Source: Acidovorax sp. GBBC 1281 (GTDB taxonomy: Bacteria > Pseudomonadota > Gammaproteobacteria > Burkholderiales > Burkholderiaceae_C). From it: a stretch of 64,000 bases of DNA. Made by a program: the position numbers and the translations under genes. Of this stretch, positions 1 through 64,000 are shown one piece after another (position 1 is the stretch's first letter; each line of letters opens with the position of its first letter). The stretch covers positions 248,001 to 312,000 of the forward strand of contig NZ_CP097269.1 in NCBI RefSeq assembly GCF_028473645.1, given 5' to 3'. The notes beneath the pieces were generated by a model, which did no database searches, was not told the DNA's origin, and saw only the letters and a list, made by a program, of their open reading frames with translations.

Positions 1-1
1 G

Positions 2-2206
2 TGGAAGAAGAGCGAAGACCCCGAGGCGAAGGCCGACCGGATCTGGAACCATGCCGACGCCGTGGCCATCGCCGATGCGGTGCGCGGCAAGGCGGCCAGC
101 GTCACCGAGGAATCCAAGCCCACCTCGCAGTCCTCGCCCCTGCTGTTCGACCTGACCAGCCTGCAGCGCGAGGCCAACGGCAAGTTCGGCTTCAGCGCCA
201 AGACCACGCTGGCCCTGGCGCAAAGCCTGTACGAGCGCCACAAGGCCCTGACCTACCCGCGGACCGACTCGCGCGCCCTGCCCGAGGACTACCTGCCCGT
301 GGCGCGCGACACCTTCGGCATGCTGGCCACGAGCGGCATGCGCCACCTGGCGCCCTTTGCCCAGCAGGCGCTGGACGGCAACTATGTGAAGCCCAACAAG
401 CGCATCTTCGACAACAGCAAGGTCAGCGATCACTTCGCCATCATCCCCACGCTGCAGGCCCCGAGCGGGCTGTCCGAGGCCGAGCAGAAGCTGTACGACC
501 TGGTGGTGCGCCGCTTCATGGCGGTGTTCTTCCCGAGTGCTGAATACATGGTCACCACGCGGATCAGTCAAGTGGTCAACCACCATTTCAAGACCGAGGG
601 CAAGGTGCTGGTGCGGCCCGGCTGGCTGGCCATCTACGGCAAGGAAGCCGCCGACGAGGTGGAGGGCGCCAAGGAAGGCGACAAGGGCCAGAACCTCGTG
701 CCCGTGCAGCCCGGCGAGATGGTGCGCACCGACTTCGTGGAGCCCAAGGGCCTCAAGACCAAGCCGCCCGCGCGCTACTCCGAAGCCACGCTGCTGGGCG
801 CCATGGAAAGCGCAGGCAAGCAGATCGACGACGAGGAACTGCGCTCGGCCATGCAGGAAAAAGGCCTGGGCACCCCGGCCACGCGCGCGGCCATCATCGA
901 AGGGCTGCTGACCGAAAAGTACATGCTGCGCGAGGGCCGCGAGCTGATTCCCACGGCCAAGGCCTTCCAGCTCATGACCTTGCTGCGCGGGCTGGAGGTC
1001 GAGGAACTGTGCCGCGCCGACCTCACGGGCGACTGGGAGTTCAAGCTCTCGCAGATGGAAAAGGGCCTGCTCAGCCGCGAGGCCTTCATGGCCGACATCG
1101 CCCGGATGACCGAACGCATGGTCAAGAAGGCCAAGGAATACGACCGCGACACCATTCCCGGCGACTACGCCACGCTCTCGGCGCCGTGCCCCAACTGCGG
1201 TGGCGTGGTGAAGGAGAACTACCGCCGCTACGCCTGCGTGGGCAAGGCCGGCGACGGCTCGGACGCCTGCGGCTTCTCGTTCGGCAAGTCGCCGGCCGGC
1301 CGCACCTTCGAGACCGCCGAGGCCGACCAGCTGCTGCGCGACAAGAAGATCGGCCCGCTGGAGGGCTTTCGCTCCAAGGCCGGCTGGCCCTTCACGGCCG
1401 AGGTGGGCATCGTCTATGACGACGAGGCGCACAACTACAAGCTGGAGTTCGACTTCGGCGACGACAAGAACGCCGAGGAATCGGGCGAGCTGGTCGATTT
1501 CTCGGAGCAGGAAAGCCTGGGCGCCTGCCCCGTGTGCGGCGCGCCCGTGTACGAGCACGGCAGCAACTACGTGTGCAGCAAGGCCGTGCCCACGGCGGCG
1601 CAGCCCACGCCCAGCTGCACCTTCAAGAGCGGCAAGATCATCCTGCAGCAGCCCGTGGAGCGCGCGCAGATGAGCAAGCTGCTGGCCACCGGCAAGACCG
1701 ACCTGCTCGACAAGTTCGTGAGCATGCGCACGCGCCGGGCGTTCAAGGCGTTCCTCGCCTGGGACAAGGAGGCGGGCAAGGTGAACTTCGAGTTCGAGCA
1801 GCGCGAGAGCAAATTCCCGCCGCGCAAGACGTTCGCTGCAAAGGCCGGTGCAGGCGCGGCCGCCAAGACGTCGGCCGCGGCCAAGAAGGCTGCAAAGCCT
1901 GCCGCCAAGACCGCTGCCAAAGCCGCCGCCAAGAAGGCCCCGGCCGCACCCAAGGCGCCGCGCAAGCCCGCGGCCGGCAAGGCCCCGAGCGCCGCATTGG
2001 CGGCGGTGATCGGGCCGGAACCGGTTGCCCGGCCCGAGGCCGTGAAGAAGATGTGGGACTACATCAAGGCCAACGGCCTGCAGGACGCCACCAACAAGCG
2101 CGCCATCAACGCCGACACCAAGCTGCGCCCCGTGTTCGGCAAGGACCAGGTCACCATGTTCGAGCTGGCCGGCATCCTGGGAAAGCACCTGGGGGGCGAG
2201 GCATGA
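2..2206 (+). CDS. topB: DNA topoisomerase III with C-terminal SWIB domain (5' partial)
   Basis: Type IA topoisomerase that cuts and passes single DNA strands through a 5'-phosphotyrosine link. The gene enters from the left edge, so the N-terminal Toprim region is missing; 734 residues are visible. The active-site tyrosine lies in the motif TYPRTDS (Tyr codon 254-256). Two cysteine clusters follow (CPNC near 1189, CPVC near 1530), like the zinc-ribbon modules of this family. After them comes an Ala/Lys/Pro-rich linker (about 1840-2000) and then a SWIB/MDM2-type domain (about 2035-2195, with ADTKLRPVFG). The linker and SWIB fusion is not in E. coli TopB, but I recall it from betaproteobacterial relatives. 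The stop codon overlaps the start of the next gene. Confidence 0.93.
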   Translation, partial: WKKSEDPEAKADRIWNHADAVAIADAVRGKAASVTEESKPTSQSSPLLFDLTSLQREANGKFGFSAKTTLALAQSLYERHKALTYPRTDSRALPEDYLPVARDTFGMLATSGMRHLAPFAQQALDGNYVKPNKRIFDNSKVSDHFAIIPTLQAPSGLSEAEQKLYDLVVRRFMAVFFPSAEYMVTTRISQVVNHHFKTEGKVLVRPGWLAIYGKEAADEVEGAKEGDKGQNLVPVQPGEMVRTDFVEPKGLKTKPPARYSEATLLGAMESAGKQIDDEELRSAMQEKGLGTPATRAAIIEGLLTEKYMLREGRELIPTAKAFQLMTLLRGLEVEELCRADLTGDWEFKLSQMEKGLLSREAFMADIARMTERMVKKAKEYDRDTIPGDYATLSAPCPNCGGVVKENYRRYACVGKAGDGSDACGFSFGKSPAGRTFETAEADQLLRDKKIGPLEGFRSKAGWPFTAEVGIVYDDEAHNYKLEFDFGDDKNAEESGELVDFSEQESLGACPVCGAPVYEHGSNYVCSKAVPTAAQPTPSCTFKSGKIILQQPVERAQMSKLLATGKTDLLDKFVSMRTRRAFKAFLAWDKEAGKVNFEFEQRESKFPPRKTFAAKAGAGAAAKTSAAAKKAAKPAAKTAAKAAAKKAPAAPKAPRKPAAGKAPSAALAAVIGPEPVARPEAVKKMWDYIKANGLQDATNKRAINADTKLRPVFGKDQVTMFELAGILGKHLGGEA

Positions 2207-2379
2207 ACGCGCTCGCTCGCTGCCTTGCGGCCCTGGCCTTCGTGGGCCTGCTGGCCGGCTGCGCGGGCGGTGCGCCGTCCGAGGCGCCGTCTCGCGGCAC
2301 GCACGGCATCGGCGGGCAGGGCTCGAACGGTGTCACCGTCTTCGGCGAAATCGACGTGAGCGCCGAGCGCCGGCGCTGA
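2203..2379 (+). CDS. small lipoprotein, unknown function
   Basis: A 58-residue protein starting MNALARC with a hydrophobic signal stretch and a lipobox, LAGC, with Cys20 as the expected lipidated residue. The mature part is about 38 residues, Gly/Ser-rich, ending in Arg residues. Its ATG overlaps the TGA of topB (ATGA), which suggests translational coupling. I do not recognise the family; it is short enough that spurious translation cannot be fully excluded, but the signal peptide and coupling argue that it is real. Confidence 0.6.
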   Translation: MNALARCLAALAFVGLLAGCAGGAPSEAPSRGTHGIGGQGSNGVTVFGEIDVSAERRR

Positions 2380-2454
2380 GGCCTTCGCCCCCCCTGGCGC
2401 CCTTGCCGCTTCGCGCCCTGCGCCCGCGCCGGGGCCCTGCCTGAAAAGAATCCC

Positions 2455-4437
2455 TTGGCGACCACCCCCCCCACCGTTCCCCTTTTCCAGGCCAAGCAGA
2501 TCGACCCCACGGCCGAGCAGCTGGCGATCCAGCAGTCCGCCGAGCGCACGCTGGTCATCGAGGCCAACGCCGGCGCGGCCAAGACCACCACGCTCGCCCT
2601 GCGCATGGGGCAGGCCTGGGCGCGCGGCGTGGCGCCCGAGCGCTGCCTGGCCCTCACGCACACCGCCACCGCCTGCCAGGCGCTGCAGGCCGCGCTGCGC
2701 AAGGTCGGCGTGCCCGCGCCCGTGGCGCAGCGCTTTCGCATCGCCACGTTCGATGCCTTCTGCGCCGAAATGCTGGCCGACCAGTACGAGGCCCCCGTGC
2801 CGCACCACCGGCACCTGGAGGAACTGCGCCCCTTCGTCTGGCAGGCGGTGCAGCGCGTGGAAGACAACGAGCACGAACGCTGGCGCGAGGAGCTGCTGCT
2901 GCCCACGCTGGGCGACACCGGCTTCGTGGAGGAGTTCCTGGCGACCAGCGTGTGGCTCAAGGGCACGATGAAGGACGAGCTGGAGCGCGAGGGCGGCCCG
3001 GCCTCGCCCGAGCACGCGGCCGCCATCGGCGTGGGCTACACGCAGCTCAAGGTGTTCCTGGCCTACGAGCGCATCCGCCGGCGCGAGCTGGCCGACGAGC
3101 CGCTGTTTCGCGGCCCCTTCGATGCCACCTACGACCTGGCCCGGCGCCTGCACGGCGGCGACACAGCGGCCAGCCTGCCGCGCTGGCCGCGCGGCGTGCA
3201 GGCCGTGCTGGTCGACGAGATGCACGACATGAACGAGGCCGCGTTCCGCGTGCTGCGCGAGCTGCTGGACACCACGCAGTGCACCTTCTGCGGCGTGGGC
3301 GACCGCGACCAGGTCATCTACGGCGCCCACGGGGCCGATGCCGCTTTCATGGGCGATGCCATCACCGCGCACACCGGCCGCCCGGTGGCGCGCCTGCGGC
3401 TCACGCCCAGCCACCGCTTCGGCAAGAAGCTCGCGGCCAAGGCCGGGCGGCTGGCGGCCAAGCCCTACGACTCGCTCGCCGGGCACGACACCGCGGTGGA
3501 ACTGCGGCCCTACGACGATGCCGCGCAGTGCGTGGACCTGATTGCGCAGGCGGCCCAGCAGTGGCGCGCCCGGCCCCGCGCCCGGATGGCGGGCTTTGCC
3601 GTGCTGCTGCGCCACTCCAACCAGTCGGTGGGCATCGAGAACCGGCTGCTGGCCGACAACGTGCCCTACACCGTGAGCGGCTTCGACAGCTACCTGCTGC
3701 GGCCCGAGGTGCTGCTGGTGCGCGGCCTGCTGGCCGTGGCCACCGACAACTTCGACAGCGTCTCCGAGCCGCGCACGCGCGACAAGCTCATGCGGGCGCT
3801 GGTGTTCTTCTGTGGCGCGCGCATCGTCGTGGCCGGGCGCGAGCACGAGTCGCAGCAGGCCCTGCTGGAGGACGCCATCCGCAGCGTGACCGACAACCCG
3901 CTGTTCCTGCAGAGCTTCTTCACCCACCAGATCGTGGCCAACGTCGAGCCCGCCATGCAGCGGCGCCTGCGCAAGGCCCTGGAGGTGGCGCGCGAGGCGG
4001 GCGGCCAGGACACCCTGCCGCGCCTGCTGCAGGCCCTGCAGATCGACACCGTGATCCGCGAGGTGTTCGTCTCGCGCCAGCGGCGCGAGGACGCGCTCGC
4101 CAACCTGGCCGGCCTGTGCGAGGCGGCGAAGGGCTTTGCCAGCGCGCGCGATTATTTCCTGCACCTGAACCGCGCCGAGCAGCGCCAGCGCGAGCTGCGC
4201 AGCACCGCCAGCCTGGTCCTGGCCAACATCGAGGACGTCAAGGGCCTGGAGTTCGACCACGTGGTGATCCCGTTCCTGGAGCAAGGCGTGTTCCCCGTGC
4301 CGCAGGCGCCCTATGCGCAGGAGAAGAACACCCTCTACGTCGGCATGACCCGGGCGCGCCAGCAGCTCACGCTGCTGTGTCACCGCGCGCAGCCCGGCGC
4401 CTTTCTGCAACCGCTGGGGTATGCCGCGTCGGCCTGA
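2455..4437 (+). CDS. UvrD/Rep-like superfamily 1 helicase
   Basis: A 660-residue SF1A helicase-like protein. The P-loop reads ANAGAAKTTT, with Ala where most UvrD proteins have Gly before the Lys. A Walker B-like VDEMHD follows near residue 253, QVIYG and LTPSHRFGKK are typical of motifs III-IV, VKGLEFD marks motif V, and YVGMTRARQQL marks motif VI near the C-terminus. It would act on DNA in ATP-dependent unwinding during repair. The best start is TTG at 2455, which follows a gap after the lipoprotein. The C-terminus overlaps an upstream alternative start of the SDR gene. Length is shorter than UvrD (about 720), so accessory subdomains are probably reduced. Confidence 0.85.
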   Translation: MATTPPTVPLFQAKQIDPTAEQLAIQQSAERTLVIEANAGAAKTTTLALRMGQAWARGVAPERCLALTHTATACQALQAALRKVGVPAPVAQRFRIATFDAFCAEMLADQYEAPVPHHRHLEELRPFVWQAVQRVEDNEHERWREELLLPTLGDTGFVEEFLATSVWLKGTMKDELEREGGPASPEHAAAIGVGYTQLKVFLAYERIRRRELADEPLFRGPFDATYDLARRLHGGDTAASLPRWPRGVQAVLVDEMHDMNEAAFRVLRELLDTTQCTFCGVGDRDQVIYGAHGADAAFMGDAITAHTGRPVARLRLTPSHRFGKKLAAKAGRLAAKPYDSLAGHDTAVELRPYDDAAQCVDLIAQAAQQWRARPRARMAGFAVLLRHSNQSVGIENRLLADNVPYTVSGFDSYLLRPEVLLVRGLLAVATDNFDSVSEPRTRDKLMRALVFFCGARIVVAGREHESQQALLEDAIRSVTDNPLFLQSFFTHQIVANVEPAMQRRLRKALEVAREAGGQDTLPRLLQALQIDTVIREVFVSRQRREDALANLAGLCEAAKGFASARDYFLHLNRAEQRQRELRSTASLVLANIEDVKGLEFDHVVIPFLEQGVFPVPQAPYAQEKNTLYVGMTRARQQLTLLCHRAQPGAFLQPLGYAASA

Positions 4438-4486
4438 CCGCGCCCCGGCCCCGGTCTTTTTTTCACACCACGCGAGCGACACCACC

Positions 4487-5248
4487 ATGCAACTGTCCGA
4501 ACAATGGGTCCTGGTCACCGGCGGTGCCCGGGGCCTGGGCGAATCGATCACCCGGGCGCTGGCGCGCGAAGGCGCCGGCGTGGTCATCAACTACCTCACC
4601 AGCGACACCGCAGCGCAGGCACTCGCCCAGGAGTTGGGCCCGCGCGCCATCGCCCTGCAGGCCGACGTGACCGACGCCGCCGCCGTGCAGCGCCTCTTCG
4701 CCCAGGCGCAAGAGCGCACCGGCCGGCCCATCAGCGCGGTGGTCAACAACGCGCTCGCGCAGTTCCGCTTCGACGGCGACGCCCGGCCGCAGATCGGCGA
4801 CATCGCCTGGGAGCGCTTTCAGCAGCAGATCGACGGCGCCGTGAAGGGTGCGCTGAACACCCTGCAGGCCGCGCTGCCCGCGATGCGCGCGCAGGGTTTC
4901 GGGCGCATCGTGAACGTGGGCACCAACCTGTTCCAGAACCCCGTGGTGCCCTACCACGACTACACCGCCGCCAAGGCCGCGCTGCTGTCGCTCACCCGCA
5001 CGGCGGCCAACGACCTGGGGCCGCACGGCATCACCGTGAACATGGTGTCGGGCGGCCTGCTGCGCACCACCGACGCCAGCCGCGCCACGCCCGAGGCCGT
5101 GTTCGACCTCATCGCCGGCATGACCCCGCTGCGCCGCGTGACCACGCCGGCCGAGTTCGCCGACGCGGTGCTGTTCTTCCTGTCGCCCTGGTCGCGCGCG
5201 GTGACCGGGCAGAACCTGATCGTGGACAGCGGCCTGGTGAAGGGCTGA
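4487..5248 (+). CDS. SDR family oxidoreductase (3-oxoacyl-ACP reductase-like)
   Basis: A 253-residue classical short-chain dehydrogenase. It has the NAD(P)-binding motif TGGARGLG near residue 11, an NNAL form of the NNAG motif, and the catalytic YTAAK. The Ser normally found about 13 residues before the Tyr is replaced in the segment NVGTN, so the catalytic triad is atypical. The C-terminal pattern PAEFADAVLFFLSP and GQNLIVDSG is characteristic of FabG-like reductases. The ATG at 4487 starts the protein directly before the Rossmann fold; an upstream in-frame ATG (4421) would add a Pro/Arg-rich tail and overlap the helicase, which is less likely. Substrate unknown. Confidence 0.85.
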   Translation: MQLSEQWVLVTGGARGLGESITRALAREGAGVVINYLTSDTAAQALAQELGPRAIALQADVTDAAAVQRLFAQAQERTGRPISAVVNNALAQFRFDGDARPQIGDIAWERFQQQIDGAVKGALNTLQAALPAMRAQGFGRIVNVGTNLFQNPVVPYHDYTAAKAALLSLTRTAANDLGPHGITVNMVSGGLLRTTDASRATPEAVFDLIAGMTPLRRVTTPAEFADAVLFFLSPWSRAVTGQNLIVDSGLVKG

Positions 5249-5465
5249 GGGCGTAAAACGGCGCATAGGCGACGCATAGGCGGCGCACAGATGGCGCTGC
5301 GGACGGCGCCATAACCGCACACGCCGCGGCATGAACGCACGGCGCGGTAAGGGCCGAATTGCGCAGGGGTTACTGCCCGCCGGTCTGCGTCCCGCGGTGC
5401 GCAGGGTTTTAATCAAAACCCCTTTCGCTTCCCCCGGCCGTGCGCCCTGCGGCCTTCAAAAAACC

Positions 5466-6197
5466 ATGACAACGCAAAACCCAGCGCAAAATCCCGCCCC
5501 TGCCATCACCCACCCCATCGCCGCCAAGTGGCCCGCCCGCCACCCCGAGCGCCTTCAGTTGTATTCACTGCCCACGCCCAACGGCGTGAAGGTCTCCATC
5601 CTGCTGGAAGAACTGGGCCTGCCGTACGAGCCGCACCTGGTGCGCTTCGACACCAACGACCAGCTCTCGCCCGAGTTTCTCTCGCTCAACCCCAACAACA
5701 AGATCCCCGCCATCCTCGACCCCGACGGCCCGGGCGGCCGCCCGCTGGCGCTGTTCGAATCCGGCGCCATCCTGTTCTACCTGGCCGAGAAGACCGGCCG
5801 CTTCCTGCCGCAGGACCCCGCCGCGCGCTACGAGGCCCTGCAGTGGGTCATGTGGCAGATGGGCGGCCTCGGCCCCATGTTCGGCCAGCTCGGGTTCTTC
5901 CACAAGTTCGCCGGCAAGGACTACGAAGACAAGCGCCCGCGCGACCGCTACGTGGCCGAATCCAGGCGGCTGCTGGGCGTGCTGGAGCAGCGCCTGGCCG
6001 GGCGCGCGTGGATCCTGGGGGACGACTACTCCATCGCCGACATCGCCGTCTTCCCCTGGGTGCGCAATCTGATCGGCTTCTACGAGGCGCGCGAACTGGT
6101 GGGCTTTGGCGACTTCCCGCAGGTGCAGCGCGTGCTGGACGCCTTCGTGGCGCGGCCTGCCGTGGCGCGCGGACTGGAGATTCCGCAGCGCGGGTAA
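5466..6197 (+). CDS. glutathione S-transferase (YghU/YfcG-like)
   Basis: A 243-residue GST. The thioredoxin-like N-terminal domain contains LYSLPTPNGVKVSILLEELG and the cis-Pro region NKIPAILD, followed by an all-helical domain with WVMWQMGGLGP, typical of the Nu-class YghU/YfcG group that acts as disulfide-bond reductase or peroxidase. An N-terminal extension of about 35 residues before the thioredoxin fold also fits YghU. ATG at 5466 is preferred to the upstream in-frame ATG at 5331, which gives an Arg-rich, non-homologous leader. Monocistronic on context. Confidence 0.85.
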   Translation: MTTQNPAQNPAPAITHPIAAKWPARHPERLQLYSLPTPNGVKVSILLEELGLPYEPHLVRFDTNDQLSPEFLSLNPNNKIPAILDPDGPGGRPLALFESGAILFYLAEKTGRFLPQDPAARYEALQWVMWQMGGLGPMFGQLGFFHKFAGKDYEDKRPRDRYVAESRRLLGVLEQRLAGRAWILGDDYSIADIAVFPWVRNLIGFYEARELVGFGDFPQVQRVLDAFVARPAVARGLEIPQRG

Positions 6198-6364
6198 CCC
6201 GCGCCGGGCAAGGCGCCGCGGCCCGCTCCGGGGGTAAGCGCAGGCTCGCGGCGCGCCGTGTCGCCCGCCTGTCACGCACTTGCCACGGGTTTGCCATGTG
6301 TCACTTCTAGAGTGCGGCCTTCGCTCATCGACGCTGTTGTCGACACCAGAAAGAAGACGCTCCC

Positions 6365-7351
6365 ATGAAACGACTCTCCCTGCTGGCCTCGGCCCTGTGC
6401 CTGTCGGCCCTGTCCCTCACCGCTTGCGGCGGCAACGACGACGCGCCGCCCGCCCAGCCCCAGGTCATCGCCCACCGCGGCGCCAGCGGCTACTTGCCCG
6501 AGCACACCCTGGCCGGCTATGAGCTGGCCATCCGCATGGGTGCCGACTTCATCGAGCCCGACCTGCAGATCACCAAGGACGGCGCCCTCGTCGCCATCCA
6601 CGACGACACGCTCAACCGCACCACCAACATTTCCACGCTGTTCGCGCAGCGCAACGGTGGCTACAAGGTGGCCGACTTCACCCTCGCGGAAATCCGCACC
6701 CTGACCGTGGTGCCCACCGGCACCGGCAAGACCAGCTACCCGGGCTTTGCGCCCAGCGCCGCCAACCCCTTCCAGGTGCCCACCTTCCAGGAAGTGGTGG
6801 ACTTCGCCAAGAAGCAATCCACCGCCGCGGGCCGCGAAGTGGGCTTGTACCCAGAGGCCAAGCAGGCCGACCCGGTGATGGAAGACGGCATCCTCAAAAC
6901 CCTGAAGGACAACGGCTACAACGCCGACAGCAAGGTCTACATCCAGTCGTTCAGCGACGCCACGCTGCGCAGCCTGCGCACCAAGCAGACCGCGCAGAAC
7001 AGCAAGATGCCCCTCATCCTGCTGGGCGTGGCCGCCAAGGCCGCCGACGGCACGCCGCGCATGGGCGTCATCTCCGGCAGCACCGTCACGCAGCTCACGT
7101 TCAAGGAAGTGGCCGGCTTCACCGAAGGCATCGGCGTGGTCATCAACACCGCCGCGTACCCCATTACCAAGGACTACATCGACCAGGCCCACGCCGCCGG
7201 CCTCAAGGTGCATGGCTGGACCTTCGCCCAGGCCAACGCCGCCACGGCCGCCACCGAGTTCCGCAGCTACCTGGACATGGGCATGGACGGCATGTTCGCC
7301 AACTACCCGGACCTGGCGGTGGCGGCGCGCAATGCGTTCGTGAACAAGTAA
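6365..7351 (+). CDS. glpQ: glycerophosphodiester phosphodiesterase, lipoprotein
   Basis: A 328-residue periplasmic glycerophosphodiesterase that hydrolyses deacylated phospholipid headgroups to sn-glycerol 3-phosphate. The N-terminus carries a signal peptide with lipobox LTAC (Cys21). The GDPD motif begins HRGASGYLPEHTLAGY, continues with the metal ligands in IEPDLQITKDG and the HDDTLNRTT segment. The C-terminal GLKVHGWTF and MDGMFANYPDLA are the usual closing motifs of the TIM barrel. About 167 bp of upstream sequence could hold its promoter. A hairpin with 7-bp arms (7363-7384, GGTCGCC/GGCGACC) follows the stop, without a T tract. Confidence 0.92.
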   Translation: MKRLSLLASALCLSALSLTACGGNDDAPPAQPQVIAHRGASGYLPEHTLAGYELAIRMGADFIEPDLQITKDGALVAIHDDTLNRTTNISTLFAQRNGGYKVADFTLAEIRTLTVVPTGTGKTSYPGFAPSAANPFQVPTFQEVVDFAKKQSTAAGREVGLYPEAKQADPVMEDGILKTLKDNGYNADSKVYIQSFSDATLRSLRTKQTAQNSKMPLILLGVAAKAADGTPRMGVISGSTVTQLTFKEVAGFTEGIGVVINTAAYPITKDYIDQAHAAGLKVHGWTFAQANAATAATEFRSYLDMGMDGMFANYPDLAVAARNAFVNK

Positions 7352-7779
7352 GCCAGCCGGCTGGTCGCCTTCTGGCAGGCGACCGCCCGACAGCGCGCCG
7401 GCCGGTGGCTTGCCCGGCCGCATGGCACCCGCCCTGGGTGCCGAAGACCGGCTCGCCCGTGTGCGGCGGACTCCGCACGGGCGCCAGCCCTCCTGCAAGT
7501 ACTTGCTGAGCGTGACCTGCGAGATCAGCGCGACACGCCTGATCCATCGCGTTTTTGGCCCAATTCTTCCCACTTGGCGTCGTATTTGGATTGCTATTAA
7601 ATCAATAGCTATACGCCCTAGAAATATATGCGCTGGAGGCCATTTTTTCTCATGGCTCCATCTGCGCGATGACGCTTTACCCGAACGCCATCCCGGGGTT
7701 TCCGTCAGTTAGAAATCAGCCATTCCCGCTATAAGCTGCAACAGACAGATACATAAATCGGGAGGGCTGGGGGGATGGA
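7352..7779. other. 428-bp intergenic stretch with hairpin and dispersed repeat
   Basis: No gene is supported here. It contains the hairpin at 7363-7384 downstream of glpQ and one full copy of the dispersed repeat at 7592-7641. The right part is AT-richer than the flanking genes and leads into the defence island, so it is the probable left boundary of that island and probably holds the promoter of the helicase gene at 7780. Confidence 0.6.
7592..7641 (+). repeat. dispersed ~50-bp repeat, copy 1
   Basis: Begins with the imperfect palindrome TGCTATTAAATCAATAGC, continues with TATACGCCCTAG, and ends GCGCTGGAGGCC. The same architecture (palindromic AT-rich head, CCCTAG centre, GCGCTGGxGGCC tail) recurs in other intergenic gaps of this window. 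Confidence 0.85.
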
Positions 7780-9621
7780 ATGGCAACCTTGATACCGGCG
7801 CTGGGCGCCTGCGCGGGCCGCATGACCTCGGGTGAGCGCCGCCTGGCCGAGCGGCTGGAGCAGAAGCTGGAGGACGACTACCTGCTCTGGTGGGACGTGC
7901 CCATCGGCCCCAAGCAGACGCGGCCCGACTTCGTGGTGCTGCACCCTCGCCGCGGCGCGCTCATCCTGGAAGTCAAGGACTGGCGCCTGGACACCATCCG
8001 CAACGCCACGCGCGAACGCTTCGAGATCGCGCCCGAGGGCCAGCTCAAGGTCGTCATGAGCCCGCTGCAGCAGGCGCGCCACTGCGCGATCCAGGTCGTC
8101 AATGCGTTGGAGCGCGACCCGCAGCTGGTGCAGGGCGAAGGCCCCTACCAAGGCAAGCTCGCCTTCCCCTGGGGCCACGGCGTGGTCTTCACCCATATCA
8201 CCCGCAAGCAATTCGAGGGCGCGGGCCTGGGCGAGGCGATTCCGTCCCACTTGGCCATCTGCAAGGACGAGATGTTCGAAGACGTGGACGCCGAGGCCTT
8301 CCAGCAGCGCCTGTGGGCCATGTACCCGCACACCTTCGGCCGCAAGAGCGCCATCACCCTGCCGCAGCTCGACCGCGTGCGGTGGATCCTGTTCCCCGAG
8401 GTGCGTGTGCCCCAGCAGCAAAGCCTGTTCGGGCAGGGCACGGGCAGAGAGGGGGGCGACAGCGACGACGATGAAGACGCCCGCCTGCCCGGCATCATGC
8501 GGGTGATGGACCTGCAGCAGGAGCAGCTCGCCCGCAGCCTGGGCGACGGCCACCGCGTGATCCACGGCGTGGCGGGATCGGGCAAGACCATGATCCTCGG
8601 CTACCGCGCCGAACACCTGGCGCAGACGCAAACGGCGGGCGCCAAGCCCATCCTCATCCTCTGCTACAACGAGCCGCTGGGCGTGAAGCTGGCGGCCACC
8701 TTCCAGGCCAAGGGATTGCAAGACCGCGTGCACGTGCGCCACTTCCACAAGTGGTGCCGCGACCAGCTGGTGGCCTACCACCTGCTGCCCGAGGGCACGC
8801 AGCGCTGGCCCGTGGACAAGCTGATGGCCGAGTACGTGCAGCGCGTGATCCACGGCGTGGACGCGGGCCACATTCCCGCCGGCCAGTACCACGCCATCCT
8901 CATCGACGAGGGCCACGACTTCGCGCCCGAATGGCTCAAGCTCGTCACCCAGATGGTGGACCCGGCCACCAACAGCCTGCTGCTGCTGTACGACGACGCG
9001 CAGAGCATCTACGACCGGGCCGACAAGAAGAGCTTCAGCCTGAAAAGCGTCGGCATCCAGGCCCAGGGCCGCACCACCATCCTGAAGATCAACTACCGCA
9101 ACACGCGGCAGATCCTGCAACTGGCCCACCGCATGGCCGGTAGGCTGCTCCAGCCCGAAGACGCGGTGGGCGGGGAAGACGGCATCCCGCTGCTGCAACC
9201 CATGAGTTGCGGGCGAGAGGGACCGGAGCCCATCGTGATCGACCTGCCCACGCTGCCGGAGCGCGCGGCACGGGTGGCGGAGCTGCTGGCGGACCAGCAT
9301 GCGCAGGGGCATGCGTGGGGCGATATGGCGGTGTTGTGCCGGCATTACAGCGAGATGGAGGAATGCTCGGCGGCGTTGGTGCGAAAAGGGCTGCCGCACC
9401 GGATGCGCAAGAGGTCAGGGGATTACCGGCCGGAGGAGGATGCTATCAAGGTCATGACCATGCATGCGAGCAAGGGGTTGGAGTGGGCGGTGGTGGCGGT
9501 GGTTGCTGAGGACGAACGTCGGAAAGCCAACACAGCGAAAGCCTCCCCGGAGTTGGACGCACGTTTGGTTTACGTTGCGAGCACAAGAGCGACCCATCGA
9601 TTGGTCATCGGGGCTGGGTAG
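7780..9621 (+). CDS. NERD nuclease-domain helicase (SF1)
   Basis: A 613-residue fusion of an N-terminal NERD (nuclease-related) domain and an SF1 helicase. NERD residues include RPDFVVLHPRRGALILEVKDW (split as RPDFVV near 48 and LEVKDW near 63-68), a PD-(D/E)XK-like arrangement. The helicase part has Walker A GVAGSGKT near 263-270, Walker B LIDEGHD near 374-380, MTMHASKGLEW as motif V and YVASTRATHRLV as motif VI. Such proteins are frequent in defence islands and in DNA-repair contexts. It is the first gene of the island, 76 bp ahead of hsdR on the same strand, but composition and gap do not prove that it belongs to the same operon. Confidence 0.85.
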   Translation: MATLIPALGACAGRMTSGERRLAERLEQKLEDDYLLWWDVPIGPKQTRPDFVVLHPRRGALILEVKDWRLDTIRNATRERFEIAPEGQLKVVMSPLQQARHCAIQVVNALERDPQLVQGEGPYQGKLAFPWGHGVVFTHITRKQFEGAGLGEAIPSHLAICKDEMFEDVDAEAFQQRLWAMYPHTFGRKSAITLPQLDRVRWILFPEVRVPQQQSLFGQGTGREGGDSDDDEDARLPGIMRVMDLQQEQLARSLGDGHRVIHGVAGSGKTMILGYRAEHLAQTQTAGAKPILILCYNEPLGVKLAATFQAKGLQDRVHVRHFHKWCRDQLVAYHLLPEGTQRWPVDKLMAEYVQRVIHGVDAGHIPAGQYHAILIDEGHDFAPEWLKLVTQMVDPATNSLLLLYDDAQSIYDRADKKSFSLKSVGIQAQGRTTILKINYRNTRQILQLAHRMAGRLLQPEDAVGGEDGIPLLQPMSCGREGPEPIVIDLPTLPERAARVAELLADQHAQGHAWGDMAVLCRHYSEMEECSAALVRKGLPHRMRKRSGDYRPEEDAIKVMTMHASKGLEWAVVAVVAEDERRKANTAKASPELDARLVYVASTRATHRLVIGAG

Positions 9622-9697
9622 AAATAAGCACTGAATATCGCGGGCAGAATCAGACGGTGCCTGCCAGTTGTGAATCTGCCGCTCACTCAAAAAACCT

Positions 9698-12583
9698 ATG
9701 CTTCAAGGGATTCAATCTAACTTTGACATGCTGCGCTCTTACGAAGAGCAGCTTTGGCGGTTGGGCGCATTGGCGGAGCGGTACTTCGCGGAGGACCCGA
9801 ACACTAGCCTGCTGAAGCTCAGGCAATTCTCAGAAACTCTGGCGCAGTCTCTGGCGGCCAGAGTCGGTTTTTTGACGAACCCCGCCGAAACCCAATACGA
9901 ACTCATACGGCGCTTGCAGAACGAGGGCGCCTTGCCGAGAGAGGTAAAGCAGGTCTTCGATCAAATCCGCATCAATGGCAATGCCGCAAACCACGCCCTG
10001 GCCGGGAACCATGCGGGAGCGTTGTCCACACTCAAGCTTTGCTGGCAACTGGCGCTGTGGTTCCATCGCACCTTCAAAGATGCCAACCATCGATCTGGCC
10101 CCTTTGTTCCACCTCAACCACCCAGCAACGAAACAGCGGACCTGCAAGCCGAGCTGGCACGGCTGCAGCAGGCGGTAGCAAGCTACCAAGCTCAAAATGA
10201 GCAAGCCGGTGCAGAACTTGCGCACACGAGAACCCAGCTTTCGTCATTAAGTGAAGAGCGTGCCGTTTGGGAGCAGTTGGCCACAGAGGCCGATGCGGCC
10301 AAAGCGCGCTTGGCAGACCAACTTTCTGCCTTGCAAGCTGCGGCTGTTGCAGCCCCTGCGACGCAATACGCTTCCTTGCTGCAGTCCGCCAACGCAGCCG
10401 CCACGAAAGTCCAGCTGGACGAGGCGGAAACCCGCCGCATCATCGACGCCCAGTTGCGGCAGGCCGGCTGGGAGGCCGACAGTGAAAGCTTGCGTTACAG
10501 CAAAGGGGCACGCCCAGTGCGCGGCCGCAACATTGCCATCGCCGAATGGCCCTGTGATGGCTGTTCCGCCGACTATGTGATTTTTCAAGGGCTCACGCCG
10601 ATGGCCGTGGTCGAGGCCAAGCGAAAGAACATTGACGTATCAGGCGCCCTGCAACAAGCCAAACGCTACAGCCGCACATTCACCGCTGGCGCAGAGGTTC
10701 AACTGCATGATTGCAACTGGGGCGCGCAGTCTCAATACCGCATCCCGTTCGTCTTCTCTGCCAATGGGCGCCCTTACTTGCGGCAGTTGTCTACCAAGAG
10801 CGGCATCTGGTTCTGCGACTTACGCCACCCCGAAAACCGCAGTCAGGCGCTGGATGGCTGGTACAGCCCTGATGGACTCAAACATCTGCTCGCTGCGGAT
10901 GAGGTCAAAGCACACCAGCAACTGGACAACACCGAGTTCAACTTCGGCTTTCCACTGCGCCCCTATCAACAAAAGGCCATCCGTGCCACCGAGGCACGAA
11001 TAGGCCAGGGCCAGCGCGACATCTTGTTGGCCATGGCAACAGGCACTGGCAAAACCAAAACCTGTATTGCCTTGATCTACCGCCTGCTCAAAGCGCAGCG
11101 CTTCAAACGCATCTTGTTTCTGGTGGATCGGTCGGCGTTGGGCGAACAAGCGGCCAACTCCTTCAAGGACACCCGCATGGAGCGGCTGCAGACCTTCGCC
11201 GAAGCCTTCGGCATCAAAGAGCTGGACGCACAGACGCCAGACGACGACACCGCTGTTCACATTGCCACCGTGCAGGGCATGATGCGGCGCGTGCTGTTTT
11301 CTGCCGATGGCCTAGCCCCACCCACGGTGGACCAATACGATTGCGTGGTGATCGACGAATGCCACCGCGGCTACACGCTGGACCGCGAACTGTCAGACAC
11401 CGAACTCAGCTTCCGGGGCTTTGACGACTACATCTCCAAGTACCGCCGGGTGCTCGACTACTTCGATGCCGTCAAGATCGGCCTGACCGCCACTCCGGCC
11501 CTGCACACGACCGAGATATTTGGTGCCCCGGTATTCACCTACAGCTACCGCGAAGCTGTGGTGGATGGCTACCTGGTGGACTACGAGCCGCCCATACAGA
11601 TCCACACCGAGCTGTCGAAAGGGGGCATGCACTGGAAGGTGGGGGAGGAGGTCAAGATCTACGACGCGCGGCGCAATCAGATCGATCTTTTCAAGGCACC
11701 CGATGCCATAGCCCTCAACGTCGAAGACTTCAACCGCAAGGTCATCACCCGCTCCTTCAATGAAGTGGTGTGCAATTACCTGGCCCAAGAGATCGACCCC
11801 ACGGGCAAGCACAAAACCCTCATCTTCTGCGTCAACACCGATCACGCCGATTTGGTGGTGGACGTGCTGAAATCCGCTTTTGAAGCCCGGTACGGCAGCG
11901 TGGAGGACGATGCCGTCATCAAAATCACCGGCAATGCCGACAAGCCGCTGGAGCTGATTCGCCGCTTCAAAAACGAGCGCCTGCCCAATGTGGCCGTGAC
12001 CGTGGACTTGCTCACCACCGGTGTGGACGTGCCAGAAATCTGCAACCTCGTCTTCCTGCGCCAGGTCAACAGCCGCATCTTGTTCGATCAGATGCTGGGC
12101 CGGGCGACTCGCCTGTGCGACTTTGACGGCGACCCCAAAGACAGCTTTCGCGTGTTTGACGCCGTGCGCATTTTTGAAGTCATTGGCAACATGACCGCCA
12201 TGCGCCCCGTTGTGGTCAACCCCAGCATCTGCTTTGCGCAGCTGGAGCAAGAAATGGTGGCCGTGCAAGACCCCGCCGCACGGGAGCTAGTGCGCCAGCA
12301 GTTCCTGGCCAAGCTGCAAGTCAAGAAACGCCATCTCGACGCCCAAGCTACGCAAGACTTTGAAACCAAGGCCGGCATGACGCCCGAAGCCTTCATCCAA
12401 AAGCTGCGCACCCTGTCGGTGGACGAAATCGCCAACTGGTTTATTCAAAACCCTCGATTGGGCGAAATACTCGACCGCAAGCGCGATGGTGGCGGACAGC
12501 CCCTGTTTATCTCCGACCACCCTGACGCGTTGGCAGGCATCGAGCGTGGCTACGGCGCCGCCAGCAAGCCTGAAGATATTTGA
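9698..12583 (+). CDS. hsdR: type I restriction enzyme R subunit (frameshifted before its C-terminal domain)
   Basis: Motor and endonuclease subunit of a type I restriction-modification complex. The 961 visible residues contain an N-terminal DUF4145-like helical region (about 1-140), a coiled-coil linker (about 145-230), a nuclease core with VVEAKRK near 303, then the SF2 motor: Walker A ATGTGKT near 446, DECH near 553, LTATP near 598 and the C-terminal RecA motifs GVDVPEICNLVF and QMLGRATR. The frame stops just after the conserved GYGAASKPEDI, where the C-terminal EcoEI-type domain should continue; that domain is present in another frame at 12580. See the finding on the one-base frameshift. 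Without the C-terminal domain, assembly with HsdM/HsdS is doubtful. Confidence 0.92.
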   Translation: MLQGIQSNFDMLRSYEEQLWRLGALAERYFAEDPNTSLLKLRQFSETLAQSLAARVGFLTNPAETQYELIRRLQNEGALPREVKQVFDQIRINGNAANHALAGNHAGALSTLKLCWQLALWFHRTFKDANHRSGPFVPPQPPSNETADLQAELARLQQAVASYQAQNEQAGAELAHTRTQLSSLSEERAVWEQLATEADAAKARLADQLSALQAAAVAAPATQYASLLQSANAAATKVQLDEAETRRIIDAQLRQAGWEADSESLRYSKGARPVRGRNIAIAEWPCDGCSADYVIFQGLTPMAVVEAKRKNIDVSGALQQAKRYSRTFTAGAEVQLHDCNWGAQSQYRIPFVFSANGRPYLRQLSTKSGIWFCDLRHPENRSQALDGWYSPDGLKHLLAADEVKAHQQLDNTEFNFGFPLRPYQQKAIRATEARIGQGQRDILLAMATGTGKTKTCIALIYRLLKAQRFKRILFLVDRSALGEQAANSFKDTRMERLQTFAEAFGIKELDAQTPDDDTAVHIATVQGMMRRVLFSADGLAPPTVDQYDCVVIDECHRGYTLDRELSDTELSFRGFDDYISKYRRVLDYFDAVKIGLTATPALHTTEIFGAPVFTYSYREAVVDGYLVDYEPPIQIHTELSKGGMHWKVGEEVKIYDARRNQIDLFKAPDAIALNVEDFNRKVITRSFNEVVCNYLAQEIDPTGKHKTLIFCVNTDHADLVVDVLKSAFEARYGSVEDDAVIKITGNADKPLELIRRFKNERLPNVAVTVDLLTTGVDVPEICNLVFLRQVNSRILFDQMLGRATRLCDFDGDPKDSFRVFDAVRIFEVIGNMTAMRPVVVNPSICFAQLEQEMVAVQDPAARELVRQQFLAKLQVKKRHLDAQATQDFETKAGMTPEAFIQKLRTLSVDEIANWFIQNPRLGEILDRKRDGGGQPLFISDHPDALAGIERGYGAASKPEDI

Positions 12584-13101
12584 AAGCGTTCAAAGACTTC
12601 ATCACCAGCCACGGCAACGAGTTGCCTGCACTCATCACCGTGCTCACCCGCCCGCGCGACCTCACGCGCAAGCAGCTTAAGGAGCTCGTGCTGGCGCTGG
12701 ACCAGGCTGGCTTTACCGAAACCCGCCTGGCCACCGCCTGGCGCGAGCTCAGCAACCAGGACATTGCCGCCCGCATCATTGGCTTCATCCGACAGGCCGC
12801 TATGGGCGACGCCCTGCTGCCCTATGCCGAGCGCGTAGACCATGCCCTGCAAGACCTGCTGGCCAAGCCCTTGGTAGGCAAACCCTGGACGCAACCCCAG
12901 CGCGACTGGCTCAAACGCATTGCTGCGCAAACCAAAGCCAATATGCTGGTAGACCGCGAAGCGCTGGACGACCCAGACCTTATATTCAAGCGCGACGGCG
13001 GGGGCTTTGCCCGCCTGGACAAACTCTTCAACGGCCAGCTCCAGCCCGTGCTGGAAGCCTTTAACGACGCACTGTGGGCGGGCGACCAAAAGTCCGCTTG
13101 A
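12580..13101 (+). CDS. HsdR C-terminal domain (EcoEI_R_C-like), separated by frameshift
   Basis: 173 residues matching the C-terminal domain of EcoEI/EcoAI-type R subunits, with hallmarks TRPRDLTRKQLKEL, LDQAGFTETRL, NQDIAARIIGFIRQAAMG and WTQPQRDWLKRI. This domain contacts the methyltransferase core. A TTG at 12580 overlaps the TGA of the upstream hsdR frame (TTGA), so reinitiation as a separate polypeptide is possible, but adding one base near 12577 fuses the two frames into a canonical R subunit. It is therefore most simply the tail of a broken hsdR. Confidence 0.85.
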   Translation: MKAFKDFITSHGNELPALITVLTRPRDLTRKQLKELVLALDQAGFTETRLATAWRELSNQDIAARIIGFIRQAAMGDALLPYAERVDHALQDLLAKPLVGKPWTQPQRDWLKRIAAQTKANMLVDREALDDPDLIFKRDGGGFARLDKLFNGQLQPVLEAFNDALWAGDQKSA

Positions 13102-13124
13102 CCGCGTTTCCCGCATCCCCCTAC

Positions 13125-14711
13125 ATGACTGCAATCAACCCTGCGGCGTCAGACATCGTCGCCAAGCTCTGGAACCTATGCAACCTGCTGCGCGACGACG
13201 GAGTGACCTACCACCAGTATGTGAGCGAGCTCACCTACCTGCTCTTCTTGCGCATGATGCAAGAGACTGGCCGAGAAGGCACCTTGGTCATCGACAAAGC
13301 GCCCAGGAAGGGCGAGTCAAAAGTAAGAATGGACGGCACCCGTTGGGCCGACCTCATGGCCGCGTCGGCCCCCGACCGGCTGGACGCATATAAAGAACTG
13401 TTGTTGGATTACGGCCTGCACGGCAGTGGCAGCGTGCAGCAGATTTACGCCAACGCCAGCACCTTCATCACCAAGCCCGCCACCTTGTCCAAGCTGGTGG
13501 TAGAGATCGACAAGCTCGACTGGTACAGCGTGCAGCGCGACGACCTGGGCGACCTGTACGAAGGCCTGCTGGAGCGCAACGCCAGCGAAAAGAAAAGCGG
13601 CGCAGGCCAGTACTTCGCCCCCCGCGATTTGATCGACAGCATCGTTGCCGTGATGCAGCCCACGCTGGACGATGTGATCCAGGATCCCGCCTCGGGCACC
13701 GGTGGCTTCCTGATTGCCGCCAACAACTACCTGCGCACCAAGTATCCGCCAGACGAACGCACTGAAGTGCAACAGCGCAAATACCGCCACAGCACCTTTT
13801 ACGGCATGGAGCTGGTGCAAGACACCCATCGCCTGGCACTCATGAACATGCTGCTGCACGGCATCGAAGGCGGCATACAGTTTGGCGACACCCTGGGCGA
13901 AGAGGGCACCCGTCTGCCGCAGGCCACGCTCTCCTTAAGCAACCCGCCCTTTGGCACCAAAAAAGGCGGCGGCCTGCCCACCCGCACCGATTTCACCTAC
14001 CCGACCACCAACAAGCAGTTTTGCTTCTTGCAGCACATCTACCGCAACCTGGCCCCCGGTGGCCGCGCTGCCGTGGTGCTGCCCGACAACGTGCTGTTCG
14101 AAAGCAATGTGGGCGCGGACATACGCCGCGACCTGATGGACAAGTGCAACCTGCACACTGTTCTAAGGCTGCCCACTGGCATCTTCTACGCCCAGGGCGT
14201 CAAAACCAACGTGCTGTTTTTCACGCGCGGCAAGAAAGACACGGGCAACACCAAAGAAGTGTGGGTGTACGACATGCGCGCCAACATGCCCCAGTTCGGC
14301 AAGCGCACCCCCTTCACCCGCGACTACTTCCGCACCAAGCCTGATGCCCCCGTCAGCGTACCCCGCGACAAGTTTGAAGACGTGTTTGGCGCTGACCCCT
14401 GCGGCGGCCCCACAGCCCTGGCCCAGCGCGTGGACACGGGTGAGGCAGGGCGCTGGCGCAAGTTCACGCGCGAACAAATCAAGGCCCGTGGCGACAACCT
14501 GGACATCAGCTGGCTCAAAGACGACAGCGCCGAAAGGGCAGAGGCCCAACGCGACGAACCCGCACTGGTGGCCCGCTTAGTGATGCGCGAGCTGAACGGC
14601 GCCATGGCTGACCTGCGCAGCCTGCTGGAAGCGCTGGGCGAAGACCCGGACGCTGCGCTGGAAGACCTGCTGGTTGACGACGGCACTACGGCAGACGAGG
14701 CCCAGCCATGA
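13125..14711 (+). CDS. hsdM: type I DNA methyltransferase subunit M
   Basis: A 528-residue N6-adenine methyltransferase subunit. The N-terminal helical domain contains LRDDGVTYHQYVSELTYLLFL, the SAM motif I is DPASGTGGF near 187, and the catalytic motif IV is NPPFG near 272. It modifies host sites and, with HsdR, forms the restriction complex. ATG at 13125 is 23 bp after the hsdR tail and starts at the usual family N-terminus; an in-frame start at 13074 would overlap hsdR. Frame is intact. Its stop overlaps the YhcG gene by four bases (ATGA). Activity depends on an S subunit, and hsdS here is interrupted. Confidence 0.94.
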   Translation: MTAINPAASDIVAKLWNLCNLLRDDGVTYHQYVSELTYLLFLRMMQETGREGTLVIDKAPRKGESKVRMDGTRWADLMAASAPDRLDAYKELLLDYGLHGSGSVQQIYANASTFITKPATLSKLVVEIDKLDWYSVQRDDLGDLYEGLLERNASEKKSGAGQYFAPRDLIDSIVAVMQPTLDDVIQDPASGTGGFLIAANNYLRTKYPPDERTEVQQRKYRHSTFYGMELVQDTHRLALMNMLLHGIEGGIQFGDTLGEEGTRLPQATLSLSNPPFGTKKGGGLPTRTDFTYPTTNKQFCFLQHIYRNLAPGGRAAVVLPDNVLFESNVGADIRRDLMDKCNLHTVLRLPTGIFYAQGVKTNVLFFTRGKKDTGNTKEVWVYDMRANMPQFGKRTPFTRDYFRTKPDAPVSVPRDKFEDVFGADPCGGPTALAQRVDTGEAGRWRKFTREQIKARGDNLDISWLKDDSAERAEAQRDEPALVARLVMRELNGAMADLRSLLEALGEDPDAALEDLLVDDGTTADEAQP

Positions 14712-15799
14712 GCCAGCAGGTTTCCGCAGCGGCAGACGGACTGCCGACCAACCTGCCGACGACCCTGCACACCGAACTGCGCACACTGATCGCCAGCAGC
14801 CGCCAGCGCCTGGCCGGTGCAGTGAATGCCGAACTCACCCGCCTGTACTGGGCGGTGGGCCTACGCTTGGCCACCGAAGTGCTGGGCAGCGAGCGTGCCC
14901 AATACGGTAGCCAGCTGCTGGGGCACCTGGGCCAACAGCTCTCGCAAGAGTTTGGCCGGGGTTTTGAAGCCCGCAACCTGCGCCGCATGGTCAAGTTTGC
15001 GCAGGCTTTCCCCAGTGCAGAGATTGTGTCGACACTGTCGACAAAATTGAGTTGGAGCCACATGGTGGCTATCGTGGCCCTTAAAGCGCCCGAGGCGCAG
15101 CAGTTCTACGCTCGCCAAGCCGCACAAGACGGCTGGAGCGTGCGCGAGCTGGCCCAGCAGATAGACCGCAAAGCATTCGAGCGCAGTGCCATTGCCCATG
15201 CCAACGCTGGCGCCCCCGTTATCCCTGCCGTTGATGCGCTGGTGCCAGCACAGGGGCAGACGGTGGGCACTGTTTTCAAAGACCCGTACTTTTTGGACTT
15301 TTTGGGCCTGCGCCAGGGCCATGATGAGGCCGACCTGGAAGCCGCCATCTTGCGCCAGCTAGAAGCCTTCATCCTGGAGCTAGGCCGGGGTTTTGCGTTT
15401 GTAGAGCGGCAAAAGCGCATGGTTATCGACGGGGAGGACTTTTACCTGGACCTGCTTTTCTACCACCGTCGCCTGCGCCGCCTGGTGGCCATCGAGCTGA
15501 AGCTGGGCCGCTTCAAGGCCGCGCACAAAGGCCAGATGGAGCTGTATTTGAAATGGCTGGACCAGCATGAACGCCAGCAGGGAGAGGAAGCGCCCATCGG
15601 CCTCATCCTGTGTGCCGAATCCAGCCGCGAACAGGTGGAGTTGCTGCAAATGCACAAAGACGGCATCACCGTGGCCGAATACTGGACCGAGCTGCCACCC
15701 AAGGCCGAGCTGGAACAACACCTGCACCAGGCCCTGCTGGAAGCGCGTGAGCGGCTGGCGCGGCGGGGGGTTTTGCTGGATGGGGGCGAGGATGAGTGA
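14708..15799 (+). CDS. YhcG/DUF1016 family PD-(D/E)XK nuclease-like protein
   Basis: A 363-residue YhcG-type protein: N-terminal DUF1016 region (ARNLRRMVKFAQAFP, LSWSHMVAIVAL) and a C-terminal PD-(D/E)XK fold with FYLDLLFYHRRLRRLVAIELK, where Asp near 246 and the ELK near 262-264 are the expected metal ligands. The segment GQMELYLKWLD follows. Such genes are frequently inserted between hsdM and hsdS. Here it overlaps hsdM by four bases and hsdS by eight, so it is clearly co-translated with the type I system. Its function in these loci is not established; a role as nuclease or accessory restriction factor is inference. Confidence 0.88.
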   Translation: MSQQVSAAADGLPTNLPTTLHTELRTLIASSRQRLAGAVNAELTRLYWAVGLRLATEVLGSERAQYGSQLLGHLGQQLSQEFGRGFEARNLRRMVKFAQAFPSAEIVSTLSTKLSWSHMVAIVALKAPEAQQFYARQAAQDGWSVRELAQQIDRKAFERSAIAHANAGAPVIPAVDALVPAQGQTVGTVFKDPYFLDFLGLRQGHDEADLEAAILRQLEAFILELGRGFAFVERQKRMVIDGEDFYLDLLFYHRRLRRLVAIELKLGRFKAAHKGQMELYLKWLDQHERQQGEEAPIGLILCAESSREQVELLQMHKDGITVAEYWTELPPKAELEQHLHQALLEARERLARRGVLLDGGEDE

Positions 15800-16283
15800 G
15801 TTGCCGAATAACTGGATCGAGACAGAAATTGGCAATCTCTGCTCGCTGAAGAATGGAAGAGCGTTCAAACCCAGCGAATGGCAATCCAGTGGATTGCCAA
15901 TTGTCCGCATTCAAAACCTCAACAATCCTACCTCCACCTACAACTACTTTCAGGGCGAAGTGGACGAGCGCAATCGCTTGCGCGGTGGGGAGCTACTCTT
16001 TGCTTGGTCCGGAACGCCTGGCACTTCCTTCGGTGCCCACGTTTGGCGCGATGGAGACGCTGTACTAAATCAACACATTTTTCGTGTTGATTTTGATGAG
16101 ACGTTATTGGACAAGCGTTTTTTTCGCTCGGCCATCAACCAAAAGCTGGGCGAGTTAATTGATGTTGCCTATGGTGGAGGGCGCTGTTGCACAAATCGAA
16201 TTGCAGACGGCATGACCCCAACCCCAGACGGACCTATGCCACAGCAGTCACCGACACGGTGTGAGGACGGCCGATCTGACTGA
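15792..16283 (+). pseudogene. hsdS: hsdS 5' fragment, interrupted by IS element
   Basis: Start of the specificity subunit that chooses the DNA target of the type I system. MSELPNNWIE begins the first target-recognition domain; GLPIVRIQNLN and LLFAWSGTPGTSFGAHVW are typical HsdS TRD segments. At 16180 the frame runs into an IS element after ...DVAYGG and ends at an IS stop at 16283. Deleting the IS and one copy of the 9-bp target duplication joins the frame exactly to GLRHVTKG on the other side, so the gene was intact before insertion. The start overlaps the YhcG gene, as in a tight operon. Confidence 0.9.
16171..16179. repeat. 9-bp target site duplication, left copy
   Basis: ATGGTGGAG, identical to 17231-17239 on the other side of the IS. 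Nine bases is the duplication length known for the IS903 subgroup of IS5. Confidence 0.92.
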
Positions 16284-17230
16284 ACCGATTGAGCAAGGCC
16301 ACGCGGACATGCAGCTCCACAACCTGGCGGTCGAACGTGCGCGCGATCACCCGTTCGCCCAGTCGCTTGAAGCAGTGCATCTTCGTCTCCACAAGGCTGC
16401 GCCGGTGGTAGCCGCTCCACTTCTTCCAAATGCCGCGACCCAGGCGCTGGCACGCCCGAATGGCCTCATTACGATGCGCCGAGCCCGGACTCGACTTCTT
16501 CCAATGGCTGGCGTTCTTGCGGGGCGGGATCACCGCCATCGCGTGCCGCTCGGCAATGGCGTCCAGGCAGGCGCGCGTGTCGTAGGCGCCATCGGCACTG
16601 ACGCTTTCGATGGATTCGTCAGTGGGAATCTGAGCCAGCAACCCGGGCAACATCGGCGCATCCCCAATGGCGTTGCTGGTCACCTCGATGGCGCGTATTT
16701 CCAGCGTCTGCGCGTCGATGCCCAGATGGACCTTGCGCCATTCGCGCCGGTATTCAGCACCATGCTTCTTGCGTTTCCACTCTCCTTCGCCCAGGAACTT
16801 GATGCCGGTGCTGTCCACCAGCAACTGCAGCGGCGAGTTGGTTCGCTGGTAGCTCAGTTCGACCTGCAAGGTCTTTTGGCGCCGGCAAACAGTGCTGAAG
16901 TCAGGTACCGGCCAGTCCAGCTTTGCCAGCCGCAGCAGGCTCTGCACCATGCCCAGCGCCTGTCGCAAGGGCTGGCCGAACAGGCACTTGATGCTCAGGC
17001 AGAACTGGATTGCTGCGTCCGAGAAGGTTCGGCTGCGTCCACGCCTGCCGGTCGGCGTGCCAAACCACTGCATGCCCTCATCTAGCCACATCGTCAACGA
17101 GCCTCGCGCTTTCAGCGCCGCGTTGTACGCCTTCCAGTTCGTCGTGCGGTACTTGCTCCGCTGCCTGTTCTTCGTCTCTGTCACGCAGTCAGTCTACGGG
17201 CATCAGCATCGCGATTTGTGCAACAAAGCC
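16180..17230 (-). mobile_element. IS5-family (IS903-like) insertion sequence, copy A, 1051 bp
   Basis: Complete element. The left end starts GGCGCTGTTGCACAAATCG and the right end, read inward, GGCTTTGTTGCACAAATCG: 17 of 19 positions match as terminal inverted repeats. It encodes one transposase on the minus strand and is bounded by the direct repeat ATGGTGGAG. It lies inside hsdS. Near its right end a GTG (17218) is in frame with the downstream half of hsdS. It is related to, but not identical with, the element at 29630-30682. Confidence 0.93.
16234..17184 (-). CDS. IS5 family transposase (copy A)
   Basis: A 316-residue DDE transposase. The catalytic residues are visible in LLVDSTGIKFLG (D), SADGAYDTRACLD (D) and SLVETKMHCFKRLG (E), the last containing the Y-(2)-R-(3)-E-(6)-K-like signature of IS4/IS5 enzymes. 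Length is normal for the IS903 subgroup (about 307). No frameshift is seen, so the element is probably still able to move. It is transcribed opposite to hsdS. Confidence 0.93.
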   Translation of the reverse strand: MTETKNRQRSKYRTTNWKAYNAALKARGSLTMWLDEGMQWFGTPTGRRGRSRTFSDAAIQFCLSIKCLFGQPLRQALGMVQSLLRLAKLDWPVPDFSTVCRRQKTLQVELSYQRTNSPLQLLVDSTGIKFLGEGEWKRKKHGAEYRREWRKVHLGIDAQTLEIRAIEVTSNAIGDAPMLPGLLAQIPTDESIESVSADGAYDTRACLDAIAERHAMAVIPPRKNASHWKKSSPGSAHRNEAIRACQRLGRGIWKKWSGYHRRSLVETKMHCFKRLGERVIARTFDRQVVELHVRVALLNRFSQIGRPHTVSVTAVA

Positions 17231-18702
17231 ATGGTGGAGTGGGATTGCGTCATGTGACCAAGGGGGTGTTTGAACGCACTTTGGTAGCTTTGCCGCCACG
17301 CGCTGAGCAAACTCGCATCGCCAACCAACTCGACACCCTGCTTACCCGCATCCAGTCCTGCAACGACCGCTTCGACGCCATCCCTGCCTTGCTCAAGCGT
17401 TTTCGGCAGGCGGTGTTGGAGGCGGCCTTGAATGGTGCCTTCAGTGAAAACGCAGTGGAGGGCGGAGCGCCAAGAGCCTGTATATCGTCGATTGCATCGG
17501 TCGGGACCGGGTCAACACCCCTGCGTTCTAACGCCCAGTTTTTTGCAAGTACCGGCACTCCGTGGATAACCAGTTCTGCGACGTCCGAGGCCATCATTCA
17601 ACGAGCCAGTGAGTTCGTTACGGCAGCCGCTATTTCTGCGCACCGCCTCAAGATCTATCCAAAAGGTACTCTTCTGGTAGCGATGTACGGGGAAGGAAAA
17701 ACACGCGGTCAAGTTGCCGAACTAGGAATAGATGCAACCATCAACCAAGCCTGCACTGCAATCCGTGTTGACAACGCAAAAGCGCTGACAGCTTTTGTGA
17801 AGTTGGCTCTGCAGGCGAACTACCTCAATATGCGCGAGCTTGCTGAGGGAGGCAACCAGCCAAACCTCAATCTGTCCAAGGTCAAGGAGTTTGAGATTCC
17901 TCTGCCCCCTTTGGATGTGCAGACCAAAATCGTCCGCCGTGTAGAAGCCCTATTCGCCCTGGCCGACCGCATCGAAGCCCGCGCCAATGCAGCCCGAAAC
18001 CAAGCCCAATGCCTGAGCCCCTTGGTCTTGGCCAAAGCCTTTCGAGGCGAGCTGGTGCAGCAAGACCCGCAAGACGAGCCCGCTAGCGTGTTGCTGCAGC
18101 GCCTTGCCGCGACCAAGCCCGCCAAAGCGAAGGCATCGCGTGGGCGGCCACGCACCAAGACGCAAGAGCTTTTTGCCACGCCCGAAGTGGTGAAGCCCGA
18201 TGCGACTGGTTTGTCCGATGGTATGTGGGCAGCGCCTGACGTGGTGGATGAGCATGCGGTAACGGCCCTGCTGGTGGCTGTGCTCAAGGCCTGGGGCGGC
18301 CCCATGCTGCAGATGCAGGCCCGTCTTGCCGCCGTGCTGTGCCTGCAACCCCGCCAGATGGCGGCGGCGCTGCCTGCAAAGCAAGCCGCGCAATGGCAAC
18401 GGCTGGTGGGCCCGGCGGCGGACCCGCTGCCCACGCAGGTGGCACGCCTGCAGCCCGCTACCGACAGTGCTTGGCGCAAAGCCCTGCTGGGCATGCGGGC
18501 GCGTGGGGACTTGGTGGAAGAAGGCTCTGGGCCGCAGGCCACCTGGGCTTTAGGGATTGGCGCGGGCCAGATTAAAACGGCAGGTTGGCCAGAGGGCCGT
18601 GCGGGCTGGGTGGTGGCGTACCTGCGGGCCCATGGTGCCGAGGCCATCTTGCCGTTGCTGGAGACATCGACTGTGGAGTTTGTGCATGCAAGAGCAGCCT
18701 GA
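17218..18702 (+). pseudogene. hsdS: hsdS 3' part: TRD2, conserved regions and C-terminal extension
   Basis: Continuation of the specificity subunit after the IS. Genuine hsdS sequence begins at 17240; an IS-borne GTG at 17218 reads MQQSHGG and then enters it in frame, giving a possible 494-residue truncated protein. It retains the central conserved region (LPPRAEQTRIANQLDTLL), the whole second TRD, and the distal conserved region (LPPLDVQTKIVRRVEALF). After FRGELVQQDPQDEPAS there is an unusual C-terminal extension of about 190 residues beyond the normal HsdS end. Its stop lies 17 bp inside the following ATPase gene. Whether the truncated protein is made is unknown. Confidence 0.85.
17231..17239. 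repeat. 9-bp target site duplication, right copy
   Basis: ATGGTGGAG, identical to 16171-16179. Confidence 0.92.
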
Positions 18703-20659
18703 ACTGTTTGAACGCCCTGCCTTGTGGGTAACGCCGCCAGCGGGTGCCAAGCAGCCTGCGCTGTGGGTGCGGCGGCTCACCATCTGGAAAGAGCCGCACG
18801 TGCCGGTGCGGACGGTGGAGCTTCGGCCAGGGCTGAACTTTGTGTGGTCGCCCGACCCGGCGGATTTTGGTGGCCGCAACGATGCGGGCGCGTTGGGGCA
18901 CGGAGCGGGAAAGACGCTGTTTTGCCGCCTGCTGCGTTATTGCCTGGGCGAAGACCAGTTTGCGCCTGAGGACCAACGGCTGAGCATCAGCGCCGAGTTT
19001 TTAAACGGTTGGGTTTCGGCAGAGGTGGTGCTGAACGGCACCCCTTGGGGCGTGTTGCGACCTCTGGGCGTGGGGCGCGGGCATTTTGCGGTGGCGAATG
19101 TTTTGCCGGAACAACTGTTTGACCGGCAGAACGAGCCGACCGGGATGAAATCCCTGCTGAACGCCATTGAGACCCAAATCCTCACGCCGCAAGTGGCCGC
19201 CTTGATGCCGGTGGATCATCCGCACGATGCCTGGCGGGTGGCCCTGGCATGGCTCACGCGTGACCAGGAATTCCGGTTCGACCATGTGCTGGATTGGCGT
19301 GCGGCTGAATCTGCGTCGGAATCGCCCACCCGATCCATGTCGCGCAGCCGTTTGCAAGAGGCTTTGCGCGGCTTGATTGCAGCCATATCCCCCGAAGAGA
19401 TCGAGTTGCAGCAGGCGATTGCCTCCAAGACCGAAGCCCACAAGGCCAAGACCTTGGAGGCGGGGCGCAGGCAGTGGGCTTGCGAGCGGCTGCGCCTGGA
19501 GATCATCCGCAATCTGGACTTGGTACCCACCGATGTGCCCGAGGGGCGGTTGTGTATTGGCGTGCTTCGCCAGGCCGCCAGCCAGAAGCTGGCGCAGGCA
19601 TCCAGGGTGAGCCCGGGGGTGGATGTCTCTAACCTGGGTGACTTGAGGCAACGCTGGCGCGACAGCGAGCAGCGTGTGAGCGAGCTGGAGAAACAGTTGG
19701 CCGTGCTGGAAGCCAGCTTGCCCATTCGCGAAGCGCTGCTCAGGCAATACCAGTCAGAGCTACCCGCCAGCTCGGCCAGGGTGCGGGGTGCGGAAGTCTC
19801 TGCCTGCCAAATCTGCGAAGTGCCTATTGACCGCGTGTTGGCCCAAGGGTGCAAGCTCTCCCACAAACTGCCCGACTTTGATGGCCTGCGTGCGCGTCAC
19901 GACGCATTGGTGAAGCAGATGGATGAGGCGAAGAAAGCCATCGGGGATGTCCGTGTCGAGATCACGTTGCTCAAGCAGCAGCTACCACCGGCACGCTCCG
20001 CACGCGATTCCTTGCGGCAAGCACTGAACAAAGCTGAAAAGCTCAACGAAGGCCGTTCCACCAGTTGGTTCAAGGTGACCCGAAGCCTGGACGACATCAA
20101 GCGCCTGGCGCGTGATTGGGACGACTGGGACCAAGCCATCTCTGCCGCTGCAAAGCTGGTGGCACAGATGGAGGACAACCGGGACCGCATGGGTGCGTTC
20201 CGTGAGCAGAAGGGGCTGGTTTTTGATCGCTTGTCGAACTACTTCGATGCGGTGATTCGGACTGTGGTGGGGCCCATGGCGTCAGGGCGCGTTTCGCTGG
20301 ACGGCAATGGCGTGAAGCTAGCCGTTCAACTGGGGGGCGAGCGGTCAACCGCTGCCATTGAGTCGCTCAAAGTGATTGCGTTCGACATTGCCGTGATGGG
20401 CATGAGCATGGAAGGCACTACCCACCTGCCCGCATTCCTCGTGCATGACAGCCCCCGTGAGGCTGATTTGGGGCTCAGCGTGTACCACCGCCTTTTCAGC
20501 ACGGTCGCAACGTTGGAAGCCCAAGAAAACTCCGTTTTTCAATACATCGTCACGACCACGACGCAGCCACCGGCACAGTTCCAGAAGCAGCCCTGGCTGC
20601 GCCTTGAGCTGCGTGGCTCGCCATCCACCGAACGCTTGTTGCGTTGTGATCTGCCATGA
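18686..20659 (+). CDS. Rad50/SMC-like ABC ATPase with CxxC hook, defence-associated
   Basis: A 657-residue protein that I read as an SMC/Rad50-type ATPase, possibly near the DUF2326/YydD group. The N-terminal half has a P-loop, GHGAGKT, near 71-77. The middle (about 220-520) is charged and helical, and contains CQIC at 374-377 between two helical arms, the position and pattern of a Rad50 zinc hook. The C-terminal half has a signature-like segment (ESLKVIAFDIAVMG) and a Walker B/D-loop-like FLVHDSPREAD. It overlaps the end of hsdS by 17 bp and the next gene by four, so it belongs to the same transcription unit. Proposed role: DNA-end or structure-sensing ATPase of a defence module; function not shown. 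Confidence 0.72.
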   Translation: MQEQPELFERPALWVTPPAGAKQPALWVRRLTIWKEPHVPVRTVELRPGLNFVWSPDPADFGGRNDAGALGHGAGKTLFCRLLRYCLGEDQFAPEDQRLSISAEFLNGWVSAEVVLNGTPWGVLRPLGVGRGHFAVANVLPEQLFDRQNEPTGMKSLLNAIETQILTPQVAALMPVDHPHDAWRVALAWLTRDQEFRFDHVLDWRAAESASESPTRSMSRSRLQEALRGLIAAISPEEIELQQAIASKTEAHKAKTLEAGRRQWACERLRLEIIRNLDLVPTDVPEGRLCIGVLRQAASQKLAQASRVSPGVDVSNLGDLRQRWRDSEQRVSELEKQLAVLEASLPIREALLRQYQSELPASSARVRGAEVSACQICEVPIDRVLAQGCKLSHKLPDFDGLRARHDALVKQMDEAKKAIGDVRVEITLLKQQLPPARSARDSLRQALNKAEKLNEGRSTSWFKVTRSLDDIKRLARDWDDWDQAISAAAKLVAQMEDNRDRMGAFREQKGLVFDRLSNYFDAVIRTVVGPMASGRVSLDGNGVKLAVQLGGERSTAAIESLKVIAFDIAVMGMSMEGTTHLPAFLVHDSPREADLGLSVYHRLFSTVATLEAQENSVFQYIVTTTTQPPAQFQKQPWLRLELRGSPSTERLLRCDLP

Positions 20660-21648
20660 GCGACATCAAACTCTTCCGCCTTACCAGCGGCACCGCCACC
20701 GAGCTGCAAGGCAGCGCCTCCGATCTGGAAAAGCCTCTGCAAACGCTGATCGAAGCCAATCTGCAACCTTTGCTCAACATCCGCTTCATCGCCAGCGAGC
20801 ATTCCACAGGCAAGACGCACGGCGGGCGCATCGATTCGCTGGGCCTGGATGAAAACAATTGCCCCGTCATCCTGGAATACAAGCGGTCGGTGGGCGAGAA
20901 CGTCATCAACCAGGGTTTGTTCTACCTGGACTGGTTGCTGGACCAAAAGGCAGAGTTCAAGCTTCTGGTGCTGGACAAGCTGGGCGCCGCTGCTGCCGAC
21001 GCCATTGACTGGAGCGCCCCCCGCGTGGTGTGCATTGCGGCGGACTTCACCAAGTACGACGGCCACGCGGTGCAGCAGATTGGCCGCAACATCGAGCTGA
21101 TTCGCTACCGGCAGTTCGGGGGTGACCTGCTCTTGTTGGAGTCGGTGAATGCAGGCAGTGATGCGGGCAGCAAAGCGACAGCAGTCAAGTTGCCAAAAGC
21201 GCCCGTGAGCAAGCCGGGAGCGGACGCAGTTTTCGTGCCGTTGGTGTCTGATTCCCTTGGTGTCAAGGGCACCGGCCCAGATAAATCGGTTGCCGAAGTG
21301 TTGGCCAAGATGGCTGCGCCTGTGCAGTTACTGCTTGCCTCGTTGGACGGCTACATGCTTTCGTTGGGTGACGATGTACAGCGCAAAGAGCTGCGCTTGT
21401 ATGTGGCCTTCAAACGGCTGAAAAACTTTGCCACCGTGGTTCCGCACCGGAAAAGTTGCCTTTTGCTGTACTTGCATTTGGACCCTGGCACAGCCGTGCC
21501 GGCGTTGGCGAACGCTTGGGATGTGACGAACATCGGACATTGGGGAACTGGCAATTTGGAGCTTACGCTGAGCACGCAAGCCGATTTGGAGGCGGCCAAG
21601 CCGTTCATCATGGCCGCTTATGAAGGGCGGTGCGCGATCTCCAGTTGA
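20656..21648 (+). CDS. DUF5655 protein with N-terminal PD-(D/E)XK-like nuclease domain
   Basis: A 330-residue two-domain protein. Residues about 1-165 resemble the NucS/DUF91-like PD-(D/E)XK fold: GGRIDSLGLD, then VILEYKR (E-x-K) near 72-77. After a linker, residues about 210-330 (VAEVLAKMAAPVQLLL, VAFKRLKNFATVVPHRK, LDPGTAVP) match my memory of DUF5655. It starts with ATGA overlap with the ATPase gene and is the last gene of the run. With the ATPase it would form a motor/nuclease pair similar in logic to Rad50-Mre11. Function is inference. Confidence 0.75.
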   Translation: MSDIKLFRLTSGTATELQGSASDLEKPLQTLIEANLQPLLNIRFIASEHSTGKTHGGRIDSLGLDENNCPVILEYKRSVGENVINQGLFYLDWLLDQKAEFKLLVLDKLGAAAADAIDWSAPRVVCIAADFTKYDGHAVQQIGRNIELIRYRQFGGDLLLLESVNAGSDAGSKATAVKLPKAPVSKPGADAVFVPLVSDSLGVKGTGPDKSVAEVLAKMAAPVQLLLASLDGYMLSLGDDVQRKELRLYVAFKRLKNFATVVPHRKSCLLLYLHLDPGTAVPALANAWDVTNIGHWGTGNLELTLSTQADLEAAKPFIMAAYEGRCAISS

Positions 21649-21893
21649 GGGACGCTTCCTGGAGATCAGTTTGGCTGAAATGAAATTTTCCGACGCGCGA
21701 CGGGTGCGTCTTATTCGCCGCACATTGTGCGGTGAATCAAGGGGCTAATCGCCGCAAAGCTTGGGATGCTGGCTGAACGCAATTGCTCGCCTCCAGAGTC
21801 GCATGGCTATAGATGGGCTCGGAAATTTATCGCAGAACCACAGCATCTTCGGGCCTTTGCCAAGCCAAAAGAGCAGCCTTCCCGCCTCTGCGC

Positions 21894-22466
21894 TTACACC
21901 CGCACCGACGCCCCCGTCGCATAAAACTGCCCACCCGCCACGTAATGCAGCGTGCGCAGCGCCCCCGGCGCTTCCCCGAAGTGCCAGTGCCCTTCCCGAA
22001 ACACCCGCTCGTCCGCCCACGCGGCGACCACCTCGGCGATGAACAGGTCGTACGCCTGCTGGTTGTGCGGCTCGGGCACCACGCGGCACATCAGCCAGGC
22101 CGCACAGCCCTGCACCAGGGGCGTGGCGTGGCCGGGCGCCTGGAACAACTCCACGCCGTGGTGCTGCAGCTTGTCGGGCCGCGCCTTGGCGCTGTCGGTG
22201 CCCACACCCACGGTGAGTGCGGCCATGGCCTGGGTCGGCAACTGCAGCGCGAACTGGCCGCTGGCTTCCACCAACTCGCGCGTGCGCGTGGCCTTGTCGA
22301 TCACCACGGTGACCTTCGGCGGGCTGAAGTCCAGCGCGCAGGCCCAGGCGGCGGCCATCACGTTGTCGGTGCCGGCGTGGTGGGCGGAGACGAGCACGGT
22401 CGGGCCGTGGTTGAGCAGGCGGTAGGCCTTGTCGAGCGGGACGGGGGTGAAGTGAATGGGTGGCAT
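21894..22466 (-). CDS. flavin reductase-like domain protein
   Basis: A 190-residue FMN-binding split-barrel protein of the flavin reductase family. PTVLVSAHHAGTDNVMAAAW and FSPPKVTVVIDKATRTREL are the conserved FMN-binding segments, followed by FALQLPTQ. It would reduce flavin with NAD(P)H or act as a flavoprotein of unknown substrate. ATG at 22466 (MPPIHFTPV) is preferred; the frame extends upstream without homology. It faces the defence island tail-to-tail across 245 bp in which I see no gene. Confidence 0.85.
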   Translation of the reverse strand: MPPIHFTPVPLDKAYRLLNHGPTVLVSAHHAGTDNVMAAAWACALDFSPPKVTVVIDKATRTRELVEASGQFALQLPTQAMAALTVGVGTDSAKARPDKLQHHGVELFQAPGHATPLVQGCAAWLMCRVVPEPHNQQAYDLFIAEVVAAWADERVFREGHWHFGEAPGALRTLHYVAGGQFYATGASVRV

Positions 22467-22556
22467 GGCAGGAGGGGCAGTAGGGTGGATGGGATGGGAC
22501 GGAATGAGATGGGAATGGGTTGCAGACAGCGGTCGGCGTTGGGTCAATGCGTGGCG

Positions 22557-22604
22557 CTCTGTTTTTGATAGCAATATGCCCTAGTGTCAATTGCGCTGGT
22601 GGCC
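22557..22604 (+). repeat. dispersed ~50-bp repeat, copy 2 (decayed left arm)
   Basis: TTTTTGATAGCAATATGCC, then CTAGTGTCAATTGCGCTGGT and GGCC. The right two thirds match the other copies; the left arm of the palindrome is degenerate. It lies between the divergent flavin reductase and VOC genes. Confidence 0.75.
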
Positions 22605-22784
22605 ATTTTGATGCTTGGTTTATCAGCGCGGACCCGGAGGGTTTTCCCCCACCGGCCCGAACCCCTCCGGGATGTCGCCAAGGCGGCGCGCAGCGCCCGC
22701 GGGCGACCCGCGCGCGGGCAGGCGGCCGCTACCATCGTCCGATCCCTTTTTTGCCCGGCGACGGGCGCCACGGAGACAAAAGCC

Positions 22785-23168
22785 ATGTTCAGTCATGTGA
22801 TGTTGGGTGTGAGCGATCTGGAAGTGTCCAAGCGGTTCTACGACGCGGTGCTCGGCACGTTGGGCATCGCCCCCGGGTCCGCCCACAAGAACCGCTATTT
22901 CTACCGCAGCCCCACGGGCACGTTCGCGATCTCCACGCCGATCAACGGCGAGCCGGCCTGCCACGGCAACGGCAGCACCATCGGGTTCACCGTGCAGTCG
23001 CCGGAACAGGCGCAGGCGTTCCACGACGCGGGCGTCGCCCACGGTGGCACCACCTGCGAAGACCCGCCGGGCTTTCGCGAGGGCCCGAGCGGCGCGCTGT
23101 ACCTGGCGTATCTGCGCGATCCGGACGGCAACAAGCTCTGCGCACTGCATCGGCCGCCCAAGGCGTGA
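22785..23168 (+). CDS. VOC family (glyoxalase-like) protein
   Basis: A 127-residue single vicinal-oxygen-chelate protein. It starts MFSHVMLGVSDLEVSKRFYD, the usual first beta-alpha-beta unit with a metal-ligand His, and ends with YLRDPDGNKLCALHRPP, the second unit. Substrate cannot be deduced. ATG at 22785 fits the family N-terminus; 318 bp lie between it and the divergent flavin reductase gene and contain only the repeat copy 2 and a GGGATG-rich simple stretch. Confidence 0.88.
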   Translation: MFSHVMLGVSDLEVSKRFYDAVLGTLGIAPGSAHKNRYFYRSPTGTFAISTPINGEPACHGNGSTIGFTVQSPEQAQAFHDAGVAHGGTTCEDPPGFREGPSGALYLAYLRDPDGNKLCALHRPPKA

Positions 23169-23209
23169 GGCGCTCGCTTCGGGCGGGACGGCTTTCAGCG
23201 CGGCAGGCG

Positions 23210-24145
23210 TCAGCCCGGCGTTGAGGGCGGTTGCTGCGGTGGATGGCCGGTGCCGTCCGCCGGGCCCGCGGGCAGGCCGGCCAGGAACCCCGCGATCCGC
23301 TGGGCCACCGCGTCGGGCTGTTCGCGGTGGGGCACGTGCGCCACGCCGGGCAGGATGTCCACACGTGCCGGCCCGGCGGCCCAGCGGGCGATGCGCTCGG
23401 GCTGCTCCGTGGAGCCGTATTCGTCGCGGTCCCCATGCAGGGCCAGCACAGGGCAGGTGACGCGCGCCATGGCCTCGGCCAGCGACCAATCGGCAAAACC
23501 CGGGTGCAGCCAGGTGTCTACCCACGCGCTCAGCACCCAGCGCGCCTGGTCGGCGCCGTGGTAGCGGGCCAGGCGCTCCAGGGCGCCGGGTTGGGTGAAC
23601 TGGTCGCGCGCCTCGCGGATGCCCTGCAGCGTGCGCTCTTCCACGCAGGCCTGGGCGGCGATGGTGATGAGCGCGTCGCAGTCGCTGCCCGCCGCGCCGC
23701 CGGGGCCGTCACCCGGCGTGCCCCGCGTTGCCGCGCAATGGGCGGCCATGCCGCCGCCCACGCTGTGCCCCAGCGCCACGAAGCGTTGCACGTTGAAGTG
23801 CGCGCGCAGGGCCGGCAGGCTGGTGCGCGCCTCGTCTTCCACGAAGTCCCGTGGCAGCAGGCCCGTGCGCGCGTCGGAGCGGCCGAAGCCCAGGCGGTCG
23901 TACGCGATCACCCCGCGGCCCGTCGCGCGGCGCAGCACGGCGGGAAACTCGCGCCACAGGTCCACGCAGCCCAGCGAGTCGTGGAAGAGGACGATGGGCG
24001 GCGGCGCGGATGGGTCGGGGCAGGGCGCGGGCCCGGCGGCCCAGCGCCGCGCGAACAGGCGGCCGTGCGCGGTGGCGATCCAGTGGTCGGACGGGGCGGG
24101 ACCAAGTGGTGCGGAAAGGGGCGTGGAGGAGGGGGCTGCGCTCAT
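23210..24145 (-). CDS. alpha/beta hydrolase
   Basis: A 311-residue alpha/beta-hydrolase. The oxyanion region is FHDSLGCVDLW, the nucleophile elbow GHSVGGG carries the catalytic Ser, the acid is probably in LHGDRDEYG, and the His in GVAHVPHREQPD. The cap contains the Gly/Ala-rich insert RGTPGDGPGGAAGS. Start at 24145 (MSAAPSS) gives a normal family N-terminus; longer in-frame starts would extend into non-homologous Arg-rich sequence. Convergent with the VOC gene. Substrate unknown. Confidence 0.86.
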   Translation of the reverse strand: MSAAPSSTPLSAPLGPAPSDHWIATAHGRLFARRWAAGPAPCPDPSAPPPIVLFHDSLGCVDLWREFPAVLRRATGRGVIAYDRLGFGRSDARTGLLPRDFVEDEARTSLPALRAHFNVQRFVALGHSVGGGMAAHCAATRGTPGDGPGGAAGSDCDALITIAAQACVEERTLQGIREARDQFTQPGALERLARYHGADQARWVLSAWVDTWLHPGFADWSLAEAMARVTCPVLALHGDRDEYGSTEQPERIARWAAGPARVDILPGVAHVPHREQPDAVAQRIAGFLAGLPAGPADGTGHPPQQPPSTPG

Positions 24146-24368
24146 GCCGGACCATTGTGTCGCGTCCATTCGAATCGGGTGGAGCGGTGCCATGCCGTGC
24201 CGTATCGCCGACGCCGGACGGCGCCGGCCTGCCCTGCGGCGCACACAGCGGTAGGCATGCAGAGGGCGCGTGCGCGTGGCCGAGGCGATACGGGATACTC
24301 GCTGCCACCGTTTTCGCGTCGTCCCCCAGTCCCTCCTTCTTTTCCACTTCCCTGCAAGGACCGCCTCT

Positions 24369-24974
24369 TTGAAATCAGCCAGCGCAAGCACCTTCGACGA
24401 GGCGTACTACCAGCGCTTCTACTACGACAAGAAGACCAGCGTGGTGGACCCGCAGCACATGGAGCGCCTGGGCACTTTCGTGTGCAGCTACCTCAAGTAC
24501 CTGCGGGTGCCGGTGCAGCGCGTGCTGGACGTGGGCTGCGGCATCGGGCTGTGGAAGGGCATCGTGGCGCAGCACTTTCCCGCGGCCAGCTACCAGGGCG
24601 TGGAGTTCAGCCCCTACCTGTGCGAGCGCTACGGCTGGCAGCAGGGCTCGGTGGTGGACTACCAGGCCAGCGAGCCGTTCGACCTGGTCATCTGCCAGGG
24701 CGTGCTGCCCTACCTGAGCCCGCCCGATCTGAAGGCCGCCCTGCGCAACCTGGGCCAGTTGAGCCGTGGTGCGCTGTATGTCGAGGCCGTTTCCCGCGAG
24801 GACTACGAGCGCGACATCATCGACGAAGACCTGACCGATGCGCGCATCTTCCGGCACTCCGCCACGCTGTACCGGCGCGGGCTGCGCGAGGGCGCGCTGG
24901 AGCTGGGCGGCGGCCTGTGGCTGAGCCGCCAGGCCGAGGTGCCGCTGTTCGAGCTGGAGCACGTGGGCGGTTGA
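24369..24974 (+). CDS. class I SAM-dependent methyltransferase
   Basis: A 201-residue Rossmann-fold methyltransferase with motif I VLDVGCGIGLW, acidic strand-2 residue in YQGVEFSPY, and motif IV FDLVICQGVLPYL. I chose TTG at 24369 because it is preceded by an AAGGA sequence at 24355-24360 and starts just before the first helix; no in-frame ATG is near. The substrate is not recognisable. It lies alone between the divergent hydrolase and the toxin-antitoxin pair. Confidence 0.83.
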   Translation: MKSASASTFDEAYYQRFYYDKKTSVVDPQHMERLGTFVCSYLKYLRVPVQRVLDVGCGIGLWKGIVAQHFPAASYQGVEFSPYLCERYGWQQGSVVDYQASEPFDLVICQGVLPYLSPPDLKAALRNLGQLSRGALYVEAVSREDYERDIIDEDLTDARIFRHSATLYRRGLREGALELGGGLWLSRQAEVPLFELEHVGG

Positions 24975-25057
24975 TTGGGGCCCTCGTCATGGGCAGGGCC
25001 ATGCGCGCGGTGCAGGGCCGGCCGATGGGCAGTAGGTGCCCCCCTAGAATCTCCCGC

Positions 25058-25369
25058 ATGCATTCCGCCATCGCCCAACACCTGCCGCGCATCGCGGCCA
25101 TCTGCCAACGCTTCGGCGTGCGCCGGCTGGAGGTATTCGGCTCCGCAGCCCGTGCGCACGATTTCGATCCGAGCACCAGCGATGTGGATTTTCTGGTGGA
25201 GTTCGCCGATAACGCGCCGGTCGGCCTGCACTCGTTTTTCGGCACCAAAGCCGCGCTGGAGCAATTGCTCGGCCGTCCGGTGGACTTGATCGAGCCGGGC
25301 GCGGTGCGCAATCCCTACGTACTGGCCAGCATCAACCGCCATCGGGAGCCTGTGTATGTTGCCGCGTGA
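25058..25369 (+). CDS. mntA: MntA-like minimal nucleotidyltransferase antitoxin
   Basis: A 103-residue minimal nucleotidyltransferase. The active-site pattern is GSAARAHDFDPSTSDVDF: Gly28-Ser29 and Asp42-x-Asp44. In characterised MntA/HepT pairs the antitoxin AMPylates the HEPN toxin near its active site. The next gene encodes that toxin type and overlaps by 14 bp. Here the antitoxin precedes the toxin. ATG at 25058 begins MHSAIAQHLP. Confidence 0.88.
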   Translation: MHSAIAQHLPRIAAICQRFGVRRLEVFGSAARAHDFDPSTSDVDFLVEFADNAPVGLHSFFGTKAALEQLLGRPVDLIEPGAVRNPYVLASINRHREPVYVAA

Positions 25370-25703
25370 TCCGCGCGCTTTTCTGTGGGATGTGCAGGCG
25401 GCGGCAAAGGCCATTCAGAATTTTCTTCAGGGCATGGACGCCGAGGCTTACGCCGCCAATGAAATGGCGCAGGCGGCCGTGGAACGCAAGTTCGAGATCA
25501 TCGGCGAGGCGCTCGGCCAATTGGCCAGGGCAGACGCCGCACTGGCTGCGCGCATACCGGATCTGGCGCAGATCGTGGCGTTTCGCAACCAGCTGATCCA
25601 TGGCTACGCCACCATCCGGGTGCACACGGTCTGGACCGTGGCACAGGACTCGTTGCCAGCCCTCATCGCCACGGTTGCCACTTTGCTGGAAGAGCTGGCT
25701 TGA
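25356..25703 (+). CDS. hepT: HepT-like HEPN ribonuclease toxin (DUF86)
   Basis: A 115-residue HEPN-domain protein with the complete R-x4-H-x-Y motif: Arg77, His82, Tyr84 in RNQLIHGY. Arg/His are the RNase residues and the Tyr is the position modified by MntA in the Shewanella system. The second signature, ERKFEIIGEALGQL, is also present. No lesion is visible, so the pair looks functional. The stop overlaps the TTG start of the downstream DTW gene. Confidence 0.88.
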   Translation: MLPRDPRAFLWDVQAAAKAIQNFLQGMDAEAYAANEMAQAAVERKFEIIGEALGQLARADAALAARIPDLAQIVAFRNQLIHGYATIRVHTVWTVAQDSLPALIATVATLLEELA

Positions 25704-26530
25704 CCGATCCCGTGGACCGCTTGGCCGGCCACTCCCTTGCTCCCCACGCCGTCTCCCGCCTGCGCACCGAGCGCCTGGCGCGCAGCTCCAAGCCGTTCCT
25801 CGCCCGGGGCGGCCCGCGCGGCGAGCGCTGCCCCGGCTGCCGGCTGGTGCCCAGCCACTGCCTGTGCGCCGTGCGGCCCCAGGTCGCCACCCAGGCCGGC
25901 ATGTGCCTGCTGATGGCCGACATCGAGCCGCTCAAGCCCAGCAACACGGGCTGGCTGATCGCCGACGTCGTGCCGGACACCTTCGCCTTCGGCTGGGCGC
26001 GCACGGTGGTGGACCCGGCCCTGCTGGCGCTGCTGCGCGACCCGCAGTGGCAGCCGTATGTGGTGTTTCCTGGCGAGTTCGCGGAGCCTTCGCGGGTGGT
26101 GACCCGGGTGGAGCCAACAGAGGTTCCTGCGCAGGGCATGCCGCCGCCGCAGCCCCGACGCCCGCTGTTCGTGCTGCTGGACGCCACCTGGACCGAGGCG
26201 CGCAAGATGTTCAGGAAGAGCCCTTACCTGAACCACCTGCCGGTGCTCAGCCTGCAGCCCGAGCAGCTGTCGCGCTACCGGCTGCGCCGGTCCCAACGCG
26301 ACGAGCATTTCTGCACCTCCGAGGTGGCGGCGATCTGCCTTGAACTGGCGGGCGAGTCGCATGCGGCGCAGACACTGGAGGCCTATCTCGACGTGTTCAC
26401 CCACCACTACCTGCAGGCCAAGCACCAATTGCCGGTGGAGATGGACGGCGAGGCGCACCGCCGGTTGCGGGCCGTTCGGACGCCGGCGCCGGGCGCTGAG
26501 GCACCAGGAGCTGCGCGGCTGGATGGATAG
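25700..26530 (+). CDS. tapT: DTW domain tRNA-uridine aminocarboxypropyltransferase
   Basis: A 276-residue DTW-domain protein; family members (TapT/YfiP) transfer the 3-amino-3-carboxypropyl group of SAM to tRNA uridine (acp3U). The zinc-binding N-terminus is CPGCRLVPSHCLC, MADIEPLKPSNTGWL is conserved, and the name motif appears as DATWTEARK. TTG at 25700 overlaps the HepT stop. Residues after about 250 form a low-complexity Ala/Pro tail. Specific tRNA substrate is inference from the family. Confidence 0.85.
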   Translation: MTDPVDRLAGHSLAPHAVSRLRTERLARSSKPFLARGGPRGERCPGCRLVPSHCLCAVRPQVATQAGMCLLMADIEPLKPSNTGWLIADVVPDTFAFGWARTVVDPALLALLRDPQWQPYVVFPGEFAEPSRVVTRVEPTEVPAQGMPPPQPRRPLFVLLDATWTEARKMFRKSPYLNHLPVLSLQPEQLSRYRLRRSQRDEHFCTSEVAAICLELAGESHAAQTLEAYLDVFTHHYLQAKHQLPVEMDGEAHRRLRAVRTPAPGAEAPGAARLDG

Positions 26531-26601
26531 GACGCGGTGGGCTGGGCGGCGCGCTCTGGCACTCTGAAAGCCAGACGGCCCTCTGCTTCATCTCCTTCAC
26601 T

Positions 26602-27105
26602 TCACCGCTTGCAAACCTCGCAGTAGTAGAAGTAAACGTCTTCCTCCCGGCCCTTGACCACCGGCGACAGATAGCCCACGCCGCTGTCGGCCGCGAGCGA
26701 AAGGCGCACCTGCCGGCCGTCCTTGAATTGCACGTCCACGGGATCGCTGGTGCATTCCCCGAAGGATCCGTAATAGTTCATCACCGCCACCTGCGAGATG
26801 GGGATGGCCTGCCGCAGGAAGTTGCGCACATACCGCTCAGTGACGCGGGCCGGCGGCGGATCGGCCGTGCATGGCTTGCCTTCCGCATCGAAGAATCGCG
26901 CACCGGACAACGTGATGCGGCGCACCGGGCCGATGGCGTAGGCGCGGGCTTCCATTCGGCGGCGGTCTTCCTCCTGTTCAGTTGCTGCTGCGGCCTTCGA
27001 TGCCGAGCCCTGTGGTGGCGATGGGTCCATTGGCCCCGAATGGGCCAGGGCAACCCACGCCAGCCATGGCAGGGGGATGGTTCGCAGGGCGTTTTTCATG
27101 GTCAT
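26602..27105 (-). CDS. secreted protein with C-terminal CxxC, unknown (paralogue of the protein at 28572-29018)
   Basis: A 167-residue exported protein: hydrophobic N-terminus (PLPWLAWVALAHS) then a charged segment. It shares a pattern with the protein at 28572-29018: AYAIGPVRRI versus AYASQAIGRI, NYYGSFGEC versus NYLQSLDQGDC, RQVRLSLAADSGVGYL versus KGRLSLDNATGWGVL, and the end YFYYCEVC versus YYLYCEAC. I do not recognise a named family. Since the second copy is coupled to an amidase gene, this one could be an orphan immunity protein; that is inference. Confidence 0.72.
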   Translation of the reverse strand: MTMKNALRTIPLPWLAWVALAHSGPMDPSPPQGSASKAAAATEQEEDRRRMEARAYAIGPVRRITLSGARFFDAEGKPCTADPPPARVTERYVRNFLRQAIPISQVAVMNYYGSFGECTSDPVDVQFKDGRQVRLSLAADSGVGYLSPVVKGREEDVYFYYCEVCKR

Positions 27106-27169
27106 CGGTCGTTCCTGTTTCGAATCGGGCTTTTGCCCTGGCGATGGCTGGTTGGGGCTGTCCGGCGCA

Positions 27170-27778
27170 TCAGCCCTGGTTTCTCACCCCCGCCGTGAAC
27201 GGCCGGCTCAAGAACCGCGAACCCTTCTCCCCGAACCGCCAGGGCACGTCCACCGCCTTGGAGATGCCAATGCGCGGCCCGGCGATCACGTCGGGCGCCG
27301 GGCCGCGCGGCGAAGGCTGCAGCAGCGCGAACGGCGGCAGGTGCAGGGACTCGCCGTCCAGGCGTGCGTCGATGCCCAGCGCCTGCGCCAGCCGTCCGGG
27401 GCCGGCGCACAGCAGCCGGGCGTCCTGCAGGCCGCGCCGTTCGCGCATGGTGTCCAGTCCGTGGGTGGGCTCGATGGCCCGCAGCAGCACGCCGGCGCCA
27501 TGGCCCGCTTCGCGGCACACGGTATTGACGCACCAGTGCAGGCCGTAGGAGCGGTACACGTAGGCGCAGCCCGGCGGGCCGAACATGGCCGCGTTGCGGG
27601 CCGTGGGGCCACCGAAGGTGTGCGAGGCCGGGTCGGTCTGGTCGTAGGCCTCGGTTTCCACGATGCGGCCGCCCACGCCGTCGACCAGCAGCGTCACGCC
27701 GATGAGCCAGCGTGCCACCTCGTGCGCTGGGGCGGTGAAGTCGATGTCGGCAAGGGTCAGGGGCAGGTCGTGGGGCAT
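27170..27778 (-). CDS. mpg: DNA-3-methyladenine glycosylase (AAG/MPG family)
   Basis: A 202-residue alkyladenine DNA glycosylase that removes alkylated purines in base-excision repair. The hallmark GRIVETEAYDQTDPASH carries the catalytic Glu, MFGPPGCAYVYRSYG and LLRAIEP follow, and CAGPGRLAQALGID is the conserved DNA-binding segment. Size matches the bacterial family. Start ATG at 27778. It sits between the two paralogous secreted proteins on the same strand but has no evident functional link to them. Confidence 0.93.
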   Translation of the reverse strand: MPHDLPLTLADIDFTAPAHEVARWLIGVTLLVDGVGGRIVETEAYDQTDPASHTFGGPTARNAAMFGPPGCAYVYRSYGLHWCVNTVCREAGHGAGVLLRAIEPTHGLDTMRERRGLQDARLLCAGPGRLAQALGIDARLDGESLHLPPFALLQPSPRGPAPDVIAGPRIGISKAVDVPWRFGEKGSRFLSRPFTAGVRNQG

Positions 27779-27950
27779 GGGCGTGATGCTAAGACCCGCA
27801 GCGGCCGGCCACGGCCGGGCCCTGCGGCATGGGTGCGGGACGCCACGGCGATACTGGCGGGCCGACCGCACCCGCCAGGCCGGCGTTCTGCCGGGTCCAG
27901 TGTCTCCCCTTGTTTCTTCAACCAACGAACCCGACCACGAAGGCATGCCC

Positions 27951-28523
27951 ATGAATTTTCCGTCCCACCGATGGCTCCGCGCCGGCTTCGCGCTGGTCCT
28001 CGCCTGCCTGCTGGCCAGCTCCCCCTGGGCGGCCGAACTGAGCGCCAAGCGGCAGGCGCTGCTGATGTCCATGTTCAAGGAAGACGCCGTGCTCACCGAG
28101 CAGGTGCACCGCGACTTCTGGGCGGGCGTGGATGTCTCCGACGCTGCCGCCAACGAGGCCGCGCAGGACCGCCTGGCCGCGGCCATGCGCAATTCGATCG
28201 AGTACGAGCGCGCGACGGCACTGAGCTACCAGGCCAGCATGAAGCAGCGCAAGCCCGTGGTGAATCCGCGCTACGAGGCGGCCCTGAAGGACCGGCTGGC
28301 CATGCTGAAGGCGCGCAACCTGGCGCCCGACGACGTGCTGGCCAAGGACAAGGCGTTTCGCGCCTCGCTGGTGCCGATCTCGCGCGGCAAGCCGTTCGAG
28401 GCCGATGGCAAGCGCATCGTGATGACGCCCGCTCTGGTGGATGCGGCATTGCAGCGCGTGGAGGCTTCGCACCAGCGGCTGGAGCGTTTGCTCAATCCGG
28501 TGTGGGCCGGCGCCGGGGGCTGA
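27951..28523 (+). CDS. secreted protein of unknown function
   Basis: A 190-residue protein with a clear signal peptide (LRAGFALVLACLLASSPWAA, cleavage after an Ala pair). The mature part is helical and charged, with LSAKRQALLMSMFKEDAV and PALVDAALQRVEASHQRLERLL. I do not recognise a family. Two in-frame ATGs (27945, 27951) are possible; 27951 has an AAGG about nine bases upstream. It stands alone, divergent from mpg. Confidence 0.7.
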   Translation: MNFPSHRWLRAGFALVLACLLASSPWAAELSAKRQALLMSMFKEDAVLTEQVHRDFWAGVDVSDAAANEAAQDRLAAAMRNSIEYERATALSYQASMKQRKPVVNPRYEAALKDRLAMLKARNLAPDDVLAKDKAFRASLVPISRGKPFEADGKRIVMTPALVDAALQRVEASHQRLERLLNPVWAGAGG

Positions 28524-28571
28524 CACGGCCCGCCTTGCGGTGCAGCTAATGCACAGAGGCTGGAGGCCTGT

Positions 28572-29018
28572 TCACTTGACGGAAGGAAAGGTGAAGTCTG
28601 CGCCCATGAGCCCTTCACAGGCCTCGCAGTAGAGGTAGTACGTGGTCTGGTGGATCTGCAGCACGCCCCAGCCCGTCGCGTTGTCCAGCGACAGCCGGCC
28701 TTTTTTCCGGTTCGGCAGTTGCAGTTGCGCTTCGGCCTGGCAGTCGCCCTGGTCCAGACTCTGGAGGTAGTTGTACCGGGCGCTTCGGACGGCATGCTGC
28801 CAAAAATAGGCCACCCGGCGGGTGTCGATGGAAAGGTTTTCGCAGTTCGTATCCCCGCCTTGCACGCTTTTGGCCGAGCCGTTGGTGATGTGAATGTTGG
28901 CAATGCGGCCAATGGCTTGGGACGCATAGGCAGAGGCGGGGACAGGCGTGGTGGCCCACGACACAGTTGCTCCGCTCAAACCCAGTAACAGCGTCAAGGT
29001 GATTTTGGTCATCGCCAT
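28572..29018 (-). CDS. secreted protein, candidate immunity protein for the adjacent amidase
   Basis: A 148-residue protein with a signal peptide (LTLLLGLSGATVSWA) and a conserved end YYLYCEAC. It is a distant paralogue of the protein at 26602-27105. Its second ATG (29012) overlaps the TGA of the amidase gene (ATGA) and the first (29018) lies within it, so translation is coupled to the amidase. A periplasmic partner coupled to a peptidoglycan amidase is the usual effector/immunity arrangement; the assignment is inference. The gene itself is intact, although the upstream amidase is cut by an IS. Confidence 0.72.
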   Translation of the reverse strand: MAMTKITLTLLLGLSGATVSWATTPVPASAYASQAIGRIANIHITNGSAKSVQGGDTNCENLSIDTRRVAYFWQHAVRSARYNYLQSLDQGDCQAEAQLQLPNRKKGRLSLDNATGWGVLQIHQTTYYLYCEACEGLMGADFTFPSVK

Positions 29019-29620
29019 ACCGCTGTCGAAGCTTCCGTGGTGTTTTTGTAGCTCACATCCGGATGTCGATGAATTTCTGTTTTAGGGATCACGAGCGTCT
29101 GGGTCAATTCATCGACGAGGTATTGCAGTGCGATCTGCTGTGCACCGGTCAGCGTTTCGTAGATGGAGTGATCGTTAATGAACCGCTCTCTCTTTTCCTG
29201 CGGCAACCCGAGAGGAAGCGGTTTGTTTGCCGGCAGCACAGCGCGGCCCACAATTTCGATTCCAATGCTGTCTGTATTCGAAGGGAATCGTGCAGGTACT
29301 GCCTTTGATTTCTCTGTCTTGTGGATACCCTCGTAGTTCTGACTGCTGAGTAACTTTACTTCAGAGGGTGCGCAATTTTTTTCCACGATGCACCGTGCTT
29401 TCAAACGACCGACGTGGTTGGTGGCAAACAGCAGCGAGGCAGTCTGGTAGATCACACCTGTTTTAGCGATCAGAAAGTGGGCTCCATTTGCTTTGGGTTG
29501 CCGATAACTATTGAACACAGCGCGTTCGTTATCGGTGTTGGTCTGATGAACAATGATGCCGTTCACCTTGTCCATTCGGCCACGCTCGATGCCGATGGCC
29601 CTGTGGGCAATGATCTTTGC

Positions 29621-29629
29621 ATCGCCAAT
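29621..29629. repeat. 9-bp target site duplication, left copy (IS copy B)
   Basis: ATCGCCAAT, identical to 30683-30691. Confidence 0.92.
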
Positions 29630-30682
29630 GGCTTTGTTGCACAAAGCGATGCAGCTCGCTGGTAGTCTGACCAGATGAGTGAAGGCAAGAAGATGCGGAC
29701 CCGCTACCGCACGACAAACTGGGCACAGTACAACGCGGCATTGAAGGCCCGTGGATCGCTGACGATGTGGCTGGATAGGGGGATGCAGTGGCTGGCTGAG
29801 CCCAAAGGCAAACGCGGTCGCAACCAAACGTTCTCGGATGCCGCGATCCAGTTCTGTCTGAGCATCAAGTGCCTGTTTGGTCAGCCCCTTCGCCAAGCGC
29901 TTGGCATGGTCCAAAGCCTGCTCAAGCTGGCTGGGGTGAACTGGCCGGTCCCTGACTTCAGCACGGTCTGTCGGCGCCAAAAGGATCTGCAAGTCCAACT
30001 GAACTACCAGCCGAGGAGCTCACCGCTGCACCTGCTGGTGGACAGCACAGGCATTAAGTTCCTGGGAGAAGGTGAATGCAAGCGCAAAAGGCACGGGGCC
30101 GAATACCGGCGCGAATGGCGTAAGGTTCATTTGGGCATCGATGCTCAGACACTGGAGATCCGGGCCATCGAGGTCACCAGCAACGCCATTGGAGATGCGC
30201 CCATGCTGCCGCAGTTGCTGGCGCAAATTGAGGTCGATGAGCCCATCGCCAGTGTCAGTGTCAGTGCTGACGGAGCTTATGACACGCGGGCCTGTCTGGA
30301 CACCATTGCCAGACGAGGTGCACAGGCCGTGATCCCGCCACGCAAGAACGCCAGTTTCTGGAAACGGGCCAGTCCCGGGTCAGCCAGCCGTAACGAAGCC
30401 GTACGGGCCTGCAGGCGCCTGGGCTGGCGTATCTGGAAGAGCTGGAGCGGCTACCACCGGCGCAGCCTGGTGGAGACCAAGATGCACTGCTTCAAGCGCT
30501 TGGGCGAGCGGGTCATGGCACGAACGTTTGAGCGTCAGGTGGTTGAGCTGCATGTCCGAGTTGCGCTGCTGAACCGGTTCAGCCAGCTTGGACGGCCTGA
30601 AACCGTCGCGGTGGCGGCTGTGGCATGAGTGCGCCTGGGGCTGGGGTCATAACGCGCTCGATTCGGTTTGTGCAACAAAGCC
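29630..30682 (+). mobile_element. IS5-family (IS903-like) insertion sequence, copy B, 1053 bp
   Basis: Both ends read GGCTTTGTTGCACAAA inward, and the element is flanked by the 9-bp direct repeat ATCGCCAAT. It carries one transposase on the plus strand, opposite to the amidase it interrupts. Its terminal repeats match those of copy A; the transposases are clearly homologous but differ at many positions, so the two are related elements and not a recent duplicate of each other. Confidence 0.93.
29675..30628 (+). CDS. IS5 family transposase (copy B)
   Basis: A 317-residue DDE transposase with the catalytic segments LLVDSTGIKFLG, SADGAYDTRACLD and SLVETKMHCFKRLG. It has an extra Val-Ser pair (SVSVSADG) relative to copy A. 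The frame is intact from start to stop, so transposition activity is plausible. Confidence 0.93.
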   Translation: MSEGKKMRTRYRTTNWAQYNAALKARGSLTMWLDRGMQWLAEPKGKRGRNQTFSDAAIQFCLSIKCLFGQPLRQALGMVQSLLKLAGVNWPVPDFSTVCRRQKDLQVQLNYQPRSSPLHLLVDSTGIKFLGEGECKRKRHGAEYRREWRKVHLGIDAQTLEIRAIEVTSNAIGDAPMLPQLLAQIEVDEPIASVSVSADGAYDTRACLDTIARRGAQAVIPPRKNASFWKRASPGSASRNEAVRACRRLGWRIWKSWSGYHRRSLVETKMHCFKRLGERVMARTFERQVVELHVRVALLNRFSQLGRPETVAVAAVA

Positions 30683-30691
30683 ATCGCCAAT
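30683..30691. repeat. 9-bp target site duplication, right copy (IS copy B)
   Basis: ATCGCCAAT, identical to 29621-29629. It also encodes codons 11-13 of the interrupted amidase on the minus strand. Confidence 0.92.
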
Positions 30692-30904
30692 GACAATTCC
30701 CTCGTTATTCACATTCAGCATTTATCCTCCCGTATCGGGGAGGGAATGTACTGCGCAAGTGAAATGGTTTTCGTGAAAAATCGTTAACGCGGCTGTATTG
30801 CGCTAGATGTGGAGGTATGTGGTGCTGATGCCATCACTGCACGCATGCTGTGAGCTGCTCAGGCTTGCTCGCAGCTATTCATCCCATGCGCGCAAAATGC
30901 CCCG

Positions 30905-31780
30905 ATGAAAGCTCCCCCCAGACTCCAGTCCCTCATCGAGGAAGGCCTCATCGACACCGTGGTGCGCCAGCTCATGAGCGGCAAGGAAGCCATGGTGTAC
31001 GTGGTGCGCTGCGGCGACGAAACGCGCTGCGCCAAGATCTACAAGGAGGCCACGCACCGCAGCTTCCGGCAGGCGGTGGACTACACCGAGAACCGCCGGG
31101 TCAAGAACTCCCGCTCGGCCCGTGCGATGGCCAAGGGCAGCAAGTTCGGCCGGCAAGCGCAGGAGGCCGCGTGGCAGAGCGCCGAGGTCGATGCGCTCTA
31201 CCGCCTGGCGGCCGCCGGCGTGCGGGTGCCGCAGCCGTTCAACTTCCACGAGGGCGTGCTGCTCATGGAGCTGGTGACCGACGCGCACGGCGATGCGGCG
31301 CCGCGACTGAACGACGTGGCGTTCACGCCCGAGCAGGCCCGGGCGCACCATGCCACGCTGATCGCCGAGGTGGTGCGCATGCTGTGCGCGGGCGTGGTGC
31401 ACGGGGACTTGTCCGAGTTCAACATCCTGCTCGCCCACCTGCCTGGCGCCGGTGCGGACGAAGGTGCCGAGGGCCCGGTCATCATCGACCTGCCCCAGGC
31501 CGTGGATGCGGCGGGCAACAACCATGCGCCACGCATGCTGCTGCGCGACGTGGCCAACCTGCGCGATTTCTTCGGCCAGTTCGCGCCCGAGTTGCGGGCC
31601 ACCGAATACGGCCCCGAGATCTGGACCCTGTACCAGAGCGGCCAACTCACGAACGAGACCCCGCTCACCGGCCGCTACGAGCGCCGCCATGCGGATGTGG
31701 ACCTGCAGGCGGTGATGCGCGAGATCGACGATGCGCGGGCCGAGGATGCGGCGCGCCGGCTGCGCATGGCGGGCGGGTAG
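30905..31780 (+). CDS. RIO-type serine protein kinase (PA4780-like)
   Basis: A 291-residue RIO1-like kinase. An N-terminal helical segment precedes GKEAMVYVVRCGDETRCAKIYKEA with the ATP-binding Lys, the catalytic loop is VHGDLSEFNILL, and the metal-binding DFG equivalent is IIDLPQAVD. The flexible loop KNSRSARAMAKGSKFGR is typical of RIO1. Family members of bacterial type have been described as PA4780-like kinases; substrates are unknown. It stands alone. Confidence 0.9.
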   Translation: MKAPPRLQSLIEEGLIDTVVRQLMSGKEAMVYVVRCGDETRCAKIYKEATHRSFRQAVDYTENRRVKNSRSARAMAKGSKFGRQAQEAAWQSAEVDALYRLAAAGVRVPQPFNFHEGVLLMELVTDAHGDAAPRLNDVAFTPEQARAHHATLIAEVVRMLCAGVVHGDLSEFNILLAHLPGAGADEGAEGPVIIDLPQAVDAAGNNHAPRMLLRDVANLRDFFGQFAPELRATEYGPEIWTLYQSGQLTNETPLTGRYERRHADVDLQAVMREIDDARAEDAARRLRMAGG

Positions 31781-31972
31781 CGGCAAGGGCGCGCGCGGGG
31801 CGGGGCTCACAAACCTTCACAAAACAGGCGCACGCGCACGGGGGTTGCCCTGCAAAATCGTCGACCGGGCGAAATGGCCGGACCTCCCAGGCGCGCGCCG
31901 CCGTGGGGGCCGCCGCCGAGCCCGCGCACGGCCCTGCCGTGCCTTGGCGATGACACCACCGGAGCCGCACCC

Positions 31973-32311
31973 ATGAACCCAGCCACCTGCGCGATCTGCG
32001 GCCAGCCCCTGGACGATGCGGCCGAGGGCGCCTACGGCGACTGGGTCGCCTTTGCCGACCACGACAACCACACACTGCCCGAGCCTGGAAGCCGGGCGCC
32101 CGGTCTGGCCTATTTTTGTGCGGAGCACCTGGCCCTGGCCCGTGAGCGCGCCGCATGGCGTTGCCACGATGCGGTGCAGGCCCTTCGCCTGCATGCCGGC
32201 GCGCAGGCTGCAAGCGCGCCGCAGGCCCTGTCCGCCCCGGCGCCGCTGGCCGGGGCTGCGGAGGCTGACCTCGCCCCGCAGTCGCCCTGGTGGCAACGCT
32301 GGTGGGGCTGA
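31973..32311 (+). CDS. small protein with zinc-ribbon-like CAIC motif
   Basis: A 112-residue cytoplasmic protein. CAICGQPL near the start and FCAEH near 50 could form one zinc site, followed by an Ala/Pro-rich tail ending SPWWQRWWG. No family is recognised. ATG at 31973 fits; a preceding in-frame extension has no homology. Coding status rests on frame, motif and codon usage. Confidence 0.6.
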   Translation: MNPATCAICGQPLDDAAEGAYGDWVAFADHDNHTLPEPGSRAPGLAYFCAEHLALARERAAWRCHDAVQALRLHAGAQAASAPQALSAPAPLAGAAEADLAPQSPWWQRWWG

Positions 32312-32441
32312 CGTGCGGGCCGGGGCCATGGGGCCGGCCGGTGCCCGCCTGCGCCGCCGCCCGGGAACTGATCGGCCTGCCCGGGGTCAGTCACTGCCGT
32401 TGCCGGTCTTTTCTTTTCCGCACATGAGGGTGTCCGCCACG

Positions 32442-33053
32442 ATGGTTGCTTTCCGTTCGATTCCGCACCCCGCGCACTCCAAGCACTCCGCAGCACTCCG
32501 TAGCGTTTTCCGGGCCGTCTGCGCCGCGCTCGCCCTGGCGGCCTGCGCCGTGGCGCCCCAGGCCTGGGCGCAGAGCTACACGATCTCCGCCGAGCAGATG
32601 CAGGGCGCCGTGGCCGAGAAGTTTCCGCGCCGCTATGCGCTGGGCGGCCTGATGAACCTGGATGTGCAGGCGCCCCGGCTGCGGCTGCTGCCGCAGCAGA
32701 ACCGGCTGAACGCCGACATGGACGTGACCGCCTCGGGCCCGCTGCTGCAGCGCCGCTACGCCGGCGCTTTCGATGTGGACTTCGCGCTGCGCTACGAGCC
32801 GTCGGACCGCACGATCCGCGCGCACCAGTTGCATGTGAACGCGCTGCGCCTGGAGGGGCTGCAGCCCCAGGCCGCGGAAATGCTCGACATCTATGGCCCG
32901 CAGCTGGCCCAGCAGACGCTGAGCGAGGTGGTGCTGCACCAGCTGCGGCCGCAGGACCTGGCCGTGCCGGATGGCCTGGGCATGCAGCCGAGCAGCATCA
33001 CGGTGACGGACAAGGGGCTGGTCGTGCGCTTCGAGCCCAAGGCCGCACCTTAG
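32442..33053 (+). CDS. DUF1439 family exported protein
   Basis: About 203 residues. A long N-terminal region ends in a signal peptide (AVCAALALAACAVAPQAWAQ), and the mature domain starts SYTISAEQMQGAVAEKFPRRY, the typical beginning of DUF1439 (YceB-like) lipoprotein/lipid-binding folds. LACAV could be a lipobox but the sequence AWA-Q also fits ordinary cleavage. ATG 32442 has a GAGGG upstream; ATG 32424 is an alternative. Function unknown. Confidence 0.78.
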   Translation: MVAFRSIPHPAHSKHSAALRSVFRAVCAALALAACAVAPQAWAQSYTISAEQMQGAVAEKFPRRYALGGLMNLDVQAPRLRLLPQQNRLNADMDVTASGPLLQRRYAGAFDVDFALRYEPSDRTIRAHQLHVNALRLEGLQPQAAEMLDIYGPQLAQQTLSEVVLHQLRPQDLAVPDGLGMQPSSITVTDKGLVVRFEPKAAP

Positions 33054-33423
33054 AAAGGAACGTGTTCACCGATTTTTCGGGGATGGCTCTTCTATCCGCG
33101 AGGCCAGTGCCTTTCCGGGCGGTTTGGCGCGTTACCGTGTTTGCACGCAAGCCCCCTGCCATTGGCGGCGCACCGCGCCTTGCATCCCACGTTGGAGAGG
33201 TTCTGAGCGTCGGGCCCGGCGTGCCGCAGGGCAGGTGCGGCATGGTCCTACCCCGGTCCGGCCCGGCGTTTTTTACGATGGGCTTTTTCCGGCGCGGCCA
33301 CGCAGCGCCGTTGCGCACGGCACCGCCGCGCTCGCCAGGGGCCACCGGCCCCTTCCGCCCCATTCCTTTCATGCCACCGGCGGCGCCTCGCGCGCGGCCC
33401 GGTCCTTCTTTTCAAGGAGCTCC
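33054..33423. other. 370-bp intergenic stretch
   Basis: I see no gene that can be supported. The right end contains AAGGAG at 33414-33419, the ribosome-binding site of the downstream channel gene, so the promoter of that gene probably lies here. Confidence 0.5.
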
Positions 33424-34566
33424 ATGAACACGCCATCCTTCACCTCGTGGTTCCAGACCGAAACGCTCTGGGGCCTGTCCCTGGTCAGCCTGGCGCTGGC
33501 GCTGGCCGCCGCGCTGGGCGCGTACCTGGCCATGTCGCTGCTGCTGGGCGTGGCCGTGCGGCGTGCGCGGCGCCTGGCCGAAGCACAGGGCGGCAGCCAC
33601 CGCACGGCGGGCGTGGTGTACGAGTTGCTGGCCGGCACCAGCCGGCTGCTGGTGTTCGTGGCGGCCGTGCTGGTGGGCGTGGGCATGCTCGATCTGCCGG
33701 GCCGCTGGGCCACGCGCGTGGGGCAGCTGTGGTTCCTGGCGCTGGCGCTGCAGGTGGGGCTGTGGGGCACACGCGCGGTGGCCCTGGGGATCGCGCGCTA
33801 CCGCATGCACCACGGCCTGGCCGCCGCGGGCGACGCGGCGCCGTTCAGCGCGTCGGCCACGCTGCTGTCCTGGGGGCTGCGCACGCTGCTGTGGGCCACG
33901 GTGCTGCTGGCCATGCTGTCCAACCTGGGGGTGAACATCACGGCGTTCGTGGCCAGCCTCGGGGTGGGCGGCATCGCGGTGGCGCTGGCGGTGCAGAGCA
34001 TCCTGGGCGATCTGTTCGCCTCGCTGGCGATCGCGGTGGACAAGCCGTTCGATGCGGGCGATTTCATCGTGGTGGGCGGCGTCGCGGGCACGGTGCAGCG
34101 CATCGGCCTCAAGACCACGCGCATCCGCAGCCTGGGCGGCGAGCAGGTGGTGATGAGCAACACCGACCTGCTCAAGCAGACCATCAACAACTACCGCTAC
34201 CTGCAGGAGCGGCGCATCGTGTTCCAGTTCCGCGTGCCCTACGGCACCACGGCCGAGCAGGCCGAGGCGGTGCCGCAGGCCGTGCGCCGCATCATCGAGG
34301 CCGAAGGCCAGGCGCGCTTCGACCGCGCGCACCTTCAGGGCTTCGTCGAGAACGGGCTGCAGTACGAGGTGGTCTACATCGTGCTGGACCCGGCCTACAA
34401 CGTGTACATGGACCTGCAGCAGCGCATCAACCTGTCGCTGATGCGCGAACTCGCCACGCTGGGCGTGGACTTCGCCGTGCCGGCGCGCACGGTGCAGCTG
34501 GCCGCGCCGGCGGGCGGGCCGCCGCCCGGGGGCTTTCTGCGCGTGCAGCAGCCGGCGACGGCCTGA
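33424..34566 (+). CDS. MscS-type mechanosensitive channel
   Basis: A 380-residue small-conductance channel protein of the inner membrane, releasing solutes on hypo-osmotic shock. Several N-terminal membrane segments (LSLVSLALALAAALGAYLAM and others) precede the pore helix NITAFVASLGVGGIAVALAV, then the beta domain with DKPFDAGDFIVVGGVAGTV and MSNTDLLKQTINNY. AAGGAG lies four bases before the ATG, and an upstream in-frame extension is thus excluded. The C-terminus ends in a Pro/Gly-rich tail. Confidence 0.92.
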   Translation: MNTPSFTSWFQTETLWGLSLVSLALALAAALGAYLAMSLLLGVAVRRARRLAEAQGGSHRTAGVVYELLAGTSRLLVFVAAVLVGVGMLDLPGRWATRVGQLWFLALALQVGLWGTRAVALGIARYRMHHGLAAAGDAAPFSASATLLSWGLRTLLWATVLLAMLSNLGVNITAFVASLGVGGIAVALAVQSILGDLFASLAIAVDKPFDAGDFIVVGGVAGTVQRIGLKTTRIRSLGGEQVVMSNTDLLKQTINNYRYLQERRIVFQFRVPYGTTAEQAEAVPQAVRRIIEAEGQARFDRAHLQGFVENGLQYEVVYIVLDPAYNVYMDLQQRINLSLMRELATLGVDFAVPARTVQLAAPAGGPPPGGFLRVQQPATA

Positions 34567-34687
34567 GCCCGGCGCGGTTGGTGCGAGCCGGCGCGGCCGG
34601 GCGCCGTGGCCCTTGGCCGCCCCGTTGGTTAAAGTAGCGGCCCTCGCCCCCAGGGCGCCCTCGATCCCCAACGCGGCAGAAAACCCC

Positions 34688-34939
34688 ATGACCCAGGACC
34701 CGGCTCGACAGAGCGAATTGAAGAAGATGGAGCTGTGCGATGGCTGCGCCGGCATCCAGCGCAACTGGCGCCGCGCCCCCGGCCATGCCGAGCTGGTGCA
34801 GCGCGGCAACCGCAAGGAAGAGCGCGACCACGGCCTCGTCACCATCACCCGCTACCAGTGCGACCGCTGCGGCACGGCGTGGGAGTACGAGAACGACAAA
34901 ACCGACCAGCGCGCCGGCTGGTCCGTGGTGGGGCGCTGA
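34688..34939 (+). CDS. small CxxC protein, unknown function
   Basis: An 83-residue protein with two CxxC knuckles, CDGC near 18 and CDRC near 58, likely a zinc ribbon. Between them are many Arg and Glu residues; the C-terminus is GTAWEYENDKTDQRAG. Not recognised beyond that. Located 121 bp after the channel gene, with repeat copy 3 directly downstream. Confidence 0.68.
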   Translation: MTQDPARQSELKKMELCDGCAGIQRNWRRAPGHAELVQRGNRKEERDHGLVTITRYQCDRCGTAWEYENDKTDQRAGWSVVGR

Positions 34940-34965
34940 AAGCCTGCCACGGCGCGGCAGTCGGA

Positions 34966-35015
34966 TGCTATTAAATGAATAGCAATATGCCCTAGTGGAT
35001 ATTGTGCTGGCGGCC
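34966..35015 (+). repeat. dispersed ~50-bp repeat, copy 3
   Basis: Head TGCTATTAAATGAATAGC, centre ATATGCCCTAGTG, tail TGTGCTGGCGGCC. Full-length and in the same orientation as copies 1, 2, 5 and 6. Confidence 0.85.
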
Positions 35016-35206
35016 TCCGGGAGTCGCCATGCCTTGCCCCGTGAGGTGGCCCGTGCGGCCGCCTTTCCGGCACCGTCCTACGCCCGGGCCCGCGATCGGG
35101 GGCTACAACGGCCACTGGAAGGCGGCGCCTTCGCGTCTGGGTGGGTCACTGCATTCAGGCGCCCGCGCCGTTCGCAGCAACGACGACCCCAAGGAATTCC
35201 GGCCCC

Positions 35207-36256
35207 ATGCTCTTTGCCCGCTCCCCGACCCCCGATCCCGAAACGTCTGCCGACCAGGCCCCGGCCGCGCCCCTGCCCGAGCGCACCGTCGTCGTCATCA
35301 CGGGCGCGTCCAGCGGCATCGGGCACGCCACGGCGCTGGCCTTCGCCCGGCGCGGCGCGTGCATCGTGCTGGCCTCGCGCGATGCGGGCACCCTGTCGGC
35401 GGTGGCGCTGGCCTGCCGGGCCGAAGGCGGCACCGCCATCGGCGTGCCCACCGACGTGACCGATCCCCAGGCCGTGCAGGCCCTGCGGGCCAAGGCGCTG
35501 CGCCATTTCGGCCACATCGACGTGTGGGTGAACAGCGTCGGCGTGGGCGCCGTGGGCCGTTTCGAAGACGTGCCCGTGGCCGCGCACCGCCGCGTGCTGG
35601 AGGCCAACCTGCTGGGCCACCTGCACGGCGCGCACGTCGTGCTGCCGCACTTTCGCGAACGCGGCCGCGGCACGCTGGTCAACCTCATCTCGATGGGCGG
35701 CTGGGTGCCCGCCCCCTATGCGGCCGCCTACACCGCGAGCAAGTTCGGCCTGCGCGGGCTGTCGGAAAGCCTGCGCGCCGAGGTGTCCGACCTGCCCCAC
35801 GTGCACGTGTGCGACGTGGCCCCCACCTTCGTCGATTCGCCGGGCCTCTCGCACGGCGCCAACTACACGGGCCGCAGCATCCGGCCGCCGCTGCCCATGG
35901 TGGACCCGCGCCGCGTGGCCGAGGCCATCGTGGGCCTGTCCACCCGCCCGCGCGACGTGACCTGGCTCGGCGCGCCCGCGCTGCCCGGCCGCCTGGCCCA
36001 TGCGCTGGCGCCGGCCAGCGTGGGCCGCGCGATGCGCTGGCTCACCGATGCGGCGCTGCGGCGCGCGCGCGAAGTGCCCGTGTCCGAAGGCAACCTGTTC
36101 GAGCCGTCGCGCGGCACCGCCATCGACGGCGGCCACCGCGATCATCGCGACAGCCGGCTGGCCGCAGTGGCCGCGCTCGGCGTGGCGGGCCTGGTCTGCG
36201 GCTGGTGGCTGGCCACGCGCGAGACCGCCAGCGACGGCACCGGCCGGCAGCCTTGA
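35207..36256 (+). CDS. SDR family oxidoreductase with C-terminal membrane helix
   Basis: A 349-residue SDR. NAD(P)-binding TGASSGIG, the NNAG-equivalent VNSVGVG, a catalytic Ser in LISMGGW and the YTASK motif are all present. The C-terminus adds about 90 residues to the usual fold and finishes with a predicted transmembrane helix (LAAVAALGVAGLVCGWWLA), suggesting membrane anchoring. ATG at 35207 follows AAGGA at 35191-35195; the earlier in-frame ATG at 35141 lacks a good site. Substrate unknown. Confidence 0.84.
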   Translation: MLFARSPTPDPETSADQAPAAPLPERTVVVITGASSGIGHATALAFARRGACIVLASRDAGTLSAVALACRAEGGTAIGVPTDVTDPQAVQALRAKALRHFGHIDVWVNSVGVGAVGRFEDVPVAAHRRVLEANLLGHLHGAHVVLPHFRERGRGTLVNLISMGGWVPAPYAAAYTASKFGLRGLSESLRAEVSDLPHVHVCDVAPTFVDSPGLSHGANYTGRSIRPPLPMVDPRRVAEAIVGLSTRPRDVTWLGAPALPGRLAHALAPASVGRAMRWLTDAALRRAREVPVSEGNLFEPSRGTAIDGGHRDHRDSRLAAVAALGVAGLVCGWWLATRETASDGTGRQP

Positions 36257-36337
36257 CCTGACGCGCCATGCACCGCAGGGGCCTGTGCGCAAGCCCCCGG
36301 GTGGCTCCCGTTTCGTTGGAACTGAAAGGATGAGTCC

Positions 36338-36709
36338 ATGACCGCTTCCTCGCTCTCCCAGGCCGCGCGCGCCGCGCAGACCTTCACGCTCTATGCGGCC
36401 GGTGGCCGCGTGTACGCCAGCAACGTGCGCGACAAGCTCATCGACCTGGGCGGGCTGACCGAGGCCCAGGGCCGCTACGGCTACGCGCTGGACGGCGGCG
36501 ACCAGGTGGCGCGCGACGGGTTTCCCAGCCCCGAGGACGCGCTGGCGGACATCGCCGGCACCGTCACCTTCCTGTACCTGGACGGGCAGTTCACCGCGCT
36601 CGAAGACCTGTCCGATGGCCGCAGCCCGGACCTGAGCGACGTGCCGCAGATCCAGATCAGCCTGGACGCGCTCGGCCATGGCGAGCCGGCCATCGCCGCC
36701 GATATCTGA
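36338..36709 (+). CDS. hypothetical protein, 123 residues
   Basis: Acidic cytoplasmic protein preceded by GAAAGG. It contains AGGRVYASNVRDKLIDLGG and YALDGGDQVARDGFPSPEDALADI, suggesting a compact globular fold without membrane or signal segments. Not recognised. Eighty-one bases after the SDR gene and possibly co-transcribed. Confidence 0.62.
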   Translation: MTASSLSQAARAAQTFTLYAAGGRVYASNVRDKLIDLGGLTEAQGRYGYALDGGDQVARDGFPSPEDALADIAGTVTFLYLDGQFTALEDLSDGRSPDLSDVPQIQISLDALGHGEPAIAADI

Positions 36710-36790
36710 CCTGACCGTTGGCCCTGGGGACCGCTCCCGCCCCGCGTCCGGGAATTCCCGGTGGACGCTGCCCGGCAGGCCGGCTATGGT

Positions 36791-36809
36791 TTGTGAACGG
36801 TGTTCACAA
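36791..36809. promoter_or_regulatory. palindromic operator, TetR-type, site 1
   Basis: TTGTGAACGGTGTTCACAA: perfect 8-bp arms around a 3-bp centre, 51 bp before the PhnB-like gene. The same element occurs with two differences at 51170-51188, between a TetR gene and a VOC gene. Binding by that TetR protein is inference. Confidence 0.75.
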
Positions 36810-36860
36810 TCGTGATGGGCGCCGCACCCGGCCCCGGCGCGGGCCGCCAGGAGACGACGC

Positions 36861-37289
36861 ATGAAAGTGGAACCCTACCTGTTTTTCGACGGCCGGTGCG
36901 AAGAGGCGCTGGCGTTCTATCGCACGGCCCTGGGCGCGGAGGTCACCGCGCTGATGCGCTTTTCGGACAGCCCCGCCCCGACCGATGCGTCCGGTTGCGC
37001 GGGATCGGCCCCGCCGCCGGGCGACAAGGTCATGCACGCCGCGTTCCGCATCGGCGAGACCACGCTCATGGCTTCCGACGGCATGAACGGTGGGCAGCCC
37101 GTGTTCCAGGGCATGTCGTTGTCGCTCGGCCCGGCCGACGAGGCCGAGGCCCGGCGCCTGTTCGCCGCGCTGTCCGAGGGCGGCCAGGTGCAGGTGCCGC
37201 TGTCGCCCACCTTCTTCTCGCCCGCGTTCGGCATGGTGGCCGACCGGTTCGGGGTGCCGTGGATGGTGGTGTGCACGCCCGCCGCCTGA
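36861..37289 (+). CDS. PhnB-like VOC family protein
   Basis: A 142-residue glyoxalase-fold protein of the PhnB (3-demethylubiquinone methyltransferase-like) group: MKVEPYLFFDGRCEEALAFY, then MASDGMNGGQPVFQGMSLSL and FFSPAFGMVADRFGVPWMV. Enzymatic role is unknown for this group. The start is preceded by AGGAGACG. The palindrome at 36791-36809 is well placed to control its promoter. Confidence 0.88.
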   Translation: MKVEPYLFFDGRCEEALAFYRTALGAEVTALMRFSDSPAPTDASGCAGSAPPPGDKVMHAAFRIGETTLMASDGMNGGQPVFQGMSLSLGPADEAEARRLFAALSEGGQVQVPLSPTFFSPAFGMVADRFGVPWMVVCTPAA

Positions 37290-37364
37290 CCGGACCGCCC
37301 CGATGCCGGGCGCGTGCCATCGCCCCTCCGATTGACCACGACGGCCCCCGCGCCCGCTGAGCCC

Positions 37365-37829
37365 ATGATCGACACGCCCCACATCGCCGACCTGCCCGCC
37401 CGCCCCACGGCGTTCATCCACGTCACCTGCACCCGCGAGGAGATCCAGCACGTCATGGGCCAGGGCGTGCGCGACCTGATGGACGCCATCGCCGCCCAGG
37501 GCGCCTCGCCTGCCGGCCCCTGGTTCACCCACCACCGGCGCCGGCCCACGGACACCTTCGACTTCGAGATCAGCGTGCCTCTGGCCGCGCCCATCGGCCC
37601 GCACGGCCGCATGCAGCCCAGCGAGTGGCCCGCCATGCGCGTGGCCCGCACCGTGCACCGCGGGCGCTATGAAGACCTGGCGGGCGCCTGGGGCGAGTTC
37701 CTGCAATGGATCGAGGGCGAGGGCCTCACGCCCACGGGCGAGCTGTGGGAGTGCTACCTGACCGGGCCCGAGACCGGCTCGGACCCCACCGCCTGGCGCA
37801 CGGAGCTGAACCAGCCGCTGCAGGATTGA
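37365..37829 (+). CDS. GyrI-like/AraC effector-binding-type domain protein
   Basis: A 154-residue protein resembling the GyrI-like small-molecule-binding domain: AFIHVTCTREEIQHVMGQGVRDL, FDFEISVPL, VARTVHRGRYEDLAGAWGEFLQWI and a final WECYLTGPETGSDPTAWRTEL, all typical of the fold. It has no DNA-binding domain. ATG at 37365 sits 75 bp behind the PhnB-like gene, so they may share a transcript. Confidence 0.82.
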   Translation: MIDTPHIADLPARPTAFIHVTCTREEIQHVMGQGVRDLMDAIAAQGASPAGPWFTHHRRRPTDTFDFEISVPLAAPIGPHGRMQPSEWPAMRVARTVHRGRYEDLAGAWGEFLQWIEGEGLTPTGELWECYLTGPETGSDPTAWRTELNQPLQD

Positions 37830-38159
37830 GCGGCCTGCCAGCTGCGTTGGGGCGGCTTGCTATTGAATCGATAGCAATGCAGGCATGCAAATCGCCGGCA
37901 TGGACTGGTTTTTCCTTGAAATGCAGGCTTGGAATGGCATGGCAGTGCGGACCCGTCCCGTCCCTGCGGCATGATCCGCGCGCAGGCCACTGTTCCATCC
38001 CCGCACCAGTCTGTCCTGCCGCGCCCGCGTTGCAGCGCCGCCGGCCGCCCCCATGTGCAGTGCCAGACCATGCCGCCGCATGGCCCGCGCCACGCCGGTC
38101 GCACCCCACCGTGCACGCCGGCCGCCGGGGCCGCGCGCGGCGCCACCCAGGAGCTTTCC
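37830..38159. other. 330-bp intergenic stretch with partial repeat
   Basis: No supported gene. Contains the truncated repeat copy at 37858-37880 and, just before the pirin ATG, an AGGAG ribosome-binding site (around 38150). Confidence 0.5.
37858..37880 (+). repeat. dispersed repeat, partial copy 4 (head only)
   Basis: TGCTATTGAATCGATAGCA matches the palindromic head of the dispersed repeat; the CCCTAG centre and GCTGG tail are not recognisable. Confidence 0.55.
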
Positions 38160-39224
<1,065 letters not shown>

Positions 39225-39317
39225 TCGGACTGTCATTTTTTGTGTGCAAATGGTTATTGCCGTGGGATGGAGAGGCCCGATTTAGCATTTGTGTTCCCTC
39301 ACTACCGGAGTCGATGG

Positions 39318-39782
39318 ATGGGGCAGTGCTACGCCGCAGGCGATTTCAAAAAATACTTCAACGAGAACATGCAGGATTTGGGCTTGCCCGTGCCGTCCAC
39401 GCTGTTTGATACCTACAACACGGCCCTCAGCACGGCCTCGACGATGGTGGGGACCCTGGCCACGCTGGGCAAAGGCGCCACGATGGCTGAACTGGTCGGC
39501 GCCACTGTGGGTCTGGAAAAGCTGGCGGTGGCTGCCTCCATCGGGGCCTCCGCGTACACCGGAGCGGCCATCGGCAGCATCGCGGTGGCTGCGGGGCGCT
39601 CACTCGGCTGTGGATCACGCATGTCCGATCTTTTCGTGATGGCTCGCCAGAACAAACTGGAGTTCGATGGGCTGGCAGCCTTCTATGCCAACAACCCCCA
39701 GGTCATCCAGAAAAATCATCCGGGCCGGGCACGCTTTGGAATGCAAGCCAAAATCGCTCCGTCCAATTTCAGCTATGCGTGA
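39318..39782 (+). CDS. candidate glycine-zipper membrane toxin, unknown family
   Basis: About 154 residues. The middle is Gly/Ala-rich and hydrophobic (MAELVGATVGLEKLAVAAS, AYTGAAIGSIAVAAGRSLG), a pattern of small-residue repeats like a glycine zipper, and no signal peptide is visible. It starts MGQCYAAGDFKKYF; ATG at 39318 has GGAG seven bases upstream. In-frame alternatives at 39267 and 39240 would add up to 26 residues. The gene is less GC-rich than the neighbours. It overlaps a 53-residue membrane protein by one base. A toxin role is inference. Confidence 0.6.
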   Translation: MGQCYAAGDFKKYFNENMQDLGLPVPSTLFDTYNTALSTASTMVGTLATLGKGATMAELVGATVGLEKLAVAASIGASAYTGAAIGSIAVAAGRSLGCGSRMSDLFVMARQNKLEFDGLAAFYANNPQVIQKNHPGRARFGMQAKIAPSNFSYA

Positions 39783-39943
39783 TGAATAGCCTTCTATTCC
39801 TGCTGCTTTGCATCGTGTTGGCGGTGCTCGCTTGGGGCGCTTTCCAGTTTCTGGGGCAGTACGCATTTTTGCTCATGGTGGTCGTCGTCGTGGCGTTGCT
39901 TGTCAGCAAGGTGGGAAAACCGAAGTTCAGGCAGAAAAAGTAG
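39782..39943 (+). CDS. 53-residue membrane protein coupled to 39318-39782
   Basis: Starts MNSLLFLLLC and has two hydrophobic segments (about 3-21 and 28-42) followed by a basic tail, KVGKPKFRQKK, so probably an inner-membrane hairpin. Its ATG shares one base with the TGA of the preceding gene (TGATG), implying co-translation. Small membrane proteins coupled to membrane-active toxins are often immunity proteins; here that is inference only. Confidence 0.6.
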   Translation: MNSLLFLLLCIVLAVLAWGAFQFLGQYAFLLMVVVVVALLVSKVGKPKFRQKK

Positions 39944-40100
39944 CCGTTCGTGGAATCGGGGAACTGCTGCGAGGCCGTTTTCCGGGTGATCTGGCTGCGG
40001 GCACCCATGGCGCGCGCGTTGCTCGACAATGCAGGCCTGCACCGCCGGGCGCACGCCGCCCGGCTTCGACGATCCACCGACCTGTCCGGACCCTCCCTCC

Positions 40101-40571
40101 ATGAACATCTCCAAAGACACCGCCGTCACCTTGAGCTACAAGGTCACCACGCCGCAGGGCAAGCCGCTCGATTCCGGCCACATGGCATACCTGCACGGCG
40201 GCTACGACGGCATTTTTCCGAAGGTGGAGGCCGTGCTGGACGGCCAGGCCACCGGTTTCGCCACCACGCTGGACCTGACCGCGGCCGAGGCCTTCGGCGA
40301 GCGTGACGAAAGCCTGGTGCGCACCATCCCCAAGAGCGAGTTCCCGCCCGGCGTGAAGGTGGGCGGCCAGCTGCGCGGCGCGGGCAACGACGGGCGCGAG
40401 CACGTGTTCAACGTGGTCAAGATCAAGGGCCCCGAGGTGCACCTGGACGGCAACCACCCGCTGGCCGGCCAGGCGCTGCGCTTTTCCTGCAAGGTGACCG
40501 AGGTGCGGCCGGCTTCGCCGGAAGAAGTCGTGCACCGCCACGTGCACGGCGGGCACGGCCACCACCACTGA
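40101..40571 (+). CDS. SlyD-like FKBP-type peptidyl-prolyl isomerase
   Basis: A 156-residue FKBP-type PPIase with the SlyD architecture: an FKBP core (TAVTLSYKVTTPQGKPLDS, LHGGYDGIFPKVEAVLDGQ) with an inserted IF domain (AEAFGERDESLV) and the closing NHPLAGQALRFSCKVTEV. The C-terminus is His-rich (HVHGGHGHHH), resembling the metal-binding tail of SlyD. Acts as a folding helper and possibly in metal handling. Confidence 0.9.
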   Translation: MNISKDTAVTLSYKVTTPQGKPLDSGHMAYLHGGYDGIFPKVEAVLDGQATGFATTLDLTAAEAFGERDESLVRTIPKSEFPPGVKVGGQLRGAGNDGREHVFNVVKIKGPEVHLDGNHPLAGQALRFSCKVTEVRPASPEEVVHRHVHGGHGHHH

Positions 40572-40591
40572 TCGGGGCGTTCATGGGCATT

Positions 40592-40641
40592 TGCTATTAA
40601 AAATATAGCGAAATGCCTTAGTGTTGATTGCGCTGGCGGCC
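40592..40641 (+). repeat. dispersed ~50-bp repeat, copy 5
   Basis: Head TGCTATTAAAAATATAGC, centre AAATGCCTTAGTG, tail TGCGCTGGCGGCC. Full-length, between slyD-like and the fimbrial operon end. Confidence 0.85.
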
Positions 40642-40688
40642 TGTTCGGCTGGATTTTCGGGACGGACGGGCTGGATGGGTGGTGCGGC

Positions 40689-41693
40689 TCAGAACTGCAC
40701 GTCCACCACCACGTTGTCCAGGTAGGTGCCCTCCACCGGCGCGGCCTGGTCGGGGTACACGCGGGCGCGGTACGGAAACACGTGCGACCCCGTGCCGTTG
40801 GCGATGCCGCCCGCCGGGCCGGACGTGGCCTGGCTGCTGGACACGCGGGAGCCGACGGTCGTGCCCCAGGGCGTGGTGCCCGCGCCGAAGAAGATGTCGT
40901 AGGCCAGCCGGTTGCTGCCGTTGGCCATCTGGCGCCGCCCGCCGCTCGGGTTGCTGCCCGGCCCCAGGCCGACGGTGTAGACCATGCCGGTGGTGCACAC
41001 CATCGCCACCTGCGACGCGGCCTCGCCGAAGCCCGTGGGCAGCGCGGCGCTGCCGAAGTTGATCGCCCCGGGCGTGATGAGGCAGTCGTTGTTCACCTGC
41101 AGTTCCACCGTCACGGTGCGCGTGGCCGTGCCGGCGTACACCGTGCCCAGGCAGGTGGCGAGCAGGCCCGCGCCGTCGCACAGGTTGTAGGTCCAGGCCA
41201 GCCGCAGGGTGTCGCGGTAGGTGCCGGCCGGGACGTTGGCGTTCAGCGTGGCGATCTGCAGCGGCACGGTGGCCTTGCGGTTGGGCAGCAGGGTGAGGAT
41301 GTTGGCCCCGGTGGCGTTGATCACCAGCAGGCCCGACGAATAGATGAGCCCGCTGCCGTTGCCCGCCTGGTAGCCGATGGCCTTGGTGCTGTCGCTGATG
41401 TTGCGCAGCAAAAAGCCGTTGTCGCTGGTGAGCGTGGCCCGCAGCAGGCTGTCGGTGGACAGCAACGACAGCAGCCCGGAGCCGCAGGTGATGGAGAAGC
41501 TGCCCGGTGTGGTCAGACTGCCGTCGCGCACGGCGAACGAGGACGCCGAGCCCAGCGAGGCGCCGGTTTCCGCATAGCTGCAGACGGCGGCGAACGCCGG
41601 CGCGCCCGCCCCCAGGGCCGCCAGGGCGAGCAGGGGGCGCACGGTACGCGCCACCCCGGCGAGGCAACAGGGCCGACGGCCGGACGGGGTCAC
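40689..41693 (-). CDS. spore coat U domain (SCPU) fimbrial tip protein
   Basis: A 334-residue exported protein with a signal peptide (VRPLLALAALGAGAPAFA) and two SCPU-type immunoglobulin-like pilin domains, each with a Cys pair: AVCSYAETG...SITCG and DCLITPGAINFGSAALP...MVCTTG. The two-domain size matches a CsuE-like tip adhesin. GTG at 41693 overlaps the usher stop (GTGA). It is the last gene of the operon. Confidence 0.85.
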   Translation of the reverse strand: MTPSGRRPCCLAGVARTVRPLLALAALGAGAPAFAAVCSYAETGASLGSASSFAVRDGSLTTPGSFSITCGSGLLSLLSTDSLLRATLTSDNGFLLRNISDSTKAIGYQAGNGSGLIYSSGLLVINATGANILTLLPNRKATVPLQIATLNANVPAGTYRDTLRLAWTYNLCDGAGLLATCLGTVYAGTATRTVTVELQVNNDCLITPGAINFGSAALPTGFGEAASQVAMVCTTGMVYTVGLGPGSNPSGGRRQMANGSNRLAYDIFFGAGTTPWGTTVGSRVSSSQATSGPAGGIANGTGSHVFPYRARVYPDQAAPVEGTYLDNVVVDVQF

Positions 41694-44062
41694 GATTGCA
41701 TCTCCGGGCCGGCGTCGGCCGGCGCGTCGCCCGTGCGGCACACCACGCGCAGGTCGCGCGTGCCGGCGTAGGCCTGTTCGCTGAATGCGCCGCGGCACAC
41801 CTCTCCGTCCGGCAGGCGGGCCACCAGCGTGTTGCGGGCCTGCAGCGCGGTGAGGTACACCACGCCGTCCCAGCCCACCACCGTGGGCACGTTGCCCTGC
41901 TCGTGGACCACGGCGGTGCCGGCCGGCAGCGGCGCGCCCCGGCCGTCCACCAGCGTGATGGTGGCGGTGCGCACGCGCATCACCGGCAGCCGCACCAGGG
42001 TGCCGGTGCCGCGCGCCACCGCCACGCGCTTTTCCAGGCTGGGGGTGTGCACGTCCGCCGGCAGCGCCAGCGGGTCGATCTCGTAGCGGCCTTCGTAGTA
42101 GGCCGGCACCTCCGGCACGAGCAGGTAGCCGCGGGCGTTGGTGCGGCCGACCCGCTGGTGGTTGAAGAGCACCGGCACGTCCGCCATGCCGTCCGTGGAC
42201 ACCAGCGCGAAGCCGTCGCTGATGCGGTTGGAGGCGAAGGCGTAGCCGTCCATCAGCCCGATCGATCCGGCCGCGCCCGCGAAGCGCGTGCCGTGGCCGG
42301 CCATGCCGTAGGCGCCGCCCTGCACCGTCATGCTGTCGCCGCGGTAGAGCGCCGAGGCCTGGCTGTAGCGGTTCGCCTGGCCGCCCACGGTGTGGCCCAG
42401 GTTCCAGCCGAAGCCGCCGTCTGACGGCACGGTGCGCTGCACGCTGGCCTGGGCCTGCGTGGTGCCGTCGCCGTAGCGGGCCACGGCGGTCTGCGCGCTC
42501 GACTGCGGCCCGAGCACGTAGGTGAGCTGCAGGCGCATCTGCGTCTGGCCCGTCTCCAGGGTGCGGCCGGCGGTGAACGACAGGTAGCTGCGGTCCCCGA
42601 GCGGCGTGCTGTAGCCGGCGTAGGCCAGCCGGCTGCGCTGGCCCTCGCGGCTTTGCAGGTCCACCCAGCCCACGCTGAACGAGCCGCGCGCCACGTTCAG
42701 GCTGGCATCGAGCTGCCGCGTGCGGCGCGGCAGTTGAAAGCCGTCATCGGCGTAGGTGCTGGCATCGCCGTAGCCGGGCGTGCGCTGCAGCTGCTGCATG
42801 GAAATGCCGCCGCCCGTGCTCTGGAACTGGTAGCCCAGGCCGACTTGCCAGCCGCCGCGATCGCGCTGCGCCTGCCCCCGCGTGACGGAGGCATTGGCGA
42901 CCCCCAGCAGGCCCAGCCGCAGCAGCCCGCCCGCGCCGGCCACGCCGAGCCCGCGGCCCGCCTGCGCCTGGGTTTCCAGGGTGAACGCCTCGGTGATGCC
43001 CTGGCGGTACACGCCGGAGGCCAGCGGCCGGCCGTAGGACAGGCTGCGAAAACCGTAGGCGCGCCGCAGCGCCCCCAGCGACAGCGAGTAGTCGGTCCAG
43101 CCCGGGCGCAGCAGCTGCGTGTTGACGTAGAACGGCACCGAGGTCAGCACCTGCCGCCCCTGCGCGTCGGTGGTCACCACCGAGGCCGTGCCCGAGCCGT
43201 TCACCGTGGGCAGCTCGCCCAGCGTGAACGGGCCCGGCGCGACGGCCCGGTTGGCCGCGCGAAAGCCGTTGATGAACACGTCCACCGCCGAGGGCACGGC
43301 CGCCTGGCCCGAGAAGGCGGGCAGCGGATAGGTCACCAGGTCGGGCCGGATGCTGAAGTTGCGTGACCACTGCACGCCGCCCATCCGCACGGGCGTGCTC
43401 CACTGCAGCGAGCCGGTGATGACGTCGCCGTACACGGTCTGCGTGGCCTCCTGCGTCTCGGGCCGGGTCCACTGCGTGTCGTAGCGCACGAAGCCGGTCG
43501 ACATGCCGGTGGCGCCGCGGCGCAGGATGCCGGTGCTGGACACCACGCCGGGCTCGCCGAAGTACCGGGCCTCGGACCAGACCGACGAGGTGGTGCGGCC
43601 CTGCGTGGTCATGGTGTAGGCGTCGTAGTTGAACAGCAGGCCGCTGCCTCCGCCCAGCGGCAGCTGCGTGCGGCTGTGGTCGGCCAGGTCCTGCATCGGC
43701 AGCCACTCGGGCGGCACCTGCAGCAGCAGGCGCTGGCCCAGGCTGTCGTACTGCGCCGAGACGCCGGGCAGGGTGTCCACGGCCACGGGAGCGCCGTCCG
43801 GCTCGGGGGTCTGCAGGGACAGCTCGCGCAGCGTTTCCGCATCGATCTCGTAGTGGGGGCCGCTGTGCTGCACCTTGACGACCTCGCCGGTGGTCCTTCC
43901 GTTGACCACGATCTCCAGGAACAGGGTGACCGGGGCGCCGGCATGCGCGTCCGGCACCGGATAGTCGCTGGCGCTGAGCAGGCGCGGCAGGCATGCCGCC
44001 AGCACCCCCCACCGGGCGATGCGGGTGCGCAGCGGAGAGGGGCGCGGTTCATTGCGATGCAC
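41690..44062 (-). CDS. fimbrial outer membrane usher protein
   Basis: A 790-residue usher that secretes and assembles pilus subunits across the outer membrane. It shows the N-terminal domain (LFLEIVVNG), the 24-strand barrel with DVFINGFRAANRAVAPGPFTL as the plug region, and C-terminal domains (GRTNARGYLLVPEVPAYYEGRY, RVAVARGTGTLVRLPV). The sequence resembles archaic (CsuD-like) ushers. Overlaps the chaperone gene by 14 bp and the tip gene by four. Confidence 0.92.
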   Translation of the reverse strand: MHRNEPRPSPLRTRIARWGVLAACLPRLLSASDYPVPDAHAGAPVTLFLEIVVNGRTTGEVVKVQHSGPHYEIDAETLRELSLQTPEPDGAPVAVDTLPGVSAQYDSLGQRLLLQVPPEWLPMQDLADHSRTQLPLGGGSGLLFNYDAYTMTTQGRTTSSVWSEARYFGEPGVVSSTGILRRGATGMSTGFVRYDTQWTRPETQEATQTVYGDVITGSLQWSTPVRMGGVQWSRNFSIRPDLVTYPLPAFSGQAAVPSAVDVFINGFRAANRAVAPGPFTLGELPTVNGSGTASVVTTDAQGRQVLTSVPFYVNTQLLRPGWTDYSLSLGALRRAYGFRSLSYGRPLASGVYRQGITEAFTLETQAQAGRGLGVAGAGGLLRLGLLGVANASVTRGQAQRDRGGWQVGLGYQFQSTGGGISMQQLQRTPGYGDASTYADDGFQLPRRTRQLDASLNVARGSFSVGWVDLQSREGQRSRLAYAGYSTPLGDRSYLSFTAGRTLETGQTQMRLQLTYVLGPQSSAQTAVARYGDGTTQAQASVQRTVPSDGGFGWNLGHTVGGQANRYSQASALYRGDSMTVQGGAYGMAGHGTRFAGAAGSIGLMDGYAFASNRISDGFALVSTDGMADVPVLFNHQRVGRTNARGYLLVPEVPAYYEGRYEIDPLALPADVHTPSLEKRVAVARGTGTLVRLPVMRVRTATITLVDGRGAPLPAGTAVVHEQGNVPTVVGWDGVVYLTALQARNTLVARLPDGEVCRGAFSEQAYAGTRDLRVVCRTGDAPADAGPEMQS

Positions 44063-44888
44063 GGGGCAGCTGGGCTTCGCGCCCGTTGACCGTCACCATC
44101 AGGTCGTGGTCGGGTGAGGGCGGCGGCGCCAGGTCCAGCGGCATCTGGCCATGGGGCAGCACGTAGTTCAGCACGTCCTTGGGCGGCGCCACGGGGCTGC
44201 CGCCGCGCGTCCAGGCGACGGAGGTGATGCGCGCGTGCGATGCGCCGTGGTTGTGCACCACGACCTGGCTGGCACGGCCTGCGCCCGTGAGGGCCCACGA
44301 CAGCTCGGGCGTGACGACCGCGGTGCCATCGACCAGCGACCGCGCATCGGACAGGCGCTGCGGCAGCGTGTCCTGCCCGTAGACGAAGAGCGGGATCGCA
44401 TAGCGGATCTGCAGGCGCACGGCCACTGCCGCGTCGCTGGGCAGCGCCTGCGGCGTGCGCGATGCGCCGGCCGAGGGAGGTGTTGGTGCGGGCGGGTCCG
44501 GGGGCGGCGGGGGCGTGGCGGCGGGCAGTTCGTCCACCAGCACGCGATAGGCCTGCTCGGTGCGCGCCGGCACTGGCTGCGTGGACAGCAGGCGCACCAT
44601 CTGGCGCTGGCCTGGCGGAATCTGGCTGATGGGCGGGCTGGCCACCACCTCGCGCTGCGCCTCGAAGCGGTCTTGCCCGTCGGTCTGGCGCCACTGGAAC
44701 ACCCGCACCTGCATCGATACGGGCTCGGCGCCGCGGTTTTCCAGCCACAGCGCCACCGCGCGCTGCGGGCCCGTGATGACCGGGTCCACAGGCCAGATCA
44801 TGATCGGAGTGGCCGCGTGCGCCGGCGCGCTCCCCGGGCCGATGCCGCAGAGGCAGGCCAGGGCCAGCGCGAGGAAGCGGTGCCGCAT
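44049..44888 (-). CDS. fimbrial periplasmic chaperone (PapD-like)
   Basis: A 279-residue periplasmic chaperone with a signal peptide (ALALACLCGIGPGSAPAHA). MIWPVDPVI, ALWLENRGAEPVSMQVRVFQW and PPGQRQMVRLL are the conserved strands, including the Arg/Lys cleft residues of PapD-type chaperones. A Pro-rich loop (PPPPPDPPAPTPPSAG) is inserted between domains, as in archaic chaperones. ATG at 44888 shares one base with the upstream pilin stop. Confidence 0.9.
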   Translation of the reverse strand: MRHRFLALALACLCGIGPGSAPAHAATPIMIWPVDPVITGPQRAVALWLENRGAEPVSMQVRVFQWRQTDGQDRFEAQREVVASPPISQIPPGQRQMVRLLSTQPVPARTEQAYRVLVDELPAATPPPPPDPPAPTPPSAGASRTPQALPSDAAVAVRLQIRYAIPLFVYGQDTLPQRLSDARSLVDGTAVVTPELSWALTGAGRASQVVVHNHGASHARITSVAWTRGGSPVAPPKDVLNYVLPHGQMPLDLAPPPSPDHDLMVTVNGREAQLPRASQ

Positions 44889-45511
44889 CACCACGACAGG
44901 GTCACCTGCACGGTGTCGGTGTAGGTGCCGGCGCTGAGCCCGGAGCCCGGGAACGTCGCGGTGGCCTGGATGGGCAGCGCCGTGGGCGTGGCGCCCAGCG
45001 CCATGTCCGCCGCCACATTGGGCAGCAGGACCGGCGAGCCGGCCGCCACCAGCGTGAGCGCGTAGGGAATGAACTGCGAGCCGTTGGAGAGCCGGCGCTG
45101 CGCGCCGCTGGCGTGTAGGCCGCTGCCGACCGTCACCCGCAGCGTGGTGCCCGGCGTGCACAGCACCTGGGCCTGCGTGCCGGAGCCGCCCGTGGCCATG
45201 ACGCTGTGGGTGCCGGTGCGCACGGGCGAATGCACGCCGAAGTCGAGCAGGCCGAACGAGAGCCCGGTGGTCTGCGCGCTGCCCGAGATCTGGCAGCCGC
45301 GCGCTACGGTCGCGCTCACCGGAATCGTGGCCGTGGTGGCGATGGGCGTGGCGGCTTCGGCGGGCACGGCGACCCACGCCGGCAACGCCGCGAGCACCGC
45401 CACCGAGGCGGCTTTGCGCACGCCCGCCGGGGTGGCGTGCGGACTGCGGAACCGACGCGCAGGGCTTTCCAGGGCGTGCATGGGCCCATGCCGTCCGATG
45501 GCTTGCATCAT
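44888..45511 (-). CDS. SCPU domain pilin subunit
   Basis: A 207-residue secreted pilin with a long signal region (ASVAVLAALPAWVAVPAEA) and one SCPU domain: GCQISGSAQTTGLSFGLLDFG and VLCTPGTTLRVTVGSG, Cys pair included; it ends AGTYTDTVQVTLSW. Probably a minor or second pilin of the Csu-like pilus. The protein is co-oriented with and directly upstream of the chaperone. Confidence 0.88.
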   Translation of the reverse strand: MMQAIGRHGPMHALESPARRFRSPHATPAGVRKAASVAVLAALPAWVAVPAEAATPIATTATIPVSATVARGCQISGSAQTTGLSFGLLDFGVHSPVRTGTHSVMATGGSGTQAQVLCTPGTTLRVTVGSGLHASGAQRRLSNGSQFIPYALTLVAAGSPVLLPNVAADMALGATPTALPIQATATFPGSGLSAGTYTDTVQVTLSW

Positions 45512-45556
45512 GGATTTCCTCCGGGCGGGCCGGGCGCGTGGCCGGCCGCCGAGCTG

Positions 45557-46198
45557 TCAGAACGTCAGCGTGACCCCGAGCGTGTCGGTGTAGGCTCCGA
45601 AGGGCAGCGACTGGCTGCCGGTCTTGTTGACCTGCCCGTAGATGGGCAAATTGAACGCCGCGCCTGCCGTGGGAATGGCGACATTCGCCACGGGCGTGTT
45701 GAGCGGGTAGGGCGTGGTGTGGCTCGCGTCCTGGTAGACCTCGTAGGGGATGTAGGCCGACGCGGAGTTCATCGCCCGCGTGCCCACGCCCACGCCGGCG
45801 CCCTGGCCGGCATGCAGGCCGCCGCCCACCGTCACGCTGATGACGGTGATCTCGGGCGAGCACAGGATCTGCGTGGTGCCCGCACCGCCGGCGCCGCCCG
45901 TGGGGGCCGCGCTCACGGTGCCGGAGAACGTCGCGGGCTGGGTGCCGAAGTCCAGCGTACCGAAGCTCACGCCGGACTGCCCGCCCGAACTGCCCGAGAT
46001 GACGCAGCCCGTGCTGATGCGCATGGTCGCCTGCAGGTTGCCAGTGAGGGTGTCCGCCGCCGCGGTGCCGGGCCCGGCCACGAGGGCCAGGCAGGACAAG
46101 GCCACCGCGGCAGGCATCGCGCGCAACGGCAGTCTGGGGGACGGGTCGGTGTGGGTTCCGCGCGGCGTGGCGCCTGCGGCTGACGGTCTCGTTTGCAT
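45557..46198 (-). CDS. SCPU domain pilin subunit (first gene of operon)
   Basis: A 213-residue SCPU pilin. Signal peptide AVALSCLALVAGPGTAAA; TGCVISGSSGGQSGVSFGTLDFG and ILCSPEITVISVTVGGG carry the paired Cys; end FGAYTDTLGVTLTF. As the promoter-proximal gene it is the likely major shaft subunit. A GGGGAAAG stretch precedes the start. The 260-bp upstream gap to the amidotransferase gene is AT-richer and should hold the operon promoter. Confidence 0.88.
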   Translation of the reverse strand: MQTRPSAAGATPRGTHTDPSPRLPLRAMPAAVALSCLALVAGPGTAAADTLTGNLQATMRISTGCVISGSSGGQSGVSFGTLDFGTQPATFSGTVSAAPTGGAGGAGTTQILCSPEITVISVTVGGGLHAGQGAGVGVGTRAMNSASAYIPYEVYQDASHTTPYPLNTPVANVAIPTAGAAFNLPIYGQVNKTGSQSLPFGAYTDTLGVTLTF

Positions 46199-46415
46199 CG
46201 CTTTCCCCTATTCGTTGCAGGAAGAAAATTTCGATGGGACAGTGGTCTACGTCGTCTTGCAGCTCTCCAAGCTGCACTGTCTCCGGACACAGTTATTGCA
46301 CATTTACACGGTAGGCCTCCGTGTTGATAACAAATGGAAACAATTTGCCGGAAAGCCCCGCATTGATTATTGCAACGCGAAACAGAGGCCCCTGCGCTGC
46401 GCTGTCTGGCGGGGT

Positions 46416-46435
46416 TGCTATCGTTTTTGATAGCT
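46416..46435 (+). repeat. dispersed repeat, partial copy 7 (head only)
   Basis: TGCTATCGTTTTTGATAGCT is an 8-bp-arm palindrome resembling the head of the dispersed repeat; no tail is visible. It could also act as a transcription stop for the amidotransferase gene. Confidence 0.45.
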
Positions 46436-46458
46436 ACGGTTGAGGTAGCGCGCGCCTC

Positions 46459-47331
46459 TCAGCGGCGCAGCAAAAGTGCCTGCCGGAGCAGTCGAGCGGC
46501 ACGATCCCGGATCTGGAAGGGGCTGTGGCCCGGCAACGGACGCACTTTGGAGCGCGAACAGGCCGCCAAAAAGTCCTCCAGGATGGGCGCGTCGTCCATG
46601 GTCTGCGACGAGCCGGGCTTGAAGAATTCCGGGTGCCACTGGGTGGCGGCGATGTAGCCGCGCCCGCGCTGCGGGCGCCGCCGGATCGCCTCCGGCACGC
46701 CGTCGGGATGGCTCCAGGCCTCGATCTCGAAGCCCGGCGCGAGGTTCTTGATGCCCTGGTGGTGGATGCTGTTGACCACCACGCGCTGCTGGCTCGGATA
46801 CATCTGCGACAGCCGGGTGCCGGGCACCAATTCCACCTCGTGGAAATGTTGGTCGTAAGTCACCGCGTTGCGGTGCTGCTGGGCGCCGGGGTGCTGGGTT
46901 TCGATGTCCTGGTAGAGCGTGCCGCCGAAGGCCACGTTGATCAGCTGCAGACCCCGGCACACGCCGAAGATGGGCTTGCCGGCCTGCTCGAAGGCTTCGA
47001 CCACCGCCAGGTCGTACAGGTCGCGGATGCGGTCGCCCAGCCAGGCGTCCTTGAGCGGGACCTCGCCATAGGTGCCGGGCCATACGTCGGACCCGCCGTG
47101 CATCACCACGCCATCGAGCCAGTCCGCGTAGTGCGCCAGGGTGACGTCGCCGCGCGCGGTCTCGCCGGTGGGGCAGGGCACCATCACCACCATCGCGCCG
47201 GCGGACATGATCCAGTGGGCGATCGACTGCTCCACATACTGCAGCGTCTTGTTGGTGAACAGCGAGCGAGCGGGGTCCGCGTGGGAGAAGCAGGCGGACA
47301 GGCCGATCTTGAGGCGCTTGGAAGTGGACAT
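46459..47331 (-). CDS. class I glutamine amidotransferase (PuuD-like gamma-glutamyl hydrolase)
   Basis: A 290-residue protein of the gamma-glutamyl-GABA hydrolase group. Nucleophile Cys in IFGVCRGLQLINVAFGG, and the His/Glu pair in TQWHPEFF; GGSDVWPGTYGE and YDQHFHEVEL are typical. In putrescine catabolism PuuD frees GABA; other substrates are possible. ATG at 47331 (MSTSKRLKIG) is chosen over an upstream in-frame extension without homology. The C-terminus is Arg/Leu-rich and unusual. Confidence 0.88.
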   Translation of the reverse strand: MSTSKRLKIGLSACFSHADPARSLFTNKTLQYVEQSIAHWIMSAGAMVVMVPCPTGETARGDVTLAHYADWLDGVVMHGGSDVWPGTYGEVPLKDAWLGDRIRDLYDLAVVEAFEQAGKPIFGVCRGLQLINVAFGGTLYQDIETQHPGAQQHRNAVTYDQHFHEVELVPGTRLSQMYPSQQRVVVNSIHHQGIKNLAPGFEIEAWSHPDGVPEAIRRRPQRGRGYIAATQWHPEFFKPGSSQTMDDAPILEDFLAACSRSKVRPLPGHSPFQIRDRAARLLRQALLLRR

Positions 47332-47621
47332 GCTCAGCGGTCCGCGAAGGAGAATCGGCGGCGAACGGATGCGCCGCAGGTCAGGGCAAAAGGCATCCGA
47401 CCGTTGTAACACCCGCCCCCGGGACCGGCTGTAGGAACCGGCCGCTCCCGCCGTGGGCGCCTGCCCGACAGCCCCGCGGCGCCGCGCGTTGCGGTGGCCC
47501 GGCGCTGCAATGTGCGACGATGCCCACGGGTGGTGGCCGGAACGCGGCATCCACGCGCCGGTCCCGCCCTTTCGTCTTGCCCGGCCCCTGCCGGGCGCCA
47601 TTGGAAAAAAGGAGCAACGCT

Positions 47622-47969
47622 ATGCAAGTACAGGTGCACACCGACGACTACATCCAGGGCGGCGAATCGCTGGCCCAGTGGATCCATGACGAGACCAACA
47701 GCCGGCTTGCACGCTTTCGCGACCACCTGACCCGCGTGGAGGTCTTCCTGTCCGATGTGGATGCCGGCAAGTCCGGCGCGGCCGACAAGCGCTGCGTGGT
47801 GGAAGCCCGCGCGGCGGGCCGTCCGCCCGTCGCCGCCAGCGCGGACGCCGACAAGCTGGCCGATGCCTTCACCAGCGCGGTCGAAAAGGCGGCCCGCGCC
47901 CTCGACACCGACCTGGGCCGCCTCAAGGACCGCCACGGCCGCGAGACCATCCGCACCGCGACCGAGTGA
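47622..47969 (+). CDS. HPF/RaiA-like ribosome-associated protein
   Basis: A 115-residue protein of the ribosome hibernation factor fold: WIHDETNSRLARFRDHLTRVEVFLSD and RCVVEARAAGRPPVAAS, then a helix AFTSAVEKAARALDTDLGRL. It is short, lacking the C-terminal dimerisation domain of long HPF. AAAGGAG is nine bases upstream of the ATG. A rho-independent terminator follows. Confidence 0.85.
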   Translation: MQVQVHTDDYIQGGESLAQWIHDETNSRLARFRDHLTRVEVFLSDVDAGKSGAADKRCVVEARAAGRPPVAASADADKLADAFTSAVEKAARALDTDLGRLKDRHGRETIRTATE

Positions 47970-48035
47970 GTCCGGCAGGGCCCTGCAGCTCCAGGCCTGT
48001 GCGGGCCCCGGCCCTCCGGACACCGAACCGCCACG

Positions 48036-48060
48036 GCCCCGCTTTCGCGGGGCTTTTTTA
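48036..48060 (+). terminator. rho-independent terminator of the HPF-like gene
   Basis: Perfect 7-bp stem GCCCCGC/GCGGGGC with a four-base TTTC loop, followed by six T's. The last T's overlap the stop codon of the convergent DUF4130 gene. Confidence 0.88.
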
Positions 48061-48993
48061 TTCCGCAGGCCTGGCGGCGGCGCGGCCGGGGCCTGCCGCG
48101 ATGCGCCGGCGCGGCACGGTGCCGGGCGCCTCCACCATGCGCGTGCTGCGGGCCTGCGCCGTCTGCGCGAGTTCGCCGATCAGCGTGGCCTCGGGCAGGT
48201 TCTTCCAGTAGCGCGTGGGCATCTCCTTGCGCATCATGTCCAGCTTCAGGCGCGCGGGGTTGAAGATGTTCCGGTAGTAGGTGAGCCACAGCGCCTCGCC
48301 CGCGTCCGGTGGCGGCGCGTCGCTGCGCTGCGCCGCCGGGCCCTGGTGCAGCCGCTGGCCGTCCCAGTGCACGCTGGCGTCCGGCGTGAGGATGGCCCAG
48401 CGCATCTGGGTGAAGCGGCGTGCGAAGAACGGCGCGTTGGCCTCGGTGATCCAGTGGTCCGGCTCGAACCAGGCGATGTGCAGCGTGCCGCCGTCGGGCT
48501 CGGGCACGGGCCGGAACCGCACGAAGGCGCGCATCTTGTGCATGTCGCGCTTCACGGCGCGGTCCAGGTGCTGCAGCCGCAGGCGGTCGGGGTCCAGCGG
48601 GTCATGGCGCAGGCCCGGCTCGTGCGCGAGCCGCCACAGCAGCCGGTACATCAGCGCGAAGCGGCCGGGGTCGCGGTGCAGCACCACGCGCTCGCACCGC
48701 TGCAGGAATTCGCGTGGCACCCGCGGTGGGGAGGCGGGCGGCGGTGCATCGGGCGAAAAGGATGCGCCCGGCGCGCGCGCGGCATCGTCCGCTGCCGCCG
48801 GGCCGGCCTCCCCGGACCCCTCGGCGAACAGGTCGCCCGCCGCGTCCGCGGCCGTGAACCACTGCACCTGCTGTGGCGGGCGGCCGCCTTGCAGCAGCGT
48901 GCGCGCCGCCGCGCGAAAGCCCGCCCAGTCGGTGGCGTGGCCCAGGGTCACGGTGGTGACCGCATCGGTGGCTGTGGTGGTGGCGTCGTCCAT
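48058..48993 (-). CDS. DUF4130 putative DNA repair protein (TIGR03915 family)
   Basis: A 311-residue protein of the TIGR03915/DUF4130 family, which is paired with a radical SAM protein in many genomes and fused to uracil-DNA glycosylase in some. Conserved parts: DWAGFRAAARTLL, VLHRDPGRFALMYRLLWRL, AVKRDMHKMRAFVRFR, IAWFEPDHWITEANAPFFARRF and EALWLTYYRNIFNPARLK. The start codon shares a base with the stop of the radical SAM gene (TGATG). Biochemical activity is unknown. Confidence 0.9.
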   Translation of the reverse strand: MDDATTTATDAVTTVTLGHATDWAGFRAAARTLLQGGRPPQQVQWFTAADAAGDLFAEGSGEAGPAAADDAARAPGASFSPDAPPPASPPRVPREFLQRCERVVLHRDPGRFALMYRLLWRLAHEPGLRHDPLDPDRLRLQHLDRAVKRDMHKMRAFVRFRPVPEPDGGTLHIAWFEPDHWITEANAPFFARRFTQMRWAILTPDASVHWDGQRLHQGPAAQRSDAPPPDAGEALWLTYYRNIFNPARLKLDMMRKEMPTRYWKNLPEATLIGELAQTAQARSTRMVEAPGTVPRRRIAAGPGRAAARPAE

Positions 48994-50312
48994 CAGCCGA
49001 ACAGCGAGGCCTGCACGGGCGGCGCGGGGGCGGCGGGTGCGCCCGCCAGCGGGACCGGCCGTGCCGGCGTGGCGAAGAACGCCTGCAGGTGCCCCGAATC
49101 GAGCAGGCGCCCCGGCCGGTGGTCCACCGTCTCGACGAACGGCAGCACCTTCTTGAGCGGCACGCGCAGCCCCGACAGGTCGGCATGCCGCACGCGCCGC
49201 ACCCGGCGCGAGGCCAGCAGCCGGTCCACCGAGCCCACGCCCAGACCGGGCACGCGCAGCAGCATCTCGCGCGGGGCGGTGTTGAGGTTGACCGGGAAGC
49301 GCTCCGGGTGCGCGATGGCCCAGGCGAGCTTGGGGTCCATGTCCAGCGACAGCATGCCGCCCTGGCGCGCGGGAACGATCTCCTCGTGCGCGAAGCCGTA
49401 AAAGCGCATCAGCCAGTCGGCCTGGTACAGCCGGTGCTCGCGCACCATGGGCGGGGCGGCCAGCGGCAGCGCACGCGAGGCGTCCGGAATGGGGCTGAAG
49501 GCCGAGTAGTACACGCGCCGCAAGCGAAAGCCGCCGTACAGCTGCGCGCTCGTGGCCAGGATAGTGCGGTCGTCCGCCGCATCCGCGCCCACGATCATCT
49601 GCGTGCTTTGGCCCCCCGGGGCGAAATGCGGCGCGGCGGCCCGCCGCGTGCTCCCGGGCAGCGAGACGACCTGCGCGGCGCCCTGCTGCTCGCGCCGGGA
49701 CTGCCGGGCATCGGCGATGTGCCCGGCCATGCGCGCCATCGAGCGGCGGATGGCGGCGCCGTCCTTCTCGGGTGCCAGCGCCGCCAGGCCCTGCGGTGTG
49801 GGCAGTTCCACGTTGATACTCAGGCGGTCGGCGTAGCAGCCGGCGCGCTGCATCAGCTCGGGCGAGGCATCGGGAATGGTCTTGAGGTGGATGTAGCCGC
49901 GAAAATCGTGCTCCTCGCGCAGAACGCGGGCCACCTCCACCACCAGCTCCATGGTGTAGTCGGGGCTCTGGATGATGCCGCTGGACAAGAACAGCCCCTC
50001 GATGCAGTTGCGCCGGTAGAAGTCGAGCGTGAGGTTCACCACCTCCTGCACCGTGAACCGCGCGCGCTGCACGTTGCTGCTCACGCGGTTCACGCAGTAC
50101 AGGCAGTCGTACAGGCAGAAGTTGGTGAGCAGGATCTTGAGCAGCGAGATGCAGCGCCCGTCCGGCGCGTAGCTGTGGCAGATGCCCGAGCCCTCGGTGG
50201 AGCCGATGCCGCGCCCGCCCACGGAGTTGCGTGGCGCCGCGCCGCTGGAGGCGCACGAGGCGTCGTACTTGGCGGCGTCGGCGAGGATGGCGAGTTTGGC
50301 GTCGAGAATCAC
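48993..50312 (-). CDS. putative DNA modification/repair radical SAM protein (TIGR03916 family)
   Basis: A 439-residue radical SAM protein. The [4Fe-4S] motif is CLYDCLYC (CxxxCxxC), preceded by ICHSYAPDGRCISLLKILLTNF. A C-terminal helix-hairpin-helix region (LLRVPGLGVGSVDRLL) suggests DNA contact. The start is GTG at 50312, MILDAKLAILADAAKYD, which matches the family N-terminus. A canonical LexA box overlaps this start, so the pair is probably SOS-induced. Confidence 0.91.
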   Translation of the reverse strand: MILDAKLAILADAAKYDASCASSGAAPRNSVGGRGIGSTEGSGICHSYAPDGRCISLLKILLTNFCLYDCLYCVNRVSSNVQRARFTVQEVVNLTLDFYRRNCIEGLFLSSGIIQSPDYTMELVVEVARVLREEHDFRGYIHLKTIPDASPELMQRAGCYADRLSINVELPTPQGLAALAPEKDGAAIRRSMARMAGHIADARQSRREQQGAAQVVSLPGSTRRAAAPHFAPGGQSTQMIVGADAADDRTILATSAQLYGGFRLRRVYYSAFSPIPDASRALPLAAPPMVREHRLYQADWLMRFYGFAHEEIVPARQGGMLSLDMDPKLAWAIAHPERFPVNLNTAPREMLLRVPGLGVGSVDRLLASRRVRRVRHADLSGLRVPLKKVLPFVETVDHRPGRLLDSGHLQAFFATPARPVPLAGAPAAPAPPVQASLFG

Positions 50313-50328
50313 TGTATGAATTTACAGT
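50311..50328. promoter_or_regulatory. LexA (SOS) box
   Basis: ACTGTATGAATTTACAGT: exact CTGT-N8-ACAG with flanking A/T, the LexA operator of gamma- and many betaproteobacteria. It overlaps the GTG start of the radical SAM gene, so repression at or just downstream of the transcription start is expected. Confidence 0.8.
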
Positions 50329-50360
50329 GATGTGCGGCGGGCCGCAATGAAAATCTGCTG

Positions 50361-50410
50361 TGCTACTAAAAATATAGCACTATGCCCTAGCAACATATGC
50401 GCTGGAGGCC
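50361..50410 (+). repeat. dispersed ~50-bp repeat, copy 6
   Basis: Head TGCTACTAAAAATATAGC, centre CTATGCCCTAGC, tail TGCGCTGGAGGCC. Full-length, between the divergent LexA-box promoter and the end of the TetR gene. Confidence 0.85.
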
Positions 50411-50450
50411 GATCGGGCCATGAACCTTGCAGGCTGGAAAGGCCTGCCGA

Positions 50451-51125
50451 TCACAGGCCTTTTTCCACCATGTCCAGGAGCCGCCGGGCCACCCGGTCCA
50501 TCTGCGGCCCCACCGCGCGGCCCAGGGGGCCGTCGATCACCAGCAGGGCCAGGCCGTGCACCGCCGACCAGGCCAGGAACTCCGCCCCGGGCCGCCGCTC
50601 GGCAGGCAGCACGCCGGCCGCCACCATGCGGTCCAGCGCGGCGCCCAGCAGCTGGAACGGGTCGAGCCCGGTCGCGCCGCCTTTGTCGGCATGGTGCGGC
50701 GTTTCGGGGCCGATGTCGCCCGAAGCGGCGAAGGCGGCATGGAACAGACCCGTCTCCTCGCGTGCGAAGCGCAGGTAGCCGGTGCCCACCGCGCGCAGGC
50801 TGCGCCGGGCCTGATCGGGCGGCGCCAGGCCGGCGGGGATGGCGGCCAGCTCGGCTTCCATGGCCCGCGCCACGCGGGCCAGCGCGACGGCGCGCACGGC
50901 CTCCAGCAGGTTTTGGCGATTGGCGAAGTGGCGGTAGGCCGCGTTGGGCGCCACGCCCGCCCGGCGCGTGGCCTCGCGCAGCACCACGGCCTGCGGGCCG
51001 CCCTCGCGCGCCAGCGCCACGCCCGCGTCCAGCAGGGCGCGGCGCAAATCCCCGTGGCGGTAGGTCTGGCGCAGGGGCGTGGCTTTGGGGGGCGGGTTCG
51101 GGGCCTGCGAGGCGGGTTCGGTCAT
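50451..51125 (-). CDS. TetR/AcrR family transcriptional regulator
   Basis: A 224-residue repressor. The N-terminal helix-turn-helix is seen in RRALLDAGVALAREGG and REATRRAGVAPNAAYRHFANRQNLLEAV; the rest is an all-helical ligand domain (GYLRFAREETGLFHAAFA resembles the C-terminal WHG-type domain). ATG at 51125 is preferred over longer in-frame starts. It is divergent from the VOC/YciI operon; the palindrome at 51170-51188 lies between them and probably serves both promoters. Confidence 0.9.
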   Translation of the reverse strand: MTEPASQAPNPPPKATPLRQTYRHGDLRRALLDAGVALAREGGPQAVVLREATRRAGVAPNAAYRHFANRQNLLEAVRAVALARVARAMEAELAAIPAGLAPPDQARRSLRAVGTGYLRFAREETGLFHAAFAASGDIGPETPHHADKGGATGLDPFQLLGAALDRMVAAGVLPAERRPGAEFLAWSAVHGLALLVIDGPLGRAVGPQMDRVARRLLDMVEKGL

Positions 51126-51169
51126 GCGGGTTTGTCGATGTGGACGCTGTCCATTGTGTCTGCTAAGGT

Positions 51170-51188
51170 TTGTGAACGGCGTACACAA
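51170..51188. promoter_or_regulatory. palindromic operator, TetR-type, site 2
   Basis: TTGTGAACGGCGTACACAA, 17 of 19 positions identical with the site at 36791-36809; also sharing the preceding GGT. It lies 45 bp before the TetR start and 27 bp before the VOC start. Confidence 0.8.
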
Positions 51189-51214
51189 GCCCCGCCCTTT
51201 TTTTGGAGATGTCC

Positions 51215-51628
51215 ATGGCCACCCAGATGTTCGTGAACCTGCCCATCCAGGACCTACCCCGGTCCGTCGCGTTCTTCACCGCGCTGGGTTTTCGCTTCGA
51301 CCCGCGCTTCACCAGCGACAAGGCCACCTGCATGATCGTGAGCGAGCACAGCTTCGTCATGCTGCTCACCCAGCCGTTCTTCCAGACCTTCACCGACAAG
51401 CCCGTGAGCGACGCGCACCGCACCACCGAGGTGTTGATCTGCCTGTCGCGCGACAGCCGGGCGGCCGTGGACGAGATCGTGCGCCAGGCGATCGCCGCCG
51501 GCGGCAAGGCGCCGCGCGCGGCGCAGGACCACGGCTTCATGTACCAGCACGGCTTCGAGGATCCGGACGGGCACCTGTGGGAGGTCATGTTCATGGAGCC
51601 CGGCGCCATTCCCCCCACCGAGTCCTGA
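51215..51628 (+). CDS. VOC family (glyoxalase-like) protein
   Basis: A 137-residue VOC protein: MFVNLPIQDLPRSVAFFTALGF, then TCMIVSEHSFVMLL and a closing EDPDGHLWEVMFMEP. TGGAG at 51204-51208 supports ATG 51215. The gene is the first of a two-gene operon with YciI and is divergent from a TetR repressor. Substrate unknown. Confidence 0.88.
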   Translation: MATQMFVNLPIQDLPRSVAFFTALGFRFDPRFTSDKATCMIVSEHSFVMLLTQPFFQTFTDKPVSDAHRTTEVLICLSRDSRAAVDEIVRQAIAAGGKAPRAAQDHGFMYQHGFEDPDGHLWEVMFMEPGAIPPTES

Positions 51629-51649
51629 CCCTGCCCCGGAGGCCTTGCC

Positions 51650-52057
51650 ATGCGATTCATGCTCTTGATGATTCCCCACGGCTATGAATCCGCCGCGCCC
51701 GGCACCGTGCCCGAGGCCGACGCCGTCGCGGCCATGATGGCCTACAACGAAAGCCTGCAGGCCGCCGGCGTTCTGCGGTCGCTGGAAGGCCTGCACCCAC
51801 CGTCGGCGGGCGTGCGCATCACCTTCGAAGGCGGTGCCCCCAAGGTGCAGCCCGGGCCGTTTCCCGGCGTGGCCGAGGTGCTGGGCGGGTTCTGGATCAT
51901 CGAGGTAGGCTCCCGGGAGGAGGCGATCGCCTGGGCCTCGCGCTGCCCGGCGTCGGGCAACGAAACCATCGAGGTCCGGCAGATCCAGGAGATGTCGGAC
52001 TTCCCGCCCGATGTGCAGGAGGCCGCCAAGGGCTTCGCCGAAATGCAGGGGCGCTGA
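51650..52057 (+). CDS. YciI family protein
   Basis: A 135-residue YciI/DGPF-type protein: MRFMLLMIPHGYES, AMMAYNESLQAAGVLRSLEGLHPPS, and GGFWIIEVGSREEAIAWASRCP are the conserved segments. The reaction is unknown; the fold resembles muconolactone isomerase. It starts 21 bp after the VOC gene, preceded by a GGAGG ribosome-binding site, and is likely co-transcribed under the TetR operator. Confidence 0.86.
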   Translation: MRFMLLMIPHGYESAAPGTVPEADAVAAMMAYNESLQAAGVLRSLEGLHPPSAGVRITFEGGAPKVQPGPFPGVAEVLGGFWIIEVGSREEAIAWASRCPASGNETIEVRQIQEMSDFPPDVQEAAKGFAEMQGR

Positions 52058-52090
52058 AGGGCGCAGAGGCGTGCCCCGCAACAGCGCCCC

Positions 52091-52648
52091 TCAGAACGCG
52101 CTGCCGGGCTCCTGCAGGAAGGCCGTCTCCTGCGGCGTCGAAGGGCGGCCCAGCACGGCGTTGCGGTGCGGAAAGCGGCCGAAGCGCGCCACGATGTCCC
52201 GGTGCCGCACCGCGAAGTCGAGGTTGTTGGCGTTGCCGAGCTGCGTGAACAGCGCGACCGATCGCGCCTGCACCGCAGCGGACTCGCTGTGCATGTAAGG
52301 CATGTAGAGAAACGCGCGCCACGCGGGCGGCAAGGCGGCGTCGGCCTGGGCCGCCACTGCCTCCTGCGCGAGCACCAGGGCCATGCCGTCGTGCGCGAAC
52401 GCCTGGGTGCTGTCGCGGTGCAGGTTGCGGGAGAACTGGTCCAGCACGATCACCTCCGCCAGCCGGCCCTGCGGCGTGGCGCGCCAGTCCCACAGCTCGG
52501 CTTGCGCCGCCTCGTGGTGCAGGCGGGCGAAGCGTTCGCGGATGGCGGCGTCGAACGCCGCGTCCTTGGCGAACCATTGCTGGGGCGTGGTTTCCTCGAA
52601 CCAGAAGGTCAGCACATGGCGTGCGGCATCGGGCAAGTCGGGGTGCAT
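52091..52648 (-). CDS. DUF924 family protein
   Basis: A 185-residue DUF924 protein (tetratricopeptide-like helical fold): VLTFWFEETTPQQWFAKDAAFD, EVIVLDQFSRNLHRDSTQAFAHD, AFLYMPYMHSES and GRFPHRNAVLGRPSTPQETAFL are all family signatures. Start ATG at 52648. Function unknown. Convergent with the YciI gene. Confidence 0.9.
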   Translation of the reverse strand: MHPDLPDAARHVLTFWFEETTPQQWFAKDAAFDAAIRERFARLHHEAAQAELWDWRATPQGRLAEVIVLDQFSRNLHRDSTQAFAHDGMALVLAQEAVAAQADAALPPAWRAFLYMPYMHSESAAVQARSVALFTQLGNANNLDFAVRHRDIVARFGRFPHRNAVLGRPSTPQETAFLQEPGSAF

Positions 52649-52760
52649 GGCGGATCGGATCCAGAAGGGTGGGGGACGAAAGAAAGCCGCCGTGCCCGGC
52701 AGATGCAGGGAAACGGCGGCGGTCGATGCAGGCGGTGTTCCGCCCGCGGGTCGCTGGACT

Positions 52761-53663
52761 TTAACGGCCCTTGAGGTTGCCCTGTGCGTCGGCAATCACG
52801 ATCTCGACGCGGCGGTTCATGGCACGGCCTTCGGGCGAGCCGTTCTCGGCCACGGGGTACGACTTGCCGTAACCGCGTGCCGTGATGCGGCTGGTGTCCA
52901 CGCCGCGCTGCACCAGCGCGTCACGCACGGCCTGGGCGCGGCGCTCCGACAGTTCCTGGTTGTAGCTGTCCGAGCCCACGCTGTCGGTGTAGCCCTCGAT
53001 GAGCAGCTTGCGCTCGGGGAACTGCTTGAGGAAGTTGGCCAGCTTGTCCAGGCGCGGACCGGCCTGGGCCGACAGGTCGGCCTTGTTGAAGGCGAACAGC
53101 ACATCGCCCAGCGTGACCAGCAGGCCGCGCTCGGTCTGCTGGCCTTCGATCTCGCGCAGCTGCGCTTCGAGATGGCGCACGCGGTCCTGCGCGGCCCGGG
53201 CTTGCGCCTGCTGCTGCGCGGCGAGCTGCTCGGCCGTCATGGCGCGGGCCTGGGCGACCTGCGCATTGCGGGCCGAGGCTTCGGCCTCGCGGGTGCGCGC
53301 TTCCAGGCGCAGGCGGTCGGTCTCGCTGCCGGCCTGCTTGATCTCGGCGTCCAGGCGGCGGGCCTGGGCCGTGTTGGTGGCGATGGCAGCGCGCTGGGTG
53401 GCCAGGTAAGCCAGGTGGTTGGCTTCGGACTCGTCCTTCTCGTCGCGCAGCACATGGTCGGCGCGGGCCAGCGTGTCGGTGGCGGCCTTCAGTTCGAGCT
53501 GGGCGTATTGGTTCACGGCCGGATCAGTGGCGGCACGGTTCACGGCGGAGCGGGCCTGCTCCACGGCCGGCAGGGGGCCGGGCGACGCGCAGGCGGCCAG
53601 CAGGCCGGCGGCGAGCAGGGCAGCGGCCAGGGTAGAGGTGCGGCGGAGGTTGGATGACTGCAT
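52761..53663 (-). CDS. DUF4398 and OmpA domain lipoprotein
   Basis: A 300-residue outer-membrane lipoprotein. Lipobox LAAC, an N-terminal DUF4398 helical region (AVEQARSAVNRAATDPAVNQYA), a coiled coil rich in Ala/Gln/Arg, and a C-terminal OmpA-like peptidoglycan-binding domain with LLIEGYTDSVGSDSYNQELSERRAQAV. It probably links the outer membrane to the cell wall. Located directly behind the related short DUF4398 lipoprotein. Confidence 0.9.
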   Translation of the reverse strand: MQSSNLRRTSTLAAALLAAGLLAACASPGPLPAVEQARSAVNRAATDPAVNQYAQLELKAATDTLARADHVLRDEKDESEANHLAYLATQRAAIATNTAQARRLDAEIKQAGSETDRLRLEARTREAEASARNAQVAQARAMTAEQLAAQQQAQARAAQDRVRHLEAQLREIEGQQTERGLLVTLGDVLFAFNKADLSAQAGPRLDKLANFLKQFPERKLLIEGYTDSVGSDSYNQELSERRAQAVRDALVQRGVDTSRITARGYGKSYPVAENGSPEGRAMNRRVEIVIADAQGNLKGR

Positions 53664-53759
53664 GGTGGTGTCCTTCAAATCGGGGGATGGGCGGCCGCGC
53701 CGCGGTGGCGCGTGGGTGTCGGCGGCCGGTCAGGAAGGCGGGCCCGAAGGCCCGGCGCC

Positions 53760-54230
53760 TCAGCGGGCCGGAGGCACGGCACCGGGCATGGGTGCAGGCA
53801 TGGGGGCGGCCATGGGCACTGGCGCGGGAGGGGGCGGTGGCATGGCACCGGGGACGGGCGGCGCGCGGCGGGTGATTTCGTCCTGCAGCGACTGGATGCT
53901 GGTCTTGACCTGCTGCAGCGTGGCGGCGTTGTCCGTGGCTTCGGCCTTCGTCTCGGCCACGCGGGCGTCGGCTTCCGCTTCGGCGGCCAGGCGGCGCGCG
54001 CGCGTGTAGTCCTTGCTGTCCAGGGCCTGCTGGGCCTGGGTCCACTTGTCACGGGCGCTCTGCAGTTCCACGGGGGCGTTGGCGGCCACCTTGGGCGCGG
54101 TGGTCGCGCGGTCCACGGCAGTGCGGCTCACGGCCATCTGCTCGGTGGGTTTGGGGGTGGAGGAGCAGGCGGCAAGCGCGCCCAGCGCCAGCACGGCAGT
54201 GGCAGTTCGGATCAAGGTGAAGGTCGGCAT
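53760..54230 (-). CDS. DUF4398 lipoprotein
   Basis: A 156-residue lipoprotein with lipobox LAAC, a DUF4398 segment (AVSRTAVDRATTAPKVAANAP, LQSARDKWTQAQQAL) and a Pro/Met/Ala-rich tail. It lacks the OmpA domain of the neighbour. The shared N-terminal pattern indicates a tandem duplication. Start ATG at 54230; a 318-bp gap to gap contains the gap terminator and otherwise nothing recognised. Confidence 0.85.
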   Translation of the reverse strand: MPTFTLIRTATAVLALGALAACSSTPKPTEQMAVSRTAVDRATTAPKVAANAPVELQSARDKWTQAQQALDSKDYTRARRLAAEAEADARVAETKAEATDNAATLQQVKTSIQSLQDEITRRAPPVPGAMPPPPPAPVPMAAPMPAPMPGAVPPAR

Positions 54231-54490
54231 GGTGTTTTTCTCCGGACAGGGATGGAATGGCGCTTCGGGGCGGGTCCCGGTGATGGGTGCCCCTGGCGAC
54301 AGGGTTCCGATTGTTCGGGCTGGGCCTGCCGCCCGGCGTAGGCCCATCGCAGCAGGCCGCGTGGGCAATGTCCGACGAAACGTGAGCAATGCATCCGAAA
54401 GCAACGGTTGCGAGCGTTCCTGCCGATGCCATTCAGGTTCATGCCGCTGGGCGGAGGCGAAGCGGCCAATGGCGGCACAAACCATTCGCC

Positions 54491-54518
54491 CAAAGAAAAA
54501 CGCGCCCGAAGGCGCGTT
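54491..54518 (-). terminator. rho-independent terminator of gap
   Basis: On the minus strand: AACGCGCC, loop TTCG, GGCGCGTT, then TTTCTTT. It lies 31 bp after the gap stop codon. Confidence 0.85.
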
Positions 54519-54548
54519 CCGATGGTCCGGCGAGCGGGCGCTGCTGTC

Positions 54549-55685
<1,137 letters not shown>

Positions 55686-55901
55686 TTAAAGTCGATTTTT
55701 ATAAATTCGGTGTCCTGCCCACCCTCCTAGAATGGAGAGCAGGCAACATATTCCCAACGACAAAATGATGAGATCGCCTATGTCGTTATCATTTTTAATG
55801 TAGCGGGGGCCATACCAAGCGGCAAACGCATGAAACATGCCCCAATATGCCAAAAAGCCCGCAGCTATAGTCCCTGAAAGAATAAATAAAAAATGCCTCA
55901 T
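55686..55901 (-). CDS. small membrane protein, candidate immunity protein for Tae4-like amidase
   Basis: A 71-residue protein with two hydrophobic segments (FLFILSGTIAAGFLAYW and LIILSLGICCLLSILGG) and a basic end. Its ATG overlaps the Tae4-like stop (ATGA), so translation is coupled. It could be the immunity protein, although Tai4 proteins described elsewhere are periplasmic and larger; the 153-residue protein upstream is the alternative. AT-rich relative to gap. Confidence 0.62.
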   Translation of the reverse strand: MRHFLFILSGTIAAGFLAYWGMFHAFAAWYGPRYIKNDNDIGDLIILSLGICCLLSILGGWAGHRIYKNRL

Positions 55902-56404
55902 GGGATATTCCAGAACATTGCCTCTTCTGCCTTCAAATAGTCAGACCAATAGCCATCTAGCGAAATGCCGAATTGGACACGAACCCAGGAACTAAGGGCC
56001 GTCATCCTAGAGCCATTCCATAGGTCGATATGATCTCCCTGCCGGCCAGGTCCCCAATAGTTTTTGAAAAAGAGGATGCCCGTTTTGCCATTGAGAATCT
56101 TGAAAACATCCTGCCCTGTCTGCTTGTCGGCAATCTGCTTGCCTGTGAACCTGATGGCTCTGCTAGGTAACTTGGATGCAGCCGTATCGAGCCATGAAAC
56201 TAACTCTTCTGCTCGCAATGGGTATTTGACGGCATCTTTTTGCCAAGACCTTGTGCCTCTGAATGTACTGAGATCGTATCCAGAACGCATCAGCGCAGCG
56301 GCTACATTCACAGCACACTGATTTTCATACGTCGCCACGTTAAGCAGTGGCTTTTCTCTCGTTACGCCAGGATGGTTGCTCCATATCGTCTGGAAATTCG
56401 CCAT
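55898..56404 (-). CDS. type VI amidase effector, Tae4-like
   Basis: A 168-residue protein matching the Tae4 (NlpC/P60-like) amidase pattern: catalytic Cys30 in NQCAVNVAAALMRSG, His125 in GDHIDLWNG, and the usual C-terminal FWNIP. Such effectors cleave peptidoglycan peptide bonds in competitors and are secreted by type VI systems; here no T6SS gene is nearby. It forms a cassette with a 71-residue membrane protein and a 153-residue membrane-anchored protein. Confidence 0.82.
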   Translation of the reverse strand: MANFQTIWSNHPGVTREKPLLNVATYENQCAVNVAAALMRSGYDLSTFRGTRSWQKDAVKYPLRAEELVSWLDTAASKLPSRAIRFTGKQIADKQTGQDVFKILNGKTGILFFKNYWGPGRQGDHIDLWNGSRMTALSSWVRVQFGISLDGYWSDYLKAEEAMFWNIP

Positions 56405-56417
56405 TTTCTCTCCCGAT

Positions 56418-56879
56418 TTAATTATTTCCGATGAAGCTAATAACTATGTCACTGCATTTCGAATTGTCCGCAATAAAAATTTGAATTGAAGAGAGATTCT
56501 GGCTGTCGCAAAATAAAATCAATAGATTCCCTGATTTGGATTCGGGTATCGAGGTTTCAATCTTGCATGAATGGCTTGCAAATGCTTGGCGATAAATTTT
56601 GAAAATATCAGTGGTTGGCGCCGAACTGCCGTAATTCAAAGAGCTGAATGGCACTCCCATTCCGTCGCGTCCCTTCCATCGATATTTTGGAGGTCTGCAT
56701 TCTCCAATGATCTCCACATCGCGGAGATGTCCGGGAGCCGCCAATTGGTATGCCATTGAATGGCGGCCGGCCTCTGAAACATCAAAAGTAGACCAGGCAA
56801 AAATCAAGAACAGCAGAAAGGCAGCAATCAAGCCAAGGACGCCGAAAAGGAATATCTTGGCTCGCTTGCTGTACGTCAT
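56418..56879 (-). CDS. membrane-anchored protein of the Tae4 cassette
   Basis: A 153-residue protein with one N-terminal transmembrane helix (IFLFGVLGLIAAFLLFLIFAW), the rest probably periplasmic, containing five cysteines (for example IIGECRPP, SHSCKI, FCDS). It precedes the amidase by 13 bp on the same strand. Possible immunity protein or chaperone; not recognised. Composition is AT-richer than tkt and gap. Confidence 0.65.
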   Translation of the reverse strand: MTYSKRAKIFLFGVLGLIAAFLLFLIFAWSTFDVSEAGRHSMAYQLAAPGHLRDVEIIGECRPPKYRWKGRDGMGVPFSSLNYGSSAPTTDIFKIYRQAFASHSCKIETSIPESKSGNLLILFCDSQNLSSIQIFIADNSKCSDIVISFIGNN

Positions 56880-56955
56880 TCATTCAATCAATTAAACATG
56901 AGCGAAAAATGCGCTGTTCTTGAAAAACGATGGGTCAATCCGTACTGGTCGATGA

Positions 56956-59007
56956 CTATCGTTTGAGCACCGCCTGCACCGTATCGGCCACGTTCTCTTC
57001 CGTGAAGCCGAAGTGCTTGAACAGCACCGGCGCCGGGGCCGATTCGCCGAAGGTGTCGATGCCGACCACGGCGGCGCAGCCGTATTTCCACCAGCCGTCC
57101 GTCACGCCCATCTCCACCGCGATGCGGGGGATGCCGGCGGGCAGCACGGATTGCTTGTACTTGGTGTCTTCGCGGTCGAAGGTCGTCGTGCTGGGCATGG
57201 ACACCACGCGCACGGCGATCTTGCGCGTGGCCAGCAGTTGCTGCGCCTTGAGCGCCAGTTGCACTTCCGAACCCGTGGCGATGATGACGGCCTGGGCCTT
57301 CTTCTTGATGCCCACGTCGGCCGGCTCGGACAGCACGTACGCGCCGCGGCTGATGTCGCCCAGGTCGCGCTTAGGGGCATAGGCGATGTTCTGGCGCGAC
57401 AGCAGCAGGGCCGTGGGCTGGGTGCGGTTGGACAGGGCCACGCTCCAGGCGACGGCGGTTTCGGTCGTATCGCCCGGGCGCCACACGTCCAGGTTCGGGA
57501 TGAGGCGCAGGCTGGCGGCGTGCTCGATCGACTGGTGGGTCGGGCCGTCTTCGCCCAGGCCGATGGAGTCGTGGGTGAACACGTGCACCACACGAAGCTT
57601 CATCAGCGCGGCCATGCGGATGGCGTTGCGGCTGTAGTCGCTGAACGTGAGGAAGGTGCCGCCGTAGGGGATGAAGCCGCCGTGCAGGGCGATGCCGTTC
57701 ATGATCGCGGCCATGCCGAATTCGCGCACGCCGTAGTTGATGTGGCGCCCGCCGACGCGCACCGTCTCGGCGCCCACGTTCACTTCCACCTGCTGCACGT
57801 CGCCGTGTTCGTCGAAGCGCAGGGCCGGCGTGCTCTTGGTGTTGGTGAGGTTGGAGCCGGTCAGGTCGGCGCTGCCGCCCAGCAGCTCGGGCAGTTGCGC
57901 GGTGAAGGCTTCCAGGGCCAGCTGGCTGGCCTTGCGGCTGGCCACGGTTTCGCCCTTGGTGTGCATGCCGACCACGGTGTCCACAGCGGTCTGCGCGAAG
58001 TGCTTGGGCAGGTCGCCGGCCATGCGGCGGGTGAATTCGGCGGCCAGCTCGGGGAAGGCGGCGGCATAGGCGTCGAAGCGCTGCTGCCATTCGGCTTCGG
58101 CCTGGGCGCCGGTGTCCTTGGCGCTCCAGTCGACATAGACCTCGGCCGGGATCTCGAAGGGCACGTGGCTCCAGCCGATGGCGTTGCGCGTGAGCGTGAT
58201 CTCGTCGGCGCCCAGGGGTTCGCCGTGGGCCTTGGAGGTGTTCGCGCGGTTGGGCGATCCCTTGCCGATGGCGGTCTTGCAGACGATGAGCGTGGGCTTG
58301 TCGGTGGAGGTCTTGGCGCTTTGCACCGCGGCCGCCACGGCCTCGACGTCGTGGCCGTCCACGGGGCCGATCACGTTCCAGCCGCAGGCGCGCAGGCGGG
58401 CCGGGGTGTCGTCCACGAACCAGGGAGCGACCTGGCCGTCGATGCTGATGCCGTTGTCGTCGTACAGCGCGATCAGCTTGTTGAGCTTCCAGGCGCCTGC
58501 CAGCGACAGCGCTTCCTGGCTGATGCCTTCCATCAGGCAGCCATCGCCCAGGAAGACGTAGGTGTGGTGGTCCACCACGGCATGGCCGTCGCGGTTGAAT
58601 TCCTTGGCGAGGAGCTTCTCGGCCAGCGCGAAGCCCACGGCGTTGGTGATGCCCTGGCCCAGGGGGCCGGTGGTCGTCTCGACGCCGGGCGTGATGCCGT
58701 ATTCGGGGTGGCCGGCCGTCTTGCTGTGCAGCTGGCGGAAGTTCTTCAGCTCCTCCAGGGCCAAGTCGTAGCCCGTGAGGTGCAGCAGCGCGTACAGCAG
58801 CATGGAGCCGTGGCCGTTGGACAGCACGAAGCGGTCGCGGTCCAGCCAGTGCGGGTTGGCGGGGTTGTGCCGCAGATGGCGGCCCCACAGCGCGACGGCC
58901 ATGTCGGCCATGCCCATCGGGGCGCCGGGGTGGCCGGAATTGGCCTGTTGAACTGCATCCATTGCGAGTGCGCGGATCGCATTCGCCATTTGTTGAGAAT
59001 TGGCCAT
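56956..59007 (-). CDS. tkt: transketolase
   Basis: A 683-residue thiamin diphosphate-dependent transketolase of the pentose phosphate and Calvin-type pathways. [35 protein letters not shown], the ThDP motif [10 protein letters not shown]...[11 protein letters not shown], and [18 protein letters not shown] are diagnostic. The length is normal. Divergent from speD. Confidence 0.97.
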
Positions 59008-59111
59008 CAGGGGCGGCTCCGGAAGGGGGCTGTGGGGGGAAAACCCGGCATTTTACCGGGGCGGCTCCCGGGGCTCCGTCCCCGGGCCCCGATGCACTAC
59101 AGTGCAGCCCC

Positions 59112-59504
59112 ATGCAAGGCCTGCACCTCACCGCCGATCTCCAGCAATGCCGCTGCGCGCCGCACTGGCTGACCGATGCTGCCGCGCTGGGCCGTGCCTG
59201 CGCCGGCGCCGTGCAGGCGGCCGGGCTGCAGGCCGTGGGGCAGCTGTTCCACACCTTCCCGGCCACCGCGCAGGGGCCGGGCGGCGTGACGGCCACGCTG
59301 CTGCTGGCCGAGTCGCACCTGTGTGTGCACACCTGGCCCGAACTGGGCGCGGTCACGCTGGATGTGTACGTGTGCAATTTCGGCGGCGACCATTCGACCA
59401 AGGCCGAGTCGCTGATGGCCGCGCTGCTGGCCTTGTTCGAGCCGGCACGGGCGCAGCGGCATGCGCTGCAGCGCGGCGCGGTGGCCCAGGGCGTTGCGGC
59501 ATGA
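59112..59504 (+). CDS. speD: S-adenosylmethionine decarboxylase (SpeD-like)
   Basis: A 130-residue small AdoMetDC proenzyme that makes decarboxylated SAM for polyamine synthesis. The self-cleavage site is in LLAESHLCVHTWPE (Glu-Ser, the Ser becoming pyruvoyl), and the Cys in DVYVCNFGGDHS is the proton-donor position. ATG at 59112. The stop overlaps the next gene by four bases. spermidine synthase is not visible in the window. Confidence 0.9.
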   Translation: MQGLHLTADLQQCRCAPHWLTDAAALGRACAGAVQAAGLQAVGQLFHTFPATAQGPGGVTATLLLAESHLCVHTWPELGAVTLDVYVCNFGGDHSTKAESLMAALLALFEPARAQRHALQRGAVAQGVAA

Positions 59505-60286
59505 CCGCGGCCGTGCAGACCCCATTGCCGGTCCAGGGAGGCGCGCAGATTCCCGCCATGGTGCTGGCCGCCGGCCGCGGCGAGCGCATGCGCCCGCTGA
59601 CCGATGCGTGCCCGAAGCCGCTGCTGGCGGTGCAGGGCGTGCCGCTGCTGGAGTGGCACCTGCGTGCGCTGGCCCAGGCGGGCGTGCCACGCGCCGTCAT
59701 CAACACGGCGTGGCTGGGCGAGCAGATCAGCGAGCGGTTTGGGGGTCATTTCGGCCTCCAGGGCAATGAATCCGACGGCAGCCTGCTATCGATTTCATAC
59801 TCGCACGAAGGCCGCGACTTCGGTGGTGCGCTGGAGACCGCCGGCGGCATCGCGCGGGCGCTGCCGCAGTTGGGGCCCGTCTTCTGGCTGGCGGCGGGCG
59901 ATGTGTTTGCGCCCGATTTCGTGTTCGCGGCCGATGCCGCGCAGCGCTTTGCCGCCAGCACCGCGCTGGCCCACCTGTGGCTGGTGCCCAACCCGGAGCA
60001 CCACCCGCGCGGGGACTTTGGCCGGTCGGACGCCGGCTTGGCGCTGAACCTGCCGGCCGACAGCACCGCGCCGCGCTACACCTACAGCACCCTCGCACTG
60101 CTGCGGGCGGAGTTGTTCGGCGCGCCCTGGTGCGATGTGCCCGCCGGCAATCCGACGGGGATCAGCGCTGCGCTGGCACCGCTGCTGCGCCGGGCCATGG
60201 ATGCGGGCCGCGTCACCGCATCGCTCTACACCGGCCGCTGGACCGATGTGGGCACGCCGCAGCGGCTGGCGCAGCTCAACCGCTAA
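59501..60286 (+). CDS. MurU-like nucleotidyltransferase
   Basis: A 261-residue sugar-phosphate nucleotidyltransferase. MVLAAGRGERMRPLTDACPKPLL is the signature (written here in overlapping parts: LAAGRGERMRPLT and CPKPLL), followed by SHEGRDFGGALETAGGI and a closing RWTDVGTPQRLAQL. The closest pattern is MurU (N-acetylmuramate-1-phosphate uridylyltransferase of the recycling pathway), with mannose-1-phosphate guanylyltransferase as the alternative. ATG overlaps the speD stop (ATGA). Confidence 0.85.
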   Translation: MTAAVQTPLPVQGGAQIPAMVLAAGRGERMRPLTDACPKPLLAVQGVPLLEWHLRALAQAGVPRAVINTAWLGEQISERFGGHFGLQGNESDGSLLSISYSHEGRDFGGALETAGGIARALPQLGPVFWLAAGDVFAPDFVFAADAAQRFAASTALAHLWLVPNPEHHPRGDFGRSDAGLALNLPADSTAPRYTYSTLALLRAELFGAPWCDVPAGNPTGISAALAPLLRRAMDAGRVTASLYTGRWTDVGTPQRLAQLNR

Positions 60287-60319
60287 GGGGTCGGGGCGGC
60301 CCTTTTCGGCGCCTTGCGA

Positions 60320-61069
60320 TCACTGGGCCGGTGCGGTGCTGCCGTTTGCGGGCTGCACGGCAATGGGCGGCGCCGCCTCGCAGTTGCGGAACAGCCATTG
60401 GCTGGGCAGAAAGCGCGCGGCGGGGCCGTCCGGTGGCGGCTTGCCCACCTCCGCCGGCACGTCGTAGGGAATGTGCGGCACCTGGAACACGGCCATCTGG
60501 CCCTTCTTGCAGGCCAGCGCGGGCACCAGTTTGTTGGCCACCCAGCCCTGGCTGGCCGCGTCGTAGCGGTAGAGCGGGCCGATGCGCTGGTCCTGCGCCA
60601 GCTCCACGCGCAGCGGGTTGATCTGCAGCGCGCTGGCCCACACCCCGGCCACCAGCACCGGCTGCGAAAACCGCACCGCTTCCAGCCCATGCAGCGCCAC
60701 GGGGCGCAACGGCTCGCCCTTGTCGAACGGGTCCTGGCGGTTGACCAGGCTGCCGGCCGGGATCAGCAACTCGCCGTACTGGAAATCCTGCGCCAGCGCG
60801 AAGCGCTCGCGGCTGGCACGGTGCACGGCGCCGTCCTTCCATTCCTGCCGCTCGCTGTGCGACAGGTAAAGGCGCAGCCCCAACCATGCGTTGCACAGCA
60901 GCGCCACGCCGCACAGCACCAGCAGGGCCCGGCGCGACAGCACCAGCTTTTGCGGCACATCGATCCACAGGGCATAGGCGCCGTAGCCCAGCAGGGCCAC
61001 CGTCAACCCCAGGCCCAGCAGCGGCAGGAAGGTCGTCAAAATGAACTGCAGCGGGGCGAAACCGGACAT
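60320..61069 (-). CDS. membrane protein of unknown function
   Basis: A 249-residue protein with two N-terminal membrane helices (FILTTFLPLLGLGLTVALLG and LLVLCGVALLCNAWLGLRLYL) and a soluble C-terminal part (LVNRQDPFDKGEPLRPVAL, ACKKGQMAVFQVP). No family recognised. ATG at 61069 is the best start; the frame continues upstream without homology. Divergent from pepP. Confidence 0.7.
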   Translation of the reverse strand: MSGFAPLQFILTTFLPLLGLGLTVALLGYGAYALWIDVPQKLVLSRRALLVLCGVALLCNAWLGLRLYLSHSERQEWKDGAVHRASRERFALAQDFQYGELLIPAGSLVNRQDPFDKGEPLRPVALHGLEAVRFSQPVLVAGVWASALQINPLRVELAQDQRIGPLYRYDAASQGWVANKLVPALACKKGQMAVFQVPHIPYDVPAEVGKPPPDGPAARFLPSQWLFRNCEAAPPIAVQPANGSTAPAQ

Positions 61070-61211
61070 GCGCGATCCAGGAGAGGGGAGCCCGCCATTC
61101 TCGAACGCTTTGCGGGCACCGCCGGGGCGGCGCGTGCCTGCAGTGATTCGAAATGTAATTTGCCCAGTGGAATTGCAAATGCTCCCCAGCCGATGCCCTG
61201 AGAATGCCTGC

Positions 61212-62603
61212 ATGAGCCCACAGAACTCCCTCTATGCCCAGCGCCGCGCCCGCCTTGCTTCGATGCTCGGCGAAGGCGGCATCGCCATCGTGCCCACCGC
61301 CCCGGAGCGCCCGCGCAACCGCGACAGCGACTTCCTGTACCGGCACGACAGCTACTTTTACTACCTCACCGGCTTCACCGAGCCGGGCGCCTGCCTGGTG
61401 ATCACGGCGCAGGGCCAGAGCACGCTGTTTTGCCAGCCCAAGGACCTGGAGCGCGAGATCTGGGACGGCTACCGCCTGGGCCCCGAGGCCGCCGTGGGCA
61501 CGCTGGGCGTGGACGCCGCGCACTCGGCCGCCGTGCTGGAGTCGCAATTGCCCCGCCTGCTCGAAAACCGCACCCGGGTCTGGTACCCGTTCGCCATCCA
61601 CACCGGCCTGGCCGCGCGCGTGGAGGGCTGGCTGAACCAGGTGCGCGCACGGGTGCGCTACGGCGCGTTGTGCCCGGCGCAGCAGGACGACCTGTGCACG
61701 TTGCTCGACGAAATGCGGCTGGTGAAGGACGCGCACGAGCAGGACACCATGCGCCGCGCCTCGGCCATCAGCGCCCAGGCCCACATCCGCGCCATGCAGC
61801 GCAGCGCGCGCATGCTGCGTGCGGGCGAGGACGTCCGGGAGTACCACCTGGACGCCGAACTGCTGCATGCCTTCCGCGAAGCCGGCTCGCAGTGCCTGGC
61901 CTACAACTCCATCGTCGCCGCCGGCGCCAATGCCTGCGTGCTGCACTACCGCGCCGACGCCGCCCCGGTGCGCGATGGCGAACTGGTGCTGATCGATGCG
62001 GGCTGCGAACTCGACGGCTACGCCAGCGACATCACGCGCACCTTTCCCGCCAACGGCCGCTTCTCCGGGCCGCAGCGCGCGCTGTACGACCTGGTGCTGG
62101 CCAGCCAGGACGCGGCCATCGCGGCGACCCGGGCCGGCGCCCGCTTCAATGACCCGCACGACGCCACGGTGGCCGTGCTGGCGCAGGGCATGCTGGACCT
62201 GGGCCTGCTCGACAGGAACACCGTGGGCACGGCGCAGGACGTGATCGACAGCCGCGCCTACTTCCAGTTCTACATGCACCGCACCGGCCACTGGCTGGGC
62301 ATGGACGTGCACGACTGCGGCAGCTACGTGGAGCCGTCCGAGGTCGGGCAGGTCAGCGAGCGCAAGGACCCGCTCTCGGGCGAGACCATCGCCAACCGCC
62401 CCAGCCGCATCCTGCGGCCCGGCATGGTGCTGACGATCGAGCCGGGCCTGTACGTGCGCCCGGCCCCGGGCGTGCCCGAGGCCTTCCATCATCTGGGCAT
62501 CCGCATCGAGGACGACGCCATCGTCACCGACGGCGGCTGCGAGCTGATCACGCGCGGCGTGCCGGTGAAGGCGGACGAGATCGAGGCGTTGATGCGGGGC
62601 TGA
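61212..62603 (+). CDS. pepP: Xaa-Pro aminopeptidase (aminopeptidase P)
   Basis: A 463-residue M24B metallopeptidase that removes N-terminal residues before Pro. The N-terminal creatinase-like domain contains RDSDFLYRHDSYFYYLTGF; the catalytic pita-bread domain has the metal ligands in LIDAGCELDGYASDITRTFP, HRTGHWLGMDVHD, TIEPGLYV and IRIEDDAIVT. ATG at 61212 follows the short spacing after the divergent gene. Complete and typical. Confidence 0.95.
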   Translation: MSPQNSLYAQRRARLASMLGEGGIAIVPTAPERPRNRDSDFLYRHDSYFYYLTGFTEPGACLVITAQGQSTLFCQPKDLEREIWDGYRLGPEAAVGTLGVDAAHSAAVLESQLPRLLENRTRVWYPFAIHTGLAARVEGWLNQVRARVRYGALCPAQQDDLCTLLDEMRLVKDAHEQDTMRRASAISAQAHIRAMQRSARMLRAGEDVREYHLDAELLHAFREAGSQCLAYNSIVAAGANACVLHYRADAAPVRDGELVLIDAGCELDGYASDITRTFPANGRFSGPQRALYDLVLASQDAAIAATRAGARFNDPHDATVAVLAQGMLDLGLLDRNTVGTAQDVIDSRAYFQFYMHRTGHWLGMDVHDCGSYVEPSEVGQVSERKDPLSGETIANRPSRILRPGMVLTIEPGLYVRPAPGVPEAFHHLGIRIEDDAIVTDGGCELITRGVPVKADEIEALMRG

Positions 62604-62613
62604 CGCCCCCGCG

Positions 62614-63438
62614 CTACGGGGCCAGTACCCGGAAGGTCAGCGTGTAGTTGTGGCCGTACATCGGGGCCGCCGCGCCTTGCGGCGCGGGCGCACGGTGGCG
62701 CACCAGGGCCAGGTACACGCCGGGCTGTGGCGGCACGTAGTGGATGCGGCCTTGCGCATCGGTCTTCAGGCTCTCGGCGCTGTGCTGGCTGGCGAGGTCC
62801 ATCGCCGAGCGGTAGAGGTCCACTTTCTGCCCGGCCAGCGGCTGGCCGTCGAACTGCACGGCGAAGTCGAAGGCTTCCTTGGCGAACAGATCGCTCGGGT
62901 GCGTGGCGGGCACAATCTCCAGCCCCTTGCCCGAGCCCGCCAGCGCGGCCCGCGTGGGGGGCCCCGCGGTCACATAGGCCTCGGAGATGGATAGCGACTG
63001 GTAGTGGCTCAGCAGCCTGGCGCCGGACGGCATCGGCGTGGCGGGGTCGCGTGCCACCTCGACCTTGCCGCCTTGCTCCCAGCTGCGAAAGATCGCGCCC
63101 AGGCGCGGGCCGGTGCTGAGCCGGTACGTGCCCTGGGCGCCGGGCAGCTTCTGCTCGGCCACGGTGCGCGTCTTGAACTGGCGCACGTCGCCGAACGGCA
63201 GCGTGCCGCCATCGGGCGTGGTGATGGCAAAGCGCGTGTCGCCGAACGCCACGTCAGGCAGGAAGAACTTCTCGGTGAAGCATGCGTCCACGCTGACGGT
63301 GGAGCCGGGCTCGATGTCGAAGCTCGCAGGCAGCAGGTAGGGCGTGTGGGCGCGGGCCAGGCCGCAAAGGCCCAGAGCCAGCGCCAGGCCGGTGCGCCGC
63401 AGCCGCGGCAAGAAAAGGGCGGTGTGCATGGCAGGCAT
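62614..63438 (-). CDS. DUF4198 family exported protein
   Basis: A 274-residue periplasmic protein with a signal peptide (TGLALALGLCGLARA, then HTPYLLP). HTPYLLPASFDIEPGSTVSV and the closing VPPQPGVYLALVRHRAP are typical for DUF4198 proteins, often linked to metal or ABC transport. A second ATG at 63429 is possible. It starts 11 bp after the EF-hand gene and is convergent with pepP. Confidence 0.84.
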   Translation of the reverse strand: MPAMHTALFLPRLRRTGLALALGLCGLARAHTPYLLPASFDIEPGSTVSVDACFTEKFFLPDVAFGDTRFAITTPDGGTLPFGDVRQFKTRTVAEQKLPGAQGTYRLSTGPRLGAIFRSWEQGGKVEVARDPATPMPSGARLLSHYQSLSISEAYVTAGPPTRAALAGSGKGLEIVPATHPSDLFAKEAFDFAVQFDGQPLAGQKVDLYRSAMDLASQHSAESLKTDAQGRIHYVPPQPGVYLALVRHRAPAPQGAAAPMYGHNYTLTFRVLAP

Positions 63439-63449
63439 GGATGGCGGCC

Positions 63450-63974
63450 TCAAGGCTTCTTGGCGTCGGCGGCATTGACCACGCCGTCGCCGTTGGTGTC
63501 CGCGCCTTTGAAGGTCCGGTCGGCGATGGCGAGTTCTTCGTCCTCGGTCAGGCGGCCATCCTTGTTCTTGTCCAGGATGCCAAATCGCACATGGGCCTGC
63601 TGGATCGACGCGGCGTGGGCCGCGTCGGGCGGGCGCTTCTGGGCGGCGTACTGCTGCTGCAGGCGCCCCTCGAACTCGGCCACGTATTCGGCTTCGCTGA
63701 GCCAGCCGTCCCGGTTGGTGTCGGCAGCCGCGAAGCGCTGCTTGCGCACCGCGTCGTATTCGGCGCGGGTGACCTGGCCGTCCTGGTTGGCGTCGTAGCC
63801 ACCGATGAAGGCGGCATTGCCGTGGCCGCCCGCCGGCCGCGCCGGGCCGTCGCCGGCAGGGGCCGATGGGGCCGCGCAGGCCGCGAGCAGTGCCGCCACG
63901 CTGGCGGCGGTGGCGATGCCGGCCCGGCGGATGGCGCGAGGACGGTGGGAAAAGAAGGACAGTGGGTGTGGCAT
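63450..63974 (-). CDS. EF-hand lipoprotein
   Basis: A 174-residue lipoprotein (lipobox LAAC) with four EF-hand calcium loops: DANQDGQVTRAE, DTNRDGWLSEAE, DKNKDGRLTEDE and DTNGDGVVNAAD. It probably binds calcium in the periplasm. Directly upstream of the DUF4198 gene on the same strand. The window ends 26 bp beyond the start. Confidence 0.85.
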   Translation of the reverse strand: MPHPLSFFSHRPRAIRRAGIATAASVAALLAACAAPSAPAGDGPARPAGGHGNAAFIGGYDANQDGQVTRAEYDAVRKQRFAAADTNRDGWLSEAEYVAEFEGRLQQQYAAQKRPPDAAHAASIQQAHVRFGILDKNKDGRLTEDEELAIADRTFKGADTNGDGVVNAADAKKP

Positions 63975-64000
63975 GGGAAGACTCCTGTGGAATGGGGAAA

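Follow-up and report, generated by a model that had tools for sequence, protein, structure and literature searches.

The constant partner of an SMC-like ATPase encoded in the window, by which we mean the whole 64,000-nucleotide stretch of DNA analysed here, is the C-terminal tail of the protein encoded just upstream of it. In the window this protein is HsdS of a type I restriction-modification (RM) operon. In ARMADA-type operons the same tail stands at the end of the methyltransferase and the same ATPase right after it. Tail and ATPase go together across several phyla, and their presence on two defence systems suggests a portable plug-in for bacterial immunity. The first-pass annotation had instead paired the ATPase with the nuclease encoded behind it, and missed the tail.

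The operon and its accessory genes

The window operon is a type I RM operon with HsdR, HsdM and HsdS. From the ORFs, Pfam, PADLOC and NCBIfam, its order on the forward strand (+) is hsdR (split), hsdM, YhcG-type nuclease, hsdS (split), ATPase and DUF5655 nuclease. The main part of hsdR (9698-12583, 961 aa; NCBIfam PRK11448, E=0, model 3-959) ends its frame prematurely, and the C-terminal part (EcoEI_R_C) lies in another frame (12580-13101; Pfam PF08463, E 4e-36; PRK11448 model 962-1120). The gene is thus divided at 12583/12580 in the window; it is a single ORF of 1134-1150 aa in the relatives L002, L003, L005 and L013. Open in the window are hsdM (13074-14711; PADLOC MTase_I, E 1e-188; Pfam N6_Mtase) and the gene of the YhcG/DUF1016 PD-(D/E)XK nuclease (14708-15799; Pfam YhcG_C, E 3e-48; PADLOC PDC-S02, E 2e-138).

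The 5' fragment of hsdS, read from the ORF (15792-16179, +), is interrupted at the end of an insertion sequence (about 16180-17230) with near-identical terminal inverted repeats, which include a 14-bp exact inverted repeat (16185-16198/17212-17225). Its transposase (16234-17184, -) matches Pfam DDE_Tnp_1, and from the transposase type we presume the element to be of the IS5 family. The insertion is clean, with a 9-bp repeat on either side, ATGGTGGAG standing on both. The 3' part of hsdS (17231-18702, +; Pfam Methylase_S, E 3e-21; PADLOC Specificity_I, E 6e-60) still has a target-recognition domain and the tail. Both hsdR and hsdS are open in L002, L003 and L005; L002 is from Hydrogenophaga sp. 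NFH-34 and L003 from Methylibium rhizosphaerae.

The ATPase gene (18686-20659, +; 657 aa) starts with an ATG at 18686 and has 17 bp in common with the end of hsdS (stop at 18702), so that no gene lies between the two on that strand. This overlap is more than chance, since, when ATPase starts are placed by alignment, it is also 17 bp in 64 of the 71 related loci measured, 29 bp in five, 20 bp in one and 14 bp in one. A cruder start-motif method on 81 loci gave 17 bp in 43, 29 in 4 and -1 in 1, and left 33 without a value. The protein carries GHGAGKT at residues 71-77, CQIC at 374-377 and FLVHDSPREAD at 584-594. Its predicted model (pLDDT 88.5) has two ABC half-heads, two long helical arms and a CxxC-bearing loop. 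It belongs to Pfam DUF2326 and matches PADLOC LmuB (E 9e-13), and among solved structures its fold is nearest to YydD and to Lamassu LmuB, chains of which rank 2-5 by Z. In the alignment the hook cysteine C374 is found in all 91 rows and C377 in 80 of 91; the rows without C377 are the 10 distant ATPases described below and one other. At Walker B, D588 is present in 91 of 91 rows and position 589 is S in 79, C in 10 and another residue in 2, a serine thus following the aspartate in the window in place of glutamate.

The DUF5655 nuclease gene (20656-21648, +; 330 aa; PADLOC PDC-S18, E 4e-133; Pfam DUF5655, E 3e-8) overlaps the ATPase gene by 4 bp. In an alignment of the window protein with the best 120 homologues listed, all of them close, the D-ExK site of D60, E74 and K76 is conserved in at least 98% of the 121 rows. 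Its N-terminus is NucS-like, with sub-threshold Pfam matches only. We take the labels PDC-S18 and PDC-S02 to denote single-gene candidates.

The first-pass annotation had described, as an attachment to a type I RM operon, a Rad50/SMC-like ATPase with an ABC head and a hook together with a nuclease with a PD-(D/E)XK-like N-terminus and DUF5655. The ORFs confirm its coordinates, both overlaps and the three motifs; the predicted structure has both head and hook; the attachment recurs in several genomes; and the conserved D-ExK site and the Pfam DUF5655 match bear out the nuclease. Its picture of an intact pair beside damaged RM genes holds for hsdR and hsdS, which are broken, and fails for hsdM and the YhcG gene, which are open.

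The tail of the upstream gene

The tail makes up the C-terminal ~175 residues of HsdS (about residues 315-494 of the 3' ORF; 18160-18699, +) and is a winged-helix-like, proposed docking or adapter domain that ARMADA-type methyltransferases also carry. Relatives of the ATPase were collected by one scan of GTDB species genomes with two peptide patterns, the best 80 of 211 being kept. In these and the window, 81 loci together, the gene upstream of the ATPase encodes a PglX-like methyltransferase in 67, HsdS in 7 and a protein of unassigned type in 7. The tail recurs at the extreme C-terminus of this upstream protein, where the methyltransferases reach up to 107 bits by single-sequence phmmer.

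A tail profile found it in the upstream gene of 76 of the 80 relatives' loci (one of the 76, L043, is cut by the contig edge), and in the window. Two of the loci without a match, L059 and L065, start at the edge of their contigs, which leaves 76 of 78; L063 and L070 genuinely lack a match. Among 399 family genomes, with at most 8 candidates scored in each, three have the tail, and it adjoins the ATPase in all three. On plasmids the ATPase directly follows the tail in all six tail-bearing records, and no tail was matched in 4 of the 10 ATPase records, those with the more distant sequences. A search of phage records with the ATPase gave no match.

Around the relatives, a BrxHII/SNF2-like helicase lies ahead of the ATPase in 60 of 80 loci, a DruE/YprA-like helicase in 54 and an HNH protein behind it in 52, all counted within 10 kb and the contig limits. 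Full YprA-like genes of 1715-1810 aa were present in all six loci fetched further upstream (L110-L115); the L110 protein, searched for a Vsr-type C-terminal nuclease, gave only DEAD, MZB and Helicase_C from Pfam. These loci follow the ARMADA type I order of YprA, BrxHII-like and PglX-like genes, as given in the main text of a preprint (Bell et al. 2025; PMC12458937). That main text holds no mention of SMC, ABC, Rad50, Lamassu, HsdS or DUF2326, and its supplementary tables may list the ATPase. The window's genome has no YprA match at E 1e-30, and hsdRMS genes stand upstream instead.

Other genes vary in these operons. In L006, L010 and L069 an inserted protein of ~530 aa separates the BrxHII-like helicase from the methyltransferase, the L006 copy being of Schlafen/AlbA_2 type in a Pfam scan. 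Behind the ATPase, L008:12031-15849 encodes a protein of 1272 aa that matches reverse transcriptase at a borderline level.

Loci with and without the ATPase provide natural experiments. A YprA search of 389 family genomes gave 29 matches, 18 near full length and 11 partial or weak. Among the 18, the ATPase is present in 10 and absent from 7, and a contig edge cuts one (L251). In all seven ARMADA-like operons without it, the methyltransferase ends 8-17 aa past a common motif and the window's tail is absent. The methyltransferases with the window-type tail extend 171-229 aa past the motif (59 measurable, 8 of 67 dropped); these were chosen by the tail profile, so that 76 of 78 is the fair figure for them. 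The methyltransferases of L018, with the ATPase, and L250, without it, share 76% identity over 1117 columns and 59% in the final 216, and the L250 protein stops where the L018 tail starts. Four of the ARMADA-like operons that lack the ATPase, L250, L252, L253 and L256, encode a protein of 420-463 aa directly behind the methyltransferase.

A distant branch of the ATPase has its own tail. The ATPase was matched in 13 of 399 family genomes, three restriction-type and ten distant (27-35% identity), and all ten distant ones sit in ARMADA-like operons. Their methyltransferases, selected by the distant ATPase, extend 167-183 aa past the same motif in 10 of 10, with a different tail. This branch (L100-L109) follows ARMADA-like methyltransferases with a tail of ~170 aa and lacks the second hook cysteine. 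The alignment probability between the two tails is 0.2%, so they are treated as different.

The same relation was sought in HsdS, for which 49 loci were surveyed and 45 measured (L146, L148, L154 and L155 gave no motif). An ABC ATPase comes next in 10 of 10 HsdS with tails of at least 92 aa and an ABC-type gene in 3 of 35 with tails of 33 aa or less, in a count that ignores relatedness and in which 12 of the 45 were reached via the ATPase or nuclease, the other 33, unselected, holding one long tail. A Fisher value of 2e-8 was computed for 2 of 35 short-tail exceptions; the final count is 3 of 35. The survey took in six of the seven HsdS-type ATPase loci, L004 starting inside hsdS. Neither tail nor ATPase is found in 32 of the 45. 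The short-tail exceptions are L190, L198 and L193 (18, 27 and 32 aa), where the next gene has an ABC-type Walker A, L193 being a weak case.

The place behind hsdS is also taken by Septu. In L145, L147 and L157 the genes directly behind it score strongly as PtuA and PtuB in PADLOC, and L148 and L154 have weaker PtuA-like ATPases there. The HsdS of L003, beside an LmuB-like ATPase, and that of L145, beside Septu PtuA, share 78% identity over 322 aa, beyond which their tails differ. The HsdS tails beside Septu are 99-106 aa in L145, L147 and L157, and the unselected locus L199 combines a tail of 92 aa with a PtuA-like neighbour. A full-length DUF5655 nuclease follows Septu in L145 (one more gene between) and L147, and only a nuclease fragment in L154 and L157.

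The seven HsdS-type ATPases form one clade (SH-aLRT 100) nested among the methyltransferase types in a tree rooted by midpoint only. Under that root, this is most simply explained by a single transfer of the ATPase into a type I operon out of an ARMADA-like context.

In fold, the tail weakly resembles chain C of an LmuABC entry, which by its size we take for LmuC. No Foldseek match of the tail reached E 0.001, and a link between tail and LmuC at the sequence level was sought and not found.

Proposed coupling and its rivals

On the observed co-occurrence, gene order, ATPase fold and conserved catalytic sites, we lean slightly toward a Lamassu-like clamp docked on a DNA-specificity subunit by a swappable adapter and controlling nearby nucleases, the contact and the anti-phage action being what we infer. 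A type I RM operon would have acquired the clamp ATPase along with the adapter domain, the latter as a C-terminal fusion to HsdS. The tail may bind the ATPase heads and so hold the hook-dimerised ATPase on the DNA-recognition complex. The trigger could be engagement of unmodified foreign DNA by the complex, or ends made on such DNA by HsdR. The ATPase would then close on the DNA or its ends and license nearby nucleases. Lacking the usual catalytic Walker-B glutamate, it is probably a slow, long-lived ATP clamp. The nucleases might be the DUF5655/PDC-S18 and YhcG proteins in the window and the HNH protein in many ARMADA-type loci, and restriction would then be followed by a second strike, either stronger or suicidal.

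A wider proposal is put forward more tentatively. DNA-recognition subunits of different restriction-like systems may carry interchangeable C-terminal plugs, each matched to a downstream SMC/ABC ATPase family. Plug and clamp, as a fused Lamassu LmuB-LmuC, would be a portable cassette moved between ARMADA methyltransferases and type I HsdS, coupling sequence-specific recognition to a Lamassu-type or Septu-type response.

The main rival, which we regard as unlikely, is a guard like PrrC. The intact RM complex would silence the ATPase-nuclease module via the HsdS tail, and a phage anti-restriction protein disabling RM would release a suicide effector. Two papers report PrrC as sequestered in the type I enzyme and set free on T4 infection (PMC3874165; PMC2610378), and a tail that holds the ATPase on HsdS would suit sequestration as well as recruitment. 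However, the ATPase has no anticodon-nuclease part, as Pfam finds DUF2326 only and the chain ends 32 residues after T625; identity with RloC or PrrC was rejected on the same grounds. Moreover, the ARMADA-type partner is a methyltransferase and helicases replace HsdR there. Finally, the window's RM genes are broken, yet the ATPase and nuclease are open, a state in which a strong latent toxin would be costly.

A still less probable rival is that the ATPase aids modification or target search by scanning, bridging or telling self from foreign ends, and controls no effector. Its constant partner is indeed a methylation or specificity subunit and not a nuclease. The seven ARMADA-like operons without both ATPase and tail argue against this, as do the many HsdS with neither and the use of the same slot behind hsdS by Septu, a known defence system.

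The nuclease is spread differently from the ATPase. It directly follows the ATPase in 4 of the 7 restriction-type loci and in 4 of the 81 overall (the best 80 of 211 relatives and the window). It is matched, in part of the cases only partially, in 25 of 399 family genomes; among 14 further nuclease regions, hsd genes are present in 10 and this ATPase in none. The window nuclease is nearer to one from an ATPase-free locus (78%) than to the copy beside the Methylibium ATPase (72%). The first-pass claim that ATPase and DUF5655 nuclease form the conserved unit is thus not supported, and the pair was rejected as such. A YhcG-type nuclease, encoded between hsdM and hsdS in the window, is directly behind the ATPase in Myxococcota (L007:3108-4382, L061:11977-13152). 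An independent Lamassu-like pair, with the DUF5655 nuclease in the LmuA role and standing behind hsdS by chance, agrees with the 4-bp overlap, the two intact genes and the LmuB match and fold, but is already disfavoured and very improbable given the rare adjacency, the hsd-linked nuclease regions without the ATPase, the lack of an LmuA model among the PADLOC matches listed and of a separate LmuC gene, and a tail that tracks the ATPase and not the nuclease.

If the docked-clamp reading is right, it accounts for the way in which ABC-ATPase defence modules that accompany restriction operons connect with the RM machinery, and a tail on HsdS or a methyltransferase becomes a sequence mark that predicts ATPase coupling. 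ARMADA type I would gain an accessory part, and cooperation between RM and abortive systems would become a question addressable by simple tail deletion.

Comparison with known systems

Each part has relatives in known systems. Open full-text PMC papers, supplements excluded, yielded no description of an HsdS or methyltransferase tail paired with the ATPase in two kinds of system; in the open full texts DUF5655 is not mentioned and DUF2326 only in two papers, unrelated by title. The first-pass annotation had regarded homologues in a named defence system as evidence against novelty, and this partly applies: the relatives lie mostly in operons matching ARMADA type I as its preprint's main text gives it (PMC12458937), and the fold is LmuB-like. 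The likeness to ARMADA type I is that in 67 of 81 loci the ATPase follows a tailed PglX/DrmMI-like methyltransferase; the window operon differs in having neither the helicase pair nor a PglX-like gene.

The likeness to Lamassu, whose names include LmuABC, DdmABC and ABC-3C, lies in an ATPase of ~650 aa, a CxxC hook such as many LmuB proteins have, an LmuB-like fold and a substituted Walker-B glutamate. In LmuB this glutamate is reported as changed from E to Q (PMC10586767); it is also replaced here, but not by Q. There is no separate LmuC gene, which some Lamassu systems lack as well, and an LmuC-like part would be fused to HsdS or the methyltransferase. No LmuA model is among the PADLOC matches listed for the seven window proteins scanned, and Lamassu proper was rejected as a label for want of LmuA and a separate LmuC.

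PrrC/EcoprrI and RloC, the latter with a zinc hook, are also ABC ATPases sometimes associated with type I RM, and PrrC is held by the RM enzyme. The window system differs by its dedicated HsdS tail and separate DNase-like genes, besides its ATPase without an anticodon-nuclease domain. Septu (PtuAB) beside type I RM likewise stands directly behind a tailed HsdS, but with another ATPase family and a different and shorter tail. The PADLOC candidates PDC-S18 and PDC-S02 match the window's DUF5655 nuclease and YhcG genes, and their labels imply no ATPase partner. Among the eight window proteins scanned with Pfam, none matched an Mre11-type nuclease. With Rad50-Mre11 the ATPase shares head, coiled coil and hook, but its partner here is HsdS or a methyltransferase.
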